DNA from: Opitutaceae bacterium
Lineage (GTDB): Bacteria; Verrucomicrobiota; Verrucomicrobiia; Opitutales; Opitutaceae
Length of the DNA stretch: 64,000 bases
NCBI GenBank assembly: GCA_003151515.1
Contig: PLXS01000008.1
Coordinates: forward strand, 62,001-126,000
Reading direction: 5' to 3'
The notes below the pieces were generated by a model. That model was not told the DNA's origin. It ran no database searches and worked only from the letters and a program-made list of their open reading frames with translations. Both the position numbers and the translations under genes were made by a program. Of the stretch, positions 1-64,000 are shown in pieces. Every line of letters starts with the position of its first letter. The first letter of the stretch is position 1.

Positions 1-848
1 AGGAAGGGGGTCAGCTGGACGCCCGCATGGTAGGCGTAGACGAACACGACGGCGATGCCGAAGGCCGATATGACCTCGATGGCGGGGGTCAGGGCCTGGT
101 AGTACTTGGCCACCTTGAGCTGGACCCGGATGAGCGCCCCCGTCTCAGCCGCGAAGGCCCGCACCTGGCGCTCCTCCAGGCCGAAGGCCCTCACCTCCTT
201 GGCCGCGCTCAGGTTCTCGGCGAGGGAGTTTGTCACCGATCCCATCTGCGTCTGCATCTGGTGGGCACGCTTGACCAGCTTCCTGCCGACGTAGCGCACG
301 GGAAAGACGCACAGGGGCACCACCGCAAGGCAGACCACCATGAGGGCGGTGCTCTTCTCCTTCGAGGCGAGGTAGATCACGTAGCCCAGGGCCGAAAGCA
401 GGGTCGCGGGCTGCTTCATCCCGTCGCTCGCCAGGGCGACCATCGTTGCCTGCAGCTGGTTTGCGTCGGCGAGGCCGCGGGAGATCAGGTCGCCGGTCGT
501 CTGGCGCTGGATGAACGAGAGCGGCAGGACCTGGAGCTTGCGGAAATAGTCGAGGCGCAGGGCCTCGAGAATGCGCACGCCGGCGACCTGGAACAGGTAG
601 CTGCTCGCGTATCCCGCGGCCCCGCGCACCGTGAACACGATCGGGAGCCACATCACCACGGCGAAGATCTGCCAGGCGCTGAGCGCAGTCCTCTCCGCGG
701 TGAAGATGCGCGGGAAGACGTACTTCACCATGAGCGGCAGGCCCGCGCCGCTTGTCACGCCCTGGATGATCCCGGCGGCTATCGCCGACACGAGGACCAC
801 GCGGACGGGTTTGAGGTAGCCTAGGTAGGGCCGGTAGCGGCGGAGCAT
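1..848 (-). CDS. ABC exporter (MsbA-like) transmembrane half, 3' part cut off by window edge
   Basis: Reading the minus strand from the ATG at 848 gives about 282 residues with no stop before the window edge. It begins MLRRYRPYLGYLKP and has alternating hydrophobic segments, with the type I exporter pattern in the first cytoplasmic loop (LRLDYFRKLQVLPLSF, then a TTGDLISR stretch) and NSLAENLSAAKEVRAFG further on. These are typical of ABC_membrane domains of MsbA/LmrA-type lipid or drug exporters. The nucleotide-binding domain should lie left of the window. It starts 19 bases after the OppC stop on the same strand, so it may be the last gene of the peptide-transport operon. The substrate cannot be inferred from this half. 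Confidence 0.85.
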   Translation of the reverse strand, partial: MLRRYRPYLGYLKPVRVVLVSAIAAGIIQGVTSGAGLPLMVKYVFPRIFTAERTALSAWQIFAVVMWLPIVFTVRGAAGYASSYLFQVAGVRILEALRLDYFRKLQVLPLSFIQRQTTGDLISRGLADANQLQATMVALASDGMKQPATLLSALGYVIYLASKEKSTALMVVCLAVVPLCVFPVRYVGRKLVKRAHQMQTQMGSVTNSLAENLSAAKEVRAFGLEERQVRAFAAETGALIRVQLKVAKYYQALTPAIEVISAFGIAVVFVYAYHAGVQLTPF

Positions 849-867
849 GGAATGGGGGCTGCCCAGT

Positions 868-1740
868 TCAATCCTTGGAGGCCCTGACATCAAGGGCGTC
901 GCGCAGGCCGTCGCCCAGGAAATTGAGGGAGAAAAGGGTGACGGAGAAGGCGGCCCCCGGGAACACGAGGAGCCACCAGTACTCCTCCATCCTCTCCGAG
1001 CCGTCGTTGATCAGTACGCCCCAGGAGCTCATGGGCAGCTGCACGCCCAGGCCGAGGAAGCTCAGGAAGGCCTCGAGCATCATGACCGAGGGAATCGTCA
1101 GGGTCGTGTAGACGATGATTGGACCTATGGCGTTGGGTATCAGGTGCTTGAAGATTATCCTTCGCCGCCCGAGGCCCAGGGCGCGGGCGGCCTCTATGAA
1201 TTCCATTCTCTTGATCGACAGCACCTGGCCGCGAACGATGCGCGCCATCGTGAGCCACTCGACGGCCCCGATCGCGAAGAAGAGAAGGAAGATGTTCCTG
1301 CCGAAGAAGACCATGAGCAGGATGACGAAGATGGCGAAGGGCAGGGCGTAGAGGATGTCGACCATGCGCATCATGGCGGCGTCGACCTTGCCCCCGACAA
1401 AGCCCGCGACGGCGCCGTAGGTGACGCCAATGACGAGGGCGACGAAGGTGGCGACAAGCCCGACGGTGATCGAGATTCGCCCGCCGTAGAGCACGCGCGC
1501 GAGCAGGTCGCGCCCAAGCGTGTCGGTGCCAAGCCAGTGCGCCCAGGAGGGCGGCGTGGCGCCGAGGTCAAGGTTCTGCTCCCGGTAGGACTGGGAGAAG
1601 AACGGGCCGGCCGCGCACGCGACGCCCAGGAGCAGCAGCACGACCGCCCCGGCAAGTGCCATGCGGTTGTTGCGAAGCCTCTGCCAGGCGTCGCTCCAGG
1701 GGGAATGCCCGCGCTCCAGGTCTCGCTCTTCCTGGTTCAT
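868..1740 (-). CDS. oppC: ABC transporter permease, OppC/DppC type
   Basis: Protein of 290 residues with an N-terminal OppC_N-like segment, one early membrane span (MALAGAVVLLLLGVACA), then a BPD_transp_1 permease domain. The EAA loop is visible as EAARALGLGRRRIIFKHLIPN, which docks on the ATPase. The 'HWLGTDTLGRDLLARVLYGGR' region just after the first span is diagnostic of OppC/DppC permeases of oligopeptide importers. ATG at 1740 overlaps the stop of oppB by four bases (ATGA), so translation is probably coupled. A much longer upstream reading in this frame is an artefact of overlap with oppB. No solute-binding protein or ATPase gene is in view, so the partner components are encoded elsewhere. 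Confidence 0.93.
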   Translation of the reverse strand: MNQEERDLERGHSPWSDAWQRLRNNRMALAGAVVLLLLGVACAAGPFFSQSYREQNLDLGATPPSWAHWLGTDTLGRDLLARVLYGGRISITVGLVATFVALVIGVTYGAVAGFVGGKVDAAMMRMVDILYALPFAIFVILLMVFFGRNIFLLFFAIGAVEWLTMARIVRGQVLSIKRMEFIEAARALGLGRRRIIFKHLIPNAIGPIIVYTTLTIPSVMMLEAFLSFLGLGVQLPMSSWGVLINDGSERMEEYWWLLVFPGAAFSVTLFSLNFLGDGLRDALDVRASKD

Positions 1741-2654
1741 TCGAAACGAAGCTTCGGGTTCATCCACACCAGCACGATGTCGACCACGAGGTTCATCGCT
1801 ATGATGAACGCCGCGTAGACGATCACGGTTCCCAAAACGAGCGTGTAGTCCCGGTTGAGCGCCGAGTTGACGAACTCGCGGCCGATCCCGGGAATCTGGA
1901 AGATGGTCTCGATGACGAAGGAGCCCGTGACGACGCCCGCGATGGCGGGGCCGAGGAACGAGACGACCGGGGTCAGCCCGCCCCTTAGGGCGTGCCTGAG
2001 GACGACCCTCGTCTCGCTCGCCCCCTTGGCCCTGGCGGTGCGGATGAAGTCCTGGTTCAGGATCTCGAGCATTCCGCCGCGCGTCAGGCGGGCGACGTAG
2101 GCCGCGTACACGCAGCCCAGCGTGACGCTCGGAAGGACCCGGTCGATCGGCGCGTACCACCCCGAGGCGTTGAAGAGCCCGAACTGGATCGCCAGAAGGA
2201 GGATGAGCAGCGGCCCGAGGACGAAGGTCGGGATGCAGATGCCCACCATCGCGGCCGACGAGCAGGCGTAGTCGACCCACGTGTTGCGCCGCACCGCAGC
2301 AAGGATGCCCATCGGCAGGCCGATCCCGAGCGCGACCGCGAGCGACCACATCCCGAGCTCGGCCGACACCGGCAGCTTGTCGGCGATGATCTCGTTCACG
2401 GAGCGGGTGGGGTACTTGAACGAAGGGCCGAGGTCGCCGCGCAGGATGCTCGAGCAGTAGTCGAGGTACTGGCGGTACAGGGGCTTGTTGAGGCCGTAGT
2501 GAGCCTCGAGGTTGCGCATGATCTCGGGCGTCACGGCGCGCTCGGCCGTGAACGGTCCCCCGGGGACAAAGCGGATCATGAAGAAGGTCACCGTGATGAT
2601 GACCCAGATCACAGGAAGCGTCTGGATGAGCCTCTGGGCGACGAACCGGATCAT
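1737..2654 (-). CDS. oppB: ABC transporter permease, OppB/DppB type
   Basis: Protein of 305 residues starting MIRFVAQRLIQTLPVIWVII, the usual OppB N-terminus with the first membrane helix. It continues with the conserved 'PGGPF..E' periplasmic segment and LG.SF..P.R.V, then a permease core of about five helices containing the EAA-type loop (IRTARAKGASETRVVLRHALRGG). Length matches the family. It forms the heterodimeric channel with the OppC product encoded directly downstream and lies 22 bases after a secreted M28 peptidase. That order suggests coupling of extracytoplasmic peptide hydrolysis to uptake, but this is inference. Substrate could equally be nickel or another small solute. Confidence 0.94.
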   Translation of the reverse strand: MIRFVAQRLIQTLPVIWVIITVTFFMIRFVPGGPFTAERAVTPEIMRNLEAHYGLNKPLYRQYLDYCSSILRGDLGPSFKYPTRSVNEIIADKLPVSAELGMWSLAVALGIGLPMGILAAVRRNTWVDYACSSAAMVGICIPTFVLGPLLILLLAIQFGLFNASGWYAPIDRVLPSVTLGCVYAAYVARLTRGGMLEILNQDFIRTARAKGASETRVVLRHALRGGLTPVVSFLGPAIAGVVTGSFVIETIFQIPGIGREFVNSALNRDYTLVLGTVIVYAAFIIAMNLVVDIVLVWMNPKLRFE

Positions 2655-2676
2655 GAAAGCGTCGGAAGGGGCTCCC

Positions 2677-4371
2677 TTACGGGACCTGGGCCGCCATCAT
2701 CGCGTCGCGCCTCGACTTGAACTCGCAGCCGGGCTTCCACTCGGGCCAGGCGTCGCCCTGGGCCACCTGCAGGCCGATCTGGAAGAGCAGGTCCGCGTCG
2801 AGGGCTGCGCCGTAGAGGTCCCACCACGGCTTTATCTTGTCGGTGACCTTGTGGTAGTCGTGCGCGACGTAATCGTCGCGGCGCATGCGCCCGTATCCGC
2901 CGGGCTCGCCCAGGACGCGCAGGCCCGCCTTGGTGTAGAAGGCGGGCACGCCGACCTTCGCGAACTCGAAGTGGTCCGAGCGGTAGAACGTGCCCTTCTC
3001 GGGGTCGGTTTCCGGCACGAGGGTGCGTCCGGTGCTCTGCAGGATCGCGGCGGCGACGTCGTCCAGGGTCGAGTTGCCGTAGCCCACGACCTCAATGTCG
3101 ACGGTGGGACCGGCGAGCTGCATGACGTCAATGTTTATGTCGGCGAGCGTCTTCGCGAGCGGGTAGAGCGGGTGGCCGGCGTAGTACTCCGAGCCGAGCA
3201 GGCCCTGCTCCTCGCCGGTGACGAACAGGAAAAGGATGCCGCGGCGCGGGCGCTCCTCGGCGGGCAGCCGCGCGAACCGGCGCGCGATCTCAAGGACCCC
3301 GGCGCAGCCCGAGGCGTTGTCCGCGGCGCCGTTGTAGATCTGGTCCCCCTTAAGGCGCGGGTTGCGCCCCAGGTGGTCCCAGTGCGCCGTGTAGACGACG
3401 TACTCGTCCTTGACCTTGGGGTCGCTGCCCTCGAGCCGCGCGATGACGTTCTGGGAGTCGAGCGTGCGGATCTTGTTCGCTACGGAGAAGCTCGCCCTCA
3501 TCTTCATGTCAACCGGGCGGAAGTCCTTGCTGACGGCCGCCTCCTTCAGGGCGGCGAAGTCGTAGCCCGCCGCGGAGAAGAGGCTCTTCGCGTAGTCGAG
3601 CGTCACCCAGCCCTCGACCGACACGCGGCTGGCGTCGCCGTCCGGCGTCACGAGCGAGAAGTTCTCGCGGCCCCGGCTGCCCGCGACGACGGCGAAGGGG
3701 TAGCCGGCGGGGCCGGTCTCGTGGACGATGATGCACGCGGCCGCTCCCTTGGCCGACGCCTCCTCGTACTTGTACGTCCAGCGCCCGTAGTAGGTCATGG
3801 CCTTGCCCTTGAACATCGTGTCGTCGAGCTTGGTGGGGTTCTTCGGGTCGCGCACCGGCGGGTCGTTGATCAGCATGATGACGGTCTTGCCGCGCACATC
3901 GACGCCCTTGAAGTCGTCCCAGCCGTACTCGGGGGCCACGACCCCGTAGCCCACGAAAACCACGTCACTGTCCCTGACGTCCACCTGCGCCGCCACGTGG
4001 CTCGACACCGCAATGTAGTCGTTTATCCAGGCGGGCGTCATCGTCCTTCCCCCCACCTCGAACGAGGCCTTCGTCTCGGAGACGATGCCCACCATCGGGA
4101 CCTTCTGCAGGTAGGAGCCGTCGGGGTTGCCCGGAAGCAGCCCGAGGACCTTGCACTCGCCCGTCAGGTAGTCGACGCTCAGCTTCTCGCCCGCCGTGCC
4201 CGGCAAGCGGCCCTCGAACCCGTCCGAGGAAAGCACCCGGATGTGCTCCATCATCCTGTTCGCGGCCTCCAGGTTCGTGCCCTGCCCGGGGACCTGGGCT
4301 GTGGCCGCGGCGCCTGCGGCCAGGATCGGCGCCCATGCAAGGATCATTCGCATCGCGCAAGTGTTCGCCAT
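2677..4371 (-). CDS. Secreted M28-family zinc aminopeptidase
   Basis: Protein of 564 residues. A signal peptide follows the second Met (MRMILAWAPILAAGAAATA), so the true start may be 4353 and not 4371. A PA (protease-associated) insert covers roughly residues 130-260. The M28 catalytic core follows: metal ligand His in TAHWDHLG, bridging Asp in YNGAADNASG, catalytic Glu pair in FLFVTGEEQGLLGS, a further Asp in NIDVMQLAG, and the last His in RSDHFEFAKVG. All ligands are present, so the enzyme should be an active di-zinc aminopeptidase acting in the periplasm or outside the cell. It stands at the head of the oppB-oppC cluster and 37 bases after the methyltransferase. Confidence 0.92.
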   Translation of the reverse strand: MANTCAMRMILAWAPILAAGAAATAQVPGQGTNLEAANRMMEHIRVLSSDGFEGRLPGTAGEKLSVDYLTGECKVLGLLPGNPDGSYLQKVPMVGIVSETKASFEVGGRTMTPAWINDYIAVSSHVAAQVDVRDSDVVFVGYGVVAPEYGWDDFKGVDVRGKTVIMLINDPPVRDPKNPTKLDDTMFKGKAMTYYGRWTYKYEEASAKGAAACIIVHETGPAGYPFAVVAGSRGRENFSLVTPDGDASRVSVEGWVTLDYAKSLFSAAGYDFAALKEAAVSKDFRPVDMKMRASFSVANKIRTLDSQNVIARLEGSDPKVKDEYVVYTAHWDHLGRNPRLKGDQIYNGAADNASGCAGVLEIARRFARLPAEERPRRGILFLFVTGEEQGLLGSEYYAGHPLYPLAKTLADINIDVMQLAGPTVDIEVVGYGNSTLDDVAAAILQSTGRTLVPETDPEKGTFYRSDHFEFAKVGVPAFYTKAGLRVLGEPGGYGRMRRDDYVAHDYHKVTDKIKPWWDLYGAALDADLLFQIGLQVAQGDAWPEWKPGCEFKSRRDAMMAAQVP

Positions 4372-4408
4372 CCGGCCAAAATGGCAATCCCGCCCTCCGG
4401 CAGCGCGC

Positions 4409-5203
4409 CTATTTGCGCGCGATGAGCCGCAGCATCGGCCACCACCAGACGATCTTGCCCTCCTCGACGCCGAGGCGCAGCGCGCGCCTGACGCCCTCGG
4501 GCGCCTCGCTCACCGCGGCGCGCACGCGCTCGCGGTTCTCCGCCGGGGTGGCCGCGGTCTCGAAGTACCAGTGCAGGTCCGGCTGCTTCTTGCGGAAGAG
4601 GGCGCTCGAGACGAGGTGAAGCCCGTGCCGCGAGACCAGCTCCTCCCAGGAGGCGCGCGAGAGGAAGCGGCCGTGGCTCGGGTCCCGCCAGGTCTCGACG
4701 CGGTGCAGCCACTCCTCGGTCTCGGGGTCGGCGTCGGGGACGCTCCCGTCGATGAGCAGGAAGTGGCCGCCGGGAGCGAGGACCCGCGCGGCCTCGGCGA
4801 CGAAGCGCTCCGGCGAGCTGAAGTGGTGCGGCGCGACCCTCGCCGCGACGAGGCCGAAAGTCGCGTCGGCGAACGGAATCTTCTCGGCCGGGAAGAGGGC
4901 CGTCTCGAGCTCGAATCCCTCCTCGCGAAGGAGGGTGCCGGCGTTGTCCAGCATGCGCTGCGAGATGTCGCCAGCCGTCACCCGCCAGCCCCTGCGGGCG
5001 AGGCAGAGCGCGGTGTGGCCCCCGCCCGTCGCGACGTCGAGCGCCCTGGCCCCGTGCGGGGCGGGCACGGCCTTGAGCGCCTCCTTGACATCGGAGGTGT
5101 CCGCAAGGATGTGCGACCTGCCGTAGCGATCGCTCTGGCGGTTGAATTGCGTGGCGGCCGCCGTCTGGGCGGCGTCCAAGTTTGACTGTCTGCGGGGCGC
5201 CAT
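4409..5203 (-). CDS. Class I SAM-dependent methyltransferase (UbiE/Methyltransf_11 type)
   Basis: Protein of 264 residues. SAM-binding motif I is ALDVATGGGHTAL at about residues 69-81, the acidic end of strand beta-2 is VTAGDIS, and the post-motif region FPAEKIPFADATFGLV with VLAPGGHFLLID is typical of Methyltransf_11. The N-terminal FNRQSDRYGRS segment resembles the entry helix of UbiE/COQ5-like enzymes. The substrate is not evident. No quinone genes lie nearby, so assignment to UbiE is not justified. It is divergent from the FmdB-like gene, with only 34 bases between the two starts. Confidence 0.88.
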   Translation of the reverse strand: MAPRRQSNLDAAQTAAATQFNRQSDRYGRSHILADTSDVKEALKAVPAPHGARALDVATGGGHTALCLARRGWRVTAGDISQRMLDNAGTLLREEGFELETALFPAEKIPFADATFGLVAARVAPHHFSSPERFVAEAARVLAPGGHFLLIDGSVPDADPETEEWLHRVETWRDPSHGRFLSRASWEELVSRHGLHLVSSALFRKKQPDLHWYFETAATPAENRERVRAAVSEAPEGVRRALRLGVEEGKIVWWWPMLRLIARK

Positions 5204-5237
5204 GGCATCCTTATAGACAACTGAGGCGAGTGCGGCG

Positions 5238-5768
5238 ATGCCTATCTACGAATATTACTGCCCGGACAACCACCGGATCTACCAGTTCTACGCGAGGAGC
5301 CTGGCCCAGGGCTCGGTCGTGCCCCCGTGCCCGGACAACCCGGCCTTGCGGATGCAGAGGATCCTGTCGCCGTTCTCGGTCGCGGCGCGGGGCGGGCGCG
5401 AGGCCGGCGAAGGTGGCGGTGCGGGCGAGGCGTCCGGCCCCGGCCCTGACGACAGCCGGATGGATGCCGCCCTGGGCCAGATGGAGCGCGAGTTCGCCGG
5501 CGTCGACGAGAACGACCCCAAGGCCATGGGGCGGATGATGCGCCGCATGGCCGAGATAACCGGGGAGCCGATCGAAGGGCAGATGGAGGAGGCGGTGCGC
5601 AGGCTCGAGGAGGGGGCGGATCCCGAGGCGCTTGACGAGGAGCTTGGCGGCGAGGCCGCCGATCCGGGGCGGGAGGGCCCCCTTGCGGGGGAGCGCAGCG
5701 GCGCCGGACGGGGGCGCCGCCCAAGGGTCGCGCCGCAGCGCGACCCCAGGCTCTACGACTACCCGTGA
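5238..5768 (+). CDS. FmdB-family putative regulatory protein, degenerate zinc ribbon
   Basis: Protein of 176 residues. The first residues MPIYEYYCPDN match the FmdB/CxxC_CXXC_SSSS family, which normally has two CxxC knuckles. Here each knuckle keeps only one Cys (YYCPDNH and PPCPDNP), so metal binding is doubtful unless His helps. The C-terminal two-thirds is acidic, rich in Gly/Glu/Arg and low in complexity, except for a segment around MMRRMAEITGEPIEGQMEEAVRRLEEG that is shared by verrucomicrobial and planctomycete FmdB proteins. The stop codon overlaps the GTG start of the next gene by four bases. The function of FmdB proteins is not established. Confidence 0.85.
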   Translation: MPIYEYYCPDNHRIYQFYARSLAQGSVVPPCPDNPALRMQRILSPFSVAARGGREAGEGGGAGEASGPGPDDSRMDAALGQMEREFAGVDENDPKAMGRMMRRMAEITGEPIEGQMEEAVRRLEEGADPEALDEELGGEAADPGREGPLAGERSGAGRGRRPRVAPQRDPRLYDYP

Positions 5769-6580
5769 GCGCCCCTAGCGAAGAGCGCGCCGCCAGGATT
5801 GAAGCCGCCAAGCGCGCGGTGTCGGCCGAAACCGCGTTCCTGCACCGGGAGTTCGGGCGGGTCGAGAGCCGCTGGAAGGGCGACGGAACGCGGGTGACGG
5901 CCGCCGACATCGCGATCTCGGAGAACATAGGGCGGGCGCTCCTATCACGCTTCCCGGCGGACCAGTTTTTCAGCGAGGAGCTCCAGGACCGCGGCTCGCC
6001 CATCGCCGTGGCGTCGCGATTCTGCTGGGTGCTCGATCCGATCGACGGCACGAACAACTTCGCGCTCGGGATACCCTACTGCGCGATCTCGCTCGCCCTT
6101 GTCGAGGAGGGGGAGCCGGTCTACGGCGTCGTCTACGACCTGAGCCGGCGCGTGCTGATGCACGGAGGCCCGGGCGTCGGCATGTTCGACGGGGAGCGGC
6201 GGGCGCGCGTGACCTCCGAGGCGCCCAACCCGGAGATGCTGATCGGCTTTCACAGCCCGAACGACAAGGCGCTTGTGCCGGCCGCCGACGCCGTGCTCTC
6301 GAACTTCAAGATCCGGGGGCTCGGCAGCGCGACGCTCCACCTGGCGTACGTGGCGGCGGGCCTCCTGGGCGGGGCCGTGGACTTCAACGTGAAGATCTGG
6401 GACCTGGCCGCCGCGATCGCCATGTGCAAAGCGGCGGCCGGCGAGGTTCGCTTCCTAAACGGCGAGCAGCTGCCGATCAGGTCCTTCGACCTGAACATGC
6501 GAAAAATAATGTACGTCGCGGGCCCGCCGGCCGTCGCCGAGCGCCTCCTTGCGCTCCTGTCCGCCCGCCTAGGGCCCTAG
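5765..6580 (+). CDS. Inositol-monophosphatase-family phosphatase
   Basis: Protein of 271 residues starting at GTG (overlap GTGA with the upstream stop). The metal-binding motifs of the family are present: the Glu pair in FFSEELQD, the motif WVLDPIDGTNNF, and WDLAAAIAMCKAAAG near the C-terminus. Family members remove phosphate from inositol 1-phosphate, fructose-1,6-bisphosphate, 3'-phosphoadenosine 5'-phosphate or histidinol phosphate. Nothing here fixes the substrate. Its stop TAG overlaps the stop of the convergent MBL-fold gene in a shared CTAG. Confidence 0.92.
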   Translation: MSAPSEERAARIEAAKRAVSAETAFLHREFGRVESRWKGDGTRVTAADIAISENIGRALLSRFPADQFFSEELQDRGSPIAVASRFCWVLDPIDGTNNFALGIPYCAISLALVEEGEPVYGVVYDLSRRVLMHGGPGVGMFDGERRARVTSEAPNPEMLIGFHSPNDKALVPAADAVLSNFKIRGLGSATLHLAYVAAGLLGGAVDFNVKIWDLAAAIAMCKAAAGEVRFLNGEQLPIRSFDLNMRKIMYVAGPPAVAERLLALLSARLGP

Positions 6581-7935
6581 ACCAGGTACTGTTGCAGGGG
6601 CACGGGGTCCAGGACCTTGGCCGCCGGCAAACGCGAGGCCAGCTGCTCGGCGAACCAGGCCCTCGCAGGCGGGTCCCCGTGGGTGAGGACGATGCTGCGG
6701 GCGCCGGTCTGCACCGCGAACTGCAGGAGCTCGTCCCGGTCGGCGTGGCCGCTCAGCTCGAAGCGCTCCACGCGGGCCTTGATCTTCGTCTTCACGTGCG
6801 CGGTCTCGAAGAGGAACGTGTCGCCGGGCTTCGCCGCCAGGAGCCGGCCGCCGGGCGTGTCCGGGTCGCAGTAGCCGACGAAGCCCACGGTGTTGCCCGC
6901 GTGGCCGACGAGGCCCGAGGCCAGGGTGTAGCTCGGGGTGCGCTCGACCAGCATCCCGGAGCTGATGACGTAGAGCGCATTCTGGCGCGGGTCCTCGCCG
7001 GGCTTCAGGTTTCGTGGGAGCGGGCGGACCTTCAGGTCCTTGACGATCGAGCGGTTGAACTGGATGTGCTTGGTCTTGTGGCTGATCTCGTCGAAGTAGT
7101 CGACCAGGTCCATGCCGAGGCCGGAGCCGTAGATGGGGCAGTCGACCAGACGCCTGAACTTTCGGGCGTCGTGGAGGATCGCCAGCACCTCCTGCATCCT
7201 GCCGAGGGCGAACACGGGGATCAGGAACGAGCCGCCCTTCTGGATCGTGTCGTTTATCGACTCGACCAGGCGGATCATCTCGGCCGAGCGGGTCTTCTGG
7301 GGCTGGCGCAGGGTCGAGCCGCGCGTCGTCTCGGTGACCAGGGTGTCGAAGTGGCCGGCGGGGAAGCGCGCGCCCGGCAGGGTGCGCTGGTTCTCGAAAA
7401 GGACGTCTCCGGTGAAGAAGATCGCGCGGTGCCTGTGGCGTATCTCGAGCCCGGCCGCGCCGGCCACATGGCCCGCGGGGTGCAGGATGACCTCGATCTC
7501 GTCCCGGCCGCCGCGGAACTTTTTCGCGTGGCCGAAGGGGACCCCGGTCAGGCGCTTGGCGATCCGGTCGACCTCCTCGTGCGTGAAGAGCGGGTAGTCC
7601 AATATGTTCTCGTCCTCGCGCTGGCGCATCATGACGCTCGCGGAGTTGTGCAGCATGCGCTCGATCAGCATGCGGCTCGAGGTCGTCATGATGACCGGGG
7701 CCGCGGGATGCTCGCGCATGGTGATCGGCAGGCTGCCGATATGGTCGAGGTGGCAGTGCGTGATGACGATCAGGTCGATCGTCTTGCCCCGCAGAGGCGC
7801 GTGGTCCGGCGCGGCCTTGCGGCCCGCCTTCTTGGGGTGCAGCCCCGAGTCCACAAGGATGTTGAGGTCACCGAGCTGGATGAACAGCGAGTTGGCGCCT
7901 ATGCCGCCGTCGCGGTTCAGGTCAATGAGCTTCAT
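6577..7935 (-). CDS. MBL-fold metallo-hydrolase with beta-CASP domain (YSH1/CPSF-like exonuclease family)
   Basis: Protein of about 452 residues from ATG 7935 (MKLIDLNRDGGIGANS). An in-frame start at 7977 adds 14 residues unlike the family. The metallo-beta-lactamase signature is VITHCHLDHIGSLP, the later metal ligands are HPAGHVAGA and FFTGDV, and the C-terminal SGHADRDELLQF with VLTHGDP is the RMMBL/beta-CASP motif C region. This pattern fits archaeal and bacterial CPSF-like ribonucleases rather than lactamases. It is downstream of apaG on the same strand with a 75-base gap. Confidence 0.9.
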   Translation of the reverse strand: MKLIDLNRDGGIGANSLFIQLGDLNILVDSGLHPKKAGRKAAPDHAPLRGKTIDLIVITHCHLDHIGSLPITMREHPAAPVIMTTSSRMLIERMLHNSASVMMRQREDENILDYPLFTHEEVDRIAKRLTGVPFGHAKKFRGGRDEIEVILHPAGHVAGAAGLEIRHRHRAIFFTGDVLFENQRTLPGARFPAGHFDTLVTETTRGSTLRQPQKTRSAEMIRLVESINDTIQKGGSFLIPVFALGRMQEVLAILHDARKFRRLVDCPIYGSGLGMDLVDYFDEISHKTKHIQFNRSIVKDLKVRPLPRNLKPGEDPRQNALYVISSGMLVERTPSYTLASGLVGHAGNTVGFVGYCDPDTPGGRLLAAKPGDTFLFETAHVKTKIKARVERFELSGHADRDELLQFAVQTGARSIVLTHGDPPARAWFAEQLASRLPAAKVLDPVPLQQYLV

Positions 7936-8010
7936 TCTTTCGGGGTCATTATTGGGCGGGGGGCCGGCCCAGTTCAAGCGCGGCCGGCGCGGCGGGCGCC
8001 CCGAGACGTC

Positions 8011-8400
8011 TCACTCGCGCGGGACGACGAGCTCGAACGGGGCGAGCAGCACGTGCACCTTGGCGCCGTTCTCGTCGGCGCCGTGGAAGCAGCCGAGCAC
8101 GCGGGCGTTGCACCCGGTGATGTGGTGGCTGTTGTATGAGAACTCCTCGCCCGGCGCCAGCCGGGGCGTCTCCCCGACTATCTTGTCGCCCTCTATCACC
8201 TGGCGCGTGCCATCCTCGTACTCGATCACCCACTTCCTGCCGAGCAGCGTGACGGTCTTGTCCGAGCCGTTGCAGATGGTTATGTAGTAGACGTACACGT
8301 GCGGCTTGTCCTGCGGCAGGCTGATGCCCCCGTGGTGATGGACGAGCTTGTCCAGGCGGGCGGTGAGTCCAGGCAGTTCCCGTGACGGGACACAATTCAC
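8011..8400 (-). CDS. apaG: ApaG-domain protein
   Basis: From the GTG at 8400 the product has 129 residues, the usual ApaG length. The ApaG beta-sandwich is clear: YYITICNGSDKTVTLLGRKW, the stretch EGDKIVGETPRLAPGEEF, then the C-terminal FHGADENGAKVHVLLAPFEL. ApaG proteins are associated with diadenosine-polyphosphate or cobalt/magnesium phenotypes, but the biochemical role is uncertain. A longer reading to 8523 would run into the purH coding region on the other strand and shows no family similarity. No clear Shine-Dalgarno precedes 8400, so a start a few codons later is possible. Confidence 0.85.
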   Translation of the reverse strand: MNCVPSRELPGLTARLDKLVHHHGGISLPQDKPHVYVYYITICNGSDKTVTLLGRKWVIEYEDGTRQVIEGDKIVGETPRLAPGEEFSYNSHHITGCNARVLGCFHGADENGAKVHVLLAPFELVVPRE

Positions 8401-8485
8401 AACAACAAGGAGATCGGCATTCCCCTTGGCCGCAAGCGGCTTTCCGCTTGAAGAAGACCGGGCGCGGGCGCACAAACGCCTCCTC

Positions 8486-10039
8486 ATGCCCAAAAAGCTC
8501 GCGCTTCTCTCGGTAAGCGACAAGTCCGGCCTCGCCGACTTTGCGAGGGCGCTCGTGAAGGAGCACGGCTACACGCTGATCTCGACCGGGGGGACCGCCC
8601 GGGCCCTGGCCGATGCCGGCCTTGCGGTGACCGAAGTCGGCCAGCACACCGGGTTCCCGGAGATCATGGACGGCAGGGTTAAGACCCTGCACCCCAAGGT
8701 GCACGGGGGGCTCCTGTGCCGGCGCGACAGGCCGGAGCACCTCGCGCAGGCCGCCGCCAACGGGATCGAGCTTATCGACCTCGTGGTCGTCAACCTCTAT
8801 CCCTTCGAGCAGACCGTGGCCCGGCCCGGCGTGGAGCTCGAGGAGGCGATCGAGAACATCGACATCGGGGGCCCCTCCATGCTGCGAAGCGCCGCCAAGA
8901 ACCACGCGAGCGTCACCGTTGTGTGCGAACCGGGCGACTACCCGACCGTCCTCGAGGCGATGCGGGGAGGCCCGCAGGCCCTGGCGGAGCTTCGCCGCGG
9001 GCTCGCCCTCAAGGTCTTCCAGAAGACCGCGGCGTACGACGCGGCGATCAGCCGCTACCTCGAGTCCCGGGAGCTCGCGCCCGACCTCGACGCCCTCGGC
9101 GGCTTCCCGCAGGCCCTCGCGCTGTCGTGGCGGCGGGCGCAGCTGCTGCGCTACGGCGAGAACCCGCACCAGAAGGCCGCGCTCTACGGCTCGTTCCACG
9201 ACCACTTCGAGCAGCTCCAAGGCAAAGAGCTGAGCTACAACAACATCCTGGACATCACGTCGGCGACGTACCTGATCGGGGAGTTCGAGCGCCCGACGGT
9301 CGCGATTCTAAAGCACACGAACCCGTGCGGGGTCGCGAGCGCCGAGACGCTCGAGGAGGCGTGGGCCGGGGCGTACGCGACGGACCGGCAGGCGCCGTTC
9401 GGGGGCATCATCATCGTCAACCGGACGATGGACGGCGCCCTGGCCGCGCAGATAGCCGAGATCTTCACCGAGGTGATAATCGCCCCGAGGTTCAGCCCGG
9501 AGGCGATGGCCGCGCTCGGCCGCAAGAAGAACCTGCGCCTGATGACCGCCAAGGGCGGCATCGGGGCCGACGCTCTCCAGGAGCTGCGCTCGGTCGTCGG
9601 CGGCGTCCTCGTGCAGGACCGGGACCGCACGCTCGGCGACCCGGCGCAGTTCCGAGTCGTCACCAAGCGCCAGCCCTCGCGGGACGAGTGGGACTCGATG
9701 CTCTTCGGCTGGAAGGTTTGCAAGCACGTGAAATCGAACGCCATCGTCTACTGCCGCGGGGAGAGAACGCTGGGGATCGGCGCCGGCCAGATGGCCAGGG
9801 TCGACAGCTCGCGGATCGCAGTCTGGAAGGCCGGCGAGGCCGGCCTGGACCTCAAGGGGTCGGTCGTTGTCAGCGAGGCCCTGTTTCCGTTTGCCGACGG
9901 GCTGGTCGCCGCCGCGCAGGCGGGCGCCACGGCGGCAATCCAGCCCGGGGGCTCGGTGCGCGACGAGGAGGTCGTCAGGGCCGCCGACGAGCGCGGCATG
10001 GCGATGGTCTTCACGGGCATCCGCCACTTCCGGCACTGA
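8486..10039 (+). CDS. purH: Bifunctional AICAR formyltransferase / IMP cyclohydrolase
   Basis: Protein of 517 residues beginning MPKKLALLSVSDKSGL, the canonical PurH start. The N-terminal MGS-like IMP cyclohydrolase domain contains LISTGGTARAL, VTEVGQHTGFPE and GGLLCRRD. The C-terminal AICARFT domain contains LRYGENPHQKA, LKHTNPCGVA and KSNAIVYC. It catalyses the last two steps of de novo purine synthesis in the cytoplasm. It is divergent from apaG, with about 85 bases between the starts, which must hold both promoters. Confidence 0.97.
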   Translation: MPKKLALLSVSDKSGLADFARALVKEHGYTLISTGGTARALADAGLAVTEVGQHTGFPEIMDGRVKTLHPKVHGGLLCRRDRPEHLAQAAANGIELIDLVVVNLYPFEQTVARPGVELEEAIENIDIGGPSMLRSAAKNHASVTVVCEPGDYPTVLEAMRGGPQALAELRRGLALKVFQKTAAYDAAISRYLESRELAPDLDALGGFPQALALSWRRAQLLRYGENPHQKAALYGSFHDHFEQLQGKELSYNNILDITSATYLIGEFERPTVAILKHTNPCGVASAETLEEAWAGAYATDRQAPFGGIIIVNRTMDGALAAQIAEIFTEVIIAPRFSPEAMAALGRKKNLRLMTAKGGIGADALQELRSVVGGVLVQDRDRTLGDPAQFRVVTKRQPSRDEWDSMLFGWKVCKHVKSNAIVYCRGERTLGIGAGQMARVDSSRIAVWKAGEAGLDLKGSVVVSEALFPFADGLVAAAQAGATAAIQPGGSVRDEEVVRAADERGMAMVFTGIRHFRH

Positions 10040-10060
10040 ACGGGCGCCGGCGCGCCCGTT
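10039..10060 (+). terminator. Hairpin directly after purH
   Basis: Stem arms AACGGGCG and CGCCCGTT with a six-base loop begin at the last base of the purH stop codon. There is no T-tract after it, so it is at best a weak or Rho-assisted terminator, or a processing or attenuation hairpin before the peptidase gene. Confidence 0.5.
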
Positions 10061-10100
10061 CGGGATTGGCATGTGCCGCGCCACAGGGCAACTTGGCGGC

Positions 10101-11474
10101 ATGTTCGATCCCGTTGAAAAGCTAAAGGAATTCATCCGCCACCCCAGCGTCTCCACGGACTCGAAATTCGGGGAGGGGATGCGCGGGGCGCAGAAGTTCG
10201 TCGCCGACTTGCTGGGATCGCTGGGCTTCAAGGTCGAGGTCGTGAAGACCGAGGTCCACCCGATCATCCTGGCGAGCCGGGGAGGCGACCCGTCGTGGCC
10301 CCACGTCGTCATCTACGGCCACTACGACGTCCAGCCGGCGGAGCCCCTGGCGCTGTGGAAGACGCCGCCCTTCGAGCCCACGGTCATCGGCAACAGGATC
10401 TACGGGCGCGGCGCCGCGGACAACAAGGGTCCGCTCATGGCCAACATCACCGCGGTCGGGCAGCTGCTCGAGCAGGACCCAAAGCTGCCCCTGCGCATCA
10501 CGTTCCTCATCGAGGGCGAGGAGGAGATGGGAAGCCCCAGCTTCCCGGCGTTTTTGGCCTCCTACGCCGACCGCCTTAGGAGCGCGGACCTGGTCTACCT
10601 GTGCGACACGGCGCTTCCGAGCGAGAAGCAGGTTGTCATCACGTGCGGCCTCCGAGGGCTGGCGCTCTTCGACCTGCACGTGACGGGGGCCCGCGTCGAC
10701 CTGCACTCCGGCCTGCACGGCGGGGTCCTTCGCAACCCGATCCAGGCCCTGGCCGAGATATGCGCGTCGCTTCACACGCCGGACGGGCGCGTCAACGTCC
10801 CGGGCTTCTACGACGGCGTTCTCGACGTGGAGCCCTGGGAGAGGGCTGAGCTGGCGAAGCTGGAAGGCGACGGCAAGGCGTACATGGACTTCCTGGGCAT
10901 CGACGCCTTCTACACTCCGCCCGGGTTCTCCCCGTTCGAGGCGGTGCGGTTTCAGCCGACCCTGGAGTTCAACGGGATCGGGGGCGGCTACCAGGGGGAG
11001 GGGACGAAGACGGTCATCCCCAGCAAGGCGTTCGCCAAGATCAGCTGCCGGCTCGTGCCGAACCAGGAGCCCCGGCGTATCAAGGCGATCGTCCAGGATG
11101 CGATCCGCTCCAGGGCCCCGAAGGGGGTGAAGATCGAGTTTGTCGACCAGCACCAGGGCGACCCCTACGTGGTCGTGCCGCCGGGCCGGCCGAACACGCC
11201 GAAGGACCAGTCGCCGGTGCTGGCCCGGGCCTTCCGCGCCGCCGAGGCCGCGGTCACGCAGGTCTGGGGCCGCCCGCCGCTGTTCCTGCGCGAGGGCGGC
11301 AGCGTCCCGATCATCCCCGACATAAAGCGCACGACGGGGCTCGACTCGGTCATGCTCGGGCTGTTTCTGCCCGAGGACAACCTTCACGCGCCCAACGAGG
11401 GCTTCAATCTCGACGTCATGAAGAGGGGCGTCGAGACCACCAAGCGTATCCTAAAGAGAATTACGATTTCTTGA
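10101..11474 (+). CDS. M20-family dipeptidase
   Basis: Protein of 457 residues from ATG 10101 (MFDPVEKLKEFIRHPSVS), the usual start of this family. An ATG at 10071 is in frame but adds nothing recognisable. Metal-binding motifs: YGHYDVQPAE, GRGAADNKGPL, and the catalytic Glu pair IEGEEEMGS. The dimerisation lid (ARVDLHSGLHGG) and C-terminal PNEGFNLD are also present. No signal peptide is visible, so it should hydrolyse dipeptides in the cytoplasm. Its end overlaps the convergent Pal gene by 14 bases. Confidence 0.94.
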   Translation: MFDPVEKLKEFIRHPSVSTDSKFGEGMRGAQKFVADLLGSLGFKVEVVKTEVHPIILASRGGDPSWPHVVIYGHYDVQPAEPLALWKTPPFEPTVIGNRIYGRGAADNKGPLMANITAVGQLLEQDPKLPLRITFLIEGEEEMGSPSFPAFLASYADRLRSADLVYLCDTALPSEKQVVITCGLRGLALFDLHVTGARVDLHSGLHGGVLRNPIQALAEICASLHTPDGRVNVPGFYDGVLDVEPWERAELAKLEGDGKAYMDFLGIDAFYTPPGFSPFEAVRFQPTLEFNGIGGGYQGEGTKTVIPSKAFAKISCRLVPNQEPRRIKAIVQDAIRSRAPKGVKIEFVDQHQGDPYVVVPPGRPNTPKDQSPVLARAFRAAEAAVTQVWGRPPLFLREGGSVPIIPDIKRTTGLDSVMLGLFLPEDNLHAPNEGFNLDVMKRGVETTKRILKRITIS

Positions 11475-12018
11475 GGACGATCAGCTCGTCGCGGCGGTCC
11501 TTGGACATCGTCGCCTCGTCGGCGTTCTTCTTCGCCTCCTCGCTGCCCTTGGAGAGCGTCTCAATCTTGTCCGCCGATACCCCGAGCGAGATCAGGTACT
11601 TCTTGGCCTCGCTCGCGCGCCGGTCGCCCAGGCCGAGGTTGTACTCGGCGGTGCCGCGCCAGTCGCAGTGGCCCTCGAGGAGGAGCCGGTGCTGCGGGTT
11701 CTTTTCGAGGTATTCCTTTGCGGCCTGGAGCTTCGCGCGCTCGGCGGTCTTCACGTTGGAGCGGTCAAAGTCGAAGTAGACCGGCTGCAAGAGCCCGCGG
11801 ATTGTGTTCGCGTCCTCGATGATGTTGGAGTCGCGCGCCTGCAGCGTGGTGTCCGGCGCCGTTTGGACCTCCGACGGCGTTAGGGCGCCGGCATTGCCCG
11901 TTCCGGGCCCGAGCGCCGTCTCGTTCGGCTCGGGCCGAACCGGCTTCTTGGCGCAGCCGGCAAAAACGGCTGCGGAGGCGGCAACTATGATGCAGAGCGA
12001 CTTGGAGGCTAGTTTCAT
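11461..12018 (-). CDS. pal: Peptidoglycan-associated lipoprotein (OmpA C-terminal domain)
   Basis: Protein of 185 residues. Signal peptide with lipobox ending VFAGC (Cys at about residue 22), then a Pro/Thr-rich linker, then an OmpA_C domain: PVYFDFDRSNVK, LLLEGHCDWRGTAEYNLGLGDRRA, and a final DRRDELIV. The Asp and Arg that bind meso-diaminopimelate in Pal are conserved (NLGLGDRRA). It should tether the outer membrane to peptidoglycan. No tol genes are adjacent in view. An apparent upstream extension to 12156 has no signal-like features and overlaps the regulator gene. Confidence 0.94.
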   Translation of the reverse strand: MKLASKSLCIIVAASAAVFAGCAKKPVRPEPNETALGPGTGNAGALTPSEVQTAPDTTLQARDSNIIEDANTIRGLLQPVYFDFDRSNVKTAERAKLQAAKEYLEKNPQHRLLLEGHCDWRGTAEYNLGLGDRRASEAKKYLISLGVSADKIETLSKGSEEAKKNADEATMSKDRRDELIVLKKS

Positions 12019-12094
12019 GAGAGGGTATAAAGAGTTACGGACGAAACACCATTTTTGGCAACTTCCGGGGCTCCGCAAGGATTTAAGCGGGCAT

Positions 12095-12739
12095 TCAAGC
12101 GCCGCCTTCGCCAAGGAGGCCCTGCTCGATCGCGTGGCGCGTGAGGCTCGCCACATCGTGTATGTTCAACTTGCGCATCAGGTTCGTGCGGTGGTTGTCG
12201 ACCGTCTTGGCGCTTATCGAGAGCTTGTCGGCGATCTCCTTGGTGCTGTTGCCCTCCGCGACGAGCTTGAGGACCTCCCGCTCGCGCTCCGTCAGGAAGT
12301 CCGGCGAGCCCCTGGACTCGGGATTGGCAACCACGTTACGAAGCACGCTCGCTATCCCCGGGCCGAAGTAGGTGCCCCCCATGGCGATGGTCGAAAGGCC
12401 CTTCTTGAAGTCGAGGAAGCCGGCTGTCTTCTCGACGAATCCGTGCGCGCCGGCCTCGAGCATCTCGCGCACGATCACCGGGTTCTCGTGTCCCGAGAAG
12501 ACAAGGACCCGGATCTTGGGAAGGCGTTTGACGAGCCTGCGCAGCAGGTCGACGCCGTTCAGGCTGGGAAGCTTGGCGTCGAGGATCACGACGTCGGGCT
12601 TGAGGTCCAGGCACATCTGCAGGCCCTCCTGGCCGTCGCCGCTCTGGCCCACGAGCTTGAAATTCTTATCCGGCGCAAGGATCTCCGCCAGCATCTCGCG
12701 GATGGCTGTTTGGTCCTCGATTATGACGAGTCGATGCAT
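12095..12739 (-). CDS. Response regulator, NarL/FixJ family (REC + LuxR-type HTH)
   Basis: Protein of 214 residues. The receiver domain has the acidic pair at IIEDQ, the phosphoacceptor Asp in DVVILDAKLPSLNGVDLL, and the switch residue and Lys in FSGH and GFVEKTAG. The LuxR-type HTH begins at LTEREREVLKLVAEGNSTKEIADKL and ends with NLMRKLNIH. No kinase gene lies next to it, so it is an orphan regulator. It is only 76 bases upstream of pal on the same strand and 16 bases downstream of a tRNA gene. Confidence 0.94.
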   Translation of the reverse strand: MHRLVIIEDQTAIREMLAEILAPDKNFKLVGQSGDGQEGLQMCLDLKPDVVILDAKLPSLNGVDLLRRLVKRLPKIRVLVFSGHENPVIVREMLEAGAHGFVEKTAGFLDFKKGLSTIAMGGTYFGPGIASVLRNVVANPESRGSPDFLTEREREVLKLVAEGNSTKEIADKLSISAKTVDNHRTNLMRKLNIHDVASLTRHAIEQGLLGEGGA

Positions 12740-12754
12740 GGTTGGCGTTGAAGA

Positions 12755-12829
12755 TGGTGGGCTGGCTGGGATTCGAACCCAGAACCAACGACTTAAAAGG
12801 ACGCTGCTCTACCGTTGAGCTACCAGCCC
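12755..12829 (-). tRNA. tRNA-Lys (anticodon TTT)
   Basis: The minus strand folds as a full cloverleaf: acceptor GGGCTGG with CCAGCCC, D arm GCTC/GAGC, anticodon loop CTTTTAA, T arm CTGGG/CCCAG around TTCGAAT. The CCA end is encoded (12755-12757). The anticodon stem has one non-Watson-Crick T-T pair at positions 30-40; the other arms pair perfectly. Confidence 0.95.
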
Positions 12830-13018
12830 GATGTTCCCTAAGGACTTCCCGGGAGGCTTGGGCAGATTCCGCTGGTTTTCGAGACATGAATCGAACCGGT
12901 GCCCCGGCATGGCGGCCTCCTTGCGGCGTGCCGGCCCGCGATCCTCGCAGGATGAGATTTCCTAAAGAACGTGTAGTGCGGGTTCTACGGTCGATGCGGC
13001 GCAAGCGGCAAGTTCAAT

Positions 13019-13035
13019 CCGGCGCGTTGCGCCGG
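13019..13035 (-). terminator. Hairpin downstream of the HD-domain gene
   Basis: Perfect seven-base arms CCGGCGC and GCGCCGG around a GTT loop, about 30 bases past the stop of the minus-strand HD gene. It has no T-tract, so it may act as a weak or factor-dependent terminator. Confidence 0.4.
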
Positions 13036-13064
13036 CCCTCGGGCGCCCGGCGGGCGCGATCGCC

Positions 13065-13913
13065 TCACGAGGCGGCGGCCTTCGCCGTGATCCGCGCGAA
13101 GTTCTCCTCGATCGCGTCCATGTAGCCGTTCTGGCGCGACCCGACCGGCCTAGCGAGGAAGCGGTAGACCGCCTGAAAGTCGTTATCGAGCTTGGGCTTC
13201 ACGAAGCCGTGCCAGAATGCGGGCGTCTTGGCCACAAGCTCCTCCTCGGACTTGAAGAGCCGCCTTTCGGGCGGGATGTTCGCGAAGACGTCCGACTCAT
13301 GGAACTCGCTGAAGAGCTCGCCCAACTTGTCGGGGTAATGCGGGTCCGCGAGCTGGCCCACGTAGTCGGCTGTCGCAAGCGCGCATCCGACGATGCGGCT
13401 CACCGGGTCCCGGAAGCGCAGGCGGCTTACCTCCGCGTGGGGGCCGGTGCAGTTGATGGCCGACATCACGTTCTCGATCTCGATCTCGCTGACTCCCACC
13501 TGGGGAAGGTACGACGCGGCGAAGGCGCAGCTCCTCAGGATGTGGCAGAACGTGTACTTTGCTCCCGTGCCCTCCGTGTCGCATCGCAGCTTCATGTACC
13601 CGGTGTCGTGCATGAGCACGCCGGCGACCGCCAGTTCGAAGTCCCGCACCTCGATGCGCTGGTCGCCCCGGGCGGAGTTCATCCCCTCGAGCAGGACAAC
13701 CATGCACGTTGTCGCCATCAGCGTGTGGCGAAGGTTGTGGTAGCGCAGGTCGATCGCGGAGTAGGCGGCGTTGCGGCCGGCAAACAGGTCGTCGATGTCG
13801 GCAAAGACCCTCCTTAGCCAGGCGTCGCTGCAGCCGGGATAAAGGGCTGCGAACCTGGCCCGCACGAAACCTTCAACAGCAGGGGTGCTGTCGAAATCGA
13901 CATCAGGCGGCAT
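13065..13913 (-). CDS. HD-domain phosphohydrolase-like protein
   Basis: Protein of 282 residues from ATG 13913 (MPPDVDFDSTPAVEG). A longer frame to 14069 is possible but its extra residues look non-coding. HD-superfamily metal ligands are visible as YHNLRHTLMAT, the central MHDTGYM, and later TGPHAEVS. The family includes cyclic-nucleotide phosphodiesterases and nucleotidases, and the sequence resembles PDEase-type domains more than HD-GYP. There are no sensory domains. It is transcribed away from the ECF sigma gene, with about 250 bases between the starts. Confidence 0.75.
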   Translation of the reverse strand: MPPDVDFDSTPAVEGFVRARFAALYPGCSDAWLRRVFADIDDLFAGRNAAYSAIDLRYHNLRHTLMATTCMVVLLEGMNSARGDQRIEVRDFELAVAGVLMHDTGYMKLRCDTEGTGAKYTFCHILRSCAFAASYLPQVGVSEIEIENVMSAINCTGPHAEVSRLRFRDPVSRIVGCALATADYVGQLADPHYPDKLGELFSEFHESDVFANIPPERRLFKSEEELVAKTPAFWHGFVKPKLDNDFQAVYRFLARPVGSRQNGYMDAIEENFARITAKAAAS

Positions 13914-14163
13914 CTCGATCCTAAGAGCAGTTACGGCGCGCGGTGTTCGCAAGTTCAAATGTTGCGGATGCTTCGCATCCACCTGGCTTGCAGGTTTCGA
14001 GGAGCCTTTGCCGCCTTCGCGTGTCAACTCCTTGGATGCGAGGGGTCCTGCCTGGCCGGCTGGTAGCATTGACCCTGTCCGGGTAGCCGGTTTCCTTGGG
14101 TGCTAATTCCGTAATTCATTGGGAACAATTCAAAAATATGCTCGTCAGAGCATGGAAGACCGT

Positions 14164-14766
14164 ATGTCCACCAAAGCTCAGGAAGTGGCCCTGGACCGCA
14201 TTCTTGTCGACCGATTCAAGAATGGGGATGCCTCTGCATTTGACGAAATGGTGTCGCGGTACTGGGACCGCATTTTCTCGATGACCAACCAGCTCCTGCG
14301 CAATGCCCAGGATGCAGAAGAGGTTACGCAGGATGCATTTATAAGGGCCCACAAGGGTCTCGCCAATTTCCGCGGCGAGTCTGCGTTTTCCACATGGCTC
14401 TACCAGATCGCGACCAACCTCGCCCGAAACCGGTACTGGTACTGGTGGAGGAGAAAGCGCGACAAGTCCGTATCTTTGGACGCCCCTCTGGGGCCAGACA
14501 ACACCACAACACTAGCCGAAGTGCTCCCTGCCGAGGTCGAGACGCCCGGCGACGTCACGGTTACCCGTGAATTCGTCACGCGAATCGGAACCGGCATGGA
14601 GCGCCTGGGCGCCAAGCACCGCGAGATCCTCGTCTTGCGCAACGTCAAGAACCTGTCCTATGAGGAGATTGCCAATATCCTGGGAATCTCCGTGGGAACC
14701 GTAAAGAGCCGCATAGCCAGAGCGCGCGAGAGCCTCCGCTCAAAGCTAGGCGATGAATTCAAATGA
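14164..14766 (+). CDS. ECF RNA polymerase sigma factor (RpoE-like)
   Basis: Protein of 200 residues from ATG 14164, preceded by GGAAG at 8 bases; ATG 14152 is the alternative. The sigma2 region is FDEMVSRYWDRIFSMTNQLLRN through the -10 recognition helix EEVTQDAFIRAHKGL with FSTWLYQIATNLARN. The sigma4 region is LGAKHREILVLRNVKNLSYEEIANILG followed by VGTVKSRIARARE. It is followed by a putative anti-sigma gene overlapping by ATGA, the usual partner arrangement, so activity is probably controlled by release at the membrane. Confidence 0.94.
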   Translation: MSTKAQEVALDRILVDRFKNGDASAFDEMVSRYWDRIFSMTNQLLRNAQDAEEVTQDAFIRAHKGLANFRGESAFSTWLYQIATNLARNRYWYWWRRKRDKSVSLDAPLGPDNTTTLAEVLPAEVETPGDVTVTREFVTRIGTGMERLGAKHREILVLRNVKNLSYEEIANILGISVGTVKSRIARARESLRSKLGDEFK

Positions 14767-15389
14767 ACGACCGCGAATTTATTGAACTGCTGAACCTCTA
14801 CATAGACCACGAGATCAGCCCCGAGGACGCCGTGCGCCTCGAGGCGGAGGTCATGGGCAGGCCCGACCGGCGCGAGGTCTACAACCAGTACTGCAGGATG
14901 CAGAAGGCGTGCTCGATGCTCACCGGGCATTTTGCGGACTCGCCGGACGCGACGGCGCGGGAGGCTTCGGGCAGCCGCTGGGTCTTCGGTCCCGCGCTGG
15001 CCGGTCTCGCCGCGGCGTGCCTCATCGTCGTCGCCGGGCTGAGGATGGGCGGCTACTTCACGGGGGGCGGCGCCGGACGGGCCGCCGTGCCCACCGCAGC
15101 GCCGGCGGTCGCCGCCGCGTCACCCTCGAAGCCGGTCGACGACATGCAGCCCGTGTTCCTGGCCCGCGCCCCCGCCGGCCAGACGGCGCGCGGCGCGTCG
15201 GTGCTCGTGTCATACGATCCGCTCAGGCAGGCTCCCCAGTTTAACTGGATCGGGGCCGTGCAGCTTTCGCCGGTCGTGTCCGCTCCAAGCCTGGACATGG
15301 GCCTCGGGCCGAGGACCGGCCTGAAGGCGACGATCCTCAGCGACGCCCAGCAGGCCGGCGAGATGGCGGCGTTCCGGTTCCAGCGCTAG
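14763..15389 (+). CDS. Putative transmembrane anti-sigma factor
   Basis: Protein of 208 residues overlapping the sigma gene by four bases. Residues 1-60 form a small cytoplasmic zinc-less anti-sigma-like domain (MNDREFIELLNLYIDHEISPED), followed by a single membrane span of about residues 77-100 (FGPALAGLAAACLIVVAGLRM) and an Ala/Pro-rich periplasmic tail. No HxxxCxxC zinc motif is complete: YNQYCRMQKAC has two Cys but lacks the usual His spacing. Function is inferred mainly from gene order and topology. Confidence 0.78.
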   Translation: MNDREFIELLNLYIDHEISPEDAVRLEAEVMGRPDRREVYNQYCRMQKACSMLTGHFADSPDATAREASGSRWVFGPALAGLAAACLIVVAGLRMGGYFTGGGAGRAAVPTAAPAVAAASPSKPVDDMQPVFLARAPAGQTARGASVLVSYDPLRQAPQFNWIGAVQLSPVVSAPSLDMGLGPRTGLKATILSDAQQAGEMAAFRFQR

Positions 15390-15398
15390 CGCGGCCGC

Positions 15399-15995
15399 TC
15401 AGCCGAGGGCCCGCTTGATGAGGGTCTCGGTGCTCGCCGCGGCGCCGAGCGACAGCGACGCGCGCCGGACGGCCTCGTCGGCGTCCGACACCTTGTAGCC
15501 CAGGGCCACCAGGGCGGCGACGGCGTCGGCCTGCGGCGTGTGCGCCATCGCGGCGCCCCCCGGCTGGAGGGCCTGCGCGCCGTCGCCGGACCCGCCGACG
15601 CGGGTCTTCAGCTCGACGACGAGGCGCTCGGCGGTCTTGCGGCCGATTCCAGGGCACTTGGAGAGGGTGGCAATGTCGCCCGAGCGTATCGCGGCCAGAA
15701 GCAGCGGGAGCGAGAGCCGGCTCATGATCGAAAGCGCGACCTTGGGGCCGATGCCCGTCACGTTGTCGATCATCAGCTTGAAGAAATCGCGCTCTTCGGC
15801 CGTCGCGAAGCCGTAGAGGGTCTGGGAGTCCTCCCTGTAGACCGCGAGCGTGTGGAGCCGCACGGCCGAGCCAACGGGCGGCAGGCGCTCCGCCGTCGTT
15901 ACGGGAACGTTGACCTCGTAACCCAGTCCGCCAGCCTCGACGACCGCGCGGACGAGCCCCGACTCGCTCAGGATGCCCTGGATCGAGGTGATCAT
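15399..15995 (-). CDS. ruvA: Holliday junction branch migration protein RuvA
   Basis: Protein of 198 residues, the usual length. Domain I begins MITSIQGILSESG and has GGLGYEVNVP. The tandem helix-hairpin-helix of domain II contains LMIDNVTGIGPKVALSIMSRL and LSKCPGIGRKTAERLVVELK. The C-terminal domain III, which contacts RuvB, includes ALVALGYKVSDADEAVRR. It is the last gene of a dapA-dapB-ruvA unit, 10 bases after dapB. No ruvB or ruvC gene is adjacent. Confidence 0.97.
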   Translation of the reverse strand: MITSIQGILSESGLVRAVVEAGGLGYEVNVPVTTAERLPPVGSAVRLHTLAVYREDSQTLYGFATAEERDFFKLMIDNVTGIGPKVALSIMSRLSLPLLLAAIRSGDIATLSKCPGIGRKTAERLVVELKTRVGGSGDGAQALQPGGAAMAHTPQADAVAALVALGYKVSDADEAVRRASLSLGAAASTETLIKRALG

Positions 15996-16005
15996 GCGGC
16001 CGCCC

Positions 16006-16737
16006 TCACGTCAGGCCGAGCACGTCCTGCATGTCGTAGACCCCGGGCTTTTGGGCCACGACCCACTGCGCCGCGCGCAGCGCGCCCCGGGCGAAGATCG
16101 CCCGGTCGCCCGCCCTGTGCGCTAGCTCGATCCGCTCACCCGTCCCCGCGAAGATGACCGTATGGTCGCCCACGACGTCCCCTCCGCGGATCGCGTGGAC
16201 CCCCACCTCGGAGCGCTTGCGCTCGCCCGTGATGCCCTGGCGCCCGTGCCTGGCCGCGGCCGCTCCGAGCTTGCGCTCCTCGAGGATGATCTCAAGGAGG
16301 CGCTCCGCGGTGCCGCTTGGCGCGTCCTTCTTGAGGCGGTGGTGCATCTCCACGATCTCGGCGTCGTAGTCCTCGCCGAGGACGCGCGCGGCTCGCCTGG
16401 TCAGGGCGAAGAGGAGGTTCACCCCGACCGAGAAGTTGCCCGCCCAGACGCACGGGACGCGCGCCGCGAGCTTCAGGAGCTCCGCCTTCTCGGCCGGGGC
16501 GTGGCCCGTCGTGCCGAGGACCACGGGCTTGGAGTTCGCGGCCGCGGCCTCAAGGAGGGCGCGCGTGGCCGCATGCGAGCTGAAGTCGACGACGACGTCG
16601 CATGCGCCGATCGAGCCCGGGAGGTCGTCGCCCTGGTCGATCGCCGCGCACACCGTCACCCCGAATTCGGGGGCGATCGAGGCGAGGGCGTGGCCCATCC
16701 TGCCCTTCGAGCCGTTCAGGAGTACCTTGAGAGCCAT
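16006..16737 (-). CDS. dapB: 4-hydroxy-tetrahydrodipicolinate reductase
   Basis: Protein of 243 residues from ATG 16737 (MALKVLLNGSKGRMG), with the N-terminal NAD(P)H-binding GxxGRMG. The catalytic and substrate loop is VEMHHRLKKDAPSGTA, and the C-terminal stretch ends DHTVIFAGTGERIELAHRAGDRAIFARGAL. It reduces 4-hydroxy-tetrahydrodipicolinate in the diaminopimelate/lysine pathway. It lies four bases after dapA, so the two are co-transcribed. Confidence 0.96.
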   Translation of the reverse strand: MALKVLLNGSKGRMGHALASIAPEFGVTVCAAIDQGDDLPGSIGACDVVVDFSSHAATRALLEAAAANSKPVVLGTTGHAPAEKAELLKLAARVPCVWAGNFSVGVNLLFALTRRAARVLGEDYDAEIVEMHHRLKKDAPSGTAERLLEIILEERKLGAAAARHGRQGITGERKRSEVGVHAIRGGDVVGDHTVIFAGTGERIELAHRAGDRAIFARGALRAAQWVVAQKPGVYDMQDVLGLT

Positions 16738-16741
16738 GGCG

Positions 16742-17635
16742 CTAGCGGCGGCGGCGCAGGGCGGCCGCGGCCTTTCGGAGGATGGCGCGGTTCGCGGGCG
16801 ACATCTCGCAAAGGGGCAGGCGCACCTGCTCGCTCGAAATGATGCCGGCGTCCGCCAGGGCCGCCTTGATCGGCGCCGGACTCGGCTCGATGAACAGCGC
16901 CTTGAAGAGCGGGTAGAGCCTGCGGTGCTCGCGCGAGGCGCCGGCCAGGTCGTTCTGCTGCGCCAGGTGCACCATCCGGGCGACGTCGGCAGGCACAAGG
17001 TTTGAGGCGACGCTGATCACGCCCTCGGCGCCCGAGGCCATGAAGGCGAGGGTGAGCGAGTCGTCGCCCGAAAGGACGGTGATGGCGTCGCCCATGGCCT
17101 GCTTCATCTGGTCCACGCGGTCGACGGATCCCCCCGCCTCCTTGATCCAGCGCACGTTCGAATGGCGGGCGCGCAGCCGCTCGAGGAGGGGCACGCCGAT
17201 CTCCACGCCGCAGCGCGAGGGGATGGAGTACAGGATGATGGGGAGCCTCGTCGACTCGGCGATGGCGCTGTAGTGCCGGAAGAGCCCCTCCTGGCTCGGC
17301 TTGTTGTAGTACGGCGCGACGACCAGGACGGCGTCGGCGCCGGCCTCGTCCGCGAGGCGGGTGTACTCGAGGGCCTCGGCCGTCGAGTTCGAGCCCGTGC
17401 CGGCGATCACCGGGACGCGGCCCCGCGCGAACTCCACAGTCGCGCGCACGACATCCATGTGCTCGTCGTGGGTCAGGGTGGGGGACTCGCCGGTCGTGCC
17501 GACCGGCACGATGCCGTCAATGCCGCCCCGTATCTGGTGCTCCACCAGTTTCTTGAGATCCGCGTACGAGACATCCTTCCCTTGGAAGGGCGTTGCGAGG
17601 GCGGTCATCGCGCCTGTGAGGGTGCGTGTCTTCAT
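16742..17635 (-). CDS. dapA: 4-hydroxy-tetrahydrodipicolinate synthase
   Basis: Protein of 297 residues from ATG 17635 (MKTRTLTGAMTALATPF). It has the aldolase-type barrel with the pyruvate-binding VPVGTTGESPTL, the Schiff-base Lys in VRWIKEAGGSVDR, and the family Tyr in ILYSIPSRCG. It condenses pyruvate with aspartate semialdehyde, the first committed step to diaminopimelate and lysine. It heads the dapA-dapB-ruvA operon and is divergent from the PilT-like gene, with about 86 bases between the starts. Confidence 0.96.
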   Translation of the reverse strand: MKTRTLTGAMTALATPFQGKDVSYADLKKLVEHQIRGGIDGIVPVGTTGESPTLTHDEHMDVVRATVEFARGRVPVIAGTGSNSTAEALEYTRLADEAGADAVLVVAPYYNKPSQEGLFRHYSAIAESTRLPIILYSIPSRCGVEIGVPLLERLRARHSNVRWIKEAGGSVDRVDQMKQAMGDAITVLSGDDSLTLAFMASGAEGVISVASNLVPADVARMVHLAQQNDLAGASREHRRLYPLFKALFIEPSPAPIKAALADAGIISSEQVRLPLCEMSPANRAILRKAAAALRRRR

Positions 17636-17721
17636 GGGCTCGGTATGGCGGGGCAGGGCAAAGATGCCTTGCCGATTAAAGCAGGCCAAGGTACAAACCC
17701 CGGAGCAACGCTATTTTGTCC

Positions 17722-18819
17722 ATGAACGAGGTCACCCCCCACACGGAAATCTTCAACGACCTGCTGAAGCTGGCGGTCGAGAGCAGCGCTAGCGACATAG
17801 TCATCAAGGCGAACAAGCCCGGATACGTGCGCATCTCGAACAGGCTCAAGCCCGTGGACATGGACCCGATTACGAACCAGGAGGCCCAGGCGTTCGCCGA
17901 CGAGCACGTGCCCGAGATCTTCAGGAAGCGCTGGGATGAGCTGGGGCAGATCGACTTTGCCTACGCGGCGGACGGCGTGGGCCGCTTCCGCGTGAACGCC
18001 TTCCACCAGCGCGGGCTCGTCAGTCTTGTGTTCCGGCACATCAAGAGCCGGGTGCCCAACTTCGATGACCTCGGGCTGCAGGCCGAGCCGCTCCTCAAGC
18101 TGGCCAACTCGAAGGACGGCATCCTTCTCGTGTGCGGGGCGACGGGCTCCGGCAAGAGTTCCACGATGGCGGCCATGCTCAACTGGATAAACCAGAACAT
18201 GGACAAGCACATCGTCACGATCGAGGACCCGATCGAGTACACCTTCCAGGACGACAAGTCCGTGTTCCAGCAGCGCGAGATCGGCCTGGACGTCCCGACC
18301 TTCGAGCTGGCGATAAAGTCGGTGCTGCGCCAGAACCCCGACATCATACTCATCGGCGAGATGCGCGACCGCGAGACCTTCGAGACCGCGATCGCCGCGG
18401 CCGAGACCGGCCACCTGGTGTTCTCCACCATGCACGCGGCGACCGTGGCGCAGTCCCTGACGCGCCTCTTCGAGTTCTTCCCCCCGGAGCAGATGGCGCA
18501 GGCGCGCAGGCAGATCGCAGGCTCCATCCGCGGCTTCATCTGCCAGAAGCTTATCCCGAGCCTGGAGGGGGGAGGGCGGGTCCCGAGCAACGAGGTGCTC
18601 AACACCGACTCCACGATCAGGAACCTCATCCTCGAGGGGCACTTCGACAAGATCACCCAGTTGCTCGAGGGCGGCCTGGATGGCAACAGCTACTCGTTCA
18701 ACAAGGACCTGTACCGGCTGATCAAGGCGGGGCGCATAAGCAAGGCCGACGGCGTGCGGTTCTCGCCTAACCCCCAGCAGCTCGAGATGAACCTGAAGGG
18801 GATCTTCATCAAGAGTTAG
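17722..18819 (+). CDS. pilT: Type IV pilus retraction ATPase, PilT/PilU type
   Basis: Protein of 365 residues from ATG 17722; a TTG two codons earlier is also in frame. The N-terminal PAS-like domain has SDIVIKANKPGYVRI. The ATPase core has the Walker A GATGSGKSSTM, the Asp box ITIEDPIEYTFQDDKSVFQQREIG, the Walker B IILIGEMRDRETF and the His box ETGHLVFSTMHA. The AIRNLI-type retraction motif appears as STIRNLI in the C-terminal part. PilU-like features cannot be excluded. It should power pilus retraction at the inner membrane and may serve the prepilin encoded at 51196. It is followed after 19 bases by a secreted protein of unknown function. Confidence 0.92.
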   Translation: MNEVTPHTEIFNDLLKLAVESSASDIVIKANKPGYVRISNRLKPVDMDPITNQEAQAFADEHVPEIFRKRWDELGQIDFAYAADGVGRFRVNAFHQRGLVSLVFRHIKSRVPNFDDLGLQAEPLLKLANSKDGILLVCGATGSGKSSTMAAMLNWINQNMDKHIVTIEDPIEYTFQDDKSVFQQREIGLDVPTFELAIKSVLRQNPDIILIGEMRDRETFETAIAAAETGHLVFSTMHAATVAQSLTRLFEFFPPEQMAQARRQIAGSIRGFICQKLIPSLEGGGRVPSNEVLNTDSTIRNLILEGHFDKITQLLEGGLDGNSYSFNKDLYRLIKAGRISKADGVRFSPNPQQLEMNLKGIFIKS

Positions 18820-18838
18820 GGGGCGCGGGCCCCAAAGA

Positions 18839-19759
18839 ATGCCGATGCGCTTTGGGTGCGCTCTTCCCCTTGTTCTCGCTCTCGCGGTTGCGAGGGCGGG
18901 CGACGCGTCGGAGGCGGCGCCGGATTCCATCTCATCGGCGAAGAAGGACCTGGCGGCCGTAAAGGCTCTGGGCACCCCGGCGGAAAGCCCCGTCGCAAGC
19001 CTCCCGTCGGTCGACATGAAGGCCGTGGGCCCCGGGCCGGGGGGGGTGCGCATCGACGCGCCGGCGCCCCTGCCCGCCGATGACGAGGCGACGGCCGACC
19101 CGTCAAAGAGGAAGGAGAAGGGGGCCACCGGAAATTGGCTCGTGGACGCGATGGACAAGAAGACGGACAAGGAGCGCTCGGCTTCGGGACGCGACGCCCT
19201 GTCGAAGGTCGACAGGGATCTGGCCCTTCGAAACGGCGAGCGCGCCGCCACCCGCGAGGAGCTTGAGTCCCCGGGGGCGCCGGAATCCGCGGGGCGCGCC
19301 GGCCCCAAGGAGAGCAATGCCTCGGTCTACAACCCGTTGGACGCATTCATGGCGGGCTGGGTTTCGGCCCGCGACCGGGAGCTGCTCCTGCCGGCAAGGG
19401 GCGATGGAGCCGCGGGCGGCGAGTTCGCCAGGGCGCGTCCGGGCAGCCCCCAGGACGGCGGGCCAGCGCTGGGGGACTTCACGATCGAAGGGCTCCTGTC
19501 GACCGGGGAGCTCGGCATCGCGGCCGAGGCGAGGGCCGAGTCCAATCCTTACCTCTCGTCGGCGGATCTGGCGGAGGCGCCATCCCCGAGGATGTTCTCG
19601 GGCCCGGAGGCGTCCGGGCCGGTTGGCCCAGAGGGGCGCGCCGCCCCGGCCTGGTTCGGCTCGGAGGCGGGCGCGCTGGATGCTCCCAGGACCTTCGTCC
19701 CGGACTTCGCCCACCCGTCCGACGACGACAAGTACTTCAAGCAGATGAAGAAATTCTAG
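18839..19759 (+). CDS. Secreted Ala/Pro/Gly-rich protein of unknown function
   Basis: Product of 306 residues, not recognised. It starts with a plausible signal peptide (MPMRFGCALPLVLALAVARAGDASE) and is otherwise hydrophilic and low in complexity, with charged stretches (MDKKTDKERSASGRDALSKVDRDLALRNGE). A more ordered central segment contains VYNPLDAFMAGWVSARDRELLL, and the end is acidic then basic (DDDKYFKQMKKF). No cysteines occur after the signal region. It follows the pilT-like gene by 19 bases and is probably co-transcribed, which hints at an envelope or pilus-related role, but nothing in the sequence proves it. Confidence 0.7.
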   Translation: MPMRFGCALPLVLALAVARAGDASEAAPDSISSAKKDLAAVKALGTPAESPVASLPSVDMKAVGPGPGGVRIDAPAPLPADDEATADPSKRKEKGATGNWLVDAMDKKTDKERSASGRDALSKVDRDLALRNGERAATREELESPGAPESAGRAGPKESNASVYNPLDAFMAGWVSARDRELLLPARGDGAAGGEFARARPGSPQDGGPALGDFTIEGLLSTGELGIAAEARAESNPYLSSADLAEAPSPRMFSGPEASGPVGPEGRAAPAWFGSEAGALDAPRTFVPDFAHPSDDDKYFKQMKKF

Positions 19760-20299
19760 GAGTGCGCCGGGCGCATTCGGGGAGGGGTGGAGGGTCCCGG
19801 CGCCAGTCAATTGTCTTGGATTCGCCCCGTTCGGGGGATTGCCTAGCCGGTTCCACTACGGCGTTGGCACTCCTATGGGCGCGGCCCATCTTCGTGCAGG
19901 CTCGTGTTTATTCGATGGAAAGCGGGGACCGACATTCAATCTCTGCGGCGCTCGGCAGGAAATACCTCTCGGCCTATCAGAGGTCTCGGTCGCGCTTCTG
20001 GAATACCTCGTTTCTCGACCATCAGACGGACCTGAGAAAGCACTAGGCCACGTCTTGCCGGGTCGACCAGCCCATGGGCCGCAGGAAGGCTTTGGACGAG
20101 GCTGCCGAGCTGTCGAAGCAGGCGTCAGCATACGAGGAATCACTGCCGAGCGAGAACCGGGAGCCGTGGGCCGAACTTTGGACGCGTGCAAGACCTTCCC
20201 GGAGCGTGGCAGAAACGCGGCCGCAATTCGGGCAGACTTTTTGGGAAAGTTTCTCGTAGAATCCGCGAAACGCTCGAATGACTGCGGCTTCGGTGATCC
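19760..20299 (+). other. 540-base gap with no convincing gene
   Basis: Several short frames exist on both strands but none has a supported start, length or family signature. On the plus strand around 19930-20250, fragments in two frames read like the remains of a small protein (a helix-turn-helix-like LSEVSVALLEYLVSRP, then a second frame with RRKALDEAAELSKQASAYEE). This may be a decayed regulator, but it cannot be asserted. Base composition falls here from the very high GC on the left towards the lower-GC kinase block. Confidence 0.4.
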
Positions 20300-22981
20300 T
20301 CACGGGATCATTAGCGCACGCTGCACCGCCTGAAGAAGCCGGGAGGCATCGCAGGGCTTTACCACGATCTCCGAGATGCCCAGCGCGTCAAGTTCCTCGC
20401 GAGGGAAGGCCTTATCGAGTCCGCTCATCGCTACCACTTTCACCTTCGGTTCGAGGATGCGTAGCGCTCGAATAAGCTGCGCGCCGTTCATTATTGGCAT
20501 CATCATGTCCGTAAGGACGAGCTTCACGGCATCGCGATGTTGGACAAACATTTGCAGCCCCTCCACTCCGTCCTTGCCAATGAGGACACTGTACCGACGT
20601 GCCTCCAATACGTGCTTGATAGCCTCGCGGATCGGAGCTTCATCATCCACGAGCAGGACAAGTTCCCCATTGCCGAACGGCACGGACGCCGCGGTTTCCA
20701 CGGTTTTGACCTGCGGTTCGTCGGTGACGGGCAGGTAGACCTTGAAGTTACTTCCTTTCGCGGGCTTGCTATCAACCGTCATAAAGCCGCCGTGATTCGT
20801 GACGATGCCAAGCGATGTCGATAGCCCAAGGCCGGTCCCTTGCCCAATATCTTTAGTCGTGAAGAAGGGCTCGAAGATGCGGTCAATGATCTCCTTCGGG
20901 ATGCCGTTCCCGGTGTCGGCCACCGTCATTACAACATAGCGGCCGGGCTTCGCCATGGGGCTCAGCTTTGCGTGCTCTTCGGTCAAACGGATGTTTGCAG
21001 CGGTTAGCGAAAGCTTGCCCCCGTTCCGCATGGCGTCGCGGGCATTCACGCACAGGTTCATCAAGACCTGGTGGATCTGGGTCGTGTTGCCCTTGATGAC
21101 CCAGAGGTCTTCGGGCATCGTCGTTTTGACCTCGATATCACGCGGGAATGTCTCCCGGATCATATCCAGCATATCATTTATCAGGCGCCGCATCTCCACG
21201 TTCCCCGTTGTGCCCTCGCGCCCGCGGCTGAATTTCATCAGCTGCCGGATGATCGCAGCTCCTCGCTCCGCTCCCTTTTCGATGATGGTGACAATGCCCT
21301 GGTCACGTGGATCGGTGAGCTTGGATCTCAGCAGACTGGCGCCCATGAGCATCGGCGCCAGGATGTTGTTCAAGTCGTGCGCGATTCCGCCGGCCAGCAG
21401 TCCGATGCTCTCCACCCGCTGGGCTCGCAGGGCCTGTTCCTCTAGCCGCTTCTGCTCCGTTATGTCCTCAAGCATCGCAATGGCAAAGCGCGCCGTGCCC
21501 ACGGGCTCAAGTACCATAGAAACGGTGAGCCGTCCGTTGACCACTTCGCCGTCCTTGCGCACGTAACGCTTTTCGATCTGGTAGCGCTCGCGTTTGCCCT
21601 GCAACAACTCGCCATACAACTCCAGGTCCGCTTGAGCATCGCCGGGATAGCTGAATTCCTTGAAGTGCATGTTCTGCAGCTCTTTCTCGGAATAGCCCAA
21701 GATCTGCTGAACCGGATGATTGCATCGAATCGGGCGCCCGTCGGGGTCAACCAGGGCGATGCCAATTGGGGCATTTTCAAATATGATGCGGAACTCAGAT
21801 TCGCTTCTGCGTAGGGCCTCCTCGGCATTCTTCAACTCGGTGATGTCATGGTTGATGCCGACCAATCCGGTAATGCGTCCCTGCGCGTCGCGCAGGGGCA
21901 TTTTTGTGCTGGACGACCAAGTGACGTGACCGTCGGGCCACGTTCCCTTCTCCTCGACGCCGATCATCGGCTCGCCGGTGTCCATGATCCGCTGCTCGTC
22001 GGAGTAATACCTTCGTGCCTGTTCCTCGGAAAAGATGTCAAAGTCGGTCTTGCCGATCGCCTCGGCGGCATTGTGGAACCCGAAACCCAGCGCCGCGGCT
22101 CGGTTCACGCGGATGAAGCGACTCTGTCGGTCCTTGAAGAAGATGTGGTCTGGTATCGTGTTGCCTAAGTCCGTGAAGAGCGCCTGCTCGCTCCGTAGCG
22201 CGGCTTCGCCGAGGCGGCGCTCCGTGATGTCGCGGATATTGCACTGGATCACCTTGTGGCCGTTCACGAGATAGACATTGCTGACGAATTCCACGTCGAT
22301 CCGGCGCCCATCGGAGGTTACCAGCGGCTTGTCGTCGTAGCGAATGTATCCCTTCTGCTGCAATTCTGTGAAGCTGGCATGGCTCGCGAAAATATCTTTG
22401 AAGAATCCCAGCTCCCAGACCTCTTTCCCGAGGAATTTCTCGCGTGAAATGCCCAATCTTTCGACCAAGAATGGGTTCACATCGACCACCATCCCCGTTT
22501 CGGCGTCGAGGATCAGGATGCCGTCTTTCGCCGATTCGAAGAGCCGGCGATAGCGCAGCTCCGAAGCGATTAGATCCGACCCCATTTGCTTGTGGTCTCG
22601 ACGCACGGCGGCCTCTTCCAACTCACGCTTCACCACGGGAGCGAGGCGCGCCAGCTTGCCCTTCATCAAGTAGTCGTGAGCGCCGGCTTTCATAGCTGCC
22701 ACCGCCACCTCTTCACCAATCGTGCCGGATACGATGATCGTCGGCAAATCCAGCCCAAGGCAACGGAGCAATTTTATGGCGGTCGGGCCGTCAAAATGCG
22801 GCAGATGGTAGTCGCAGATGACGACGTCCCACGGCTGCCGGCCAAGCGCTGCGCGCATGGTCTCTTCAGTCTCGACGCGCTCCCACGTCACGTCGTAGCC
22901 ACCGTCGCGCAGCTGGCGCACCGCCAGCAGCGCATCGTCTTCGGTATCCTCGACCACCAGCACTCGCAGTGGGGCGCTCAT
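20300..22981 (-). CDS. Hybrid sensor histidine kinase: REC-PAS-PAS-PAS-HisKA-HATPase-REC
   Basis: Protein of 893 residues from ATG 22981. Residues 1-125 are a receiver (LVVEDTEDDALL, phospho-Asp in VVICDYHLPHFDG, Lys in YLMKGKLARL). Three PAS/PAC units follow (for example FESAKDGILILDAETGMV, NTIPDHIFFKDRQSRFIRV, FENAPIGIALVDPDGRPI). The kinase core has the H box LLAGGIAHDLNN, an N box LMNLCVNARDAM, a G1 box DTGNGIP and G2 GTGLGLS. A second receiver ends the protein (LLVDDEAPIR, LTDMMMPIMNG, VVKPCDAS). There are no membrane spans, so it is cytoplasmic. It is the last gene of a three-gene signalling operon and is one base from the upstream receiver gene. Confidence 0.93.
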   Translation of the reverse strand: MSAPLRVLVVEDTEDDALLAVRQLRDGGYDVTWERVETEETMRAALGRQPWDVVICDYHLPHFDGPTAIKLLRCLGLDLPTIIVSGTIGEEVAVAAMKAGAHDYLMKGKLARLAPVVKRELEEAAVRRDHKQMGSDLIASELRYRRLFESAKDGILILDAETGMVVDVNPFLVERLGISREKFLGKEVWELGFFKDIFASHASFTELQQKGYIRYDDKPLVTSDGRRIDVEFVSNVYLVNGHKVIQCNIRDITERRLGEAALRSEQALFTDLGNTIPDHIFFKDRQSRFIRVNRAAALGFGFHNAAEAIGKTDFDIFSEEQARRYYSDEQRIMDTGEPMIGVEEKGTWPDGHVTWSSSTKMPLRDAQGRITGLVGINHDITELKNAEEALRRSESEFRIIFENAPIGIALVDPDGRPIRCNHPVQQILGYSEKELQNMHFKEFSYPGDAQADLELYGELLQGKRERYQIEKRYVRKDGEVVNGRLTVSMVLEPVGTARFAIAMLEDITEQKRLEEQALRAQRVESIGLLAGGIAHDLNNILAPMLMGASLLRSKLTDPRDQGIVTIIEKGAERGAAIIRQLMKFSRGREGTTGNVEMRRLINDMLDMIRETFPRDIEVKTTMPEDLWVIKGNTTQIHQVLMNLCVNARDAMRNGGKLSLTAANIRLTEEHAKLSPMAKPGRYVVMTVADTGNGIPKEIIDRIFEPFFTTKDIGQGTGLGLSTSLGIVTNHGGFMTVDSKPAKGSNFKVYLPVTDEPQVKTVETAASVPFGNGELVLLVDDEAPIREAIKHVLEARRYSVLIGKDGVEGLQMFVQHRDAVKLVLTDMMMPIMNGAQLIRALRILEPKVKVVAMSGLDKAFPREELDALGISEIVVKPCDASRLLQAVQRALMIP

Positions 22982-22982
22982 T

Positions 22983-23435
22983 TCATGGCGTGCCCTTGTG
23001 CTCGGGCGGCGGCTCGTTGAGAAGCAGCCAATACATGCCGAGCTGGTGAGCGGCTTCGCTGAATTGCTCAAAATCCACTGGCTTGCGGATGTAACTGTTG
23101 GCAGCCAGGTCGTAGCTGGCCACGACGTCGTGCTCCTCTTGTGAGCTGGTGAGCACGACGACGGGCTGGCGCTTGGACCGCTGGTCCGCCCGAATGCGGC
23201 GCAGCACCTCGAGGCCATCGACCTTGGGGAGCTTTAGATCGAGCAGGACGACGGCCGGATGGTCGCTCAAATCGCGGCCGGCATAGGCACCGGTACCAAA
23301 CAAATAGTCCAGCGCCGCCGCTCCGTCGGATACCACCTCGACCCTATTGGCAATGTTGCACTTCTTGAACGCGTGCAAAGTGAGTTTTACGTCGTCCGGG
23401 TTGTCTTCCACAAGAAGAATGGTCTTGTTTTTCAT
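22983..23435 (-). CDS. Stand-alone receiver protein, Rcp1-like
   Basis: Protein of 150 residues from ATG 23435 (MKNKTILLVEDNPDDVKLTLHAF). The DNPDDVKLT opening, VVLLDLKLPKVDGLEVLRRIR phosphorylation site, LTSSQEEHDV and SYIRKPVDFEQF are the Rcp1/CheY-like pattern found beside phytochrome-type kinases. It has no output domain. The start overlaps the upstream kinase stop by four bases, and the next gene begins two bases after its stop, so it should shuttle phosphate between the two kinases. Confidence 0.93.
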   Translation of the reverse strand: MKNKTILLVEDNPDDVKLTLHAFKKCNIANRVEVVSDGAAALDYLFGTGAYAGRDLSDHPAVVLLDLKLPKVDGLEVLRRIRADQRSKRQPVVVLTSSQEEHDVVASYDLAANSYIRKPVDFEQFSEAAHQLGMYWLLLNEPPPEHKGTP

Positions 23436-25417
23436 GGTTGTTGGGCTGTTTTGGGCAACGTGAAGTGAAACGTGGCGCCAAGGTTTTCGCGGCCCTCGGC
23501 CCACACGCGGCCGCCGTGGCGGTGAACGATGCGCTGAACATTGGCCAAGCCGATGCCGCTACCCGGAAAATCCTGCGCGGCGTGCAGCCGCTGGAAGACG
23601 CCGAAAAGCTTGTCGGCATAGGCCATGTCAAAGCCGACGCCGTTGTCGCGGATGAAGAACGCCGGCCCGCTCTCTGTCTCTGCCGATCCGAACTCTATGA
23701 GAGCGTTCTTCTGCGGACCGGTGAATTTCCACGCGTTCCCCAGCAGGTTTTCCAGCGCCACGCGGAGCAAATCCGGATCGCCTAAGGCAACAAGATCGGG
23801 CGCGATCACCCATCGCACCGACCGAGCCGGCTCGGCCTGCTGCAGCTCCGTGGCTATCTCCCTTGCCAGCGCCGTGAGATCCACCATGACGCTCTTCATC
23901 TCGTTGCGCGTGGAGCGGGACAGCTTGAGCAGATCGTCGATAAGCTGGCCCATGCGCTGTGTCGCCCTGCGGACTCGGGCCAGATTATCCCTGCCTTCGG
24001 CGTCCAGCTTGTCCTTGTAATCGTCCAGCAATATCTTGCTGAAGCTGTCGATGCTGCGCAGAGGCGTTCGCAGGTCGTGCGAGACCGAATAGGAGAACGC
24101 CTCAAGTTCCTTGTTCGCCGCCTCGAGCTCCGCGGTGCGCTCGCGGACGCGTCGTTCGAGACCGGAGTTCAATCGTTGGATTTCCTCCTCCGCCAGCTTC
24201 AAGTCATGTATATCGGTGCAGGTGCCAAACCACTTGATCGTTGTCCCGGTTGCGTCCCTCAGCGGGGCGCCACGAACGAGCCACCAACGATAGACCCCGT
24301 CTGCCCGCCGCAGGCGTGCTTCGACCGAATAGATGCTGCCCTGCAGTATCGCTTGCTGCCAAGCGTCCCAAGTTCTCTTCCAGTCGTCAGGATGGAAGGG
24401 GACATTCCAGGCGTGGCCGCGACTCGCCTCCAACGTCATCCCCGTGTATTCCACCCACCGTTGATTGAAGAAGAGGTTCCAACCATCGGCCCGGGTGACC
24501 CAGACGATCTGCGGTACCGTCTCGGTCAGGATTCTAAATGACTTTTCGCTTTCCTCCAGCGCCTCTTCAGCCTGCTTGCGTAAGGTGACATCGCGCGCTG
24601 CGGCGAACACACCGATAACATTGCCACTTTCGTCGCGGTAGACCGCCGCGTTGTAGACGACCGAGATGACGTGGCCATCCCGATGGCGCAGCTGCAATGA
24701 ATAATCGCGCACCAGTCCGTCTCGAGACGCCTGTTTGTAGCCCGCGCGCGCCAACTCCGGCTCAACGAAGTAATCCGAAAAATCCGTTCCGAGCAGCTCT
24801 GAACGTGGCCGCCCTGTGGCAACCTCGGCGGCCGTGTTCACATCCGAGATATTTCCGTCCAGGCCGATGGTGACCAACGGATCGAGACTGGCCTCGATCA
24901 GGCTTCGGTTATACGCGCTTACATGCCGCAGCGCATCCTCCATCATCTTACGCTCGCTAAGGTCGCGGGTCACCTTTGAAAAGCCGCGCACCGCGCCGTC
25001 CTTGTCGCGCAGCGCTGTGATGATGACGTTGGCCCAAAATGGGCTTCCATTCTTTCGCACGCGCCAGCCCTCATCCTCGGCGCGCCCGTTCTTTGCCGCG
25101 GCCTTCAGAAGACTTTCCGGCTGGCCGCGCTGAGAGGCCTCGGCAGGGTAGAAGACGGAGAAGCTCCTGCCGATAATCTCCTCGGCACGGTATCCCTTGA
25201 TGCGCTCCGCTCCCATGTTCCAACTGACCACATTGCCCATAGGATCGAGCATTATAATTGCGTAGTCCTTCACACTTTCCACCAACAGGCGGAAACTGTC
25301 CTCGTCGCCCAGCACCGTTGCCTCAGAGGTTTGGTACTTCGACAACGGGTCGAATTGCATTGGAACGACAGTCATCGCAAGTACCCCAAGGTTGGGTTGA
25401 CCGACAGCGTAGCCCAT
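23432..25417 (-). CDS. Cytoplasmic PAS-domain sensor histidine kinase
   Basis: Protein of up to 661 residues; the start at 25417 is uncertain and Met codons at 25375 or 25360 would also fit. Three PAS/PAC units are visible: LLVESVKDYAIIMLDPMGNV, IEASLDPLVTIGLDGNIS and LTETVPQIVWVTRADGWNL. A coiled segment (LAEEEIQRLNSGLERRVRE) leads to the HisKA H box AFSYSVSHDLRTPLRSID, and the HATPase has FIRDNGVGFDMAYADKLFGVFQRLH and GSGIGLANVQRIVHRHGG, the bacteriophytochrome/Cph1-like kinase subtype. It has no chromophore GAF domain, so it is not itself a photoreceptor. It is the first gene of the operon. Confidence 0.92.
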   Translation of the reverse strand: MGYAVGQPNLGVLAMTVVPMQFDPLSKYQTSEATVLGDEDSFRLLVESVKDYAIIMLDPMGNVVSWNMGAERIKGYRAEEIIGRSFSVFYPAEASQRGQPESLLKAAAKNGRAEDEGWRVRKNGSPFWANVIITALRDKDGAVRGFSKVTRDLSERKMMEDALRHVSAYNRSLIEASLDPLVTIGLDGNISDVNTAAEVATGRPRSELLGTDFSDYFVEPELARAGYKQASRDGLVRDYSLQLRHRDGHVISVVYNAAVYRDESGNVIGVFAAARDVTLRKQAEEALEESEKSFRILTETVPQIVWVTRADGWNLFFNQRWVEYTGMTLEASRGHAWNVPFHPDDWKRTWDAWQQAILQGSIYSVEARLRRADGVYRWWLVRGAPLRDATGTTIKWFGTCTDIHDLKLAEEEIQRLNSGLERRVRERTAELEAANKELEAFSYSVSHDLRTPLRSIDSFSKILLDDYKDKLDAEGRDNLARVRRATQRMGQLIDDLLKLSRSTRNEMKSVMVDLTALAREIATELQQAEPARSVRWVIAPDLVALGDPDLLRVALENLLGNAWKFTGPQKNALIEFGSAETESGPAFFIRDNGVGFDMAYADKLFGVFQRLHAAQDFPGSGIGLANVQRIVHRHGGRVWAEGRENLGATFHFTLPKTAQQP

Positions 25418-26052
25418 GTGCCGTTCACCCGGTATGGGGTCTTAAAGGGAGGGTCATTAGATTGAAAACCGCTGCTGCAAGGCTTATGAGCCGCGGCGCG
25501 GCAAGGCCGTCTAACAGTCGTGAGAACTGGCGCAGAACCTCAGGAAGATGAACGGTTAATCTCTCTCGCGGGCTTTGCCGAGGACACGAACCGTCGATCA
25601 GAGGTGGATGATACGCAGGCGGAAGAGTCTAATGTCTTGGGGTCCCTAGTCGGTCGAACAGCCCGCATGGAGCCTTGGATCCGCGGAGACGTGGCTGCTG
25701 ACCGCCCGCATTCCGTTTATCCGGGTCTTCTGGCCGAGGGGGCCTCAGAACCCGCGATTTGGCCGTAACCTGAGTTCAGCGCGAGCGGGGTACGGTACTC
25801 GTGTGGACAGCGGAAACTAGAGCCGCTCGGATGGCGCCAAGGGAAGGCCTGATGATGAGCCCCCACTCGTCGGCAGCCTGGGGATGCCAGGGTGGCACTT
25901 ACAGAGTGGGCTTGCACCGCAGCACGCGCCGGATCAATTCTTCCGTTCCCGCAGCCGCAATCCAGACATTTTGGCAGGATGGACGGCAGGCAGGATTACT
26001 GCACTGCTGCTGCACTTGATCATTTCTAACTCCTAAACACCTCTATATAATC
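25418..26052. other. 635-base gap without a supported gene
   Basis: No frame on either strand has a family signature, signal peptide or good ribosome binding site. The right end (about 26020-26052) is AT-rich and includes TATAAT at 26046-26051, immediately before the fabD ATG. That site is too close to be the promoter unless the transcript is leaderless. The gap separates the lower-GC kinase block from the high-GC housekeeping operon. Confidence 0.5.
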
Positions 26053-26955
26053 ATGTTGGCACTTCTATTCGCGGGACAGGGCGCACAAAAGGTCGGCATG
26101 GGCAGGTCGCTGCACGAGTCGAGCGCGGCGGCGCGCGCCCTCTACGACGAGGCGGCGCGTGTCCTCGGATGGGACCTTGCGAAGGTCAGCTTTGAGGGGC
26201 CCGAGGAGGAGCTCACCCAGACGCGGGTGTGCCAGCCTGCGCTTTACGTGCACGGCCTGGCGCTCATGGGGGCCCTGCGGGAGAGGGGCGCTCTTCCCGA
26301 GGTGGGGATTGCCCTAGGCCTTAGCCTGGGCGAGGTCACGGCCTGCGCGGCGGCGGGCGTGTTCGACTTCGCGACGGGACTGCGCATCGTCGCCGAGCGC
26401 GGCCGCCTGATGCAGGTCGCATGCGAGAAGAGCGCCGGCGGGATGGCCGCGATCATCGGCGAGTCACGCAAGACCGTCCGGGAGCTCTGCCGCGAATTCG
26501 GAATCGAGGCTGCGAATTTCAACGCACCTGGCCAGATCATCATCTCGGGCGAGCGCGCACGCGTCATGGACGCGGTCGCCGCGGCCAAGAACAGGGGCAT
26601 GAAGAAGGCGATGGCGCTCAATGTCGCCGGGGCCTACCATAGCCGGCTCATGGAGCCCGCCCGGGCGGCGTTCGAGGGGTTCCTCGCCGGGATAACCTTC
26701 GCGCCGCCGCATTTCCAGGTCTTCAGCAACACGACGGGCGGCGCCGTGTCGGCCCCGGACGAGATCAAGGCGGCGCTCGTTCGCCAGGTGGTCTCGCCGG
26801 TCCTCTGGGAGGACTGCATGCGCGCCGCGGCCGCGGCGGGGGCGACGCAGTTCTGGGAACTCGGCCCGGGCGCGGTGCTCGCGGGGCTCGCGCGCCGCAC
26901 TGAGAAATCATGGGCCGTCCGCAGCTTCGCGGAGTTCGCGGACATTACCGGCTGA
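26053..26955 (+). CDS. fabD: Malonyl-CoA:ACP transacylase
   Basis: Protein of 300 residues. It begins MLALLFAGQGAQKVGMG, the canonical FabD opening. The nucleophile elbow is GLSLGEV with Ser at about residue 91; the residue before Ser is Leu instead of the common His, a variant known in several phyla. The catalytic His is in GAYHSRLM, and the substrate Arg region LMQVACEKSAGGMAAI is present. It transfers malonyl groups to ACP for fatty acid synthesis. It is followed after 19 bases by lepA. No other fab genes are in the window. Confidence 0.95.
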   Translation: MLALLFAGQGAQKVGMGRSLHESSAAARALYDEAARVLGWDLAKVSFEGPEEELTQTRVCQPALYVHGLALMGALRERGALPEVGIALGLSLGEVTACAAAGVFDFATGLRIVAERGRLMQVACEKSAGGMAAIIGESRKTVRELCREFGIEAANFNAPGQIIISGERARVMDAVAAAKNRGMKKAMALNVAGAYHSRLMEPARAAFEGFLAGITFAPPHFQVFSNTTGGAVSAPDEIKAALVRQVVSPVLWEDCMRAAAAAGATQFWELGPGAVLAGLARRTEKSWAVRSFAEFADITG

Positions 26956-26974
26956 GGGCCCGCGTCGCCGACTG

Positions 26975-28774
<1,800 letters not shown>

Positions 28775-28811
28775 GAAACCCGCGCAAGCGGCCACCCACC
28801 ACACCCACTCC

Positions 28812-30131
28812 ATGTTCGGATTCCTCGACTCGCAGCACAGGAAGATGCGCGACAACGCCGCCAACTGGCTCGAGCTCGCCGACAAGGTCTGGAGCTACAG
28901 GCGCGACAGGCTGGCGGCCGCGGAGTCGAACGCGCTCGTCGAGCGCCGAGCGGAGCTGCGCCGGCTGCTGCGGGAGAAGGCGGACGCAGCCAGGATGAAG
29001 CTGGCCATCGAGTCGCTCGAGGGAGCGCTGTCGCGCTGCGGGGGGGCCATCTACCCGAAGAGCGCGCTGGTCGAGAACGTCGAGTTCTTCCTCGTGGCGG
29101 CGATCGTGATACTCGGCATACGCACGTACTTCGTGCAGCCCTTCAAGATCCCGACCAACTCCATGTGGCCGAGCTACTACGGGATGACCGCGCAGAACCT
29201 GCCCCCGGGCGCGCCCGCGCCCGGCGCGCTGGGCCAAGCCTTCAGGTTCGTGGCCTTCGGGGCCCAGCGCTACTCGGCATGGGCGCCCGCGGACGGCGAG
29301 GTGTCCGTGCCGCTCTTCGTGCGGGGCGAGACGGTCACGGTCGCCTACACGCTGAGGAGCGGCAGGACGTGGCTTGTCCTTCCCGCCAAGCTCAAGGAGT
29401 ACACCTTCTACGTCGACGGGAAGCCGGCGACGGTCAGGGTCCCCGCCGACTTCAGCGAGTTTGACGACATCGTCCTTGGCACCTTCTTTCCGGACCGGGC
29501 GGCCTTAAGCGAGCAAATCAGGCGCGCCCGGGCGGCGGGGCAGACCGAGATTGTGCGCATCCAGCTCGACGAGGGCCGCGCCGACACCTACGAGGCCGAG
29601 CGGGTGCCCCTCGGGCGCAGCGTCAGGACCGGGGAGGCGATCGTGCGCTTCGACATACTCGCGGGCGACCAGCTCTTCGTCGACCGGGTGAGCTACAACT
29701 TCGTCAGGCCGACGGTGGGGCAGGGGTTCGTGTTCAGGACGGACCACATTCCCGACATCGAGCGGGCCTACGGCGCGCAGTATTTCATCAAGCGGCTGAT
29801 TGGGACGCCCGGAGACCGGGTCGAGATTAGGGAGCCGATGGTCCTTCGCAACGGGGCGCCGATCACCGGATCCGACGCGTTCGCCAAGAACGCGAGGCGC
29901 GAGGGCCCCTACAGGGGATACGCGAACGCATCCCGCGACGACCCGCGCTACTCGCAGCTGTTCCCCGGCGAGACGATCACGGTGCCCGAGCGGGGGTACC
30001 TTGCGCTGGGCGACAACTCCCACAACAGCTTCGACGGCCGCTTCTGGGGCTTCGTGCCGGAGAAGGACGTCGTCGGGCGCCCGCTCTTCATCTATTTTCC
30101 GTTCACGAGGCGCTGGGGCACGGCAAGGTGA
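28812..30131 (+). CDS. lepB: Signal peptidase I, long form
   Basis: Protein of 439 residues, much longer than typical SPase I. Residues 1-80 form a charged, probably coiled N-terminal extension. One membrane span follows (VENVEFFLVAAIVILGIRTYFV). The catalytic Ser is in FKIPTNSMWPSYYG and the catalytic Lys in QYFIKRLIGTPGDRVEI. Box E is GYLALGDNSHNSFDGRFWGFV. The insertion between the Ser and Lys boxes is about 150 residues and holds a beta-rich segment (VPLFVRGETVTVAYTLR). It cleaves signal peptides at the outer face of the cytoplasmic membrane. Long inserts are seen in Verrucomicrobiota and Bacteroidota homologues. Confidence 0.95.
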   Translation: MFGFLDSQHRKMRDNAANWLELADKVWSYRRDRLAAAESNALVERRAELRRLLREKADAARMKLAIESLEGALSRCGGAIYPKSALVENVEFFLVAAIVILGIRTYFVQPFKIPTNSMWPSYYGMTAQNLPPGAPAPGALGQAFRFVAFGAQRYSAWAPADGEVSVPLFVRGETVTVAYTLRSGRTWLVLPAKLKEYTFYVDGKPATVRVPADFSEFDDIVLGTFFPDRAALSEQIRRARAAGQTEIVRIQLDEGRADTYEAERVPLGRSVRTGEAIVRFDILAGDQLFVDRVSYNFVRPTVGQGFVFRTDHIPDIERAYGAQYFIKRLIGTPGDRVEIREPMVLRNGAPITGSDAFAKNARREGPYRGYANASRDDPRYSQLFPGETITVPERGYLALGDNSHNSFDGRFWGFVPEKDVVGRPLFIYFPFTRRWGTAR

Positions 30132-30256
30132 TGCCCGTCAACCGCTTGCGCCTCGTTCCGCCTTTGCTTTGCGCGCCTTGACGGGATGCGAGCACGAAGT
30201 GTAGCTGTTTGCTACGCCTAAGAAATTGCCTGTCGCGGGCAGCGCCTGCCGGGCCC

Positions 30257-32566
30257 ATGCCAACAGACACCCCACAACGCCCCGAAGCGCACCCGCCCGA
30301 ATCTGACGGGCTTTACGGCAGGCGCACATTTGTGCAGCTCTCGCTGCAGGGCGCGCTGACCCTTGCGCTCGGGGCGGCAATGCCCGTGCGGCTTGCCGCG
30401 GCAGCGGCGACGCCCCCAAAGGGCCACGCGGAGAGCACGCGCCAGATGGCGGCCCTCCTAAGGAAGATCGTCCGCGAATCCGACCCGCTTCTCAACCCGT
30501 ACCGCTGCTCGGAGCAGGTGGCGCTGCTCCGCCCCCTGGTCGCCCAGGCCAAGACAATGCAGGAGGCCTTCAACCTGAGGACCCGCCTTGCCGAGCAGCT
30601 GCTGGACGCCGCCATGCCCGAGGAGGCGCTCGCCGAATACGAGGGGATCGAGAAGATGGTGTCCGAGAACAGCCTCCCGCTAGGGGAGAACGAGAGGTAG
30701 GAGATCCGCGTCAGGAAGGGGGTATGCTCCCTGCGCATCGGCGAGCAGGAGAACTGCTGCGCCAACCACAACCGCGACTCATGCATCTTCCCGATCCACG
30801 GGCTGGGCATCCACACGAGGCCCAGGGGCTCGCGCGGGGCGATCGCCCTCTTCGGCGAACAGCTTGAAAGGCATCCGGGCGACCTGCGCGCGCGCTGGCT
30901 GCTCAACATCTGCTACATGACGCTTGGCGAGTATCCGGCGAAGGTGCCCGAGAAGTGGCTGCTCGACCCCAAGCTCTTCGCCTCGGATTATGACATCGGG
31001 CACTTCACGGACATGGCGGGCGAGCTCGGCCTGGACCTGGACGGGCCGGCGGGTGGCGTCGTCCTCGAGGACTTCGACAACGACGGGTTCATCGACCTGA
31101 TGGTCTCGTCGTGGGCCCTCGACGGGCAGCTGCGCTACTTCCACAACAACGGGAACGGCACGTTCAGCGAGCGCACCGAGGAGGCGGGCCTCACGGGGCT
31201 CGTGGGCGGGATCAACCTGAATTCGTGCGACTACAACAACGACGGCCTGGCCGACGTGCTGGTCATGAGGGGGGCATGGATATACAAGGAGGGGCACTAC
31301 CCCTTCTCGCTCCTGCGCAACAACGGGGACGGCACCTTCACGGACGTGACGGTCGAGGCGGGGCTGCTGCGCTTCAAGCCGACGTCGACCGCCGTCTGGT
31401 GGGACTACAACAACGACGGCCTGATCGACCTGTTCGCGGGAGCCGAGGCCTCGCCGGGCGACCCGGTCAGGTGCGACCTGTACCGCAACAACGGTGACGG
31501 CACCTTCACGGAATGCTCGGCGCAGCACGGTCTGGACATCGTGGAATTCGTCAAGGGGGCCCACAGCGCGGACTTCAACAACGACGGGCGCCCCGACCTG
31601 CTCGTCTCGAGGATGAGCGGACCGCCGCTCCTGTTCCGCAACGACGGCCCTGCGGGCGCCGACACCTCCCCGAAGGCGCCGTGGAGGTTCACGGAGGTCG
31701 CGCAGGACTCGGGGATCACGAGGCCGATGAAGAGCTTCCCGTGCTGGTTCTTCGACTTCGACAACGACGGATGGGAGGACATCTTCATCAGCGGCTACGA
31801 AATCCAGGACGTCGGCGACGTCGCCGCGAACTACCTCGGCCTTCCGAATGCGGGCCAGTTGGCCAGGCTCTACAGGAACAACCGCGACGGGACGTTCTCC
31901 GACGTCAGCAGGGAGTATGGGGTGAACAAGCAGCTGCGCTCGATGGGCGCCAACTTCGGGGACATCGACAACGACGGGTGGCTCGACATCTACGCGGGAA
32001 CCGGCGACCCGGACCTCTCGACGCTCGTGCCGAACCGCATGTTCCGCAACGACGAGGGGAGGTGCTTCCAGGACGTGACGACCTCGGGCAGCTTCGGGCA
32101 GCTGCAGAAGGGCCACGGGATCGGCTTTGCGGACATGAACAACGACGGCACCCAGGACATCTACTCGGTCATCGGCGGCGCGGCCCAGGGCGACCACTTC
32201 CCACACCAGTTTTTAGCCAATCCCGGCCACGGCAACAACTGGATCAAGCTCAAGCTCGAGGGCGTTCAGACCAACCGCGCCGGCTTCGGCGCCAGGATAA
32301 AGGTGGTGGCGCGGACGCAGACGGGCGAGCGCGAGATCCACCGGGTCGTGGGCACCGGCGGAAGCTTTGGCGCGTCCTGCCACCGCCAGGAGATAGGCCT
32401 CGGCAGGGCCCTCGCGATTCGCAGGGTGGAGATATACTGGCCGGTATCGAAGGCGACCCAGGTCCTTGCGAACCTGGAGATGAACAAGCTTTACCACGTG
32501 CGCGAGGGAGCGGACTCAGCCGAGCCCGTTGAGCTTAGGAGTTTCAAATGGCCAACGATGACTTGA
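30257..32566 (+). pseudogene. Tat-exported VCBS/FG-GAP repeat protein with ASPIC/UnbV domain, interrupted by in-frame TAG
   Basis: Read in one frame from ATG 30257 to the stop at 32566, this encodes about 769 residues, with a TAG at 30698-30700 as the only break. Upstream: a twin-arginine signal (GRRTFVQLSLQGALTLALG) and a TPR-like helical part. Just after the TAG the family motif continues in the same frame (LRIGEQENCCANHN, DSCIFPIHG, ARWLLNICYMTLGEYP). Then come seven or so VCBS/FG-GAP repeats with calcium-binding DFDNDG or DYNNDG loops, and a C-terminal ASPIC/UnbV domain (RIKVVARTQTGEREIHR, GSFGASCHRQEIGLG). The break could be a true mutation, a sequencing error or readthrough. The downstream part could restart at ATG 30917 (549 residues) but would lack a signal peptide. 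Confidence 0.82.
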
Positions 32567-33351
32567 CGCTACGAACCCCCGCCTGCGGGCGGGCGCGCGG
32601 CGCCTCCGGAGCGCCGGGATGGGGCGGCGCCGCCGCGCTCGCGCTGGTCCTCGCGCTTGCGGGCGCGCTCCGGGCCGGCCAGGAGCCGACGGCGGACGCG
32701 ACGGCCCCGGAGGCGGCGCCGGCCTATCCGCTGACCGCGTTCTCGGGCCTGGGATCCTCGTTCGCGCTGAGCAACCACCTGACGGAGCTCAACTGGAGCG
32801 ACGAACAGGTGGCGGCATTCATCGCGGGCCTGAAGGCCGCCTTCGCGGGCAGGCCGTACCCGTTCGACAACGACGCCCAGAACCTGAGCTTCGAGATGGG
32901 CAAGCGGGTGCGCCAGTTGGGCGCCCAGGAGCGGGTGCGCGCGTTCAACGTGCCGGGCAACCTTGAGAAGTACATGCAGTCGACGGGCAGGCGCCTGAAA
33001 CTCGACGTCTCCGATAGCGGGCTCTGGTTTTCGATCAGGACCGTCGGAAGGGGCGACAGGCCGGGCCTCGCGGACACGATCGTCATCAGCTGCTCCGCCC
33101 AGGCGGCCGACTTGAGGACAAAGCTGCCTGATCTCTCGTCCACCCACTACAAGGTCAAGGTGGCCGAGCTGCTCCCCGGCCTCAAGGAGGGCGTGCAGAT
33201 GATGGCCGTGGGCAGCGAAGGGACGTTCCTCGTCGCGCCGAAGCTCTCCTTCGGAGACGGCGCGTGGCCTTCGGGCGTCGAGAAGGGCGCGCCCATCCTC
33301 TTCCAGGTCGCGCTCGAGGACGTCGTAAGGGACGAGGCGGCGAAGCCCTAA
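32548..33351 (+). CDS. Exported FKBP-like protein with degenerate prolyl isomerase domain
   Basis: Protein of 267 residues. AGGAG at 32537 sits six bases before the ATG, and the gene starts 19 bases inside the end of the VCBS gene. After a basic N-terminus there is a membrane or signal segment (GGAAALALVLALAGALRAG). Residues 60-150 resemble the FKBP_N dimerisation domain (FALSNHLTELNWSDEQVAAFIAGLKAAFAG). The C-terminal part follows the FKBP fold order (LLPGLKEGVQMMAVGSEGTFLVAP, LSFGDG, GAPILFQVALEDVV). The central FKBP core strand with the aromatic active-site residues is not recognisable, so isomerase activity is doubtful. A chaperone role for the upstream exported protein is an inference from coupling. 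Confidence 0.75.
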   Translation: MANDDLTLRTPACGRARGASGAPGWGGAAALALVLALAGALRAGQEPTADATAPEAAPAYPLTAFSGLGSSFALSNHLTELNWSDEQVAAFIAGLKAAFAGRPYPFDNDAQNLSFEMGKRVRQLGAQERVRAFNVPGNLEKYMQSTGRRLKLDVSDSGLWFSIRTVGRGDRPGLADTIVISCSAQAADLRTKLPDLSSTHYKVKVAELLPGLKEGVQMMAVGSEGTFLVAPKLSFGDGAWPSGVEKGAPILFQVALEDVVRDEAAKP

Positions 33352-33384
33352 GCGGCCGGGCGGGCGACGCCTGGCCCCCGGGAC

Positions 33385-35445
33385 CTAGAACCTGTGGGCC
33401 ACCTTTGCGCCGAACGTGCGCGGCGCGCCCGGCATGCCGCTGTTGACGCCAGGAACGATGAGCTCGTAGTAGCCCGCGTTGGCCAGGTTTTCCCCGAAGA
33501 CAAGCAGCGACCACGGCCCGGCCTCGTAGCCCCAGCGCAGAGCGAGGAGGCCGTAGGCGTCCTGCGTGTACATCGAGGTTCCCAACTCGTCGAAGTAGGT
33601 CCTGCCGGTCGCTGTCGCCTCTCCCTCGGCATACCAGTGTCCCCCGGGCCTTAGCGTGACGACCAGGCTCGCATTGTACGCCGGGGCATTGGGCGCCTCG
33701 TGCCCCGACTCGTTGAGGCCGGTGAGGGGGGCGTTGAACTCATCGAGCAGGACACGGGTCCAGCCGGCCGTCAGGCGGATCGTCCAATGGGCAGAGGGCT
33801 TCCAGCGCGCCTGGGCCTCGGCCCCGAGCGAGTGGGCCCTCGGCGCGTTCGCGACGAAGTAGTCCGTGGCGCTGAACGAGCGCTCGATCTGGAGATTGCC
33901 GATGGCCGTGTAGAACGCCGTCACGGAGAGGCTCGCGGATTGGCCGGCGTCCGTGCGGGTCCAGCCGGCCGAGTACTGCGTGGAGCGCTCCGGCGCGAAG
34001 GGGATGAGCGCGGGATTGTCCGTGAATGAGGAGAATCCGCCGGGGCGGATGCCCTCCGCGGCTGCCACCTCCAGGCTGTCGTTTGGGCCGACCCTCCAGT
34101 CGGCCCCAAGCTTGGGCAGAAGGACGCCGTACCTGTCGGAGCCGTCGAAGGCGAGCCCGGGGACGGGCACCTGCTCGAGGCGGTCAAAATCCTTTGCGCC
34201 GGCCTCGGCCCTCAAGCCCGCCGTGAGCGAAAGGCCCTCGAGCGGCTCGGCCGTTGCCTCGCCGAAGACCGCGGCCGTGCGCTCCGCCTCCGCGAAGCTT
34301 GATCCCTCGATGGGGAAGAGGTTCGGGATGGCCCGTAACACGAAGTTGTCCGTGGTTCCCCTCGAAAGCCAGGCGCCCGCCTCGGCCCGGACGGCGCCCC
34401 GGGGGTCGCTCTGCAGCCGCAGCTCCTCGTTCCAGCGCTTCTGGCCCTGATCGACCAGGTTTGTGAGCGGCGGCGGAATCACCAGGAAGCTGCTGTAGGG
34501 ATCCATGCGCCAGTCGGTGAAGCTCGTGACCGCCGTTAGCCTCGCGGATCCCGGCAGGGGCAGGGAGCCCTTGAGCGCCGCGCCGAAACTGTCCAGGTCG
34601 GTGACCCCCTCCATGGCCCGGCTGACGCTGTACAAGGGGCCCCCCAGGGGCACGACGGGCTGCGCGCCATCGCGGCTTCGGGTGTCCAGGAGCTCAAGCG
34701 ACACCTCCGCGCCGCTCCAGGGTCGCAGGCGCAGGCGGGCGAACGCGTCCACGTTGTCCTGGTCGCCGACGCTGATGCCAAGCTGCTGGTTCTGCACGTA
34801 GCCGCTTCGCGCGTCGTACTCCGCGCAGACCGTCGCGTCGGCGCCGCCATGAGGGTCGGTGCTCACGGCGAGGGCCGCGAACCTCGAGTCGAAGCTGCCG
34901 GCGCCGGCCACGGCCTGCCCGCCGGCCCGGGCGGCCTCGTCCGGGTTGAAGACCACGACGGCGCCGTCGGTCGCGCGGCCGAACTGGGTGCCGCGCGGCC
35001 CTAGGAAGACGTTCGCGGAGCCGAAGCCGAAGAGCCCCTCGGGATAGGTGAAGCTGCTGGGAAGGGGGATGTCGGCGAAATAGACGGTCACGGCCGGATC
35101 GCCGAAGTACGGCGTGTTCGCCAGGCCGCGGGCGGCGAACAGGGCGCCGTATCCGCCCGAGCCGCTCTCGGAGATGTGGAGGTTTGGAACGGCCCCGTTG
35201 AGCGCCGCCCACGCCGTCGACAGAGGCTCGAAGTCCGGCTGAACGTCGGCGAGCGTGGCGCCGGCTGAGGCCGTCCCGGGACTCGCCCCGACGACCAGGA
35301 CGGCCGGATTCTGGACGATCTCCTCCTCGGTTGCCTGGGCGCGGGAGCCGGCGGCGCAGCCGAGCAGGGCGAAGGCGCACAGGGCGGCCCGGAGCGCGGC
35401 GGCCGGGTCCTGACTCCTGCGAACGCATCGTGGGCGCGCCTTCAT
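33385..35445 (-). CDS. TonB-dependent outer membrane receptor
   Basis: Protein of 686 residues. Signal peptide ends near GCAAGSRAQA; a TonB-box-like IVQNPAVLVVGAS follows. The plug domain contains VPNLHISESGSGGYGALFAARGL, DPAVTVYFADIPL and VFLGPRGTQFGR, the conserved plug end. The rest shows alternating amphipathic strands of a 22-strand barrel, including the ERSTQYSAGWTR motif near residue 500, and it ends in Phe (FGAKVAHRF), the outer membrane insertion signal. The substrate is unknown. It is divergent from a secreted GH5 glycosidase, with about 54 bases between the starts, so glycan or oligosaccharide uptake is a reasonable guess. Confidence 0.92.
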   Translation of the reverse strand: MKARPRCVRRSQDPAAALRAALCAFALLGCAAGSRAQATEEEIVQNPAVLVVGASPGTASAGATLADVQPDFEPLSTAWAALNGAVPNLHISESGSGGYGALFAARGLANTPYFGDPAVTVYFADIPLPSSFTYPEGLFGFGSANVFLGPRGTQFGRATDGAVVVFNPDEAARAGGQAVAGAGSFDSRFAALAVSTDPHGGADATVCAEYDARSGYVQNQQLGISVGDQDNVDAFARLRLRPWSGAEVSLELLDTRSRDGAQPVVPLGGPLYSVSRAMEGVTDLDSFGAALKGSLPLPGSARLTAVTSFTDWRMDPYSSFLVIPPPLTNLVDQGQKRWNEELRLQSDPRGAVRAEAGAWLSRGTTDNFVLRAIPNLFPIEGSSFAEAERTAAVFGEATAEPLEGLSLTAGLRAEAGAKDFDRLEQVPVPGLAFDGSDRYGVLLPKLGADWRVGPNDSLEVAAAEGIRPGGFSSFTDNPALIPFAPERSTQYSAGWTRTDAGQSASLSVTAFYTAIGNLQIERSFSATDYFVANAPRAHSLGAEAQARWKPSAHWTIRLTAGWTRVLLDEFNAPLTGLNESGHEAPNAPAYNASLVVTLRPGGHWYAEGEATATGRTYFDELGTSMYTQDAYGLLALRWGYEAGPWSLLVFGENLANAGYYELIVPGVNSGMPGAPRTFGAKVAHRF

Positions 35446-35499
35446 GTCTTTTAAGTATTTGAAAGACTTGTGGACGCGAAATACAGGTCGATCTTTGCC

Positions 35500-36585
35500 A
35501 TGAAGCTGAATTGCAAAGTCTGCTGCGCAGCCACCTCACTCATGCTGGCCGCCGCCTGGGTGCGCGCCGAGCCCGCGGCCCTCAGCGTCTCGGGCAACCA
35601 GCTCATCGACGCCTCGGGCGCACCGGCGAGGCTTCGCGGGGTCAACTGCGCCGGGATGGAGTTCTCGAGCACGGGCGAGGGGAGGATAGCGGAGACGGTC
35701 CGCGTCGCGCTGGCCGAATGGCACGCGAATCTGATCCGCCTGCCCCTGTCGCAGGACCGCTGGTTCGGGAAGGCCCCCGACCAGGCCGACGGCGGCGAGG
35801 CGTACCGAGCCATTGTCCGGCGGCTTGTCGACCTCTGCGCGGCCCACGACGCGCACATCCTGCTCGACCTTCACTGGTCGGACGCCGGCGTCTGGGGCAG
35901 GAACATCGGCCAGCACGACCTCCCCGATGCCAACAGCATCATGTTCTGGAAGGCGCTGGCGGGCGAGTACCGCGGGAACCCCGCCGCGCTCTTCGACCTC
36001 TACAACGAGCCGACGCGCATAACCTGGGACGAATGGCAGAACGGAGGGCCGGTGACCGAGGTCGACGAGAAGACGAAGGAGACGCTCGCCTACCAGGGCG
36101 TCGGCCTGCAGGCCGTTCTGGACGCCATACGCTCGAGCGGGGCCCGCAACGTGGTGGTGGCCGGGGGCATCAACTGGGCCTACGACCTGGGCGGCGTGCT
36201 CCAGGGCCACCGGCTCTCGGATCCGCGCGGCGCGGGTGTGGTCTATGCGGTGCACCCGTACCCGCACGAATTCAAGGGCTTCGGGCGCGAGACGATAGCC
36301 CAGTGGGAGGCGCGCATGGAGGCGTTCGGCAAGAGCCTGCCCTTCATCGTCAGCGAATTCGGCTCCCGGGAGGCGATGTGGCCGTTCCCGAAGGGCTCGC
36401 AGTACAGCGACGAGCGCTGGAACCGCGAGATCCTTGGGGTCCTCGCGGCGCACGGATGGAATTGGACGGCCTGGGATTTCCACCCGTCGGCGTGGCCCTG
36501 CCTCGTCTCGGACTGGAGCTACACGCCGACCCCGGAGTTCGGCGTCTGGGTGAAGCAGGCCCTTTCCGGAAACGCCCGCCCGTAG
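35500..36585 (+). CDS. Secreted glycoside hydrolase family 5 (cellulase-like)
   Basis: Protein of 361 residues from ATG 35500, with a signal peptide MKLNCKVCCAATSLMLAAAWVRA. A GTG at 35470 would add ten residues that hide the signal. GH5 (beta/alpha)8 barrel: substrate-side LRGVNCAGMEF, NLIRLPLSQDRW, LLDLHWSD, the acid/base Glu in LFDLYNEP, YAVHPYPHEF and the nucleophile Glu in PFIVSEFGSRE. Both catalytic residues are present, so it should cleave a beta-1,4-glucan, mannan or related polymer outside the cytoplasm. It is divergent from the TonB receptor. Confidence 0.93.
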   Translation: MKLNCKVCCAATSLMLAAAWVRAEPAALSVSGNQLIDASGAPARLRGVNCAGMEFSSTGEGRIAETVRVALAEWHANLIRLPLSQDRWFGKAPDQADGGEAYRAIVRRLVDLCAAHDAHILLDLHWSDAGVWGRNIGQHDLPDANSIMFWKALAGEYRGNPAALFDLYNEPTRITWDEWQNGGPVTEVDEKTKETLAYQGVGLQAVLDAIRSSGARNVVVAGGINWAYDLGGVLQGHRLSDPRGAGVVYAVHPYPHEFKGFGRETIAQWEARMEAFGKSLPFIVSEFGSREAMWPFPKGSQYSDERWNREILGVLAAHGWNWTAWDFHPSAWPCLVSDWSYTPTPEFGVWVKQALSGNARP

Positions 36586-36617
36586 GGCCATGCGGCGCCC
36601 GCCGCCCGGCGGCCGCC

Positions 36618-39341
36618 CTAGACCTCGATGACGGCGCGAATCACCCCGTCGCCGGCGGACTGGTGCAGCCGGAATCCCACCCGGCGGGCGACGCTCTTCA
36701 TGGCCACGTTGTCCGGAAGGATCTCACCCGTAACAACCGAAAGGTGCTCGTCGCGGCCGACGCGAACGACCAGGCGCAGCAGCATCGATCCCAGGCCGCG
36801 GCCCTGCCAGCGGTCGTCGACCAGCACGGCGAACTCGCCTGAATTCGTCCCCGGCTGCTTCACGAGCCGGCCCACGCCGATGATCTCGCGCTCGCCCGAC
36901 CTCGGGTCCGTGTGCTCCGCCACCAGGGCCATCTCGCGGTCGTAGTCTATGAAGCAGAGTCTCGCCAGGCGCTCGTGCGCGATGCGCTGCTCGAGCTTCA
37001 GGAACGAGAAATAGCGGTTGTAGACAGAGTCCTCGGACAGGTGGTGGTGCAGGCGCACCATGAGGGGCTCGTCCTCGGCCCGGATGGGACGGATCGTGAC
37101 CGGCGTGCCGTCCTTGAGCGTCTCGGACCTCACGTAATGGAAGGGGTAGGGGCGGATGGACGGGCGCGGCAGCTGCTGCTCCTTGACCGACGGGTCATGC
37201 AGCACGATGCGGGCGTCCAGGGCGATCATCTGCTCGCTGGAGACGAGCAGCGGGTTGATGTCGATCTCCTTGATGCGCGGATGCTCGGCCACGAGCTGGC
37301 TGAAGCGCACGAGCAGCAGCTCGAGGGCCCGGATGTCCGCCGGCAATCTTCCGCGGACCCCGAGGAGTGCGGCGTGGATCTTGGTCTGCTCGATGGCGAG
37401 GCGCGCCAGGTTGGCGGTGAGCGGCGGCAGCGCCAGGGCCCGGTCCCTGAAGACGTTGACGAGCTCGCCGCCGGCGCCGAAGACGATCACGGGGCCGAAG
37501 TTGGGGTCCACGCTGCTTCCCAGCAGCAGCTCGTAGCCCGTGCGCGACGCCATGCGCTGCACGGTGACGCCAAGGAAGTGGCGCTTGCCCGCCTTCTCGG
37601 CCACGGACTTCTCGATCGCCCTCCAGGCAGCGCGGACGCCGGCGCGCGACCCCACGTCAAGGTGCACGCCGCCCACCTCGGTCTTGTGCGCCAGGCTCTC
37701 GGAGTGCAGCTTCACGGCGACCGGGTAGCCCATCCGCTCCGCCGCCGCGACGGCGGCCTTCTCGCTCAGCGCCAGGCTCGTTTCCACAGTCGGCAGGTCG
37801 TACGCCGCGATCACCTGCTTGGCCTCGTACTCGCTAAGGAGGGTGCGGCCGGCGCGCTGCGCCAACCGGATAACATCGGCGGCGCGCTTGCGCGCTCCTT
37901 CCCCCCCCGTCGAGAAGGCGGAGAGCGCCGGCGTCTCGTAGAGCGAGTGCAGGTTCGAGCTGCGCTGCCACATGTAGCAGAACGCGCGCGCCGCCGTGTC
38001 CGGGTACTCGAAGACCGGGATGCCGCACTCGGCGAGGACACGCCGTCCGCCGTCCACCTCGGCCCCGCCCATCCAGCTGGCGAGCACGGGCTTGCGGTGG
38101 ATGTTCGCGAAGGGCCGCAGCGCCTCGGCGGTCGTCGTCGCGTTGGTGAGGGCCTGCGGCGTGAGGACGACAAGCACGCCGTCGCTCTCGGGGTCGGCGA
38201 CGGCGACCTCGACCGCCTTCGCAAAGCGCGCCTCGTCCGCGTCGCCCTGGATGTCGATCGGGTTGCCGTGACTCCATGCCTTGGGCAGGAAGCCGTCGAG
38301 TGCGGCGACGCTCGCCGAGGTGAGCTGGGCGAGGCGCCCGCCGCGCGCGACAAGCGTGTCGGCGGCCAGCGCGCCCGGCCCGCCCGCGTTCGTTACGATG
38401 CAAAGGCGCGGGCCCCGTGGGACGGGCTGCTTGCCGACCAGCTCGGCCAGCTCAAAAAGGTCCTCGATGGTGTCGACGCGAAGGACGCCGACCCTGCGGA
38501 AGGCGGCGTCAAGCACCTCGTCGCTCTCGGCCATCGCCCCCGTGTGCGACACGACGGCGGTCGCCGCCGCCTCGGTGCGACCGACCTTGATGACGATGAT
38601 GGGCTTCGTGAACGACACCTCCCGGGCCGCCGACAGGAACGAGCGGGCGTCGCCTATCGACTCCATGTAGATCACGATGCTGTGCGTGTTCGGGTCGCTG
38701 CCGAAGTGGTCGATCAAGTCGCCCCAGCCGAGATCCAGCATGGAGCCGACCGAGACAAAGGCGCTGAAGCCGAGTTTCTTGCGGAAGCTCCACCCGAGGA
38801 TTGCAGTGCAAAGCGCCCCGCTCTGGCTGATGAAGGCGATGTTCCCGGGCTGGGGAAGGGCGCCCGCGAACGTGGCGTTCAGGTGCGCATGCGGCGCCAT
38901 GAGCCCCAGGCAGTTGGGGCCGAGGATGCGCACGCCGCCGCGCGCCGCCTCCTCCTTGATCTGGCGCTCGAGCTCCGAGCCCTCGGAGCCGCTCTCGCGG
39001 AAGCCCGCCGAGAGGATGACCGCGCCCCTGACACCGGCCTGCCCGCATTCCCTGACAATGCCGGGCACCGTCGGGGCCGGCGTCGCGATGACGGCCAGGT
39101 CGATCGGGGCGGGGGCCGCTTCCACGGAGGGGAACGCCTGCATGCCCAGGATAGTCTCGTGGTTCGGGTTGATGGGATGGAGGCTTCCTCCGAAGGAGCG
39201 AAGGTTCTCAAGGACGCTGCGGCCGACGCTGCCCTCCTTGTCGGTCGCTCCGATGACGGCGATCGAGCGCGGGGCGAAGAGGAAGTCGAGGGTGCGCGCG
39301 GAGCCCCTGTGCGGGTCCAGGATGCCTGCGTGTGATTTCAT
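36618..39341 (-). CDS. pat: ADP-forming acyl-CoA synthetase-like protein fused to GNAT acetyltransferase (Pat/AcsP type)
   Basis: Protein of 907 residues. Residues about 20-150 are the CoA-binding domain ([21 protein letters not shown]). The succinyl-CoA ligase-like domain has [16 protein letters not shown] and the phospho-His loop [14 protein letters not shown]. The ATP-grasp half follows at about 480-700 ([48 protein letters not shown]). Residues about 735-907 form a GNAT domain ([46 protein letters not shown]). This is the architecture of the protein lysine acetyltransferases Pat/YfiQ. In many Pat proteins the synthetase half is inactive, but the His is present here. It is divergent from an acetate-kinase-family gene, which suggests control of the acetyl-CoA/acetate/acetyl-phosphate pool. 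Confidence 0.93.
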
Positions 39342-39570
39342 GGTCTAGGGTGTGGGCCGTCTCAGCCCCGGCCGCTTCTGCCTCGTGCTTTGATTATGGG
39401 CATTTGCTTCGGGCGGGCAATCCCTCAGAGGGGGCGGGGCGCCCCCTGCACGAAATGCACACTAAAGCGCAATGCCTGCGGAGCCGGGAAGCGCCCCCAT
39501 AAGATAATATACTTACCTTGATTATTTCCGGGAAAGAAGGCGACGGGCGCCGCTGCACTCGGCGCGGGCG

Positions 39571-40776
39571 ATGAGACCCGCGTCGATCCACGTCCTTTCG
39601 GTCAACGGGGGCACCTCGAGCGCCAGGTTCGCCCTCTTCGAGCTGGGCGCCCGCGAGCGCATGGCAGTCTTCGTGGACTGCGGGGGGATCGGGCTCGCGA
39701 CGGGCCGCTTCCGCGCCAACGACGAGGCCGGACGCGTGCTTTGCGACACGGCAGGCGTGTTCCCGGACCACGAGTCCGCGGCCCGCAGGGCGGTGGACTG
39801 GCTGCGCGCCTGCGTGCCGGACCTGCGCGTGGATGTGCTCGGCCACCGGTTCGTGCACGGAGGGCGCCGCTTCGCGGAGCCCGTCCTCATCACTCCGGAG
39901 CTGGAGGATGAGCTGTTCACCCTGATCCAGCTCGAGCCCGGCCACCTGGAGCCCGACGTGCGTCTCGCCCGCGCCATGGCGGAGCTTTTCCCGCGCGTGG
40001 CAGGGGTCGCGTGCTTCGACACCGCCTTCCACAGGACGATGCCGGCGGTCGCGCAGATGCATCCCCTGCCGCGGGAGCTCTTCGACCAGGGCGTCGTGCG
40101 CTTCGGGTCGCACGGGCTCTCGCTGGAGTACATCATGTCGCGGCTCGCGGCCGATTCCGGGGCGAACGCCGCCCACGAGCGCGTGGTCATCGCGCATCTC
40201 GGCTGCACGGCCAGCATGACGGCCGTGCGCCACGGCGCGAGCGTCGACACGACGGCGGGCTACATGCCGAACGGTGGCCTGATGATGGCCACGCGCAGCG
40301 GCGACCTAAGCCCGGGAGTCCTGCTGCACCTGCTCATCGGCAAGGACATGCCGGCCCTCGACGTCAACAGGATGGTGAACTTCCAATCGGGCCTGCTTGG
40401 CGTGTCGCGCGTCAGCCGCGACATGCAGGAGCTACTCAAGTCGGCCGACACCAATCCTCACGCGGCCGAGGCTGTCGCCCTCTTCTGCTACACGGCGAGG
40501 AAGCACCTGGGCTCCCTGGCGGCGGTCCTTGGGGGCCTCGACACGCTGGTCTTCACGGGAGGCATCGGCGCCAACGCCCCCGCGGTGAGGCGGGGCATCT
40601 GCGAGCAGATGGAGCACCTTGGAATCAGGCTGGAGGCGGGGCGAAACAGGCAGAACGGCGCCGTCATCTCGCCGGAGGGAAGCCCTGTCACGGTGCGCGT
40701 CGTGCCGGCGAACGAGGAGCTGGTGGTCGCCCGGGCGGCCGCCAGGGTCGCCAGCGAGAGCCTGTTCAAGGACTAG
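39571..40776 (+). CDS. Acetate/propionate kinase family protein (AckA-like)
   Basis: Protein of 401 residues. AckA catalytic residues can be matched: VLSVNGGTSSARFALF, HRFVHGG, FDTAFHRTMP, RFGSHGLSLEYI, TRSGDLSPGV, TGGIGANAPAVR and PANEELVVAR. One loop departs from the norm: the phosphate-binding HLGNGxS reads HLGCTASM, losing a Gly. This looks like the AckA paralogue often encoded beside stress or phosphoketolase genes, not the classic ackA-pta pair. No pta or xfp is in the window. It would interconvert acetate plus ATP and acetyl phosphate plus ADP. A short AT-rich stretch at about 39500-39540 may hold its promoter. Confidence 0.9.
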   Translation: MRPASIHVLSVNGGTSSARFALFELGARERMAVFVDCGGIGLATGRFRANDEAGRVLCDTAGVFPDHESAARRAVDWLRACVPDLRVDVLGHRFVHGGRRFAEPVLITPELEDELFTLIQLEPGHLEPDVRLARAMAELFPRVAGVACFDTAFHRTMPAVAQMHPLPRELFDQGVVRFGSHGLSLEYIMSRLAADSGANAAHERVVIAHLGCTASMTAVRHGASVDTTAGYMPNGGLMMATRSGDLSPGVLLHLLIGKDMPALDVNRMVNFQSGLLGVSRVSRDMQELLKSADTNPHAAEAVALFCYTARKHLGSLAAVLGGLDTLVFTGGIGANAPAVRRGICEQMEHLGIRLEAGRNRQNGAVISPEGSPVTVRVVPANEELVVARAAARVASESLFKD

Positions 40777-40788
40777 CGGCGGTGCCCG

Positions 40789-41175
40789 TCAGGCCCTGCG
40801 GGGTGGCGTACGCGGCGCGGCCTCCCGGCAGAACCGGGTCCACGGGATCGCGCGCAGGCGGTCCAGGGATATTGGCTTCCCCGTGGCCTCGCAGATACCG
40901 TAGGTTCCATTGCGAATCCTCTGCAGGGCGGCCTCCACCTCGGCGATGGAGTTTTCCTCCATGCCCAGCTCGGCAAAAAGGATGTCGCGCTCGCTCCTGT
41001 CGGCCGCGGTGTCGGAGGGGTCCTTGTGGGCCTCGGCCAGGGACTCGCTCACCTCGCGCCGGTGGGCGTCGCGGTCGCCGATCAGCCGGCCGTTAAGGCG
41101 CATCAGCGCGCGGTAGTGCCACCGCCAGCGCGGATCGATCTTCACGGACGGGTCGCTGCTCTCTTCGCCGCTCAT
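40789..41175 (-). CDS. DksA/TraR-family protein with reduced zinc finger
   Basis: Protein of 128 residues. An N-terminal helical part (WHYRALMRLNGRLIGDR) and an acidic coiled region (SERDILFAELGMEENSIAEVEAALQRIRNG) lead to the C-terminal zinc-finger region YGICEATGKPISLDRLRAIPWTRFC. Only two of the four canonical Cys remain (CEAT and FCRE), a pattern known in DksA2-like proteins that function without zinc. It should bind the RNA polymerase secondary channel and modulate transcription under stress. It starts two bases after the nitroreductase stop, so the two are co-transcribed, and it is convergent with the AckA-like gene. Confidence 0.88.
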   Translation of the reverse strand: MSGEESSDPSVKIDPRWRWHYRALMRLNGRLIGDRDAHRREVSESLAEAHKDPSDTAADRSERDILFAELGMEENSIAEVEAALQRIRNGTYGICEATGKPISLDRLRAIPWTRFCREAAPRTPPRRA

Positions 41176-41177
41176 GG

Positions 41178-41741
41178 CTAGTTGAGGAATTCGGGCCGGT
41201 GGCGATGGGGATCCTCGGCGGGCCCTTCCGGATACCCTACGACCAGTGGGAAGACGGCCGTGTACTGCACCGGGATCCCGAGCTCCGCCTTGATCTCGTC
41301 CAGGTCAAGCCACGGCTGCGCGAAGCCGATGGGGCAGGTGCCCAGGCCCATGTCGAAGGCCGAGAGCATCAGGTTCTGCGCGGCAAGGTAGCACGCGCCG
41401 ACCGCAAATCGGTCGTGGTTCGGCTTGGCGTAGACGACCACAAGGGTCGTGGCGTCGTGGAAGATGTTGTAGCCGGGCTTGGTGAGGATCTCCCGCATGC
41501 GAACGTCGGGGTCAGCCGAACCCGGGCTGAAGGATTCCTGGAAATACAGCTTGGCGCGCTCCGAGAAGTCCTGGAGGCGCTCCCTTCCCTTGAAGACGGC
41601 GAACGCCCACGACTGCGAGTTCATGGCGCTCGGAGCCTGGGCGGCGGCCTCGGCGAGGGCAGCGATCACCTCCCGCGGCACGTCTCGGTTCGTGAAATGC
41701 CTAATGGCCCGGCGTCCGTATATGGCGTTCATCAGTTCCAT
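41178..41741 (-). CDS. Nitroreductase-family FMN oxidoreductase
   Basis: Protein of 187 residues. It begins MELMNAIYGRRAIRHFTNRDV, with the FMN phosphate-binding Arg pair (RRAIRHF), then APSAMNSQSWAFAVF for FMN contacts, LAAQNLMLSAFDMGLGTCPIGFA, and a C-terminal VVGYPEGPAEDPHR, all typical of the family. It should use NAD(P)H to reduce quinones, nitro compounds or flavin-linked substrates. It is the first gene of a two-gene unit with the DksA-like gene. Nitroreductases of this type are recurrent members of Usp/acetate-kinase stress clusters. Confidence 0.92.
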   Translation of the reverse strand: MELMNAIYGRRAIRHFTNRDVPREVIAALAEAAAQAPSAMNSQSWAFAVFKGRERLQDFSERAKLYFQESFSPGSADPDVRMREILTKPGYNIFHDATTLVVVYAKPNHDRFAVGACYLAAQNLMLSAFDMGLGTCPIGFAQPWLDLDEIKAELGIPVQYTAVFPLVVGYPEGPAEDPHRHRPEFLN

Positions 41742-41958
41742 GGGAGCGAATGGGCTATTCTGGGTTTTGGGGCGATTCTCGGGGTGTGCTCCCGGTACTG
41801 GGAGCGGCGGCAGCCGGTGCCGTACTCACTGGGACATGTTAGCATTGGATCGGTTCGACTGCTCCGCAGGACTTGCGCAACGCTGGGCATTTCTTGGTCG
41901 CGGAGGCGCGAAAGCGAATGGAGGTCAGGCTCTCCCGGGTCGGCGGCGCGGGCGGCCC

Positions 41959-42417
41959 CTAGCGCCGGCGCGGCCTCTTCCTCTGAGCCGGCACGATGAC
42001 GACGGGGCAGGGGGCCCGCTTGAGAACGCCGCCCGTCGTGCTTCCAATCAGCAGGTCGTAGAAGCCCGTGTGGCCGTGCGAGCCCATGACAATGTAGTCG
42101 GCCTTCCACTTCTCGGCCTCCGAGGCGATCATCCGCGACGAGGAGGCGCCGGTCACCTGTGCGGTCGTTGCCAGCAGGTCCTGGGCCTCCACGCGGCTCC
42201 TTATCTTCTCAAGGCGGGCGGTCGCCGCCTGGCCCATAGTCTCCATGACGGGAAGGACGAAGGAGCCCATGAGGCCGTAATCGGCGACGACCGCCGGGGG
42301 CTGAAGGACATGCATGATCACAAGGCGCGAGCCTGTCGGGACCGCGAGGGCGATCGCAGCACCGACGACCGAGTTCGTCACAGGGGAGAAGTCCACCGGG
42401 ACAAGGATGGTGCTCAT
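41959..42417 (-). CDS. Universal stress protein, UspA family
   Basis: Protein of 152 residues from ATG 42417 (MSTILVPVDFSPVTNSVVGAA). The ATP-binding pattern G2xG9xGS is present as IVMGSHGHTGFYDLLIGSTTGGVLKRAPCPVVIV, so it belongs to the ATP-binding class. A Lys/Arg-rich tail (AQRKRPRRR) ends the protein. It is flanked by a second Usp, the PocR-AraC regulator and the nitroreductase gene, so it is part of the stress island. About 215 bases of apparently non-coding sequence separate it from the nitroreductase. Confidence 0.94.
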   Translation of the reverse strand: MSTILVPVDFSPVTNSVVGAAIALAVPTGSRLVIMHVLQPPAVVADYGLMGSFVLPVMETMGQAATARLEKIRSRVEAQDLLATTAQVTGASSSRMIASEAEKWKADYIVMGSHGHTGFYDLLIGSTTGGVLKRAPCPVVIVPAQRKRPRRR

Positions 42418-42570
42418 GGTGCCATAGGTTACTTCCTGCCCCGGCGCCCGGCTGCGCGAATCTTGCCAATTGCGGTGCAACGTTTGGCCCGGCTGGCGGC
42501 CGCCGGGCATCAGGCTTGCGGGATGTCCAAGGCGGGGCCGTCCCGCGGGGGAGCGAAGGGGCGATGCGGA

Positions 42571-43545
42571 TCAGGCCGCGCAGGTCATGCGGGCGGGCTC
42601 GGCGACCCCGGCGCGCTTGCGGTGCAGGGCGTCGCGGAAGTTCGAAGGGGTCTCGCCGGCGAAATGCCTGAAGACGCGGTTGAACTGCGAGAGCGACTGG
42701 AAGCCCGCGTCGTAGGCCGCCTCGCTTATGCGCTTGTGCGGATCGAGGAGCATGCGCTTGACCGTCTCAACCCGCAGCCGGGCAAGGTATTCGGTAAAAG
42801 TGAGGCCCATCTCCTTCTTAAACATCTTGCAGAAGTAGTAGATGCTCATGCCTGCGGCGCGCGCCACCTCCCCAAGGGTGATCTCCTCGGCAAGGTGCTC
42901 CGCTATGAATGCGCGGGCCTTGGTAATGGTCTGCGACTCGGCGGCGTTCTCGCTCACCATGATCTGGTTGCCGAGGCTCGAGAGGTGCTGCGCAAAGATG
43001 CTGATCAGGTGGACGGAGGACTCATAGCGCTGGCGCACGACCACCTGCGAGCGGAAGTACGCCTCCTTAAGCGCTTTCGCGTCGGTCGTGACTCCCCAGC
43101 TGCGGACCCGCTTCAGGATGATGCTGAAGTGCGAGTTGGACGGCCTGCGCATGAGGACCTGCCCGGTCTGCAGGAAGGCGACCACCCGCTCGCCGATCCG
43201 CACCGGGACGGCCGTATCGCTCAGGCCCGCGAAGCACTCGAGCGTGGCGGCCTTCTCCGAGGCGTGCACCTCGATCCTCTCCTGCAGCTCCAGGCATGCC
43301 GCGCAGCTCTTGTTCTGGGAGGCCATGAGCTGGCATAAGGGATTCGCGTGCCTCGAGCCGTGAAGGGGCGTCTGGAACGATCCGACGGCGCGAAGCGCCA
43401 GGGGAAGCCCGGTCGCCGCCTCGAATGACCGCTGGTAATCGCGATAGATCTCCGATTTCTGGAGGCAGGCCGCGAGGTCGCGGTCCGCCCGTTCCCCGCC
43501 TTTTACTCCTACAACTCCTACCCGCGTCATAGTGGAGGCTTGCAT
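42571..43545 (-). CDS. AraC-family regulator with N-terminal PocR ligand-binding domain
   Basis: Protein of up to 324 residues; the start may be the Met at 43530. The PocR domain (about residues 28-180) has the family Cys motif region PLCQLMASQNKSCAACLELQ, CFAGLSDTAVPVRIGERVVAFLQTGQV. The C-terminal AraC double HTH has ITLGEVARAAGMSIYYFCKMFKKEMG and ISEAAYDAGFQSLSQFNRVFRHFAGETP. PocR domains bind small hydrocarbon derivatives such as 1,3-propanediol in PduR/PocR-type regulators. Here it sits between the two usp genes and probably regulates parts of the island, but the ligand is unknown. Confidence 0.92.
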   Translation of the reverse strand: MQASTMTRVGVVGVKGGERADRDLAACLQKSEIYRDYQRSFEAATGLPLALRAVGSFQTPLHGSRHANPLCQLMASQNKSCAACLELQERIEVHASEKAATLECFAGLSDTAVPVRIGERVVAFLQTGQVLMRRPSNSHFSIILKRVRSWGVTTDAKALKEAYFRSQVVVRQRYESSVHLISIFAQHLSSLGNQIMVSENAAESQTITKARAFIAEHLAEEITLGEVARAAGMSIYYFCKMFKKEMGLTFTEYLARLRVETVKRMLLDPHKRISEAAYDAGFQSLSQFNRVFRHFAGETPSNFRDALHRKRAGVAEPARMTCAA

Positions 43546-43762
43546 GATGCTGCAGCTTACACGTTCGGCGGCGACCTGGGAATCGGTGGCGCGTAGTTAC
43601 TTCGCTAAGGGAATTCCTTAGGGTATAGGTGCTCCGGCAGGTTCCCGCCGGGCGGACAGTCCGGGCAATGGCAGCCCCTTTGGGCCCTCGGTCACTGCGT
43701 CGGCTGAGGCGGCGGCCGCTCCCGGCATTCCGACTTCAGGCTTCTCTGCTGGGTGAATCGCC

Positions 43763-44218
43763 TCATCGTTTCTTCGCTCCGGGCCTCGCCCTCACGACGA
43801 CAACCGGGCATTTCGAGCGCTTCAGGACGCCGCTTGTCGTGCTGCCGACCAGCAGGTCATAGATGCCGGAGTGTCCGTGTGATCCCAGGACGATGTATTT
43901 CGCCGCGTGCTTTCTCGCCTGCTTGAGGATCTCGAACGCTGGGAAGCCGTCGACCTGCAGGGTCTTCACGCGGACCTGCCGGTACTGGAGGTATTCCTTC
44001 CATTTCTTGAGGCGGCGCGCTCCCGCCACCCTCATGGCGTCGAGAAGGGGTACCAGCTCGGTGAAATAACCGTCCGGGCTGCCGGCCATGCCTGGCGGGT
44101 TGACGACGTGCAGAAGGACGATCCGGCCGGCCGGCCGGCCCCGGGTCATGGATATGGCCTGGGCGACCACGGCCTTCGTCACCGGCGAAAAGTCGGTTGC
44201 AGCCAGAATGGTGTCCAT
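43763..44218 (-). CDS. Universal stress protein, UspA family
   Basis: Protein of 151 residues from ATG 44218 (MDTILAATDFSPVTKAVVAQA). The ATP-binding segment IVLGSHGHSGIYDLLVGSTTSGVLKRSKCPVVVV is intact. It is similar in length and sequence to the Usp encoded at 41959-42417, so the pair looks like paralogues. It is transcribed divergently from the PAS kinase operon, with the starts about 35 to 160 bases apart depending on the kinase start. That placement suggests control by the same regulators. Confidence 0.94.
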   Translation of the reverse strand: MDTILAATDFSPVTKAVVAQAISMTRGRPAGRIVLLHVVNPPGMAGSPDGYFTELVPLLDAMRVAGARRLKKWKEYLQYRQVRVKTLQVDGFPAFEILKQARKHAAKYIVLGSHGHSGIYDLLVGSTTSGVLKRSKCPVVVVRARPGAKKR

Positions 44219-44253
44219 GGTGACAAGGCTACCCCAGGGGTGGCGCCCTTGCT

Positions 44254-46146
44254 GTGCGCAATTTGCAAAAGAGTGCGCGTCGCTTGCGTCCGGCAGCGGT
44301 ATCGTGCCAGATTCATGGCGCTGAGCGCCTCCTGAAAACCGTAATCCGCGGGAAGACCGATCCGGCACTACTGCAGCCCTTGAAAAACGAGCGATACGAG
44401 AGCCCTGTCGCATTCATCTGCGCGGCGGCCGTGCTCATCGCGAGCCTCGCCCTTGTGGCCTCGGCCGCCGCAGGGGAGACGAGGCTGGCCGCCATAGCGC
44501 TCGGGGCGGCGGCAAACCTGGGATTCCTGGCGTGGATATTCCGGCGCACCTCGCGCCATGCCAGGGAGCGGGCGGCCGCCTCTGCCGATGCCGAAAGGCA
44601 CCGGCAGGGCTTCGCGATCGCCAACTCGATCATCGAGGCGACCGACGATGCGATCATCACGAAGGACCTGAAGGGCGTGATCCAGGGCTGGAATCGCGGG
44701 GCCGAGAGGATCTTCGGGTACAGCGCAGCCGAGGCCATCGGCAATAACATCATGCTGATCGTCCCGGAGGACCGCGCCGAGGAGGCGAACGGGATCGCCG
44801 AGCGCACCCTGCGCGGCGAGTCGGTCGGGCAGTATGAGTCGGTGCGCCGTCGCAGGAGCGGCGAGCTCATCGACGTCCTTGTCGGCGTGGCCCCGATTCG
44901 GGACCTGCAGGGAAGGGTGATCGGGGCCTGCAAGACCGCGAGGGACATCTCCCAGCAGAAGCGCATCGGCAGGGAGATGGCTGCGACCCTCACGGAGCTC
45001 AAGGACGTCAGGGCGGCGCTGGACGAGCACTCGATCGTGGCGATCACGGATGCGGCCGGCTTGATAACCTTCGCGAACGACAGGTTCTGCGACATCTCGA
45101 AGTACTCGCGCGAGGAGCTGATCGGGCGCGACCACCGCATCATCAACTCCCGCTACCACTCGAAGGAGTTCTTCAGGGACCTTTGGTCGACGATCGGCCG
45201 CGGCCACGTGTGGCGCGGGGAGATACGCAACCGCGCCAAGGACGGATCCTACTACTGGGTCGACACCACGATCTTCCCTCGGCTCGGCGCGGGGGGCAAG
45301 CCGACCCAGTACATCGCGATCCGCACCGACATCACGCAGCGGAAGGCGAACGAGCTCGAGTTGCTGCGCACGGCCTCGGAGCTCTCGGAGAAGAACAAGG
45401 AGATGGAGACGATCGTGTACACCGTGTCCCATGACCTGAGGTCGCCGCTCGTGAACATCCAGGGATTCGGGCGCCAGCTCAACCGCTCGTGCGAGCGCAT
45501 GCGCGCCCTGGTGTCCGGGGCCGGAGACAACGCCGTGCGGGAGGCGGACCTGAGGGAGGCCGTCGAGTCGACGATACCGCAGGCCCTTCGCTTCATCAAC
45601 GCCAGCACGAACAAGATAGACCTCCTGCTCGCAGGGCTGCTGCGCTACTCGCGCCTGGGAAGGGTGGCCCTGAGCATCGTCCCGCTTGAGATGAACTCGC
45701 TGCTCGCCGAGATCGTGGCCGCCACCAAGTTCCAGCTGAACGAGGCCAAGGCCGAGATCAGGATCGGGCAGCTCCCGAGCTGCCTGGGCGACAGCGTGCA
45801 CACGAGCCAGGTCTTCGCGAACCTGATAGACAACGCCCTGAAATACCGGGACCCCGGGCGGCCGCTGCGCATCGAGGTCAGCGGGTGGACCGAGGGCGAC
45901 CAGGCCGTGTACACGGTCTCCGACAACGGCATAGGGATCGCCCCGGACCACCAGGCCAAGATCTTCGAGATCTTCCACCGCCTCAACCCCGACACCCAGA
46001 ATGGGGAGGGCCTCGGGCTCACCATCGCGCAGCGGGTGCTCGAGCGCCAGAACGGAAAGATCTGGGTTGAGAGCGACGAGGGATCCGGATCCAATTTCCA
46101 TATATCGCTACCGATGACGGCCAACGCCATGGCGCCGAAGCAATGA
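44254..46146 (+). CDS. Membrane-anchored PAS-PAS histidine kinase
   Basis: Product of up to 630 residues; the GTG at 44254 is the earliest start, and a TTG at 44380 (protein LKNERYESPVAF) is more natural and places two membrane helices at the N-terminus (FICAAAVLIASLALVASAAAG and LAAIALGAAANLGFLAWIF). PAS 1 is ANSIIEATDDAIITKDLKGV, PAS 2 is LDEHSIVAITDAAGLITFAND. The H box is VYTVSHDLRSPLVNIQGFG. The HATPase has LIDNALKY, VSDNGIGIAPDH and GEGLGLTIA. It is the first gene of a four-gene phosphosignalling unit and overlaps the next gene by ATGA. Confidence 0.91.
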   Translation: MRNLQKSARRLRPAAVSCQIHGAERLLKTVIRGKTDPALLQPLKNERYESPVAFICAAAVLIASLALVASAAAGETRLAAIALGAAANLGFLAWIFRRTSRHARERAAASADAERHRQGFAIANSIIEATDDAIITKDLKGVIQGWNRGAERIFGYSAAEAIGNNIMLIVPEDRAEEANGIAERTLRGESVGQYESVRRRRSGELIDVLVGVAPIRDLQGRVIGACKTARDISQQKRIGREMAATLTELKDVRAALDEHSIVAITDAAGLITFANDRFCDISKYSREELIGRDHRIINSRYHSKEFFRDLWSTIGRGHVWRGEIRNRAKDGSYYWVDTTIFPRLGAGGKPTQYIAIRTDITQRKANELELLRTASELSEKNKEMETIVYTVSHDLRSPLVNIQGFGRQLNRSCERMRALVSGAGDNAVREADLREAVESTIPQALRFINASTNKIDLLLAGLLRYSRLGRVALSIVPLEMNSLLAEIVAATKFQLNEAKAEIRIGQLPSCLGDSVHTSQVFANLIDNALKYRDPGRPLRIEVSGWTEGDQAVYTVSDNGIGIAPDHQAKIFEIFHRLNPDTQNGEGLGLTIAQRVLERQNGKIWVESDEGSGSNFHISLPMTANAMAPKQ

Positions 46147-46586
46147 ACCAGATGCCGGAGATCCTCATTGTCGACGACGACGAGGGCCATGCGATCCTTG
46201 TGCGCGAGAACCTGATCGCGGCGGGTTTGAACAATCCGATCCGGCACTTCACCGACGGCCAGGCGGCGCTCGACTTCTTCTTCGGGCCGAGCGCCGCGAA
46301 GCGCACCGATCCCGGGCAGGCCTACCTCGTCCTCCTCGACGTGCGGATGCCCAAGGTCGAGGGGGTCGAGGTCCTTCGCCGCCTCAAGGCGGACCCGGAG
46401 CTGCGCAAGATGCCTATTGTCATACTCACCACGACCGACGACGCCCGGGAGGTCGAACGCTGCCACCAGCTCGGCTGCAACGTGTACATCCAGAAGCCGG
46501 TCGACTACGACAAGTTTGCGGAGGCCATCAGGCGCCTCGGCCTGTTCATCACGCTGATGATGCTCCCGCCGGTCAACGGGCGCTGA
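46143..46586 (+). CDS. Stand-alone receiver protein, Rcp1-like
   Basis: Protein of 147 residues starting MNQMPEILIVDDDEGHAILV. The phosphorylation site is VLLDVRMPKVEGVEVLRRLK, with VILTTTDD and YIQKPVDYDKFAEAI completing the switch. It lacks an output domain and resembles the receiver at 22983-23435 in motif spacing, suggesting the two kinase systems share a common origin or logic. It overlaps the upstream kinase stop by four bases and lies 11 bases before the receiver-kinase gene. Confidence 0.94.
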   Translation: MNQMPEILIVDDDEGHAILVRENLIAAGLNNPIRHFTDGQAALDFFFGPSAAKRTDPGQAYLVLLDVRMPKVEGVEVLRRLKADPELRKMPIVILTTTDDAREVERCHQLGCNVYIQKPVDYDKFAEAIRRLGLFITLMMLPPVNGR

Positions 46587-46597
46587 GCGGGCGACAC

Positions 46598-47656
46598 ATG
46601 CCAGCGCCGCATCCCACCGAGCACATCCTGATCGTCGACGACGACGACGGGATGCTCATCCTGATGGCGGAGGCGCTGCGCGCCGAGCATTACGCCGTCG
46701 CCACCGCCCATTCGGGATCCGCTGCGCTTGAGGCCATGGGGCGGCAGGTGCCGGACCTCATGCTCCTGGACCTCAAGATGCAGGACATGGACGGAACGAC
46801 CCTGATCAAGCGGCTGAAGGAGCGCAACCTGCGCGTCCCGTTCATCGTCGTCACGGGCAGGGGGGACGAGAAGGTCGCAGTCGAGACGATGAAGGAGGGG
46901 GCGCTTGACTACGTCATGAAGGACACGGGCCTGCTCGACCTGCTGCCCTCGGTGATCAAGCGCGCGCTCAGCGGCGTCGAGCGCGACCGGGCGCTCGCCG
47001 GCGCCCAGGCCGACAGCCGCAGGCTCGAGAGCGAGATCGTCGCCATAAGCGAGAAGGAGCGGCACAACATCGGCGCGGACCTCCACGACGGACTGGGCCA
47101 GCAGCTGACCGCGGTCGAGCTGATCTGCACGGGCCTGAAGGAGGACATCGCGGAGCTGCGGCCGGACCTGAGGGAGCGGGTCGAGCAGATGGGCAGGATG
47201 CTGCGGGAGGCGGTCGCGCAGACCCGGGTCCTGTCCCGGGGCCTGGTTCCGGTGAGGGACGACCCGGACGCGCTGCGCACGGCCCTGGCCGAGCTCACCG
47301 AGAGGATCAATTCCCTGAGGCGCATCCGCTGCCGGCTGGAGTGCCCGGCGACGGTGGCGGCCCTCGAGCCCACGGTGGCGGGCCACCTCTACAGGATCGC
47401 CCAGGAGGCCGTGAACAACGCCGTGAAGCACTCCAAGACGACGGAGATTGTGGTGCGCTTCCGCGACACCAAGGACGGCCCCTGGCTCCAGATCTCGGAC
47501 AACGGCTGCGGCATGCCCAAGACGGACGAGCGAAACCCGGGCCTTGGGCTACGGATGATGCAGCACAGGGCCCGTGTGATCGGGGCCACGCTGACCGTGT
47601 CCTCGAAGAAGGCCGCCGGAGTGACGGTAACCTGCGCGTTTGCGCCCAGGGAATGA
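46598..47656 (+). CDS. Receiver fused to NarX-type (HisKA_3) histidine kinase
   Basis: Protein of 352 residues. Residues 1-125 are a receiver (ILIVDDDDGMLI, LMLLDLKMQDMDG, VVTGRGDEKVAVETMKEGALDYVMKD). The HisKA_3 phosphoacceptor is in ISEKERHNIGADLHDGLGQQLTAVEL. The HATPase has LYRIAQEAVNNAVKHSKTTE, ISDNGCGMP and GLGLRMMQHRA. HisKA_3 kinases pair with NarL/FixJ regulators, and exactly such a gene follows with an ATGA overlap. A receiver at the input end means this kinase is itself controlled by phosphorylation from the upstream kinase. Confidence 0.94.
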   Translation: MPAPHPTEHILIVDDDDGMLILMAEALRAEHYAVATAHSGSAALEAMGRQVPDLMLLDLKMQDMDGTTLIKRLKERNLRVPFIVVTGRGDEKVAVETMKEGALDYVMKDTGLLDLLPSVIKRALSGVERDRALAGAQADSRRLESEIVAISEKERHNIGADLHDGLGQQLTAVELICTGLKEDIAELRPDLRERVEQMGRMLREAVAQTRVLSRGLVPVRDDPDALRTALAELTERINSLRRIRCRLECPATVAALEPTVAGHLYRIAQEAVNNAVKHSKTTEIVVRFRDTKDGPWLQISDNGCGMPKTDERNPGLGLRMMQHRARVIGATLTVSSKKAAGVTVTCAFAPRE

Positions 47657-48372
47657 AGGCCCGGGCGAAGAAGCACGCTTCCCAGGGTCCGGCGGAGGCG
47701 CCGGCCGTGCGAGCGGCCCCGGCCCCTCGAAAGAAGATCCTCCTCGTCGACGACCACCCGATGATGCGGGCGGGGCTCGCGCAGCTCATAAACCGGCAGC
47801 CCGACCTCGAGGTCTGCGGCGAGGCTGGGGATCCGGCGGCGGCCAGCAGGGAGCTTGCCCGGATACAGCCCGACCTGGTGCTCTCCGACATCAGCATGCC
47901 GGGCAGAAGCGGCCTTGAGTTCATCAAGGACCTGCTCGCCCAGAACCCGAGCATGCTGATCCTGGTGGTGTCGATGCACGACGAGGTCGTGTACGCCGAG
48001 CGGGCGCTGAGGGCGGGCGCGCGCGGCTACGTGATGAAGGAGGCCGGCGGCGAGAACCTGCTCGCCGCCATCCGGCAGGTCCTCTCGGGGCAGGTCTACC
48101 TGAGCCCGAAGATGTCGGCGAAGATTCTGGACGACCTCTCCGCCAGGCGTCCCCGCGGCTCGGCCTCGCCGATCGAGAGGCTCAGCGACCGCGAGTTTGA
48201 GATCTTCCAGCTCGTTGGCCTTGGCAAGAGCACGAAGGACATCGCGGTGCAGCTGCACCTCAGCCCGAAGACGGTCGACGTCCACCGCGGTCACATCAAG
48301 GAGAAGCTTCAGATGCCTGATTCGACAGCCCTCGTCCGGTACGCGATCCGCTGGGTGGAGACCCAGACCTGA
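47653..48372 (+). CDS. Response regulator, NarL/FixJ family
   Basis: Protein of 239 residues from ATG 47653 (MKARAKKHASQGPAEAP), with a longer than usual basic/Ala-rich N-terminal extension. Receiver: ILLVDDHPMMRAGLA, LVLSDISMPGRSGLEFIKDLL, VVSMHDEVVYAERALRAGARGYVMKEAGG. LuxR-type HTH: LSDREFEIFQLVGLGKSTKDIAVQLHLSPKTVDVHRGHIKEKL. It is the output of the signalling operon and is the best candidate regulator of the neighbouring usp, nitroreductase and pat genes. Confidence 0.95.
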   Translation: MKARAKKHASQGPAEAPAVRAAPAPRKKILLVDDHPMMRAGLAQLINRQPDLEVCGEAGDPAAASRELARIQPDLVLSDISMPGRSGLEFIKDLLAQNPSMLILVVSMHDEVVYAERALRAGARGYVMKEAGGENLLAAIRQVLSGQVYLSPKMSAKILDDLSARRPRGSASPIERLSDREFEIFQLVGLGKSTKDIAVQLHLSPKTVDVHRGHIKEKLQMPDSTALVRYAIRWVETQT

Positions 48373-48430
48373 CCGCGGCTTTAAGGCTAGATTCCCGGCG
48401 CGAATGGCGGCATTCATGGGGGTGCCTGCC

Positions 48431-48467
48431 CGGCCCGCCTTAGGCGGGCCGTTCGGGGCGCCCCGAA
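48431..48467 (+). terminator. Hairpin pair after the signalling operon
   Basis: Nine-base perfect stem from CGGCCCGCC with loop TTA (48431-48451), then a 16-base perfect palindrome TTCGGGGCGCCCCGAA at 48452-48467. No T-tract follows, but a C-run does, so it may terminate weakly or by a two-hairpin mechanism before the GTG start at 48481. Confidence 0.6.
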
Positions 48468-48480
48468 CCCCCCCATAGCC

Positions 48481-49422
48481 GTGCGAGCGAACTCACGCAT
48501 CCTTTCCCTGGGAGGCCTAGCGGCCGGGCTGCTTGTGCTCGCCGGCGCTAACGCCGGGGCGCAGGAGTTCGTCCCGGCCGGCAAGTCCCTGCCAGAGAGG
48601 CCCGGACTGCCCATGGCCTACGTAGGCGGGGAGCGCCTTCCCATTGTCGCCTTCGACGGACACAGCCCGGTCGTCGTCGTAAACGGGGCGAGAAAGACGA
48701 GGCGCGACGTCCCGGTCTCGATCGTGCCGGGCGCGAGCTTCGGCGACGGATTTGTCGCCATAAAGGAGGCCGAGGCCACCGGAGAGCAGATGACCTATGA
48801 CATCTACGGCTCGAAATCCACGCGATCGTTCACGGCGTTTGACGCAACGCTGACGGCGGACCGCGACATGGATGACGTGTACCTGCTGCTGCTCGTCTTC
48901 CCGGACCTTGGCGGCGTCTACGACTCGGCGCCCAAGGTGGCCATTGTCGGCACGGGTGTCGGCCGCCTCGAGGCGCCCAGGGGAAAGAAGGTTTCCGCGG
49001 ACTTTCCCCCGATGAATTCGAAGGAGAGGCTCTATTGGACAGCGCTCGTCTTCAGCGGGCCCTCGGCGGTCCGCAGCACGAGGGGAAACGGGGTCCTCGA
49101 CACTCTTTTTGACGCCGTGGACCACGTGGGGCTCGGGAGGGTGATCGCGGAGCGCTCCTCGGGCGGCCATCCCCCGATGGTCTACCGGCATTTCCCCCTC
49201 AAGTTTGGTGACGACCTGAAGGGCAGGCTGGCCGGCCAGACCGTGAACCTGCGCATTCGGGTCTCGCCGGACGGCACGTTCGACTACCTGGACACGACGG
49301 GCGGCGTGGACCCCGCCCTCGCGGCCGAGGCGGCGGCGCAGTTGCGCCAATGGCTGTTCATCCCGAGGATAAAGGACGGCGCCGCCGACGAGGGCACAAT
49401 CGTGCTGCCGGTCAAGTTCTGA
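48481..49422 (+). CDS. Secreted protein of unknown function with TonB-C-like end
   Basis: Product of 313 residues starting at GTG (MRANSRILSLGGLAAGLLVLAGANAGAQ), with a clear signal peptide ending AGAQ. The bulk is not a family I can name. A first beta-rich segment contains GGERLPIVAFDGHSPVVVVNGARKTRRDV and a second MTYDIYGSKSTRSFTAFDATL. The last 60 residues (NLRIRVSPDGTFDYL, LRQWLFIPRIKDGA, TIVLPVKF) resemble the TonB C-terminal fold, without the proline-rich linker or membrane anchor of a true TonB. It is followed after 25 bases by the GH172 gene. Confidence 0.75.
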   Translation: MRANSRILSLGGLAAGLLVLAGANAGAQEFVPAGKSLPERPGLPMAYVGGERLPIVAFDGHSPVVVVNGARKTRRDVPVSIVPGASFGDGFVAIKEAEATGEQMTYDIYGSKSTRSFTAFDATLTADRDMDDVYLLLLVFPDLGGVYDSAPKVAIVGTGVGRLEAPRGKKVSADFPPMNSKERLYWTALVFSGPSAVRSTRGNGVLDTLFDAVDHVGLGRVIAERSSGGHPPMVYRHFPLKFGDDLKGRLAGQTVNLRIRVSPDGTFDYLDTTGGVDPALAAEAAAQLRQWLFIPRIKDGAADEGTIVLPVKF

Positions 49423-49447
49423 TCTGGCGCCCGCGCCACATTTTCCC

Positions 49448-50962
49448 ATGAAAACCGAAACTCCATACCCCGCGACCGCTCCCCAAACCCCGTGGCTAGG
49501 AGCCTTGGCGCTCCTCGCGGCCCTTGCCGTCTCCGTCCAGCAGGCGCCAGGCGCGAACACGGGCTATGCGTCGCCGCTCTCGGGCCTTGCGGAGCCCCGG
49601 GAGGGTGTCGCGATGCACGAGGGATCGTGGGACCGCAAGCACCAGAACGACGACGCCCTGCACGTCAAGGCGGGCGAGACCGTGACGCTCTTCTCCCACG
49701 CCGGCGCCGGATGCATCCACCGGTTCTGGGTGACCATAGCGCCGCGGGAGGACGCCGCGATCCTGAGCCAGGCCATCTTGCGCATGTACTGGGACGGGGA
49801 CGAATACCCCAGCGTCGAGTGCCCCATCGGCGCGTTCTTCGGCGTGGGCTTCGGCGAGCAGAAGGACTACATCTCGATGCCGCTGGACGAGACGTCGGGA
49901 GGATACAACTGCTACTGGCCGATGCCGTTTCACCGGTCGGCGCGCTGGACGCTGACGAATGGCGCCGCCAAGCCGATCGACTCGTTCTACTACAACATCG
50001 ACTACACTGCCCTGGACTCTGTCCCGCAGGACACGCGCTGCTTCCACGCGCAGTTCAGGCGGGAGAACCCGACGGCGCCCGGTAGGAACTACACGATCCT
50101 AGACACTATCGGGGAGGGCCACTACGTCGGGACGGCGCTGTTCATGGCCGGCAGGGGAGGGCTGTATTTCCTTGAGGGCAACGAGATGGTCTACGTCGAC
50201 GGCGCGGCCACGCCGTCGATCGAGGGCACGGGCACGGAGGACTACTTCTGCTCGGGATGGTACTTCGACAGGGGCACCTATTCCGCGCCCTACCACGGCG
50301 TGATAATCAAGGACGAGAAGCGCTCGCGCATCTCCGCTTACCGATGGCACATCGAGGACGCGATCCCCTTCAGGAAGTCGATTCGCTTCACGATCGAGCA
50401 TGGTACGGGAAACGCGGTCACGGCCGACTACTCATCGGTCGCCTACTACTACCTCGCCGGCCCGTCGCCGGCGCCGAACCCGCTCCCGAAGGACCTCATG
50501 CCCTCCAACCTCGCTCCGGTCGCGACGCTGAACATCCCCGGGGCAATCGAGGCAGAGGGGCTGGTCTCCACGGCAAGGGCGACCGCAGGGGGCTTCTGGG
50601 CGCAGGACATGGGGCCGTGGGAGTACGGGGAGGGATGGTCGGGCAAGGGCGCCCTGTTCTGGTACGTAGACAACGCCGGACCTGAGTTGATGCTGCAGGT
50701 GCCCGTCTCTGCGAGGGGCGTCTACGATGTGGTGGCGCGAGTTGCGACCGGCCCGAGTTTCGGCGTGGTCCAATTCGGCCTGGGCGGAAATCCGCTGGGC
50801 GGCCCCGTGGACCTCTACGCGGCGGTCATGGCACCTAAAGATGTCGCGCTCGGGCGCACCGCACTGGTCGCGGGAAACAATCCCATCGCCGTGAAGATAA
50901 TTTCAAAGAACCCCAGCGCCCTTGGCTACAATGTGGGGATTGATGCCTTCATACTTAGGTGA
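49448..50962 (+). CDS. Secreted DUF2961 / glycoside hydrolase family 172 enzyme
   Basis: Protein of 504 residues. The signal anchor is LGALALLAALAVSVQQAPGANT. Residues 40-370 match DUF2961: HAGAGCIHRFWVTIAP, LRMYWDGDEYPSVECPIGAFFGVGFGE, WPMPFHRSARWTLTN, GLYFLEGNEMVYVDG and SIEGTGTEDYFCSGWYF with a catalytic-type Glu in EGTGTED. GH172 members act on difructose dianhydrides or furanosidic and arabinan-type linkages. Residues 385-504 form an additional carbohydrate-binding-like beta domain (EAEGLVSTARATAGGFWAQDM, PVSARGVYDVVARVATGPSFG). It stands between the TonB-C-like protein and the prepilin gene. Confidence 0.9.
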   Translation: MKTETPYPATAPQTPWLGALALLAALAVSVQQAPGANTGYASPLSGLAEPREGVAMHEGSWDRKHQNDDALHVKAGETVTLFSHAGAGCIHRFWVTIAPREDAAILSQAILRMYWDGDEYPSVECPIGAFFGVGFGEQKDYISMPLDETSGGYNCYWPMPFHRSARWTLTNGAAKPIDSFYYNIDYTALDSVPQDTRCFHAQFRRENPTAPGRNYTILDTIGEGHYVGTALFMAGRGGLYFLEGNEMVYVDGAATPSIEGTGTEDYFCSGWYFDRGTYSAPYHGVIIKDEKRSRISAYRWHIEDAIPFRKSIRFTIEHGTGNAVTADYSSVAYYYLAGPSPAPNPLPKDLMPSNLAPVATLNIPGAIEAEGLVSTARATAGGFWAQDMGPWEYGEGWSGKGALFWYVDNAGPELMLQVPVSARGVYDVVARVATGPSFGVVQFGLGGNPLGGPVDLYAAVMAPKDVALGRTALVAGNNPIAVKIISKNPSALGYNVGIDAFILR

Positions 50963-51142
50963 GGGCGTTAATCTTCTCTAATTATGCGTAAGAAACGCTG
51001 TGCATCACGACGCCAGCAGCCCCTAATTTTGAGGCGGAGCATTGTTGCGTATGATCTTAACAATGAGTAAGTAAATATACGCAGTAAACCCCATCGTAAT
51101 TACTTTGCATCAGAAGTTATTCTTAAAGAAAGTGGGTCTTCA

Positions 51143-51168
51143 GCCTTGGTCGATTTACCGATCAAGGC
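51143..51168 (+). promoter_or_regulatory. Hairpin in the leader of the prepilin gene
   Basis: Ten-base stem from GCCTTGGTCG to CGATCAAGGC (one G-T pair), six-base loop, ending 27 bases before the ATG. The surrounding 230 bases are clearly more AT-rich than the flanks. It could be a 5' UTR element affecting mRNA stability or translation; no known riboswitch class is recognised. Confidence 0.45.
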
Positions 51169-51195
51169 AGCAATAGAATACACAAGGTACCCAAA

Positions 51196-51549
51196 ATGAA
51201 TATCACTAAACAGCATACCAAGGGCTTCACCCTTGTTGAAATCATGATCGTCGTCGTCATCATCGGCCTACTGGCCGCCATGGCGATTCCCGCCTTCCAG
51301 AAGGTGCGCACGAACTCGCAGGACAAGGCCGTCCTGAACAACGCCCGCCAGCTCTCGGCAGGCGCCGACCAGTACTACCTCGAGAACGGTGTCTCGACGG
51401 TGACGCTGTCGGACCTCCTCGGGCCCACGTCCTACGTCAAGGCGCTCAACACGGTCGCCAACGAGACGTACCCGACGACCTTCACGCAGGGGATCACGAT
51501 CACGATCACAAGCGTGGCCGGGGTTCGCACGATCACCTACGCGCCGTAG
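51196..51549 (+). CDS. Type IV prepilin / GspG-like pseudopilin
   Basis: Protein of 117 residues. The class III signal is short: KQHTKGFTLVEIMIVVVIIGLLAAMAIPAF, cleaved after Gly before Phe, with Glu at +5. The mature C-terminal part has QYYLENGVSTVTLSDLLGP and KALNTVANETYP, a beta-rich pilin head with no Cys pair. Verrucomicrobial genomes often have abundant single-gene prepilins of this shape. AAGG lies a few bases before the ATG. A strong terminator follows 21 bases after the stop, so it is a monocistronic unit, probably highly expressed. The PilT-like gene at 17722 may serve the same system. Confidence 0.93.
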   Translation: MNITKQHTKGFTLVEIMIVVVIIGLLAAMAIPAFQKVRTNSQDKAVLNNARQLSAGADQYYLENGVSTVTLSDLLGPTSYVKALNTVANETYPTTFTQGITITITSVAGVRTITYAP

Positions 51550-51570
51550 CAATCGGCCAGGTCATTCCTA

Positions 51571-51606
51571 AAGGGGCCGCCCGTTTGTCGGGCGGCCCTT
51601 TGCTTT
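51571..51606 (+). terminator. Rho-independent terminator of the prepilin gene
   Basis: Thirteen-base stem starting AAGGGGCCGCCCG (one G-T pair) with loop TTTGT, closing arm CGGGCGGCCC then TTT, followed by TTTGCTTTT. This is the strongest intrinsic terminator in the window. Confidence 0.92.
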
Positions 51607-51739
51607 TGCAGGGCAGCGGCTGCAGCCGGCCGCGGCTCACGCTAAGACAGTGGAGGGTGCGCTCTCTGCGCGCATGGCTGGCGCGCCACATGGACAACCG
51701 GGGGGTTGGATGGCGCTTCAAATGTTCGCTTGAGGCGCT

Positions 51740-51781
51740 TGACAAAAAACACAGGATTTATTTAACCAGATGGTTAAATAC
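51740..51781 (+). promoter_or_regulatory. Promoter with ArsR-type operator for the ArsR/AHSA1 unit
   Basis: A consensus -35 TTGACA lies at 51740-51745. At 51760-51781 is a perfect inverted repeat: arms TATTTAACCA and TGGTTAAATA separated by GA. It covers the expected -10 region, 10 bases before the ArsR start codon, and is the layout of autorepressing ArsR-family regulators. Confidence 0.85.
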
Positions 51782-51791
51782 GAGCAGCGCC

Positions 51792-52148
51792 ATGCGAAAA
51801 CCGTCCGACAGACTCAGTGCGACCCTTGCAGCGCTCGCCGACCCCACGAGGCGCGCTATCCTGACGCGGCTCGCCGGCGGCGAGGCCGATGTCGGTGCGC
51901 TCGCGAGGCCCTTCAACATGAGCCTTCCGGCCGTTTCCAAGCACCTGAAGGTTCTCGAGCGCAGCGGGCTCATCGCTCGCAGCCGTAGGGCCCAATGGCG
52001 TCCGTGCCGCCTGCAGGCCAAGCCGCTAAGGGAGGTGTCCGACTGGGTCGGCGATTACAGGCGGTTCTGGGAGGAGAGCTTTGACAGGCTCGACGAATAC
52101 CTAGGAGAGCTTCAACGCGGAGGGAAAAAACATGGGAGCAAAAGGTAA
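51792..52148 (+). CDS. ArsR-family transcriptional regulator
   Basis: Protein of 118 residues from ATG 51792. The winged helix includes LADPTRRAILTRLAGGEADVGALARPFNMSLPAVSKHLKVLERSGLIAR, matching the ArsR subgroup genetically linked to AHSA1/SRPBCC proteins (SdpR-like). There are no Cys ligands for metals, so it is not a metal sensor. It overlaps the next gene by 17 bases, so the two are co-translated. The perfect palindrome just upstream is the likely autoregulatory operator. Confidence 0.93.
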   Translation: MRKPSDRLSATLAALADPTRRAILTRLAGGEADVGALARPFNMSLPAVSKHLKVLERSGLIARSRRAQWRPCRLQAKPLREVSDWVGDYRRFWEESFDRLDEYLGELQRGGKKHGSKR

Positions 52149-53589
52149 CACGACCAAGGCGGCCGCGAAATGGGATCTCGTCCTTAAGAGGACGTTCAAG
52201 GCGCCGCGCCACCTAGTCTTCGCCGCCTGGGTCGACGCGAGGCGCTTCGGCGCCTGGTGGGGCCCGCGGGGATTCTCGAACAGGATCCACAAGTTTGACG
52301 CCAGGCCCGGAGGGGAGATCCGGTTGGACATGTGCGGGCCCGAAGGCTCGGTGTACCCGATGTCGGGCAGCTTCAGGGAGATTGTCGTCCCGGAGCGGAT
52401 CGTGCTGGCGACCGCGGCACTGGACGGCGCGGGCAAACCGCTGTTCGAGGTCCTGAACACGGCGCAGTTTGCGGACCACCCCGAAGGAACCGAGCTCACG
52501 CTGACACTGCGGGTGGGCAAGACGACGGAATCGGCGGGCCAGTACCTCAAGGGAATGAAGGAAGGCTGGACCATGAGCCTAGAGCGCCTCGAGGAACTCC
52601 TAGGTGGTGGGACAGGGGGGGGCGGGGGAGAGCCGGGGGCCGACGACAGGCAGTTCGCGGTTTCCCGCGTATTCGAGGCCCCGAGGGAGCTCGTCTGGGA
52701 GGCGATGACCGACCCCAGGCACGTGGCAAAATGGTGGGGACCGCGCGGATTCACGACGAAGATAGAGGAGATGGATGTCAGGCAGGGCGGAGCCTGGATT
52801 CACGTCATGCGCGGGCCGGACGGCACGGAGTACCCGAACAGGAGCGTCTTCACGGAGGTGCAACGGCTCGAACGGATCGCCTACTCGCACGGCGGCGGCA
52901 GGAAGAACGCCCCGGATGATGTCCACTTCACCGCGACGTGGAGCTTCGACGCGCTTGCCGAGAACAGGACAAGGCTCACGGTCAGAATGCAGTTCGCCAC
53001 GGCGGCAGACAAAGCCAAGATCGTGTCCGAGTACGGCGCCATCGAGGGCGCCAAGCAGACTCTTGAGCGGCTTTCCGAGCTTCTACCCCTCATTAACGCG
53101 CACCCGGATTATGTGATTACCCGCATCTTTGACGCACGCCGCGACTCGGTGTTCAGCGCATGGACGGACGCGGCACAGGTCGCGAAATGGTTCGGCCCTA
53201 AGGGTTGCACCGTCCGGGTGGCCCGGTTTGAAGCTAAGCCAGGCGGGATGGCGCACTTGTGCATGCGGATGCCCGACGGACGCGAGATGTGGGGCAAATG
53301 GGTGTTCCGGGAGATCGCCGCTCCGGAGCGGATCGTTTACGTCAACTGCTTCTCCGACGAGAAGGGGGGGCTGACCAAGCATCCGATGAACCCGACGTGG
53401 CCGCTCGAGCTTCTTACGACCGTGACCCTGGAGGATCTTGTCGAAAGGACCCGGCTGACGCTGCGTTGGTCGCCCCTCCACCCGACGGAGGACGAGCAGC
53501 GCACCTTCGACTTGGGCCACGGATCGATGTCCATGGGCTGGACGGGGACGCTGGAGCAGCTCGACAGGCACCTTTCCGGCCGCCGCTAA
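52132..53589 (+). CDS. Triple AHSA1/SRPBCC-domain fusion protein
   Basis: Protein of 485 residues made of three consecutive AHSA1-type START-like domains. Repeats begin at about residues 12, 178 and 325: LKRTFKAPRHLVFAAWVD, VSRVFEAPRELVWEAMTD and ITRIFDARRDSVFSAWTD, each followed by FGAWWGPRGF, VAKWWGPRGF or VAKWFGPKGC, and each ending in a GxxxTLERL-like helix (GWTMSLERLEELL, GAKQTLERLSELL, GWTGTLEQLDRHL). A Gly-rich linker (GGGTGGGGGEPG) joins the first two. ArsR-AHSA1 pairs are common with one domain; three fused copies are unusual. AHSA1 proteins bind hydrophobic ligands or act as stress chaperones, but no ligand can be stated. Confidence 0.93.
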   Translation: MGAKGNTTKAAAKWDLVLKRTFKAPRHLVFAAWVDARRFGAWWGPRGFSNRIHKFDARPGGEIRLDMCGPEGSVYPMSGSFREIVVPERIVLATAALDGAGKPLFEVLNTAQFADHPEGTELTLTLRVGKTTESAGQYLKGMKEGWTMSLERLEELLGGGTGGGGGEPGADDRQFAVSRVFEAPRELVWEAMTDPRHVAKWWGPRGFTTKIEEMDVRQGGAWIHVMRGPDGTEYPNRSVFTEVQRLERIAYSHGGGRKNAPDDVHFTATWSFDALAENRTRLTVRMQFATAADKAKIVSEYGAIEGAKQTLERLSELLPLINAHPDYVITRIFDARRDSVFSAWTDAAQVAKWFGPKGCTVRVARFEAKPGGMAHLCMRMPDGREMWGKWVFREIAAPERIVYVNCFSDEKGGLTKHPMNPTWPLELLTTVTLEDLVERTRLTLRWSPLHPTEDEQRTFDLGHGSMSMGWTGTLEQLDRHLSGRR

Positions 53590-53741
53590 GCCCGCAGACG
53601 CCGATGGCCTGAGGGCGCGGCCTCAATCCCTGACCTCCTAACAGCCAGGGGATTCGGCCTGATTGAATCCAGAACGTTCGACCTCAACGGGCCGCCGCGC
53701 TTGCGCCGCTCGAAAGAGCTGTACTCGCCGCATCGCAGTGC

Positions 53742-55238
53742 ATGTCTTTCATCTCGGACTTCTCCCAAATGTCGATGCCGTTGCGTAAGCTTTTGCAGGC
53801 AGGCGGGGCCGCCCTGGCGGTGATGGCGGTTGTCCTGATTTTCTTCTGCCCGCGCTTTTACCTCTGGCAGGCGTTGGGAAACAAACAGGGAGGGGTTTAC
53901 CCCGAAGTTGGCCGCGCGCAGGTCGTCCTGGCGCAGCTTCGCAACCCGTACGTCATCGTGCTTGGCGACACGCACCAGGTGGTCCAATGGCGGCTCTTCT
54001 TCCCTTCGCTGGGTCATCTCCTGCGCATGCCTCCAGGCGTATTTCTGGCGCTTCCGTGGGCGGGGGCCTGGCTCTGCCTCGGATGGGTGTTCGCCTGCGC
54101 CCGCTCGCGCACCGGAAGCGCCTGGGGGGCGGCGGCGGTGACGCTTCTCATGGCGACACTCTCGTGGTTCTTTGTCGCGACCGGCTGGCTGAGCTACAAC
54201 GACGGCTGGCTAGTGCTGGCGCTGTGCCTGTATGCCTTTTCCCCAAGCCAGGTGGCGAGGATCGCCGTCTGCCTCGTCACCCCGTGGGTGGACGAGCGCT
54301 TCGTCTTCCAGCTCCCGCTCCTGGCCGTGCTGCGGCACTCGGTCCTCGCCAGGCCACTTGGGCAATGGCGCGTGACGCTGAGGGAGTTCGGCTATGAGCT
54401 GCTCGCGGTCGGCCCATACGTCCTCATGCGCAGCTACCTGCTGGCGGCCGGCATGGATGCCTCGGGCAGGGAGCACATTGCACGGCACCTTGGCAACCGG
54501 GACCCGGCGCAGATCATCCGCGGCCTCTGGGAGGGATTGCGAATGGGATGGGTCACAATGCTCCTGGGAGCCGCGGCGATTCGGGAGAGAATGCGGTCAT
54601 TGGCGGCGGTGGCTGGGCTGGCGGCGGCCGCCCTTCTGGCAAACGTGCTCCTTGCACACGACATCAGCCGGGTCACCTCCGTATTGGCGCCCTTGGTTCT
54701 CGCGGCATGCCTGGCGATGGCCGCCAGGCAAGGTCGCTGGGGCCTGCGCGCAGTTGGCGCCCTGGCGGTCTGCAACCTGCTGCTTCCCGCCTCCGACGTC
54801 ATTGAGAACGCCGGAGGGGGGCCGATAGCCCCGGTCTGGCGCGCATGGAGGGAGGGGCGCAGAATGGAGCAGGCGATGGTCGACGCCAGCGAGGGAAACA
54901 AGGCCTACCGGGCCGGCGACTACGCGGCTGCGGTCAGGCTCCTGTCCGCGGCGCTTGCGTCGGAGAGCGACTTTGCTGACGCCAGGCGCGGCCTTGCCTG
55001 GTCGTATTTCTATCAGGGGCAGTTTGGCTCGTCCCTCAAGGAAGCGACGGTCGTGACGGACAGCGAGGCGGTGCGGCCGGAGGACTGGCTGCTGCGCGGC
55101 CTGTGCGAGGCCAAGGTCAACCGCGTCGCGGATGCGCGCAGGAGCCTCGGCAGGGTGCTGGAGATGGGCCATTCCGTCGACGTCCAAGCCAGGGACGTGG
55201 CCAAGAAGGTGCTTTCTCAACTCCCCCGCACGCCGTGA
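53742..55238 (+). CDS. Membrane protein with C-terminal TPR-like domain
   Basis: Protein of 498 residues, not assigned to a named family. Start at 53742, 53769 or 53775 is possible. There are about eight membrane spans (for example AGGAALAVMAVVLIFFCPRFYLW, MPPGVFLALPWAGAWLCLGWVFA, GAAAVTLLMATLSWFFVATGW). The hydrophobic part ends near residue 370. The last 120 residues are helical with TPR spacing (NKAYRAGDYAAAVRLLSAALASESDFADARRGLAWSYFYQGQFGSSLKEA). The gross layout resembles polysaccharide assembly or glycosyltransferase-like membrane proteins with a periplasmic TPR tail, but no catalytic motif is seen. Confidence 0.75.
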   Translation: MSFISDFSQMSMPLRKLLQAGGAALAVMAVVLIFFCPRFYLWQALGNKQGGVYPEVGRAQVVLAQLRNPYVIVLGDTHQVVQWRLFFPSLGHLLRMPPGVFLALPWAGAWLCLGWVFACARSRTGSAWGAAAVTLLMATLSWFFVATGWLSYNDGWLVLALCLYAFSPSQVARIAVCLVTPWVDERFVFQLPLLAVLRHSVLARPLGQWRVTLREFGYELLAVGPYVLMRSYLLAAGMDASGREHIARHLGNRDPAQIIRGLWEGLRMGWVTMLLGAAAIRERMRSLAAVAGLAAAALLANVLLAHDISRVTSVLAPLVLAACLAMAARQGRWGLRAVGALAVCNLLLPASDVIENAGGGPIAPVWRAWREGRRMEQAMVDASEGNKAYRAGDYAAAVRLLSAALASESDFADARRGLAWSYFYQGQFGSSLKEATVVTDSEAVRPEDWLLRGLCEAKVNRVADARRSLGRVLEMGHSVDVQARDVAKKVLSQLPRTP

Positions 55239-55350
55239 CCCCAAGGGATTTGAGGCGGAGATAGCGGGTTTGGGCCGTTCGCCGGTCGTACGGGATTGGC
55301 CCGGCATTTGCGCTCGGCCGGATACCCAGCGCTCAAGCCCAATTCTGCCG

Positions 55351-56238
55351 ATGAAAGCAGTTAAGATTCTGGTCGCCATTGCATTGGCGCAGTTGGCGTC
55401 AGCTGGGTCTCAAGCCCAGGCGCCCGCCACGATTGGGGACTCGTTCCTGAGCCTCAGCATCGACGTATCCAACGTAGGTCTGACTGGATCATGCCTGATC
55501 TACTTCGGGGCGGACGGCACCTTCATGCAGCTGTCGCTGATTCTCGGCAACGCCTCTGCCGGTGGCACAGTGTATTCCCCGTCGAGCACCGGCACCTACA
55601 CCTACACGCCCAGCACCTCCGACCCGAACCAGGCGAGCATCGTCCTCACCCTGGCGCAACCGACTTCGTCCGTGGTGGGCTATTTCATGACGGTGGAGTA
55701 CGCGGCGGCAACGACCGGTGCAATGACCTTTGCTCCCCAAAGCCAGTACGGGCCCATGTACTATGCCCAGGGAACGTTTTCGCAGCTGGTTCATGCCGAG
55801 AATGATTTCCTGACCAACGTCAGCAACCGGGTGACGCTGCGGCCGTCCGACACGGCAATCTCTGGGTTTGTCGTCCAGGGAGGCGGCAATCGGCTCGTCC
55901 TTGTTCGCGCGGTCGGGCCGACGCTCGCGCAGTTCGGCGTCAATCCCGTCTCCAAGAACCCACAGCTGGGGATTTTCCAGGGCACGGGGGCGACGCAGAT
56001 CGCCACCGGGCAGATATGGGATTCCGGCGCCTCCGTCACGATGGGGTATGACGCCCAGGCGATGAGCTGGGTATTCTCGAAGGCCGGGGCGTTCCCACTT
56101 GGCGCCGGTTCAAACGATGTCGCATTCTTCAGCGTTCTGAGCCCCGGGGTCTACACGGCGCAGACATTCGACGCGACGATGGCGGCTGCCGGGGGTTCAG
56201 CGCTTACCGAGGTCTATATCCTTCCGTATTCGGGCTAG
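55351..56238 (+). CDS. Secreted protein with C-terminal 'RAVG' beta module (paralogue of the 61612 gene)
   Basis: Protein of 295 residues from ATG 55351, with a signal peptide MKAVKILVAIALAQLASAGSQAQA. The N-terminal half has a Ser/Thr-rich beta domain (SSTGTYTYTPSTSDPNQASIVL). The C-terminal half carries the motif series VSNRVTLRPSDTAISGFVVQGGGNRLVLVRAVGPTLAQFGV, then GAFPLGAGSNDVAFFSVLSPGVYTAQ and ALTEVYILP. This module is widespread in verrucomicrobial exported proteins; its function is not known to me. The paralogue at 61612 has the same two-part layout. Confidence 0.82.
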   Translation: MKAVKILVAIALAQLASAGSQAQAPATIGDSFLSLSIDVSNVGLTGSCLIYFGADGTFMQLSLILGNASAGGTVYSPSSTGTYTYTPSTSDPNQASIVLTLAQPTSSVVGYFMTVEYAAATTGAMTFAPQSQYGPMYYAQGTFSQLVHAENDFLTNVSNRVTLRPSDTAISGFVVQGGGNRLVLVRAVGPTLAQFGVNPVSKNPQLGIFQGTGATQIATGQIWDSGASVTMGYDAQAMSWVFSKAGAFPLGAGSNDVAFFSVLSPGVYTAQTFDATMAAAGGSALTEVYILPYSG

Positions 56239-56289
56239 CAAGCGGGCGCCACGGCATCGCTCCCCGGGGGGAATCGGGCAAGCTTCCGG

Positions 56290-56883
56290 TCAGGGCAGCG
56301 CGAGCAGCCTCGCCTTGGCCGCCTGAAACTCCTCGCTGTTAAGGACGCCATGGTCCCTAAGGTCCCTTAGCGTCTCCAGCCCCTGCACAAAGCCGACTGT
56401 GGCTGCCCGGCTGGCGGTTCGGACGACCGTCGGCGGCGGCAGCCGCGGGTTGCCCAGGTTAAAGGCCGGTTTTGGAAAGCCGGGTTGGCCGGGAACCGCC
56501 CGGGTGACGGGCCGGTTGTACAGGTCGTAGAGCTCCGCATAGCTGCCGAATGATTCGATCTTGCCGCCAACCAAGCGGATGATGTACGGGCGCTCGGTGC
56601 GGTAGGAGTCCACATGATACGGAAGCTCGAGGTAATAGATCATGTACTCCGCGTTCGCCTCCGCACTGGTGCTGTCGGGAGTGCCCAGGATGGATAGCAC
56701 CTGCGCCTTGGCCATGCCGACCCGAATGTCTTTGAGGGATGCGGAGGTGACGGGTGGTGCGAATTCGTTGAGTCCCGTGTAGGTTAAGGCTCCTCGAACA
56801 GGGCTTGGGCCCGCCGACGATTGACATCCGGCGAGAAGCACCCCGAGGAGCGGGGCTAAGATCAGGATGCCCTTGGGAATCAT
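56290..56883 (-). CDS. Lipoprotein with SmpA/BamE-like and SHOCT domains (copy 2)
   Basis: Protein of 197 residues from ATG 56883. The lipoprotein signal peptide ends LLAGC (lipobox LLGVLLAGC). A BamE/SmpA-like segment follows: KDIRVGMAKAQVLSILGTPDSTSAEANAEYMIYYLE. The C-terminal SHOCT-type helix pair is LRDLRDHGVLNSEEFQAAKARLL. It is the second of two tandem paralogues on the minus strand, starting 67 bases after the first. It has an insert near residues 30-50 that the first copy lacks. Confidence 0.87.
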   Translation of the reverse strand: MIPKGILILAPLLGVLLAGCQSSAGPSPVRGALTYTGLNEFAPPVTSASLKDIRVGMAKAQVLSILGTPDSTSAEANAEYMIYYLELPYHVDSYRTERPYIIRLVGGKIESFGSYAELYDLYNRPVTRAVPGQPGFPKPAFNLGNPRLPPPTVVRTASRAATVGFVQGLETLRDLRDHGVLNSEEFQAAKARLLALP

Positions 56884-56950
56884 CCAGTTGGGTGGAATCC
56901 CTTGGCGTCTCAGGCGGGTGTCGGGGCAGGGCGCGGCCTCGGGATCGACA

Positions 56951-57463
56951 CTAGGGCTGGGAAAGCAGCTTCGCCTTTGCCTTCTGAAACTCCTCTTCGG
57001 TGAGTACACCCTGGTCCTTCAGGGCCTTCAGCTTTTGCAGCTCGGCTACGAGGTCGACCTTGGTCCCCGTGCTGTCGGCCCTGACAACTGTCGGTGGCGG
57101 CAACTGTGGGTTACCCAGATTGTAGACAGGCTGCGGAAAATCGGGCTGGCCGGGAAGCGCACTGGTGACGGGCCTGTTGTACAGGTCAAAGAGCTGGGCA
57201 AAGCGCCCGAATGACTCGACCTTACCGTTGACCAGCCGGATCATGTAAGGCTGGTCGCGGCCGTAGCCGGAATCGCTTTCCAGGTAATAGGTCATGTACT
57301 CCACATTGGCCTGCGCGCTCGTGCTGTCGGGCGTTCCGAGGATTGAATGCACCTCGGCCTTGCTCATCCCGATGCGAATATCATTGAGCTTCTCCGACGT
57401 TTGGCATCCGGCGAGAAGGACGCCGGCGAGCAGGGCGAAGGCTAGGGCGATCTTGGGTTTCAT
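56951..57463 (-). CDS. Lipoprotein with SmpA/BamE-like and SHOCT domains (copy 1)
   Basis: Protein of 170 residues from ATG 57463. Signal peptide with lipobox AGVLLAGC. BamE/SmpA-like segment NDIRIGMSKAEVHSILGTPDSTSAQANVEYMTYYLE, then a shared NRPVTSALPGQPDFPQPVYNLGNPQLPPPTVVR stretch and a C-terminal SHOCT helix pair LKALKDQGVLTEEEFQKAKAKLL. The strong similarity to the next gene shows a recent tandem duplication. It may associate with outer membrane assembly or peptidoglycan, but this is inference from the domain name. Confidence 0.9.
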   Translation of the reverse strand: MKPKIALAFALLAGVLLAGCQTSEKLNDIRIGMSKAEVHSILGTPDSTSAQANVEYMTYYLESDSGYGRDQPYMIRLVNGKVESFGRFAQLFDLYNRPVTSALPGQPDFPQPVYNLGNPQLPPPTVVRADSTGTKVDLVAELQKLKALKDQGVLTEEEFQKAKAKLLSQP

Positions 57464-57799
57464 GGGCTGGGGGATTGGCCTCGCGGATGTGAGGAGAACG
57501 CTGGCGAAGGGGTTTCGCCATATATAAGAGAGACGCGCTTTGGCCGATAAAGATGCGGTAATGTCGATATCGCGCCGAACGCGTTCCTTTCGGACAGAAT
57601 GCTATCGTCGAGGTTGACTGATATGCAGTCGAGATGAATCCGACAATCCTTTGAGGCACTCAGCCGCAAAGCCGCCAACCGACGAGACATTGCGCGCTTG
57701 TAACCTTTCCTCAGGGGCCACATCAATTCGCTTCTCGGAACCCGGACAGTTGCCTGGAACCTAAGCGCGCATCCGGCGGCACGGAACACCGGAACCCCC
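57464..57799. other. 336-base divergent intergenic region
   Basis: This separates the divergent SmpA-like lipoprotein and the GH42/14-like gene. No frame is convincing. It is less GC-rich than the genes around it and should contain promoters for both sides, but no clear -35/-10 pair stands out. Confidence 0.5.
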
Positions 57800-59845
57800 A
57801 TGAGATATACCCCAAAGATAGGGATGGCAGGGCTCATTGTCACTGCAGTGATGAGCGCTTCTTCCTATGCGCCGGCGGCCGATAGTATGCGCCCGAGAGC
57901 GATTGGGAGCGCGATGGATATATCGGTGGGCGGATTCAGCCACACCGACAAGGATATCGAGGCCCGACTCGATCTGCTCAGGAGCCTGGGTGTCACCAGC
58001 ATACAAACGTACATCTACTGGAACAAGGTGGAGAAGGCGCCCGGCGTGGTCGACTGGTCGGAATACGATGCAGACGCATTGTTGTTCAAGAAGCATGGCC
58101 TCAAATGGGTGCCATTTGTGATTGTCGGACCGTGGTATGTTACGCCTGAGTTTGTCCGCCGGGATCCGAAGATTGTCATGTTGCGCTGTCTTGAGCACGA
58201 CCGCGATTCGGGCATTCCGTCAATCTGGTGCATTAGGCTCAGAGACTACATCCGCGATTACCTTCGGGAATTCTCGGACCATTACATGCCGATGGGGGTC
58301 ATTGAGTCCGTCAACGTCGGCATCTCTGGGGACTACGGCGAAGCAATCTACTCGGTCTGGGGCAACTGGCCGGGCAAATACCACTCGCACCCGGGATATT
58401 GGTGCGGTGACGCCTTGGCGGTAGCGGATTTCCGGCGATCAGTGATCGAGCGCTATCCGGGCGGTGTCGGATCCCTTAACCGCGCATGGAAGACAAACTT
58501 CGCCTCCTTCGATGAGGTTCGTCCGTTCCTACCAGCGAATGCGCCCTCTGAGCATGCATGGCAGGAGCTGCTGCAATGGTACAGGGGCTCAATGGCTTCC
58601 TATGCTGGATTCTTCATGAAGACAGCCCGCGCGGCCTTTCCTGGAACCGACGTGTACTTGTGCACGGGAGGCGACATGGCTCCTGAGCACGGCTCGGACT
58701 TCAGCGCCGATGCCAAGCTTGCCGCGGAGTTCGGGTGCGGGATGCGAATTACCAACGAGGCAAGCTCGTATCCCATGAATGTCCGGCTCACGCGCCTGGT
58801 TGGCTCATCCTGCCGCTTCTACGGCGCCTATTTCGGGCATGAACCGGCATCGGTGGTGACGCCGGAAGGCATGCTGGGCCGTCTTTTCAACGCGGTGTCA
58901 TCCGGCGCCCGACAGCTGTTCCTTTACAACTCCGCCGATCTAATTGCCGAGAGTAACGGCAAGCAAGTCGCAGGGGCCGCTGGGCGCTACGTACAGGCCA
59001 ACGCGGGCCTGCTGAAGGTTACAAGTCCCCGAATAGACACGGCCATCTATCATCCCAATCCTTCAGTAGACCAGGCGCGGGTGCACCTGGAGCCGGGGCA
59101 GCTTGCCTCCAGCTATTTCGGAGACCTCGCGAGCCAGATGCGTCGGTTTGTGGACTTTGATTTTGTGGATGACCGTCTTATCCGCGACGGGGCCTTGAAG
59201 GGGAAATCGGTGCTGATCATAGCCGCCGCCGAAGTAATGGATAGCGCCACGGCTGCTCGGGTTGAGCAGTGGGTTCGGGAAGGGGGCGCCCTCTTCATCC
59301 TTGGAAGCAGGCCCACTGATTGGGACGGTTCCACGGCGACCTTTGACGCACTCGCGGGCCTCACGTTGCAATCGGACGAGGTCCAGGGAATCGCCGAACT
59401 CCTCGTGAAGGAACCGCAGACACTGCCATCAATCGCCAGCCTTCACGACGTCTACATCACGCGTGGGTTCACCGAACTCGGTGCAGATTGTGAACCGCTG
59501 CTGTCCATGGTGTACGCCCCAAAGGTTGCGGCGGCATGGAGGCGCCGGATCGGCTCCGGAGAGATCTTTGCGTATTACGGGCCCATGGATTTAAGGCAGG
59601 CGGAACAGGATTGGATGGTGGTTCAGAAGCTGCCCCTGCGGTTTGTGAAGGACGGAATCCGTGCCTGCGTCTCCGACGGCGTTCTGAAAAAGGAGCCCGC
59701 GACCCTAAACCTGTCATCCAACGACATCTACAAGGTGCAGACAGATTCTGGCTTGCTCATCTTGAACCTGGGAGGATCGAGCCAGAAGGTCGAGGTGGCG
59801 GGGCAGACTGCTGAGGTTCCGGCGTTGTCCATCGTAAGCCGTTGA
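57800..59845 (+). CDS. Secreted glycoside hydrolase, GH42/GH14-like (beta-galactosidase/beta-amylase fold)
   Basis: Protein of 681 residues with a signal peptide (MRYTPKIGMAGLIVTAVMSASSYAPAAD). Barrel motifs: GVTSIQTYIYWNKVEKAPGVVDWSEYD, LKWVPFVIVGPWYVTPEF, VNVGISGDYGEAIYSVWGNWPG with a candidate acid Glu in GDYGEA, and RITNEASSYPM with a candidate nucleophile Glu. Residues about 440-560 form a GATase-like domain (LIIAAAEVMDSATAARVEQWVREGGALFILGSRP), usual in GH42 enzymes, then a C-terminal beta domain. Exact family is uncertain. Visibly lower GC than the first 20 kb. Confidence 0.8.
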   Translation: MRYTPKIGMAGLIVTAVMSASSYAPAADSMRPRAIGSAMDISVGGFSHTDKDIEARLDLLRSLGVTSIQTYIYWNKVEKAPGVVDWSEYDADALLFKKHGLKWVPFVIVGPWYVTPEFVRRDPKIVMLRCLEHDRDSGIPSIWCIRLRDYIRDYLREFSDHYMPMGVIESVNVGISGDYGEAIYSVWGNWPGKYHSHPGYWCGDALAVADFRRSVIERYPGGVGSLNRAWKTNFASFDEVRPFLPANAPSEHAWQELLQWYRGSMASYAGFFMKTARAAFPGTDVYLCTGGDMAPEHGSDFSADAKLAAEFGCGMRITNEASSYPMNVRLTRLVGSSCRFYGAYFGHEPASVVTPEGMLGRLFNAVSSGARQLFLYNSADLIAESNGKQVAGAAGRYVQANAGLLKVTSPRIDTAIYHPNPSVDQARVHLEPGQLASSYFGDLASQMRRFVDFDFVDDRLIRDGALKGKSVLIIAAAEVMDSATAARVEQWVREGGALFILGSRPTDWDGSTATFDALAGLTLQSDEVQGIAELLVKEPQTLPSIASLHDVYITRGFTELGADCEPLLSMVYAPKVAAAWRRRIGSGEIFAYYGPMDLRQAEQDWMVVQKLPLRFVKDGIRACVSDGVLKKEPATLNLSSNDIYKVQTDSGLLILNLGGSSQKVEVAGQTAEVPALSIVSR

Positions 59846-59899
59846 AGGCTCTCGGCCCTAATGCGGGCGGCGCGCCGCTGGGACGGGACAGCACTTCTT

Positions 59900-60063
59900 C
59901 TTATGTCGGGTTCCTAAGTCGCCGGCGCAGACGCCAAAGGCACAGGAATGCTGTGAGGGTGGGTGACCTGGCCGGTGTTTGCTGCGATGACTGCGCGTAC
60001 GGCCATTGAGAAGCAACTGGGTTAGATTCGGAGGCCCGCACCAAAGGTGCGGGCCTCTTTCTT
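59900..60063 (+). ncRNA. Candidate small RNA upstream of an intrinsic terminator
   Basis: The stretch has no open frame but includes a stem with arms TGGCCG (59969-59974) and CGGCCA (60000-60005) and ends in a perfect intrinsic terminator. It may simply be the 3' UTR of the GH42/14-like gene; no promoter was identified. Confidence 0.3.
60031..60063 (+). terminator. Intrinsic terminator between convergent glycosidase genes
   Basis: Twelve-base perfect stem GAGGCCCGCACC with loop AAA and closing arm GGTGCGGGCCTC, then TTTCTT on the plus strand. It lies 186 bases after the GH42/14-like stop and about 70 bases before the end of the minus-strand GH5 gene, so it may also help stop the opposite transcript. 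Confidence 0.88.
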
Positions 60064-60131
60064 GTAGATGCCAGTTGGGGCAAGCCATGAGACTGGCGAC
60101 GAGCTGGTGTGCGTGCCGAAGAGATCCTGGG

Positions 60132-61229
60132 TTACTTTGAGAACAATCCCTCGAATATCGGCGTTAGCGATCCGTCGTGTCTGCGAACAGCGAAGCTGTC
60201 GGCGTATTCCCAGACCGCCCATCCCCAGTTTCGACTTTCAGCATTTGAGCGAATGGTGGCGATCCAACGCCGCTTTGATGCCGCATCGGCCGGCTCGTAG
60301 ACTCCGAATTCTCCGACATATACCTCAATCTTTGGGGCGTGATTCGCTAGCCACGCCGAAACGCTGGCAAACGTCGCCTCGACCTGGGCGGCCGTTATCG
60401 CATCGCCAGGGTGAACATGGAAGTTTTGATAGGCCTTTTCGAATCCGCTGGCGTCCGGCACAGCGCCCGGAAACGTGACCGGAGGAAGGCCGTTAAGGCC
60501 GGCCCACGGGGCTCCTTGGTGCGTGAAAATTATCGGCTCGTAGAAGTGGAGTGTCAGCGCGATGTTTGGATCGTCCGGGAGCACGACATCCTCAATCGTG
60601 TGAAAGCTGCTCCACTTGTTTGAGGTCACGTACACGATCCGAGTGGGATTGCTCTCCCGAATGGCTGAGAGCATGCGGGCCATGAAAGGGTTGAGCAGCT
60701 TGTTGTCCGCGGCTACGGGCTCATTCAGGATCTCGAACCGGAGGTAGGGTCCCTCGCCGGCGAAATGCCGGGCCATGAGCCTCCAGCTATTGGCAGCGGC
60801 ATTCTGGATGTCCGGGTCCGTGTACGCGCGGCTGTCGCCGCCCACTGTGTTAAAATCAGCCCCCGGCAGAAAGTGGGCGTCGAGCACGACGCCTATCCCG
60901 CGCGCCTTGGCCCAACCGATGACGTTGGCAATCGGCTTGATCTTCGCCTCGTCAAGCGAGCCATCGGTCTTCAGGCAAAGGCGAAAGTCCACGGGCAGGC
61001 GGACGTGGTCAAACCCATGCTTGGATATCCAGTCCACATCGCTCTCGTTGAACCACGGAGCCGCGTAGGTCATCTCGCCGGAATTCTGCGAGAGCCAAAG
61101 CGCTATGTTGACGCCCCGCTTGAATGTGTAGGAGGGCTCCGCCGCGGTGTCGGCTGGCGAATTCATGGCCGCCAGAGTGAGGCCGATAAAAGGCAGAATC
61201 AGTTTTCGAATGACAGGATGATTTTTCAT
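60132..61229 (-). CDS. Secreted glycoside hydrolase family 5
   Basis: Protein of 365 residues from ATG 61229 (MKNHPVIRKLILPFIGLTLAA), with a signal peptide. GH5 motifs: FKRGVNIALWLS, WISKHGFDHVRLPVDFRL, GIGVVLDAHFLPG, acid/base Glu in LRFEILNEPVAAD, ALTLHFYEPIIFTHQ and the nucleophile Glu in VYVGEFGVYEP. Both catalytic residues are present. It shares little beyond fold motifs with the GH5 at 35500, so the two are not recent duplicates. It is convergent with the GH42/14-like gene. Confidence 0.93.
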   Translation of the reverse strand: MKNHPVIRKLILPFIGLTLAAMNSPADTAAEPSYTFKRGVNIALWLSQNSGEMTYAAPWFNESDVDWISKHGFDHVRLPVDFRLCLKTDGSLDEAKIKPIANVIGWAKARGIGVVLDAHFLPGADFNTVGGDSRAYTDPDIQNAAANSWRLMARHFAGEGPYLRFEILNEPVAADNKLLNPFMARMLSAIRESNPTRIVYVTSNKWSSFHTIEDVVLPDDPNIALTLHFYEPIIFTHQGAPWAGLNGLPPVTFPGAVPDASGFEKAYQNFHVHPGDAITAAQVEATFASVSAWLANHAPKIEVYVGEFGVYEPADAASKRRWIATIRSNAESRNWGWAVWEYADSFAVRRHDGSLTPIFEGLFSK

Positions 61230-61611
61230 TGTCCGTTGGGGTGGGTTATGGGCGGTTAGCAAAATACTGCGCGTCAGGCACGATATGAGAGTGTTTTTCG
61301 CGAGTAACTAAGCAATTTCGGCTGCGGTCACCGGGCGTCTGACGTCGAAGAGACGCTCCAGACGAGATGGATTGATAGCGGTCTCCGGAAAGCCAACGAT
61401 CTAAAAGAGCGCTCTTGCGGGCCAGCTTTCAGGCGGACGGCGTAGCAGCAAAGAACGCCAAGACTGACGTTGTCCCGTTGCATTAGTCGGTTGTGCCATA
61501 CCTCTCGTGGCATTTGGAGCATCGGGTGGCGTGCTCGCGGTATGATCTCGATGCAAGGTTTCATTCGTGGTAAATGAGCCCATAGGGCGTCTCCATAATC
61601 AAATCATCCTC
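61230..61611. other. 382-base divergent intergenic region
   Basis: No coding frame is convincing on either strand. It separates the minus-strand GH5 gene from the plus-strand 'RAVG' paralogue. It is expected to hold promoters for both; none is clear by eye. Confidence 0.5.
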
Positions 61612-62481
61612 ATGAAACTCCTAGCACGCTCGCTAATGACGCTGTTCGTAGCCGTCGGGCTGGCTTCACAGGGCCATGGCCAGGCAACGGCTCCTCAGTC
61701 ATTTCCTCCATGTTTAATTCAATATGGATTTATGGGCACTTCGACTTACGTGACCTGGTCGCTTGTCTTGTATAACGCCGATCAAACATATGTCGAAATC
61801 AATTCTTTTTGGAAAGGCGCATTTGAAAGTGGGACATATGCGACGTCCTCCGGAACGTACACTTATACTCTCGATCCAGAGGATCCCACTCATGCGACGA
61901 TCAGTTACCTGCCTCCGAGGAGGGGCGGTACGGCTGCTGATCAGCTGTATTTTATTTCAACAGCAACAGGGTTCCAAATTTCTCTTTCAAATTTAATAAC
62001 AACGTTGCCACAAAGGGAATTTAGAATGTATCCTAGGCAGGTTAGCGACGGGGCCGTCAACATTTCGAGTCGCTATCAGTTGGCGTCCGGAGGCGCCGCC
62101 ACCAGCGGTTTTGTCATTGAGTCGGGCGGGCCTCGGTTTGTGCTGATTCGGGCGGTCGGTGGCAGTCTGAAGAACTTTGGCGTGTCCTCGACGGCGTCGA
62201 GTCCATCGTTCAGCGTTTACGATTCCACGAAATTTCTTTGGGGCACTTCGACAAAATGGAGTTCAGACCCCAATCTGGTGAACGGCTATGACACGATCTT
62301 CGCCCTTGCTGGGGCCTTCCCGCTCAATTCTGGGTCCGACGAAGGGGTGCTACTTGTCCCTTTGAATCCGGGTGCCTATACGGCTGTTTTTCAGGCGGGG
62401 AGCGCCGGCTCGATCCTTTGCGAGGTGTACATCCTGTCGTTTGAAAGCGTAGGGCAGATGTCCTGGATTGATGGCATATGA
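61612..62481 (+). CDS. Secreted protein with C-terminal 'RAVG' beta module (paralogue of the 55351 gene)
   Basis: Protein of 289 residues from ATG 61612, with a signal peptide MKLLARSLMTLFVAVGLASQGHG. An earlier GTG at 61567 is in frame but would bury the signal. The N-terminal half has SGTYTYTLDPEDPTHATISYL, like TGTYTYTPSTSDPNQASIVL in the paralogue. The C-terminal module has SSRYQLASGGAATSGFVIESGGPRFVLIRAVGGSLKNFGV, AGAFPLNSGSDEGVLLVPLNPGAYTAV and LCEVYILSF. The gene is clearly more AT-rich than its paralogue at 55351. It is the last well supported gene before the sparse right end. Confidence 0.82.
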   Translation: MKLLARSLMTLFVAVGLASQGHGQATAPQSFPPCLIQYGFMGTSTYVTWSLVLYNADQTYVEINSFWKGAFESGTYATSSGTYTYTLDPEDPTHATISYLPPRRGGTAADQLYFISTATGFQISLSNLITTLPQREFRMYPRQVSDGAVNISSRYQLASGGAATSGFVIESGGPRFVLIRAVGGSLKNFGVSSTASSPSFSVYDSTKFLWGTSTKWSSDPNLVNGYDTIFALAGAFPLNSGSDEGVLLVPLNPGAYTAVFQAGSAGSILCEVYILSFESVGQMSWIDGI

Positions 62482-62648
62482 ACGATTTTCCCAGCCAATC
62501 TGTGACTTAGTTAGTCTTTATCCGACGCTTCGCATCTTGTCTGAGAATTGGTGGGCCCGATCACGTCCGAACTGACGACGCTTACCTCGTTACCTGCTGA
62601 CCCTTAAGCCATTGTAACTGTTGCAATGTTGCAACGCCACACGGGCTT

Positions 62649-62852
62649 CTATTTGCCCGGTGGATGGTCGCATAAGAAGTCGTATATTGTGGCCATCGTG
62701 CCGTTCAGGGTTTTGAGCTGTCCCTCTATCCCTGCGGTGTGCTCCATAATCACGCCAATACTAGCCGAGGAGCCTTTGGGAATGGTGTCTCTGATCTCTT
62801 CGAGCGCAGTAAAAAGCTTGTCGAATTTCTCGTTGATTTCGTTGTCGGTCAT
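62649..62852 (-). CDS. Small hypothetical protein
   Basis: Product of 67 residues from ATG 62852 (MTDNEINEKFDKLFTALEEIRDT). It looks protein-like: an acidic amphipathic helix, then a second helix (MEHTAGIEGQLKTLNGTMATIYDFL). No family is recognised. Its start abuts the start of the plus-strand AlpA-like gene, so the pair is divergent. No good Shine-Dalgarno precedes it. Confidence 0.45.
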   Translation of the reverse strand: MTDNEINEKFDKLFTALEEIRDTIPKGSSASIGVIMEHTAGIEGQLKTLNGTMATIYDFLCDHPPGK

Positions 62853-63096
62853 GGTGATGGCGACGGGTTCTGGGGGTCCTGCTGTTCGCCGCTCAGGCAC
62901 TAGCGCGGTTGGCAGGTCCTACAAGCTCGAAGAGCGCGTAAAATTACGGTGTGAGTTGGCCGGGCCGGTGGCTGCGTATCAGCTTGGGGTGTCCAAGCGC
63001 ACCTTTTACCGGATGGTGATGGTTGGTGATTTTCCGTCTCCGGTTAAGGTTTCGGGTTCCAGCCGGTATCTTTGGGCGGACCTTTTTGCGGTTTAA
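62851..63096 (+). CDS. AlpA/MerR-like helix-turn-helix protein, possible mobile-element regulator
   Basis: Product of about 80 residues; the start at 62851 or 62857 is uncertain. The C-terminal half reads LAGPVAAYQLGVSKRTFYRMVMVGDFPSPVKVSGSSRYLWADL, the AlpA excisionase-like HTH pattern (ASYxLGVSRRTFYRLxxxGxFPxPVKV). Such proteins usually control integrases or excision of phage-like elements. No integrase is visible in the window. The N-terminal part is basic and unlike the family. Confidence 0.55.
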   Translation: MVMATGSGGPAVRRSGTSAVGRSYKLEERVKLRCELAGPVAAYQLGVSKRTFYRMVMVGDFPSPVKVSGSSRYLWADLFAV

Positions 63097-63162
63097 GGCT
63101 CGGGTGGAGCGCACGCGGGATTCTCTCGATTCAGAGCGGCGAGATTCGTCTGTCTTTGTCCA

Positions 63163-63546
63163 ATGAGTGGCGCATTCGGCAAGGGGCGGCGGAAACAGCG
63201 GGAATTGCGGGGGCCGGCGTTGTTGGCTTCGGTGGTCCTGTCGTTTGGGGATTTTCGGGAGGTTGTGGATTCGTACTTGGACCGGGTAAGGGTCTTTGAG
63301 GGTGTCTCGTTTAGTTTTGCTGAGAGTTTGCGGGATGAATGCTTCAAATGCTGCGGCACCCTGGACGATGGTTCGTGTTTCATGGTGTATCGCACACCAG
63401 AAAATGATGCTTTCGCGCTTTTGGTCGGGGATTGTCTGCCGGACTTGGTGTTGCTGCTGCTGGTTGAGGGTCGGTCAAGGGGCGTTCCGTTGGAGCGGAT
63501 TCTGGCCCCGGAGCCGCAGGGGGAGGCGGCTCCGGGTCTGAATTGA
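63163..63546 (+). CDS. Hypothetical protein
   Basis: Product of 127 residues, not recognised. It starts MSGAFGKGRRKQRELRG and continues with a protein-like pattern (FGDFREVVDSYLDRVRVFEGVSFSF, CFKCCGTLDDGSCFMVYRT). Three Cys lie close together (CFKCCG). An antisense frame of similar length exists at 63093-63629; this strand looks more plausible because of its residue pattern, but confidence is low. Confidence 0.4.
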   Translation: MSGAFGKGRRKQRELRGPALLASVVLSFGDFREVVDSYLDRVRVFEGVSFSFAESLRDECFKCCGTLDDGSCFMVYRTPENDAFALLVGDCLPDLVLLLLVEGRSRGVPLERILAPEPQGEAAPGLN

Positions 63547-64000
63547 TTTCTAGCGAATGGCGTCTTGGCCCGGGACGCGATGCCTTCGCCGTTTGAAAGC
63601 AATTCGGCGGATGCGGAGCGCGGCAACAACGCGCGGAGCAGATGGAACGCGAGCGATTCAGCAGACGGCGGCGGATCGACGCCGGCCCGCGAAACGATGG
63701 ACGGGGAGCGTAGCCTACGCGTCGGACGGTGGTCCGTCCTGTCCCGCGATTGTCAAGAAAGCCCCGGAGTCGTCAGGAAAAGCGGCCCGGAGGCTTCCTT
63801 TGAGGCGAATGGGTGAAAACCGGGATGCCCTCCGGGCACGAATGCCCTAAAAACGCGGTTGTTAGGGGAGTCGAGAAATTTAGGCATATGCCTAATTTCA
63901 GCCGGGGTGAAAAGTGCATTAATGCCCATCTTGCTTGCGTCTTAGAACGCACAATATACATTATGTTAAGTACGGAAAAGGGCCGATTCCACCCTCGCCC
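63547..64000. other. Right-edge region without a supported gene
   Basis: Short frames at 63557-63850 are basic, low in complexity and lack family marks. The last 130 bases become AT-rich and contain a perfect 16-base palindrome, TTAGGCATATGCCTAA, at 63880-63895 and GCATTAATGC at 63916-63925. These could be operator or attachment-like sites for a gene that begins right of the window. Confidence 0.4.

Follow-up and report, generated by a model that had tools for sequence, protein, structure and literature searches.

A conserved phosphorelay and PocR regulator beside a putative low-oxygen survival island in an Opitutaceae bacterium

The stretch of DNA analysed here (the window, 64,000 nucleotides) belongs to the genome of an Opitutaceae bacterium of the Verrucomicrobiota (3.6 Mb, 42 contigs, 92% complete). 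In it, genes for acetyl-CoA and acetate enzymes, universal stress proteins (Usp) and a nitroreductase lie beside a four-gene phosphorelay and a PocR-AraC regulator. A first-pass annotation had proposed a low-redox survival regulon, which raises the question of whether these genes belong together and, if so, which signal governs them. The reading favoured here, at a probability of roughly 0.6, is that of a low-oxygen or low-redox survival island with its own regulatory module, working as set out below.

Gene content and enzymes of the island

All genes listed by the first-pass annotation between 36618 and 48372 were present, ten of the eleven with Pfam backing and the NarL-type gene identified through orthologs of about 65-79% identity (Table 1). 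The start of the latter, as read from the open reading frame, is most likely 47653, overlapping the stop of the preceding RRHK gene, while that of the HK is uncertain. Two Usp and one nitroreductase assigned with Pfam fall within this single locus, and the host genome holds six Usp matches. A second AckA is encoded near a phosphoketolase on contig C26, and the cbb3 oxidase operon of the host is located on contig C30, a different contig from the island.

Table 1. Features of the island, with positions in the window, strand and basis of assignment.
Feature	Position	Strand	Basis
Pat-like: NDP-forming acyl-CoA synthetase with C-terminal GNAT	36618..39341	-	Pfam (ACD+GNAT); PDB 9it0, 8wzu
Acetate/propionate kinase family protein (AckA)	39571..40776	+	PF00871; top PDB match 7fj7
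DksA/TraR-family protein, two finger cysteines	40789..41175	-	PF01258; PDB 2kq9, 4ijj
FMN nitroreductase family protein (ntr)	41178..41741	-	PF00881
Universal stress protein 1 (usp1)	41959..42417	-	PF00582
PocR sensory domain and AraC HTH regulator (pocR)	42571..43545	-	PF10114, PF12833, both over cut-off
Conserved palindrome CTAgGGAAaTTCCcTAG, core CTAAGGGAATTCCTTAG	43602..43624	.	PWM score 29.1
Universal stress protein 2 (usp2), between pocR and HK	43763..44218	-	PF00582
HK: PAS-PAS-HisKA-HATPase histidine kinase	44254..46146, start 44254 or later	+	Pfam
RR: single-domain response regulator	46143..46586	+	PF00072
RRHK: REC-HisKA_3-HATPase kinase, third relay gene	46598..47656	+	Pfam
NarL-type response regulator	47653..48372	+	ORF; orthologs ~65-79% identical

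The Pat-like protein, like the type I Pat/PatZ enzymes, combines a synthetase part with a C-terminal GNAT domain and aligns over its full length with a solved Pat (9it0); the synthetase part aligns with an ADP-forming ligase (8wzu). It differs from the type I enzymes, whose synthetase domains are described as inactive in the available excerpt of PMC8556138, in keeping the synthetase histidine. The SHTGAM motif is that of 8wzu, the corresponding histidine is absent from 9it0, and catalytic His266 was found in 6 of 6 sequences, that of the window included. In four loci (L039, L100, L134, L135) the pat match comprised the synthetase only (711-717 residues). The earlier designation as a lysine acetyltransferase describes at most half of the protein, which is probably an ATP-forming synthetase, to all appearance still active, that carries a GNAT acetyltransferase domain.

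Most motifs of AckA match those of 7fj7, residues which we take to form the acetate kinase active site, but HLGCT stands in place of HLGNG. The DksA-like protein was correctly placed in the DksA/TraR family, but its finger has two of the four cysteines (CxxT...CxxA), as in 4ijj, rather than the canonical four-cysteine zinc finger, and the second finger cysteine is found in only 2 of 7 sequences. A search of the host genome for phosphotransacetylase (Pta) gave no match, while the family was matched in 10 of 14 control genomes. This result, together with the phosphoketolase near the second ackA, suits acetyl phosphate being made by phosphoketolase.

Conservation of the signalling module and its neighbours

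The counts for RRHK, nitroreductase and cbb3 oxidase were based on 150 sampled genomes of the family. RRHK was matched in 33 of these (E ≤ 1e-40), a few at just 36-40% identity. An alignment of 19 RRHK sequences was used for a scan of named genome contigs (the best 80 of 413 relatives), and module genes were counted by tblastn (bits ≥ 60) in the 47 best-ranked RRHK loci (L098-L144). The synteny comparison, run as an attempt to refute the grouping, upheld it for the signalling genes and pocR: HK was present in 45, RR in 44, NarL in 46 and pocR in 43 of the 47 loci, numbers that come mostly from MAGs of non-independent species and, as with all evidence here, are comparative. Among the relay orthologs compared elsewhere, the RRHK of L062 and the NarL of L085 (a reading with stops) were dropped. 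The four signalling genes and the PocR-AraC regulator are a conserved five-gene module.

Near the module in the same 47 loci were found usp (12), acetyl-CoA hydrolase (9), ntr (6), pat (5) and dksA (4) genes. No ackA was detected in any of them at this threshold, and the gene, counted by the first-pass annotation as part of the group, is an irregular neighbour, seen near island-type genes in L087 and, at a locus that lacks the relay, in L053. In L100 and L134 the order pat-ntr-usp-pocR-relay-cco-usp forms a single run, and in Chthoniobacter flavus (L153) cco, pocR and the relay lie together. A genome of the same genus (G131) has pat-ackA-dksA-HK-RR-NarL consecutively (L087) and, in a second locus (L068), the full relay with pocR and usp. 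A nitroreductase match was obtained in 57 of the 150 genomes, and usp adjoins it in 9 of the 11 top-ranked non-self loci (L010-L020; the exceptions are L013 and L014). Among 15 wider stretches, usp and ntr lie near a cbb3 operon in L041, L046, L047, L048 and L053 (in the last the ntr match spans only 56 residues) and near the relay and pocR in L049 and L050; in L053 they are also near phosphoketolase and ackA.

The genes might be neighbours through chance or loose clustering, with no co-regulation. The first-pass annotation had suggested an inverted repeat shared upstream of pat, ntr, usp1 and usp2 (upstream of 39341, 41741, 42417 and 44218); the best candidate occurred in 3 of the 4 regions, a result equalled or exceeded in 84 of 100 shuffles. 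That no motif is common to the metabolic genes beyond chance agrees with mere proximity, as does the rarity with which ackA travels with the other island genes. However, genes of these classes repeatedly accompany the module across many species and are not seen around 26 loci of related kinases, and the genes flanking the island in the window (GH5, TonB receptor and the gene at 48481) were found in 0 of 80 fetched loci. Since the association is kept in relatives while these three flanking genes are not, the cluster reflects more than chance, and an accidental grouping is very improbable.

The commonest effector neighbour of the module was ccoNO, encoding the cbb3 oxidase, found at ≥ 60% identity near 21 of the 47 module loci (24 before matches below 60% were left out of this strong count); the other 26 have no strong ccoNO nearby. 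By comparison, ccoNO was near 0 of the 26 related-kinase loci without pocR, some of which are on short contigs with a lower chance of a match, and neither usp nor ntr was found near any of these 26. They belong to the remaining 33 of the best 80 loci, the other 7 of which have pocR, with ccoNO in 2 (L146, L153). Across the family, cbb3 was matched in 31 of the 33 genomes with an RRHK match versus 78 of the 117 without (p = 0.0016, phylogeny ignored). The oxidase is far commoner than the relay (109 versus 33 of 150 genomes), so cbb3 is otherwise controlled in most relatives. The conservation of the module, often beside a cbb3 operon and Usp, nitroreductase or acetyl-CoA genes, makes a low-oxygen or low-redox role the best reading. 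The low-redox regulon of the first-pass annotation accordingly gains from synteny with cbb3, usp, ntr and acetyl-CoA genes, and loses the repeat shared by the metabolic genes and, with 0 of 47 loci, ackA.

Sensor kinase, PocR and the palindrome upstream of pocR

An alignment of 29 HK sequences, that of the window included, revealed conservation of the second PAS domain (PAS2) and the kinase domains and not of the N-terminal part or PAS1. The best PDB sequence match of HK, through PAS2, was MmoS (3ewk, E 1.5e-49); Aer (8dik) and NifL (2gj3) also matched PAS2. According to the available excerpt of PMC9668731, flavin-pocket residues T18, H53, N85 and R115 of Aer correspond to T103, H132, N164 and R195 of MmoS, and the redox potential of these two sensors is about -290 mV. 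The equivalent residues by the PDB sequence alignment (T250, H279, N311 and R342, numbered from 44299) were present in 29 of 29 HK sequences. W305 was likewise found in all 29, its correspondence to Aer W70 being a candidate one. These results indicate that the second PAS is of the Aer/MmoS flavin type and predict that it binds FAD. The relay phosphosites are also kept: the HisKA histidine in 28 of 29 HK sequences, the receiver aspartate of NarL in 29 of 29, and Asp58 of the receiver and His163 of the kinase throughout the 19-sequence RRHK alignment.

In PocR, cysteines 71, 81, 84 and 104 of the sensory domain were invariant in 34 of 34 sequences. A fold search with the AlphaFold model (pLDDT 85, pTM 0.60) matched the AraC HTH, and the sensory domain gave weak GAF-like matches only, which are no guide to the role of the cysteines.

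The results bear on an alternative in which the module serves chiefly as a switch for carbon or acetate overflow: here PocR would bind a small metabolite, the relay would report energy state, and the cbb3, Usp and acetyl-CoA genes would follow, with oxygen acting indirectly. Consistent with such a switch are the acetyl-CoA hydrolase and Pat-like genes near 9 and 5 of the 47 loci, a second pocR clade often beside acetyl-CoA hydrolase, and Salmonella PocR, the regulator required for the propanediol (pdu) and cob operons in the portion of PMC3075218 available. The rank of ccoNO as commonest effector neighbour and the flavin redox type of the conserved sensor PAS argue against it, and a metabolite switch is considered unlikely.

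The palindrome precedes the start codon of pocR by ~57 bases. A dyad search pointed to a set of similar inverted repeats in front of HK, which were resolved as CTAgGGAAaTTCCcTAG, and a matrix was trained on the pocR and HK upstream regions of these loci, so that matches in those regions arise partly by construction. The site of the window was its sole match above 10 in the window. Three results do not follow from the training. First, in 1.02 Mb (L098-L156) the matrix gave 52 matches, whereas 0.52 Mb of shuffled sequence gave 0; of the 52, 48 lay in front of pocR or in the interval that separates it from HK, and 2 (L101:1047, L154:11424) were without such a gene. Second, the exact degenerate pattern gave 11 sites in the 150 genomes, 9 of them beside pocR (one being that of the window) and 2 away from it (L186/L190, L188/L191), and the reversed pattern, run as a control, was matched in 1 of the 150. 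With ≤ 1 mismatch the window site was the sole match in the host genome, where the reversed control also gave one.

Third, the site follows pocR where pocR lies away from HK (L105, L121, L139). Among 49 loci of L098-L177, the pocR nearest the relay carried the palindrome in 47, weakly in L153 (14.3) and not in L119 and L155. It was found at none of 6 extra pocR copies, at none of 4 pocR genes in genomes without an RRHK match (L046, L047, L048, L192), and not at the pocR of L052, from a genome 70% complete. These counts leave out L104 at 15532 (short upstream region) and pocR matches below 200 residues (the second copy of L130, and L144). In a tree, one clade took in 45 of the 49 rows of site-bearing pocR copies and another 12 of the 14 site-less ones. 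The separation confounds NarL with PocR as the binder, and the relay-less genomes were consequently rejected as proof of palindrome binding by NarL. In L101, on the same contig as L189, one site is at the HK promoter and another at a pocR ~14 kb away, an arrangement that leans towards NarL as the protein that would bind.

No palindrome was detected at the metabolic genes of the island, and in the host genome it occurs upstream of pocR only. A role as operator for the cco, usp, ntr, pat and acetyl-CoA hydrolase genes was also rejected. Matrix scores in the regions upstream of these genes were similar to those of shuffled sequence, and the palindrome is therefore treated as specific to the pocR and HK promoters. 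In a single case, the Acidobacteria MAG L148, a second palindrome lies between the match to the ATP-grasp part of the synthetase and a divergent match to the GNAT part of the Pat-like protein; since the pocR of L148 groups among those of Opitutaceae, transfer or misbinning may account for it. Further dyads were seen upstream of ccoNO and may sit in the 60 coding bases included.

The restriction of the palindrome to pocR in the host genome would also suit control of the island genes by an FNR/DNR-type regulator, as at low-oxygen Usp loci of Pseudomonas and Burkholderia, with the relay controlling just itself and pocR. One CRP-family regulator over the cut-off is encoded in the host genome, and its ETLSR helix looks, presumably, FNR/DNR-like. 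However, no FNR-type box (TTGAT-N4-ATCAA) with ≤ 1 mismatch was found in the island, and a scan of five intergenic regions gave one box with 2 mismatches, at 39390, which makes such control improbable. Promoter and terminator scans gave 1 and 6 hits versus means of 0.8 and 4.5 for shuffled sequence, not clearly above it.

Proposed circuit and related systems

In the favoured reading of a low-oxygen or low-redox island, the flavin-type PAS of HK would sense cellular or respiratory-chain redox state. Phosphate would pass from HK to the single-receiver RR, which would adjust the REC-HisKA_3 kinase, and this kinase would phosphorylate the NarL regulator. NarL, or PocR itself, may then act at CTAgGGAAaTTCCcTAG and set the level of PocR, which through its four-cysteine sensory domain would control effector genes: those for cbb3 oxidase, Usp, nitroreductase, acyl-CoA synthetase and acetyl-CoA hydrolase in relatives, and the Pat-like, AckA, DksA-like, nitroreductase and Usp genes here. 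The enzymes could make ATP through acetate formation when respiration is limited, the Usp and the DksA-like protein could restrain growth, and the nitroreductase could aid redox balance. The flavin-PAS phosphorelay probably feeds PocR; in the host genome its tie to the metabolic genes is suggested by their neighbourhood.

Parts of this circuit resemble described systems. The lxa locus of Burkholderia cenocepacia contains several Usp genes and an annotated flavin/nitro-compound reduction protein and rises at low oxygen (excerpts of PMC6127331, PMC3759415); the island is similar in gene content, with two usp genes and a nitroreductase in one locus. The portion of PMC6127331 available discusses, for lxa, a FixK-like member of the CRP family that is subordinate to FixLJ, and according to the excerpt of PMC3759415 a search among sequenced Burkholderia found no classical cbb3 oxidase, whereas the island has a flavin-PAS phosphorelay and PocR, with cbb3 adjoining in many relatives. 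FixL is a heme-PAS kinase; in HK, PAS1 is unconserved among orthologs and PAS2 matches flavin PAS domains. HK resembles Aer and MmoS in the best match of PAS2 and the four flavin-contact residues but differs in that its PAS, predicted to bind FAD, provides the input to a kinase that looks soluble and is part of a relay of several genes. Redox control of a pocR gene has a precedent in Salmonella, where, according to the excerpt of PMC3075218, pocR is under ArcA, a redox two-component regulator, although the regulator, targets and operator differ from those of the island.

Among the open-licence PMC matches listed, there was no on-point paper on oxygen regulation in Verrucomicrobia, PocR or the island gene set, and no named oxygen regulator of a Verrucomicrobiota cbb3 oxidase; within those matches the earlier statement that the regulon is undescribed for this lineage holds. 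The module offers named genes, a predicted flavin sensor and a candidate operator sequence, and is carried by a named strain, Chthoniobacter flavus Ellin428 (L153). Soils, peat and lakes, in which Verrucomicrobiota are common, are habitats with fluctuating oxygen. Tentatively, and with somewhat less than even confidence, the module may represent an undescribed oxygen or redox circuit for cbb3 respiration and hypoxic survival in the Opitutaceae and, beyond them, at least in Chthoniobacter. Its components would be a flavin kinase of the Aer/MmoS type, a receiver that stands alone, a second kinase that is gated by a receiver of its own, and NarL, which would act at one dedicated palindrome to turn on PocR as a four-cysteine master regulator. 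Functionally the circuit would correspond to FixLJ-FixK, with different proteins in the equivalent roles.

Palindrome copies and pocR genes

The inverted repeat conserved upstream of the window pocR, a PocR-AraC regulator gene, recurs in an Acidobacteria MAG, where the copy is the second in its locus (L148) and is flanked by divergent genes, one resembling the synthetase (ATP-grasp) half and the other the GNAT half of the Pat-like protein. Exact matches to the palindrome pattern also occur in two loci with pocR absent from the surroundings. A second clade of pocR copies is without the palindrome, and an acetyl-CoA hydrolase gene adjoins the pocR copy in each of its loci tabulated.

Coordinates of features in the fetched loci and the window
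Feature	Locus	Position
Palindrome copy	L148	12279-12295
Palindrome match	L190	9086
Palindrome match	L191	2429
Second-clade pocR	L110	16503
Second-clade pocR	L112	8741
Second-clade pocR	L122	9331
Second-clade pocR	L129	8124
Second-clade pocR	L132	14420
Conserved protein	L041	1580-2290
Conserved protein	L047	11007-11810
Conserved protein	L048	10847-11638
Glycoside-hydrolase-like ORF	window	57800-59845
Glycoside-hydrolase-like ORF	window	60132-61262

Second acetate kinase

The second acetate kinase of the genome has a phosphoketolase close by (contig C26, locus L092); a search of this genome for phosphotransacetylase returned no match.

Recurring protein and right end of the window

A conserved protein was repeatedly found close to universal stress protein, nitroreductase and cbb3 oxidase genes; a Pfam search of the L041 copy gave no match. 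Close to the right end of the window, a region in which the GC content drops to ∼56%, are two ORFs called by eye as glycoside-hydrolase-like.
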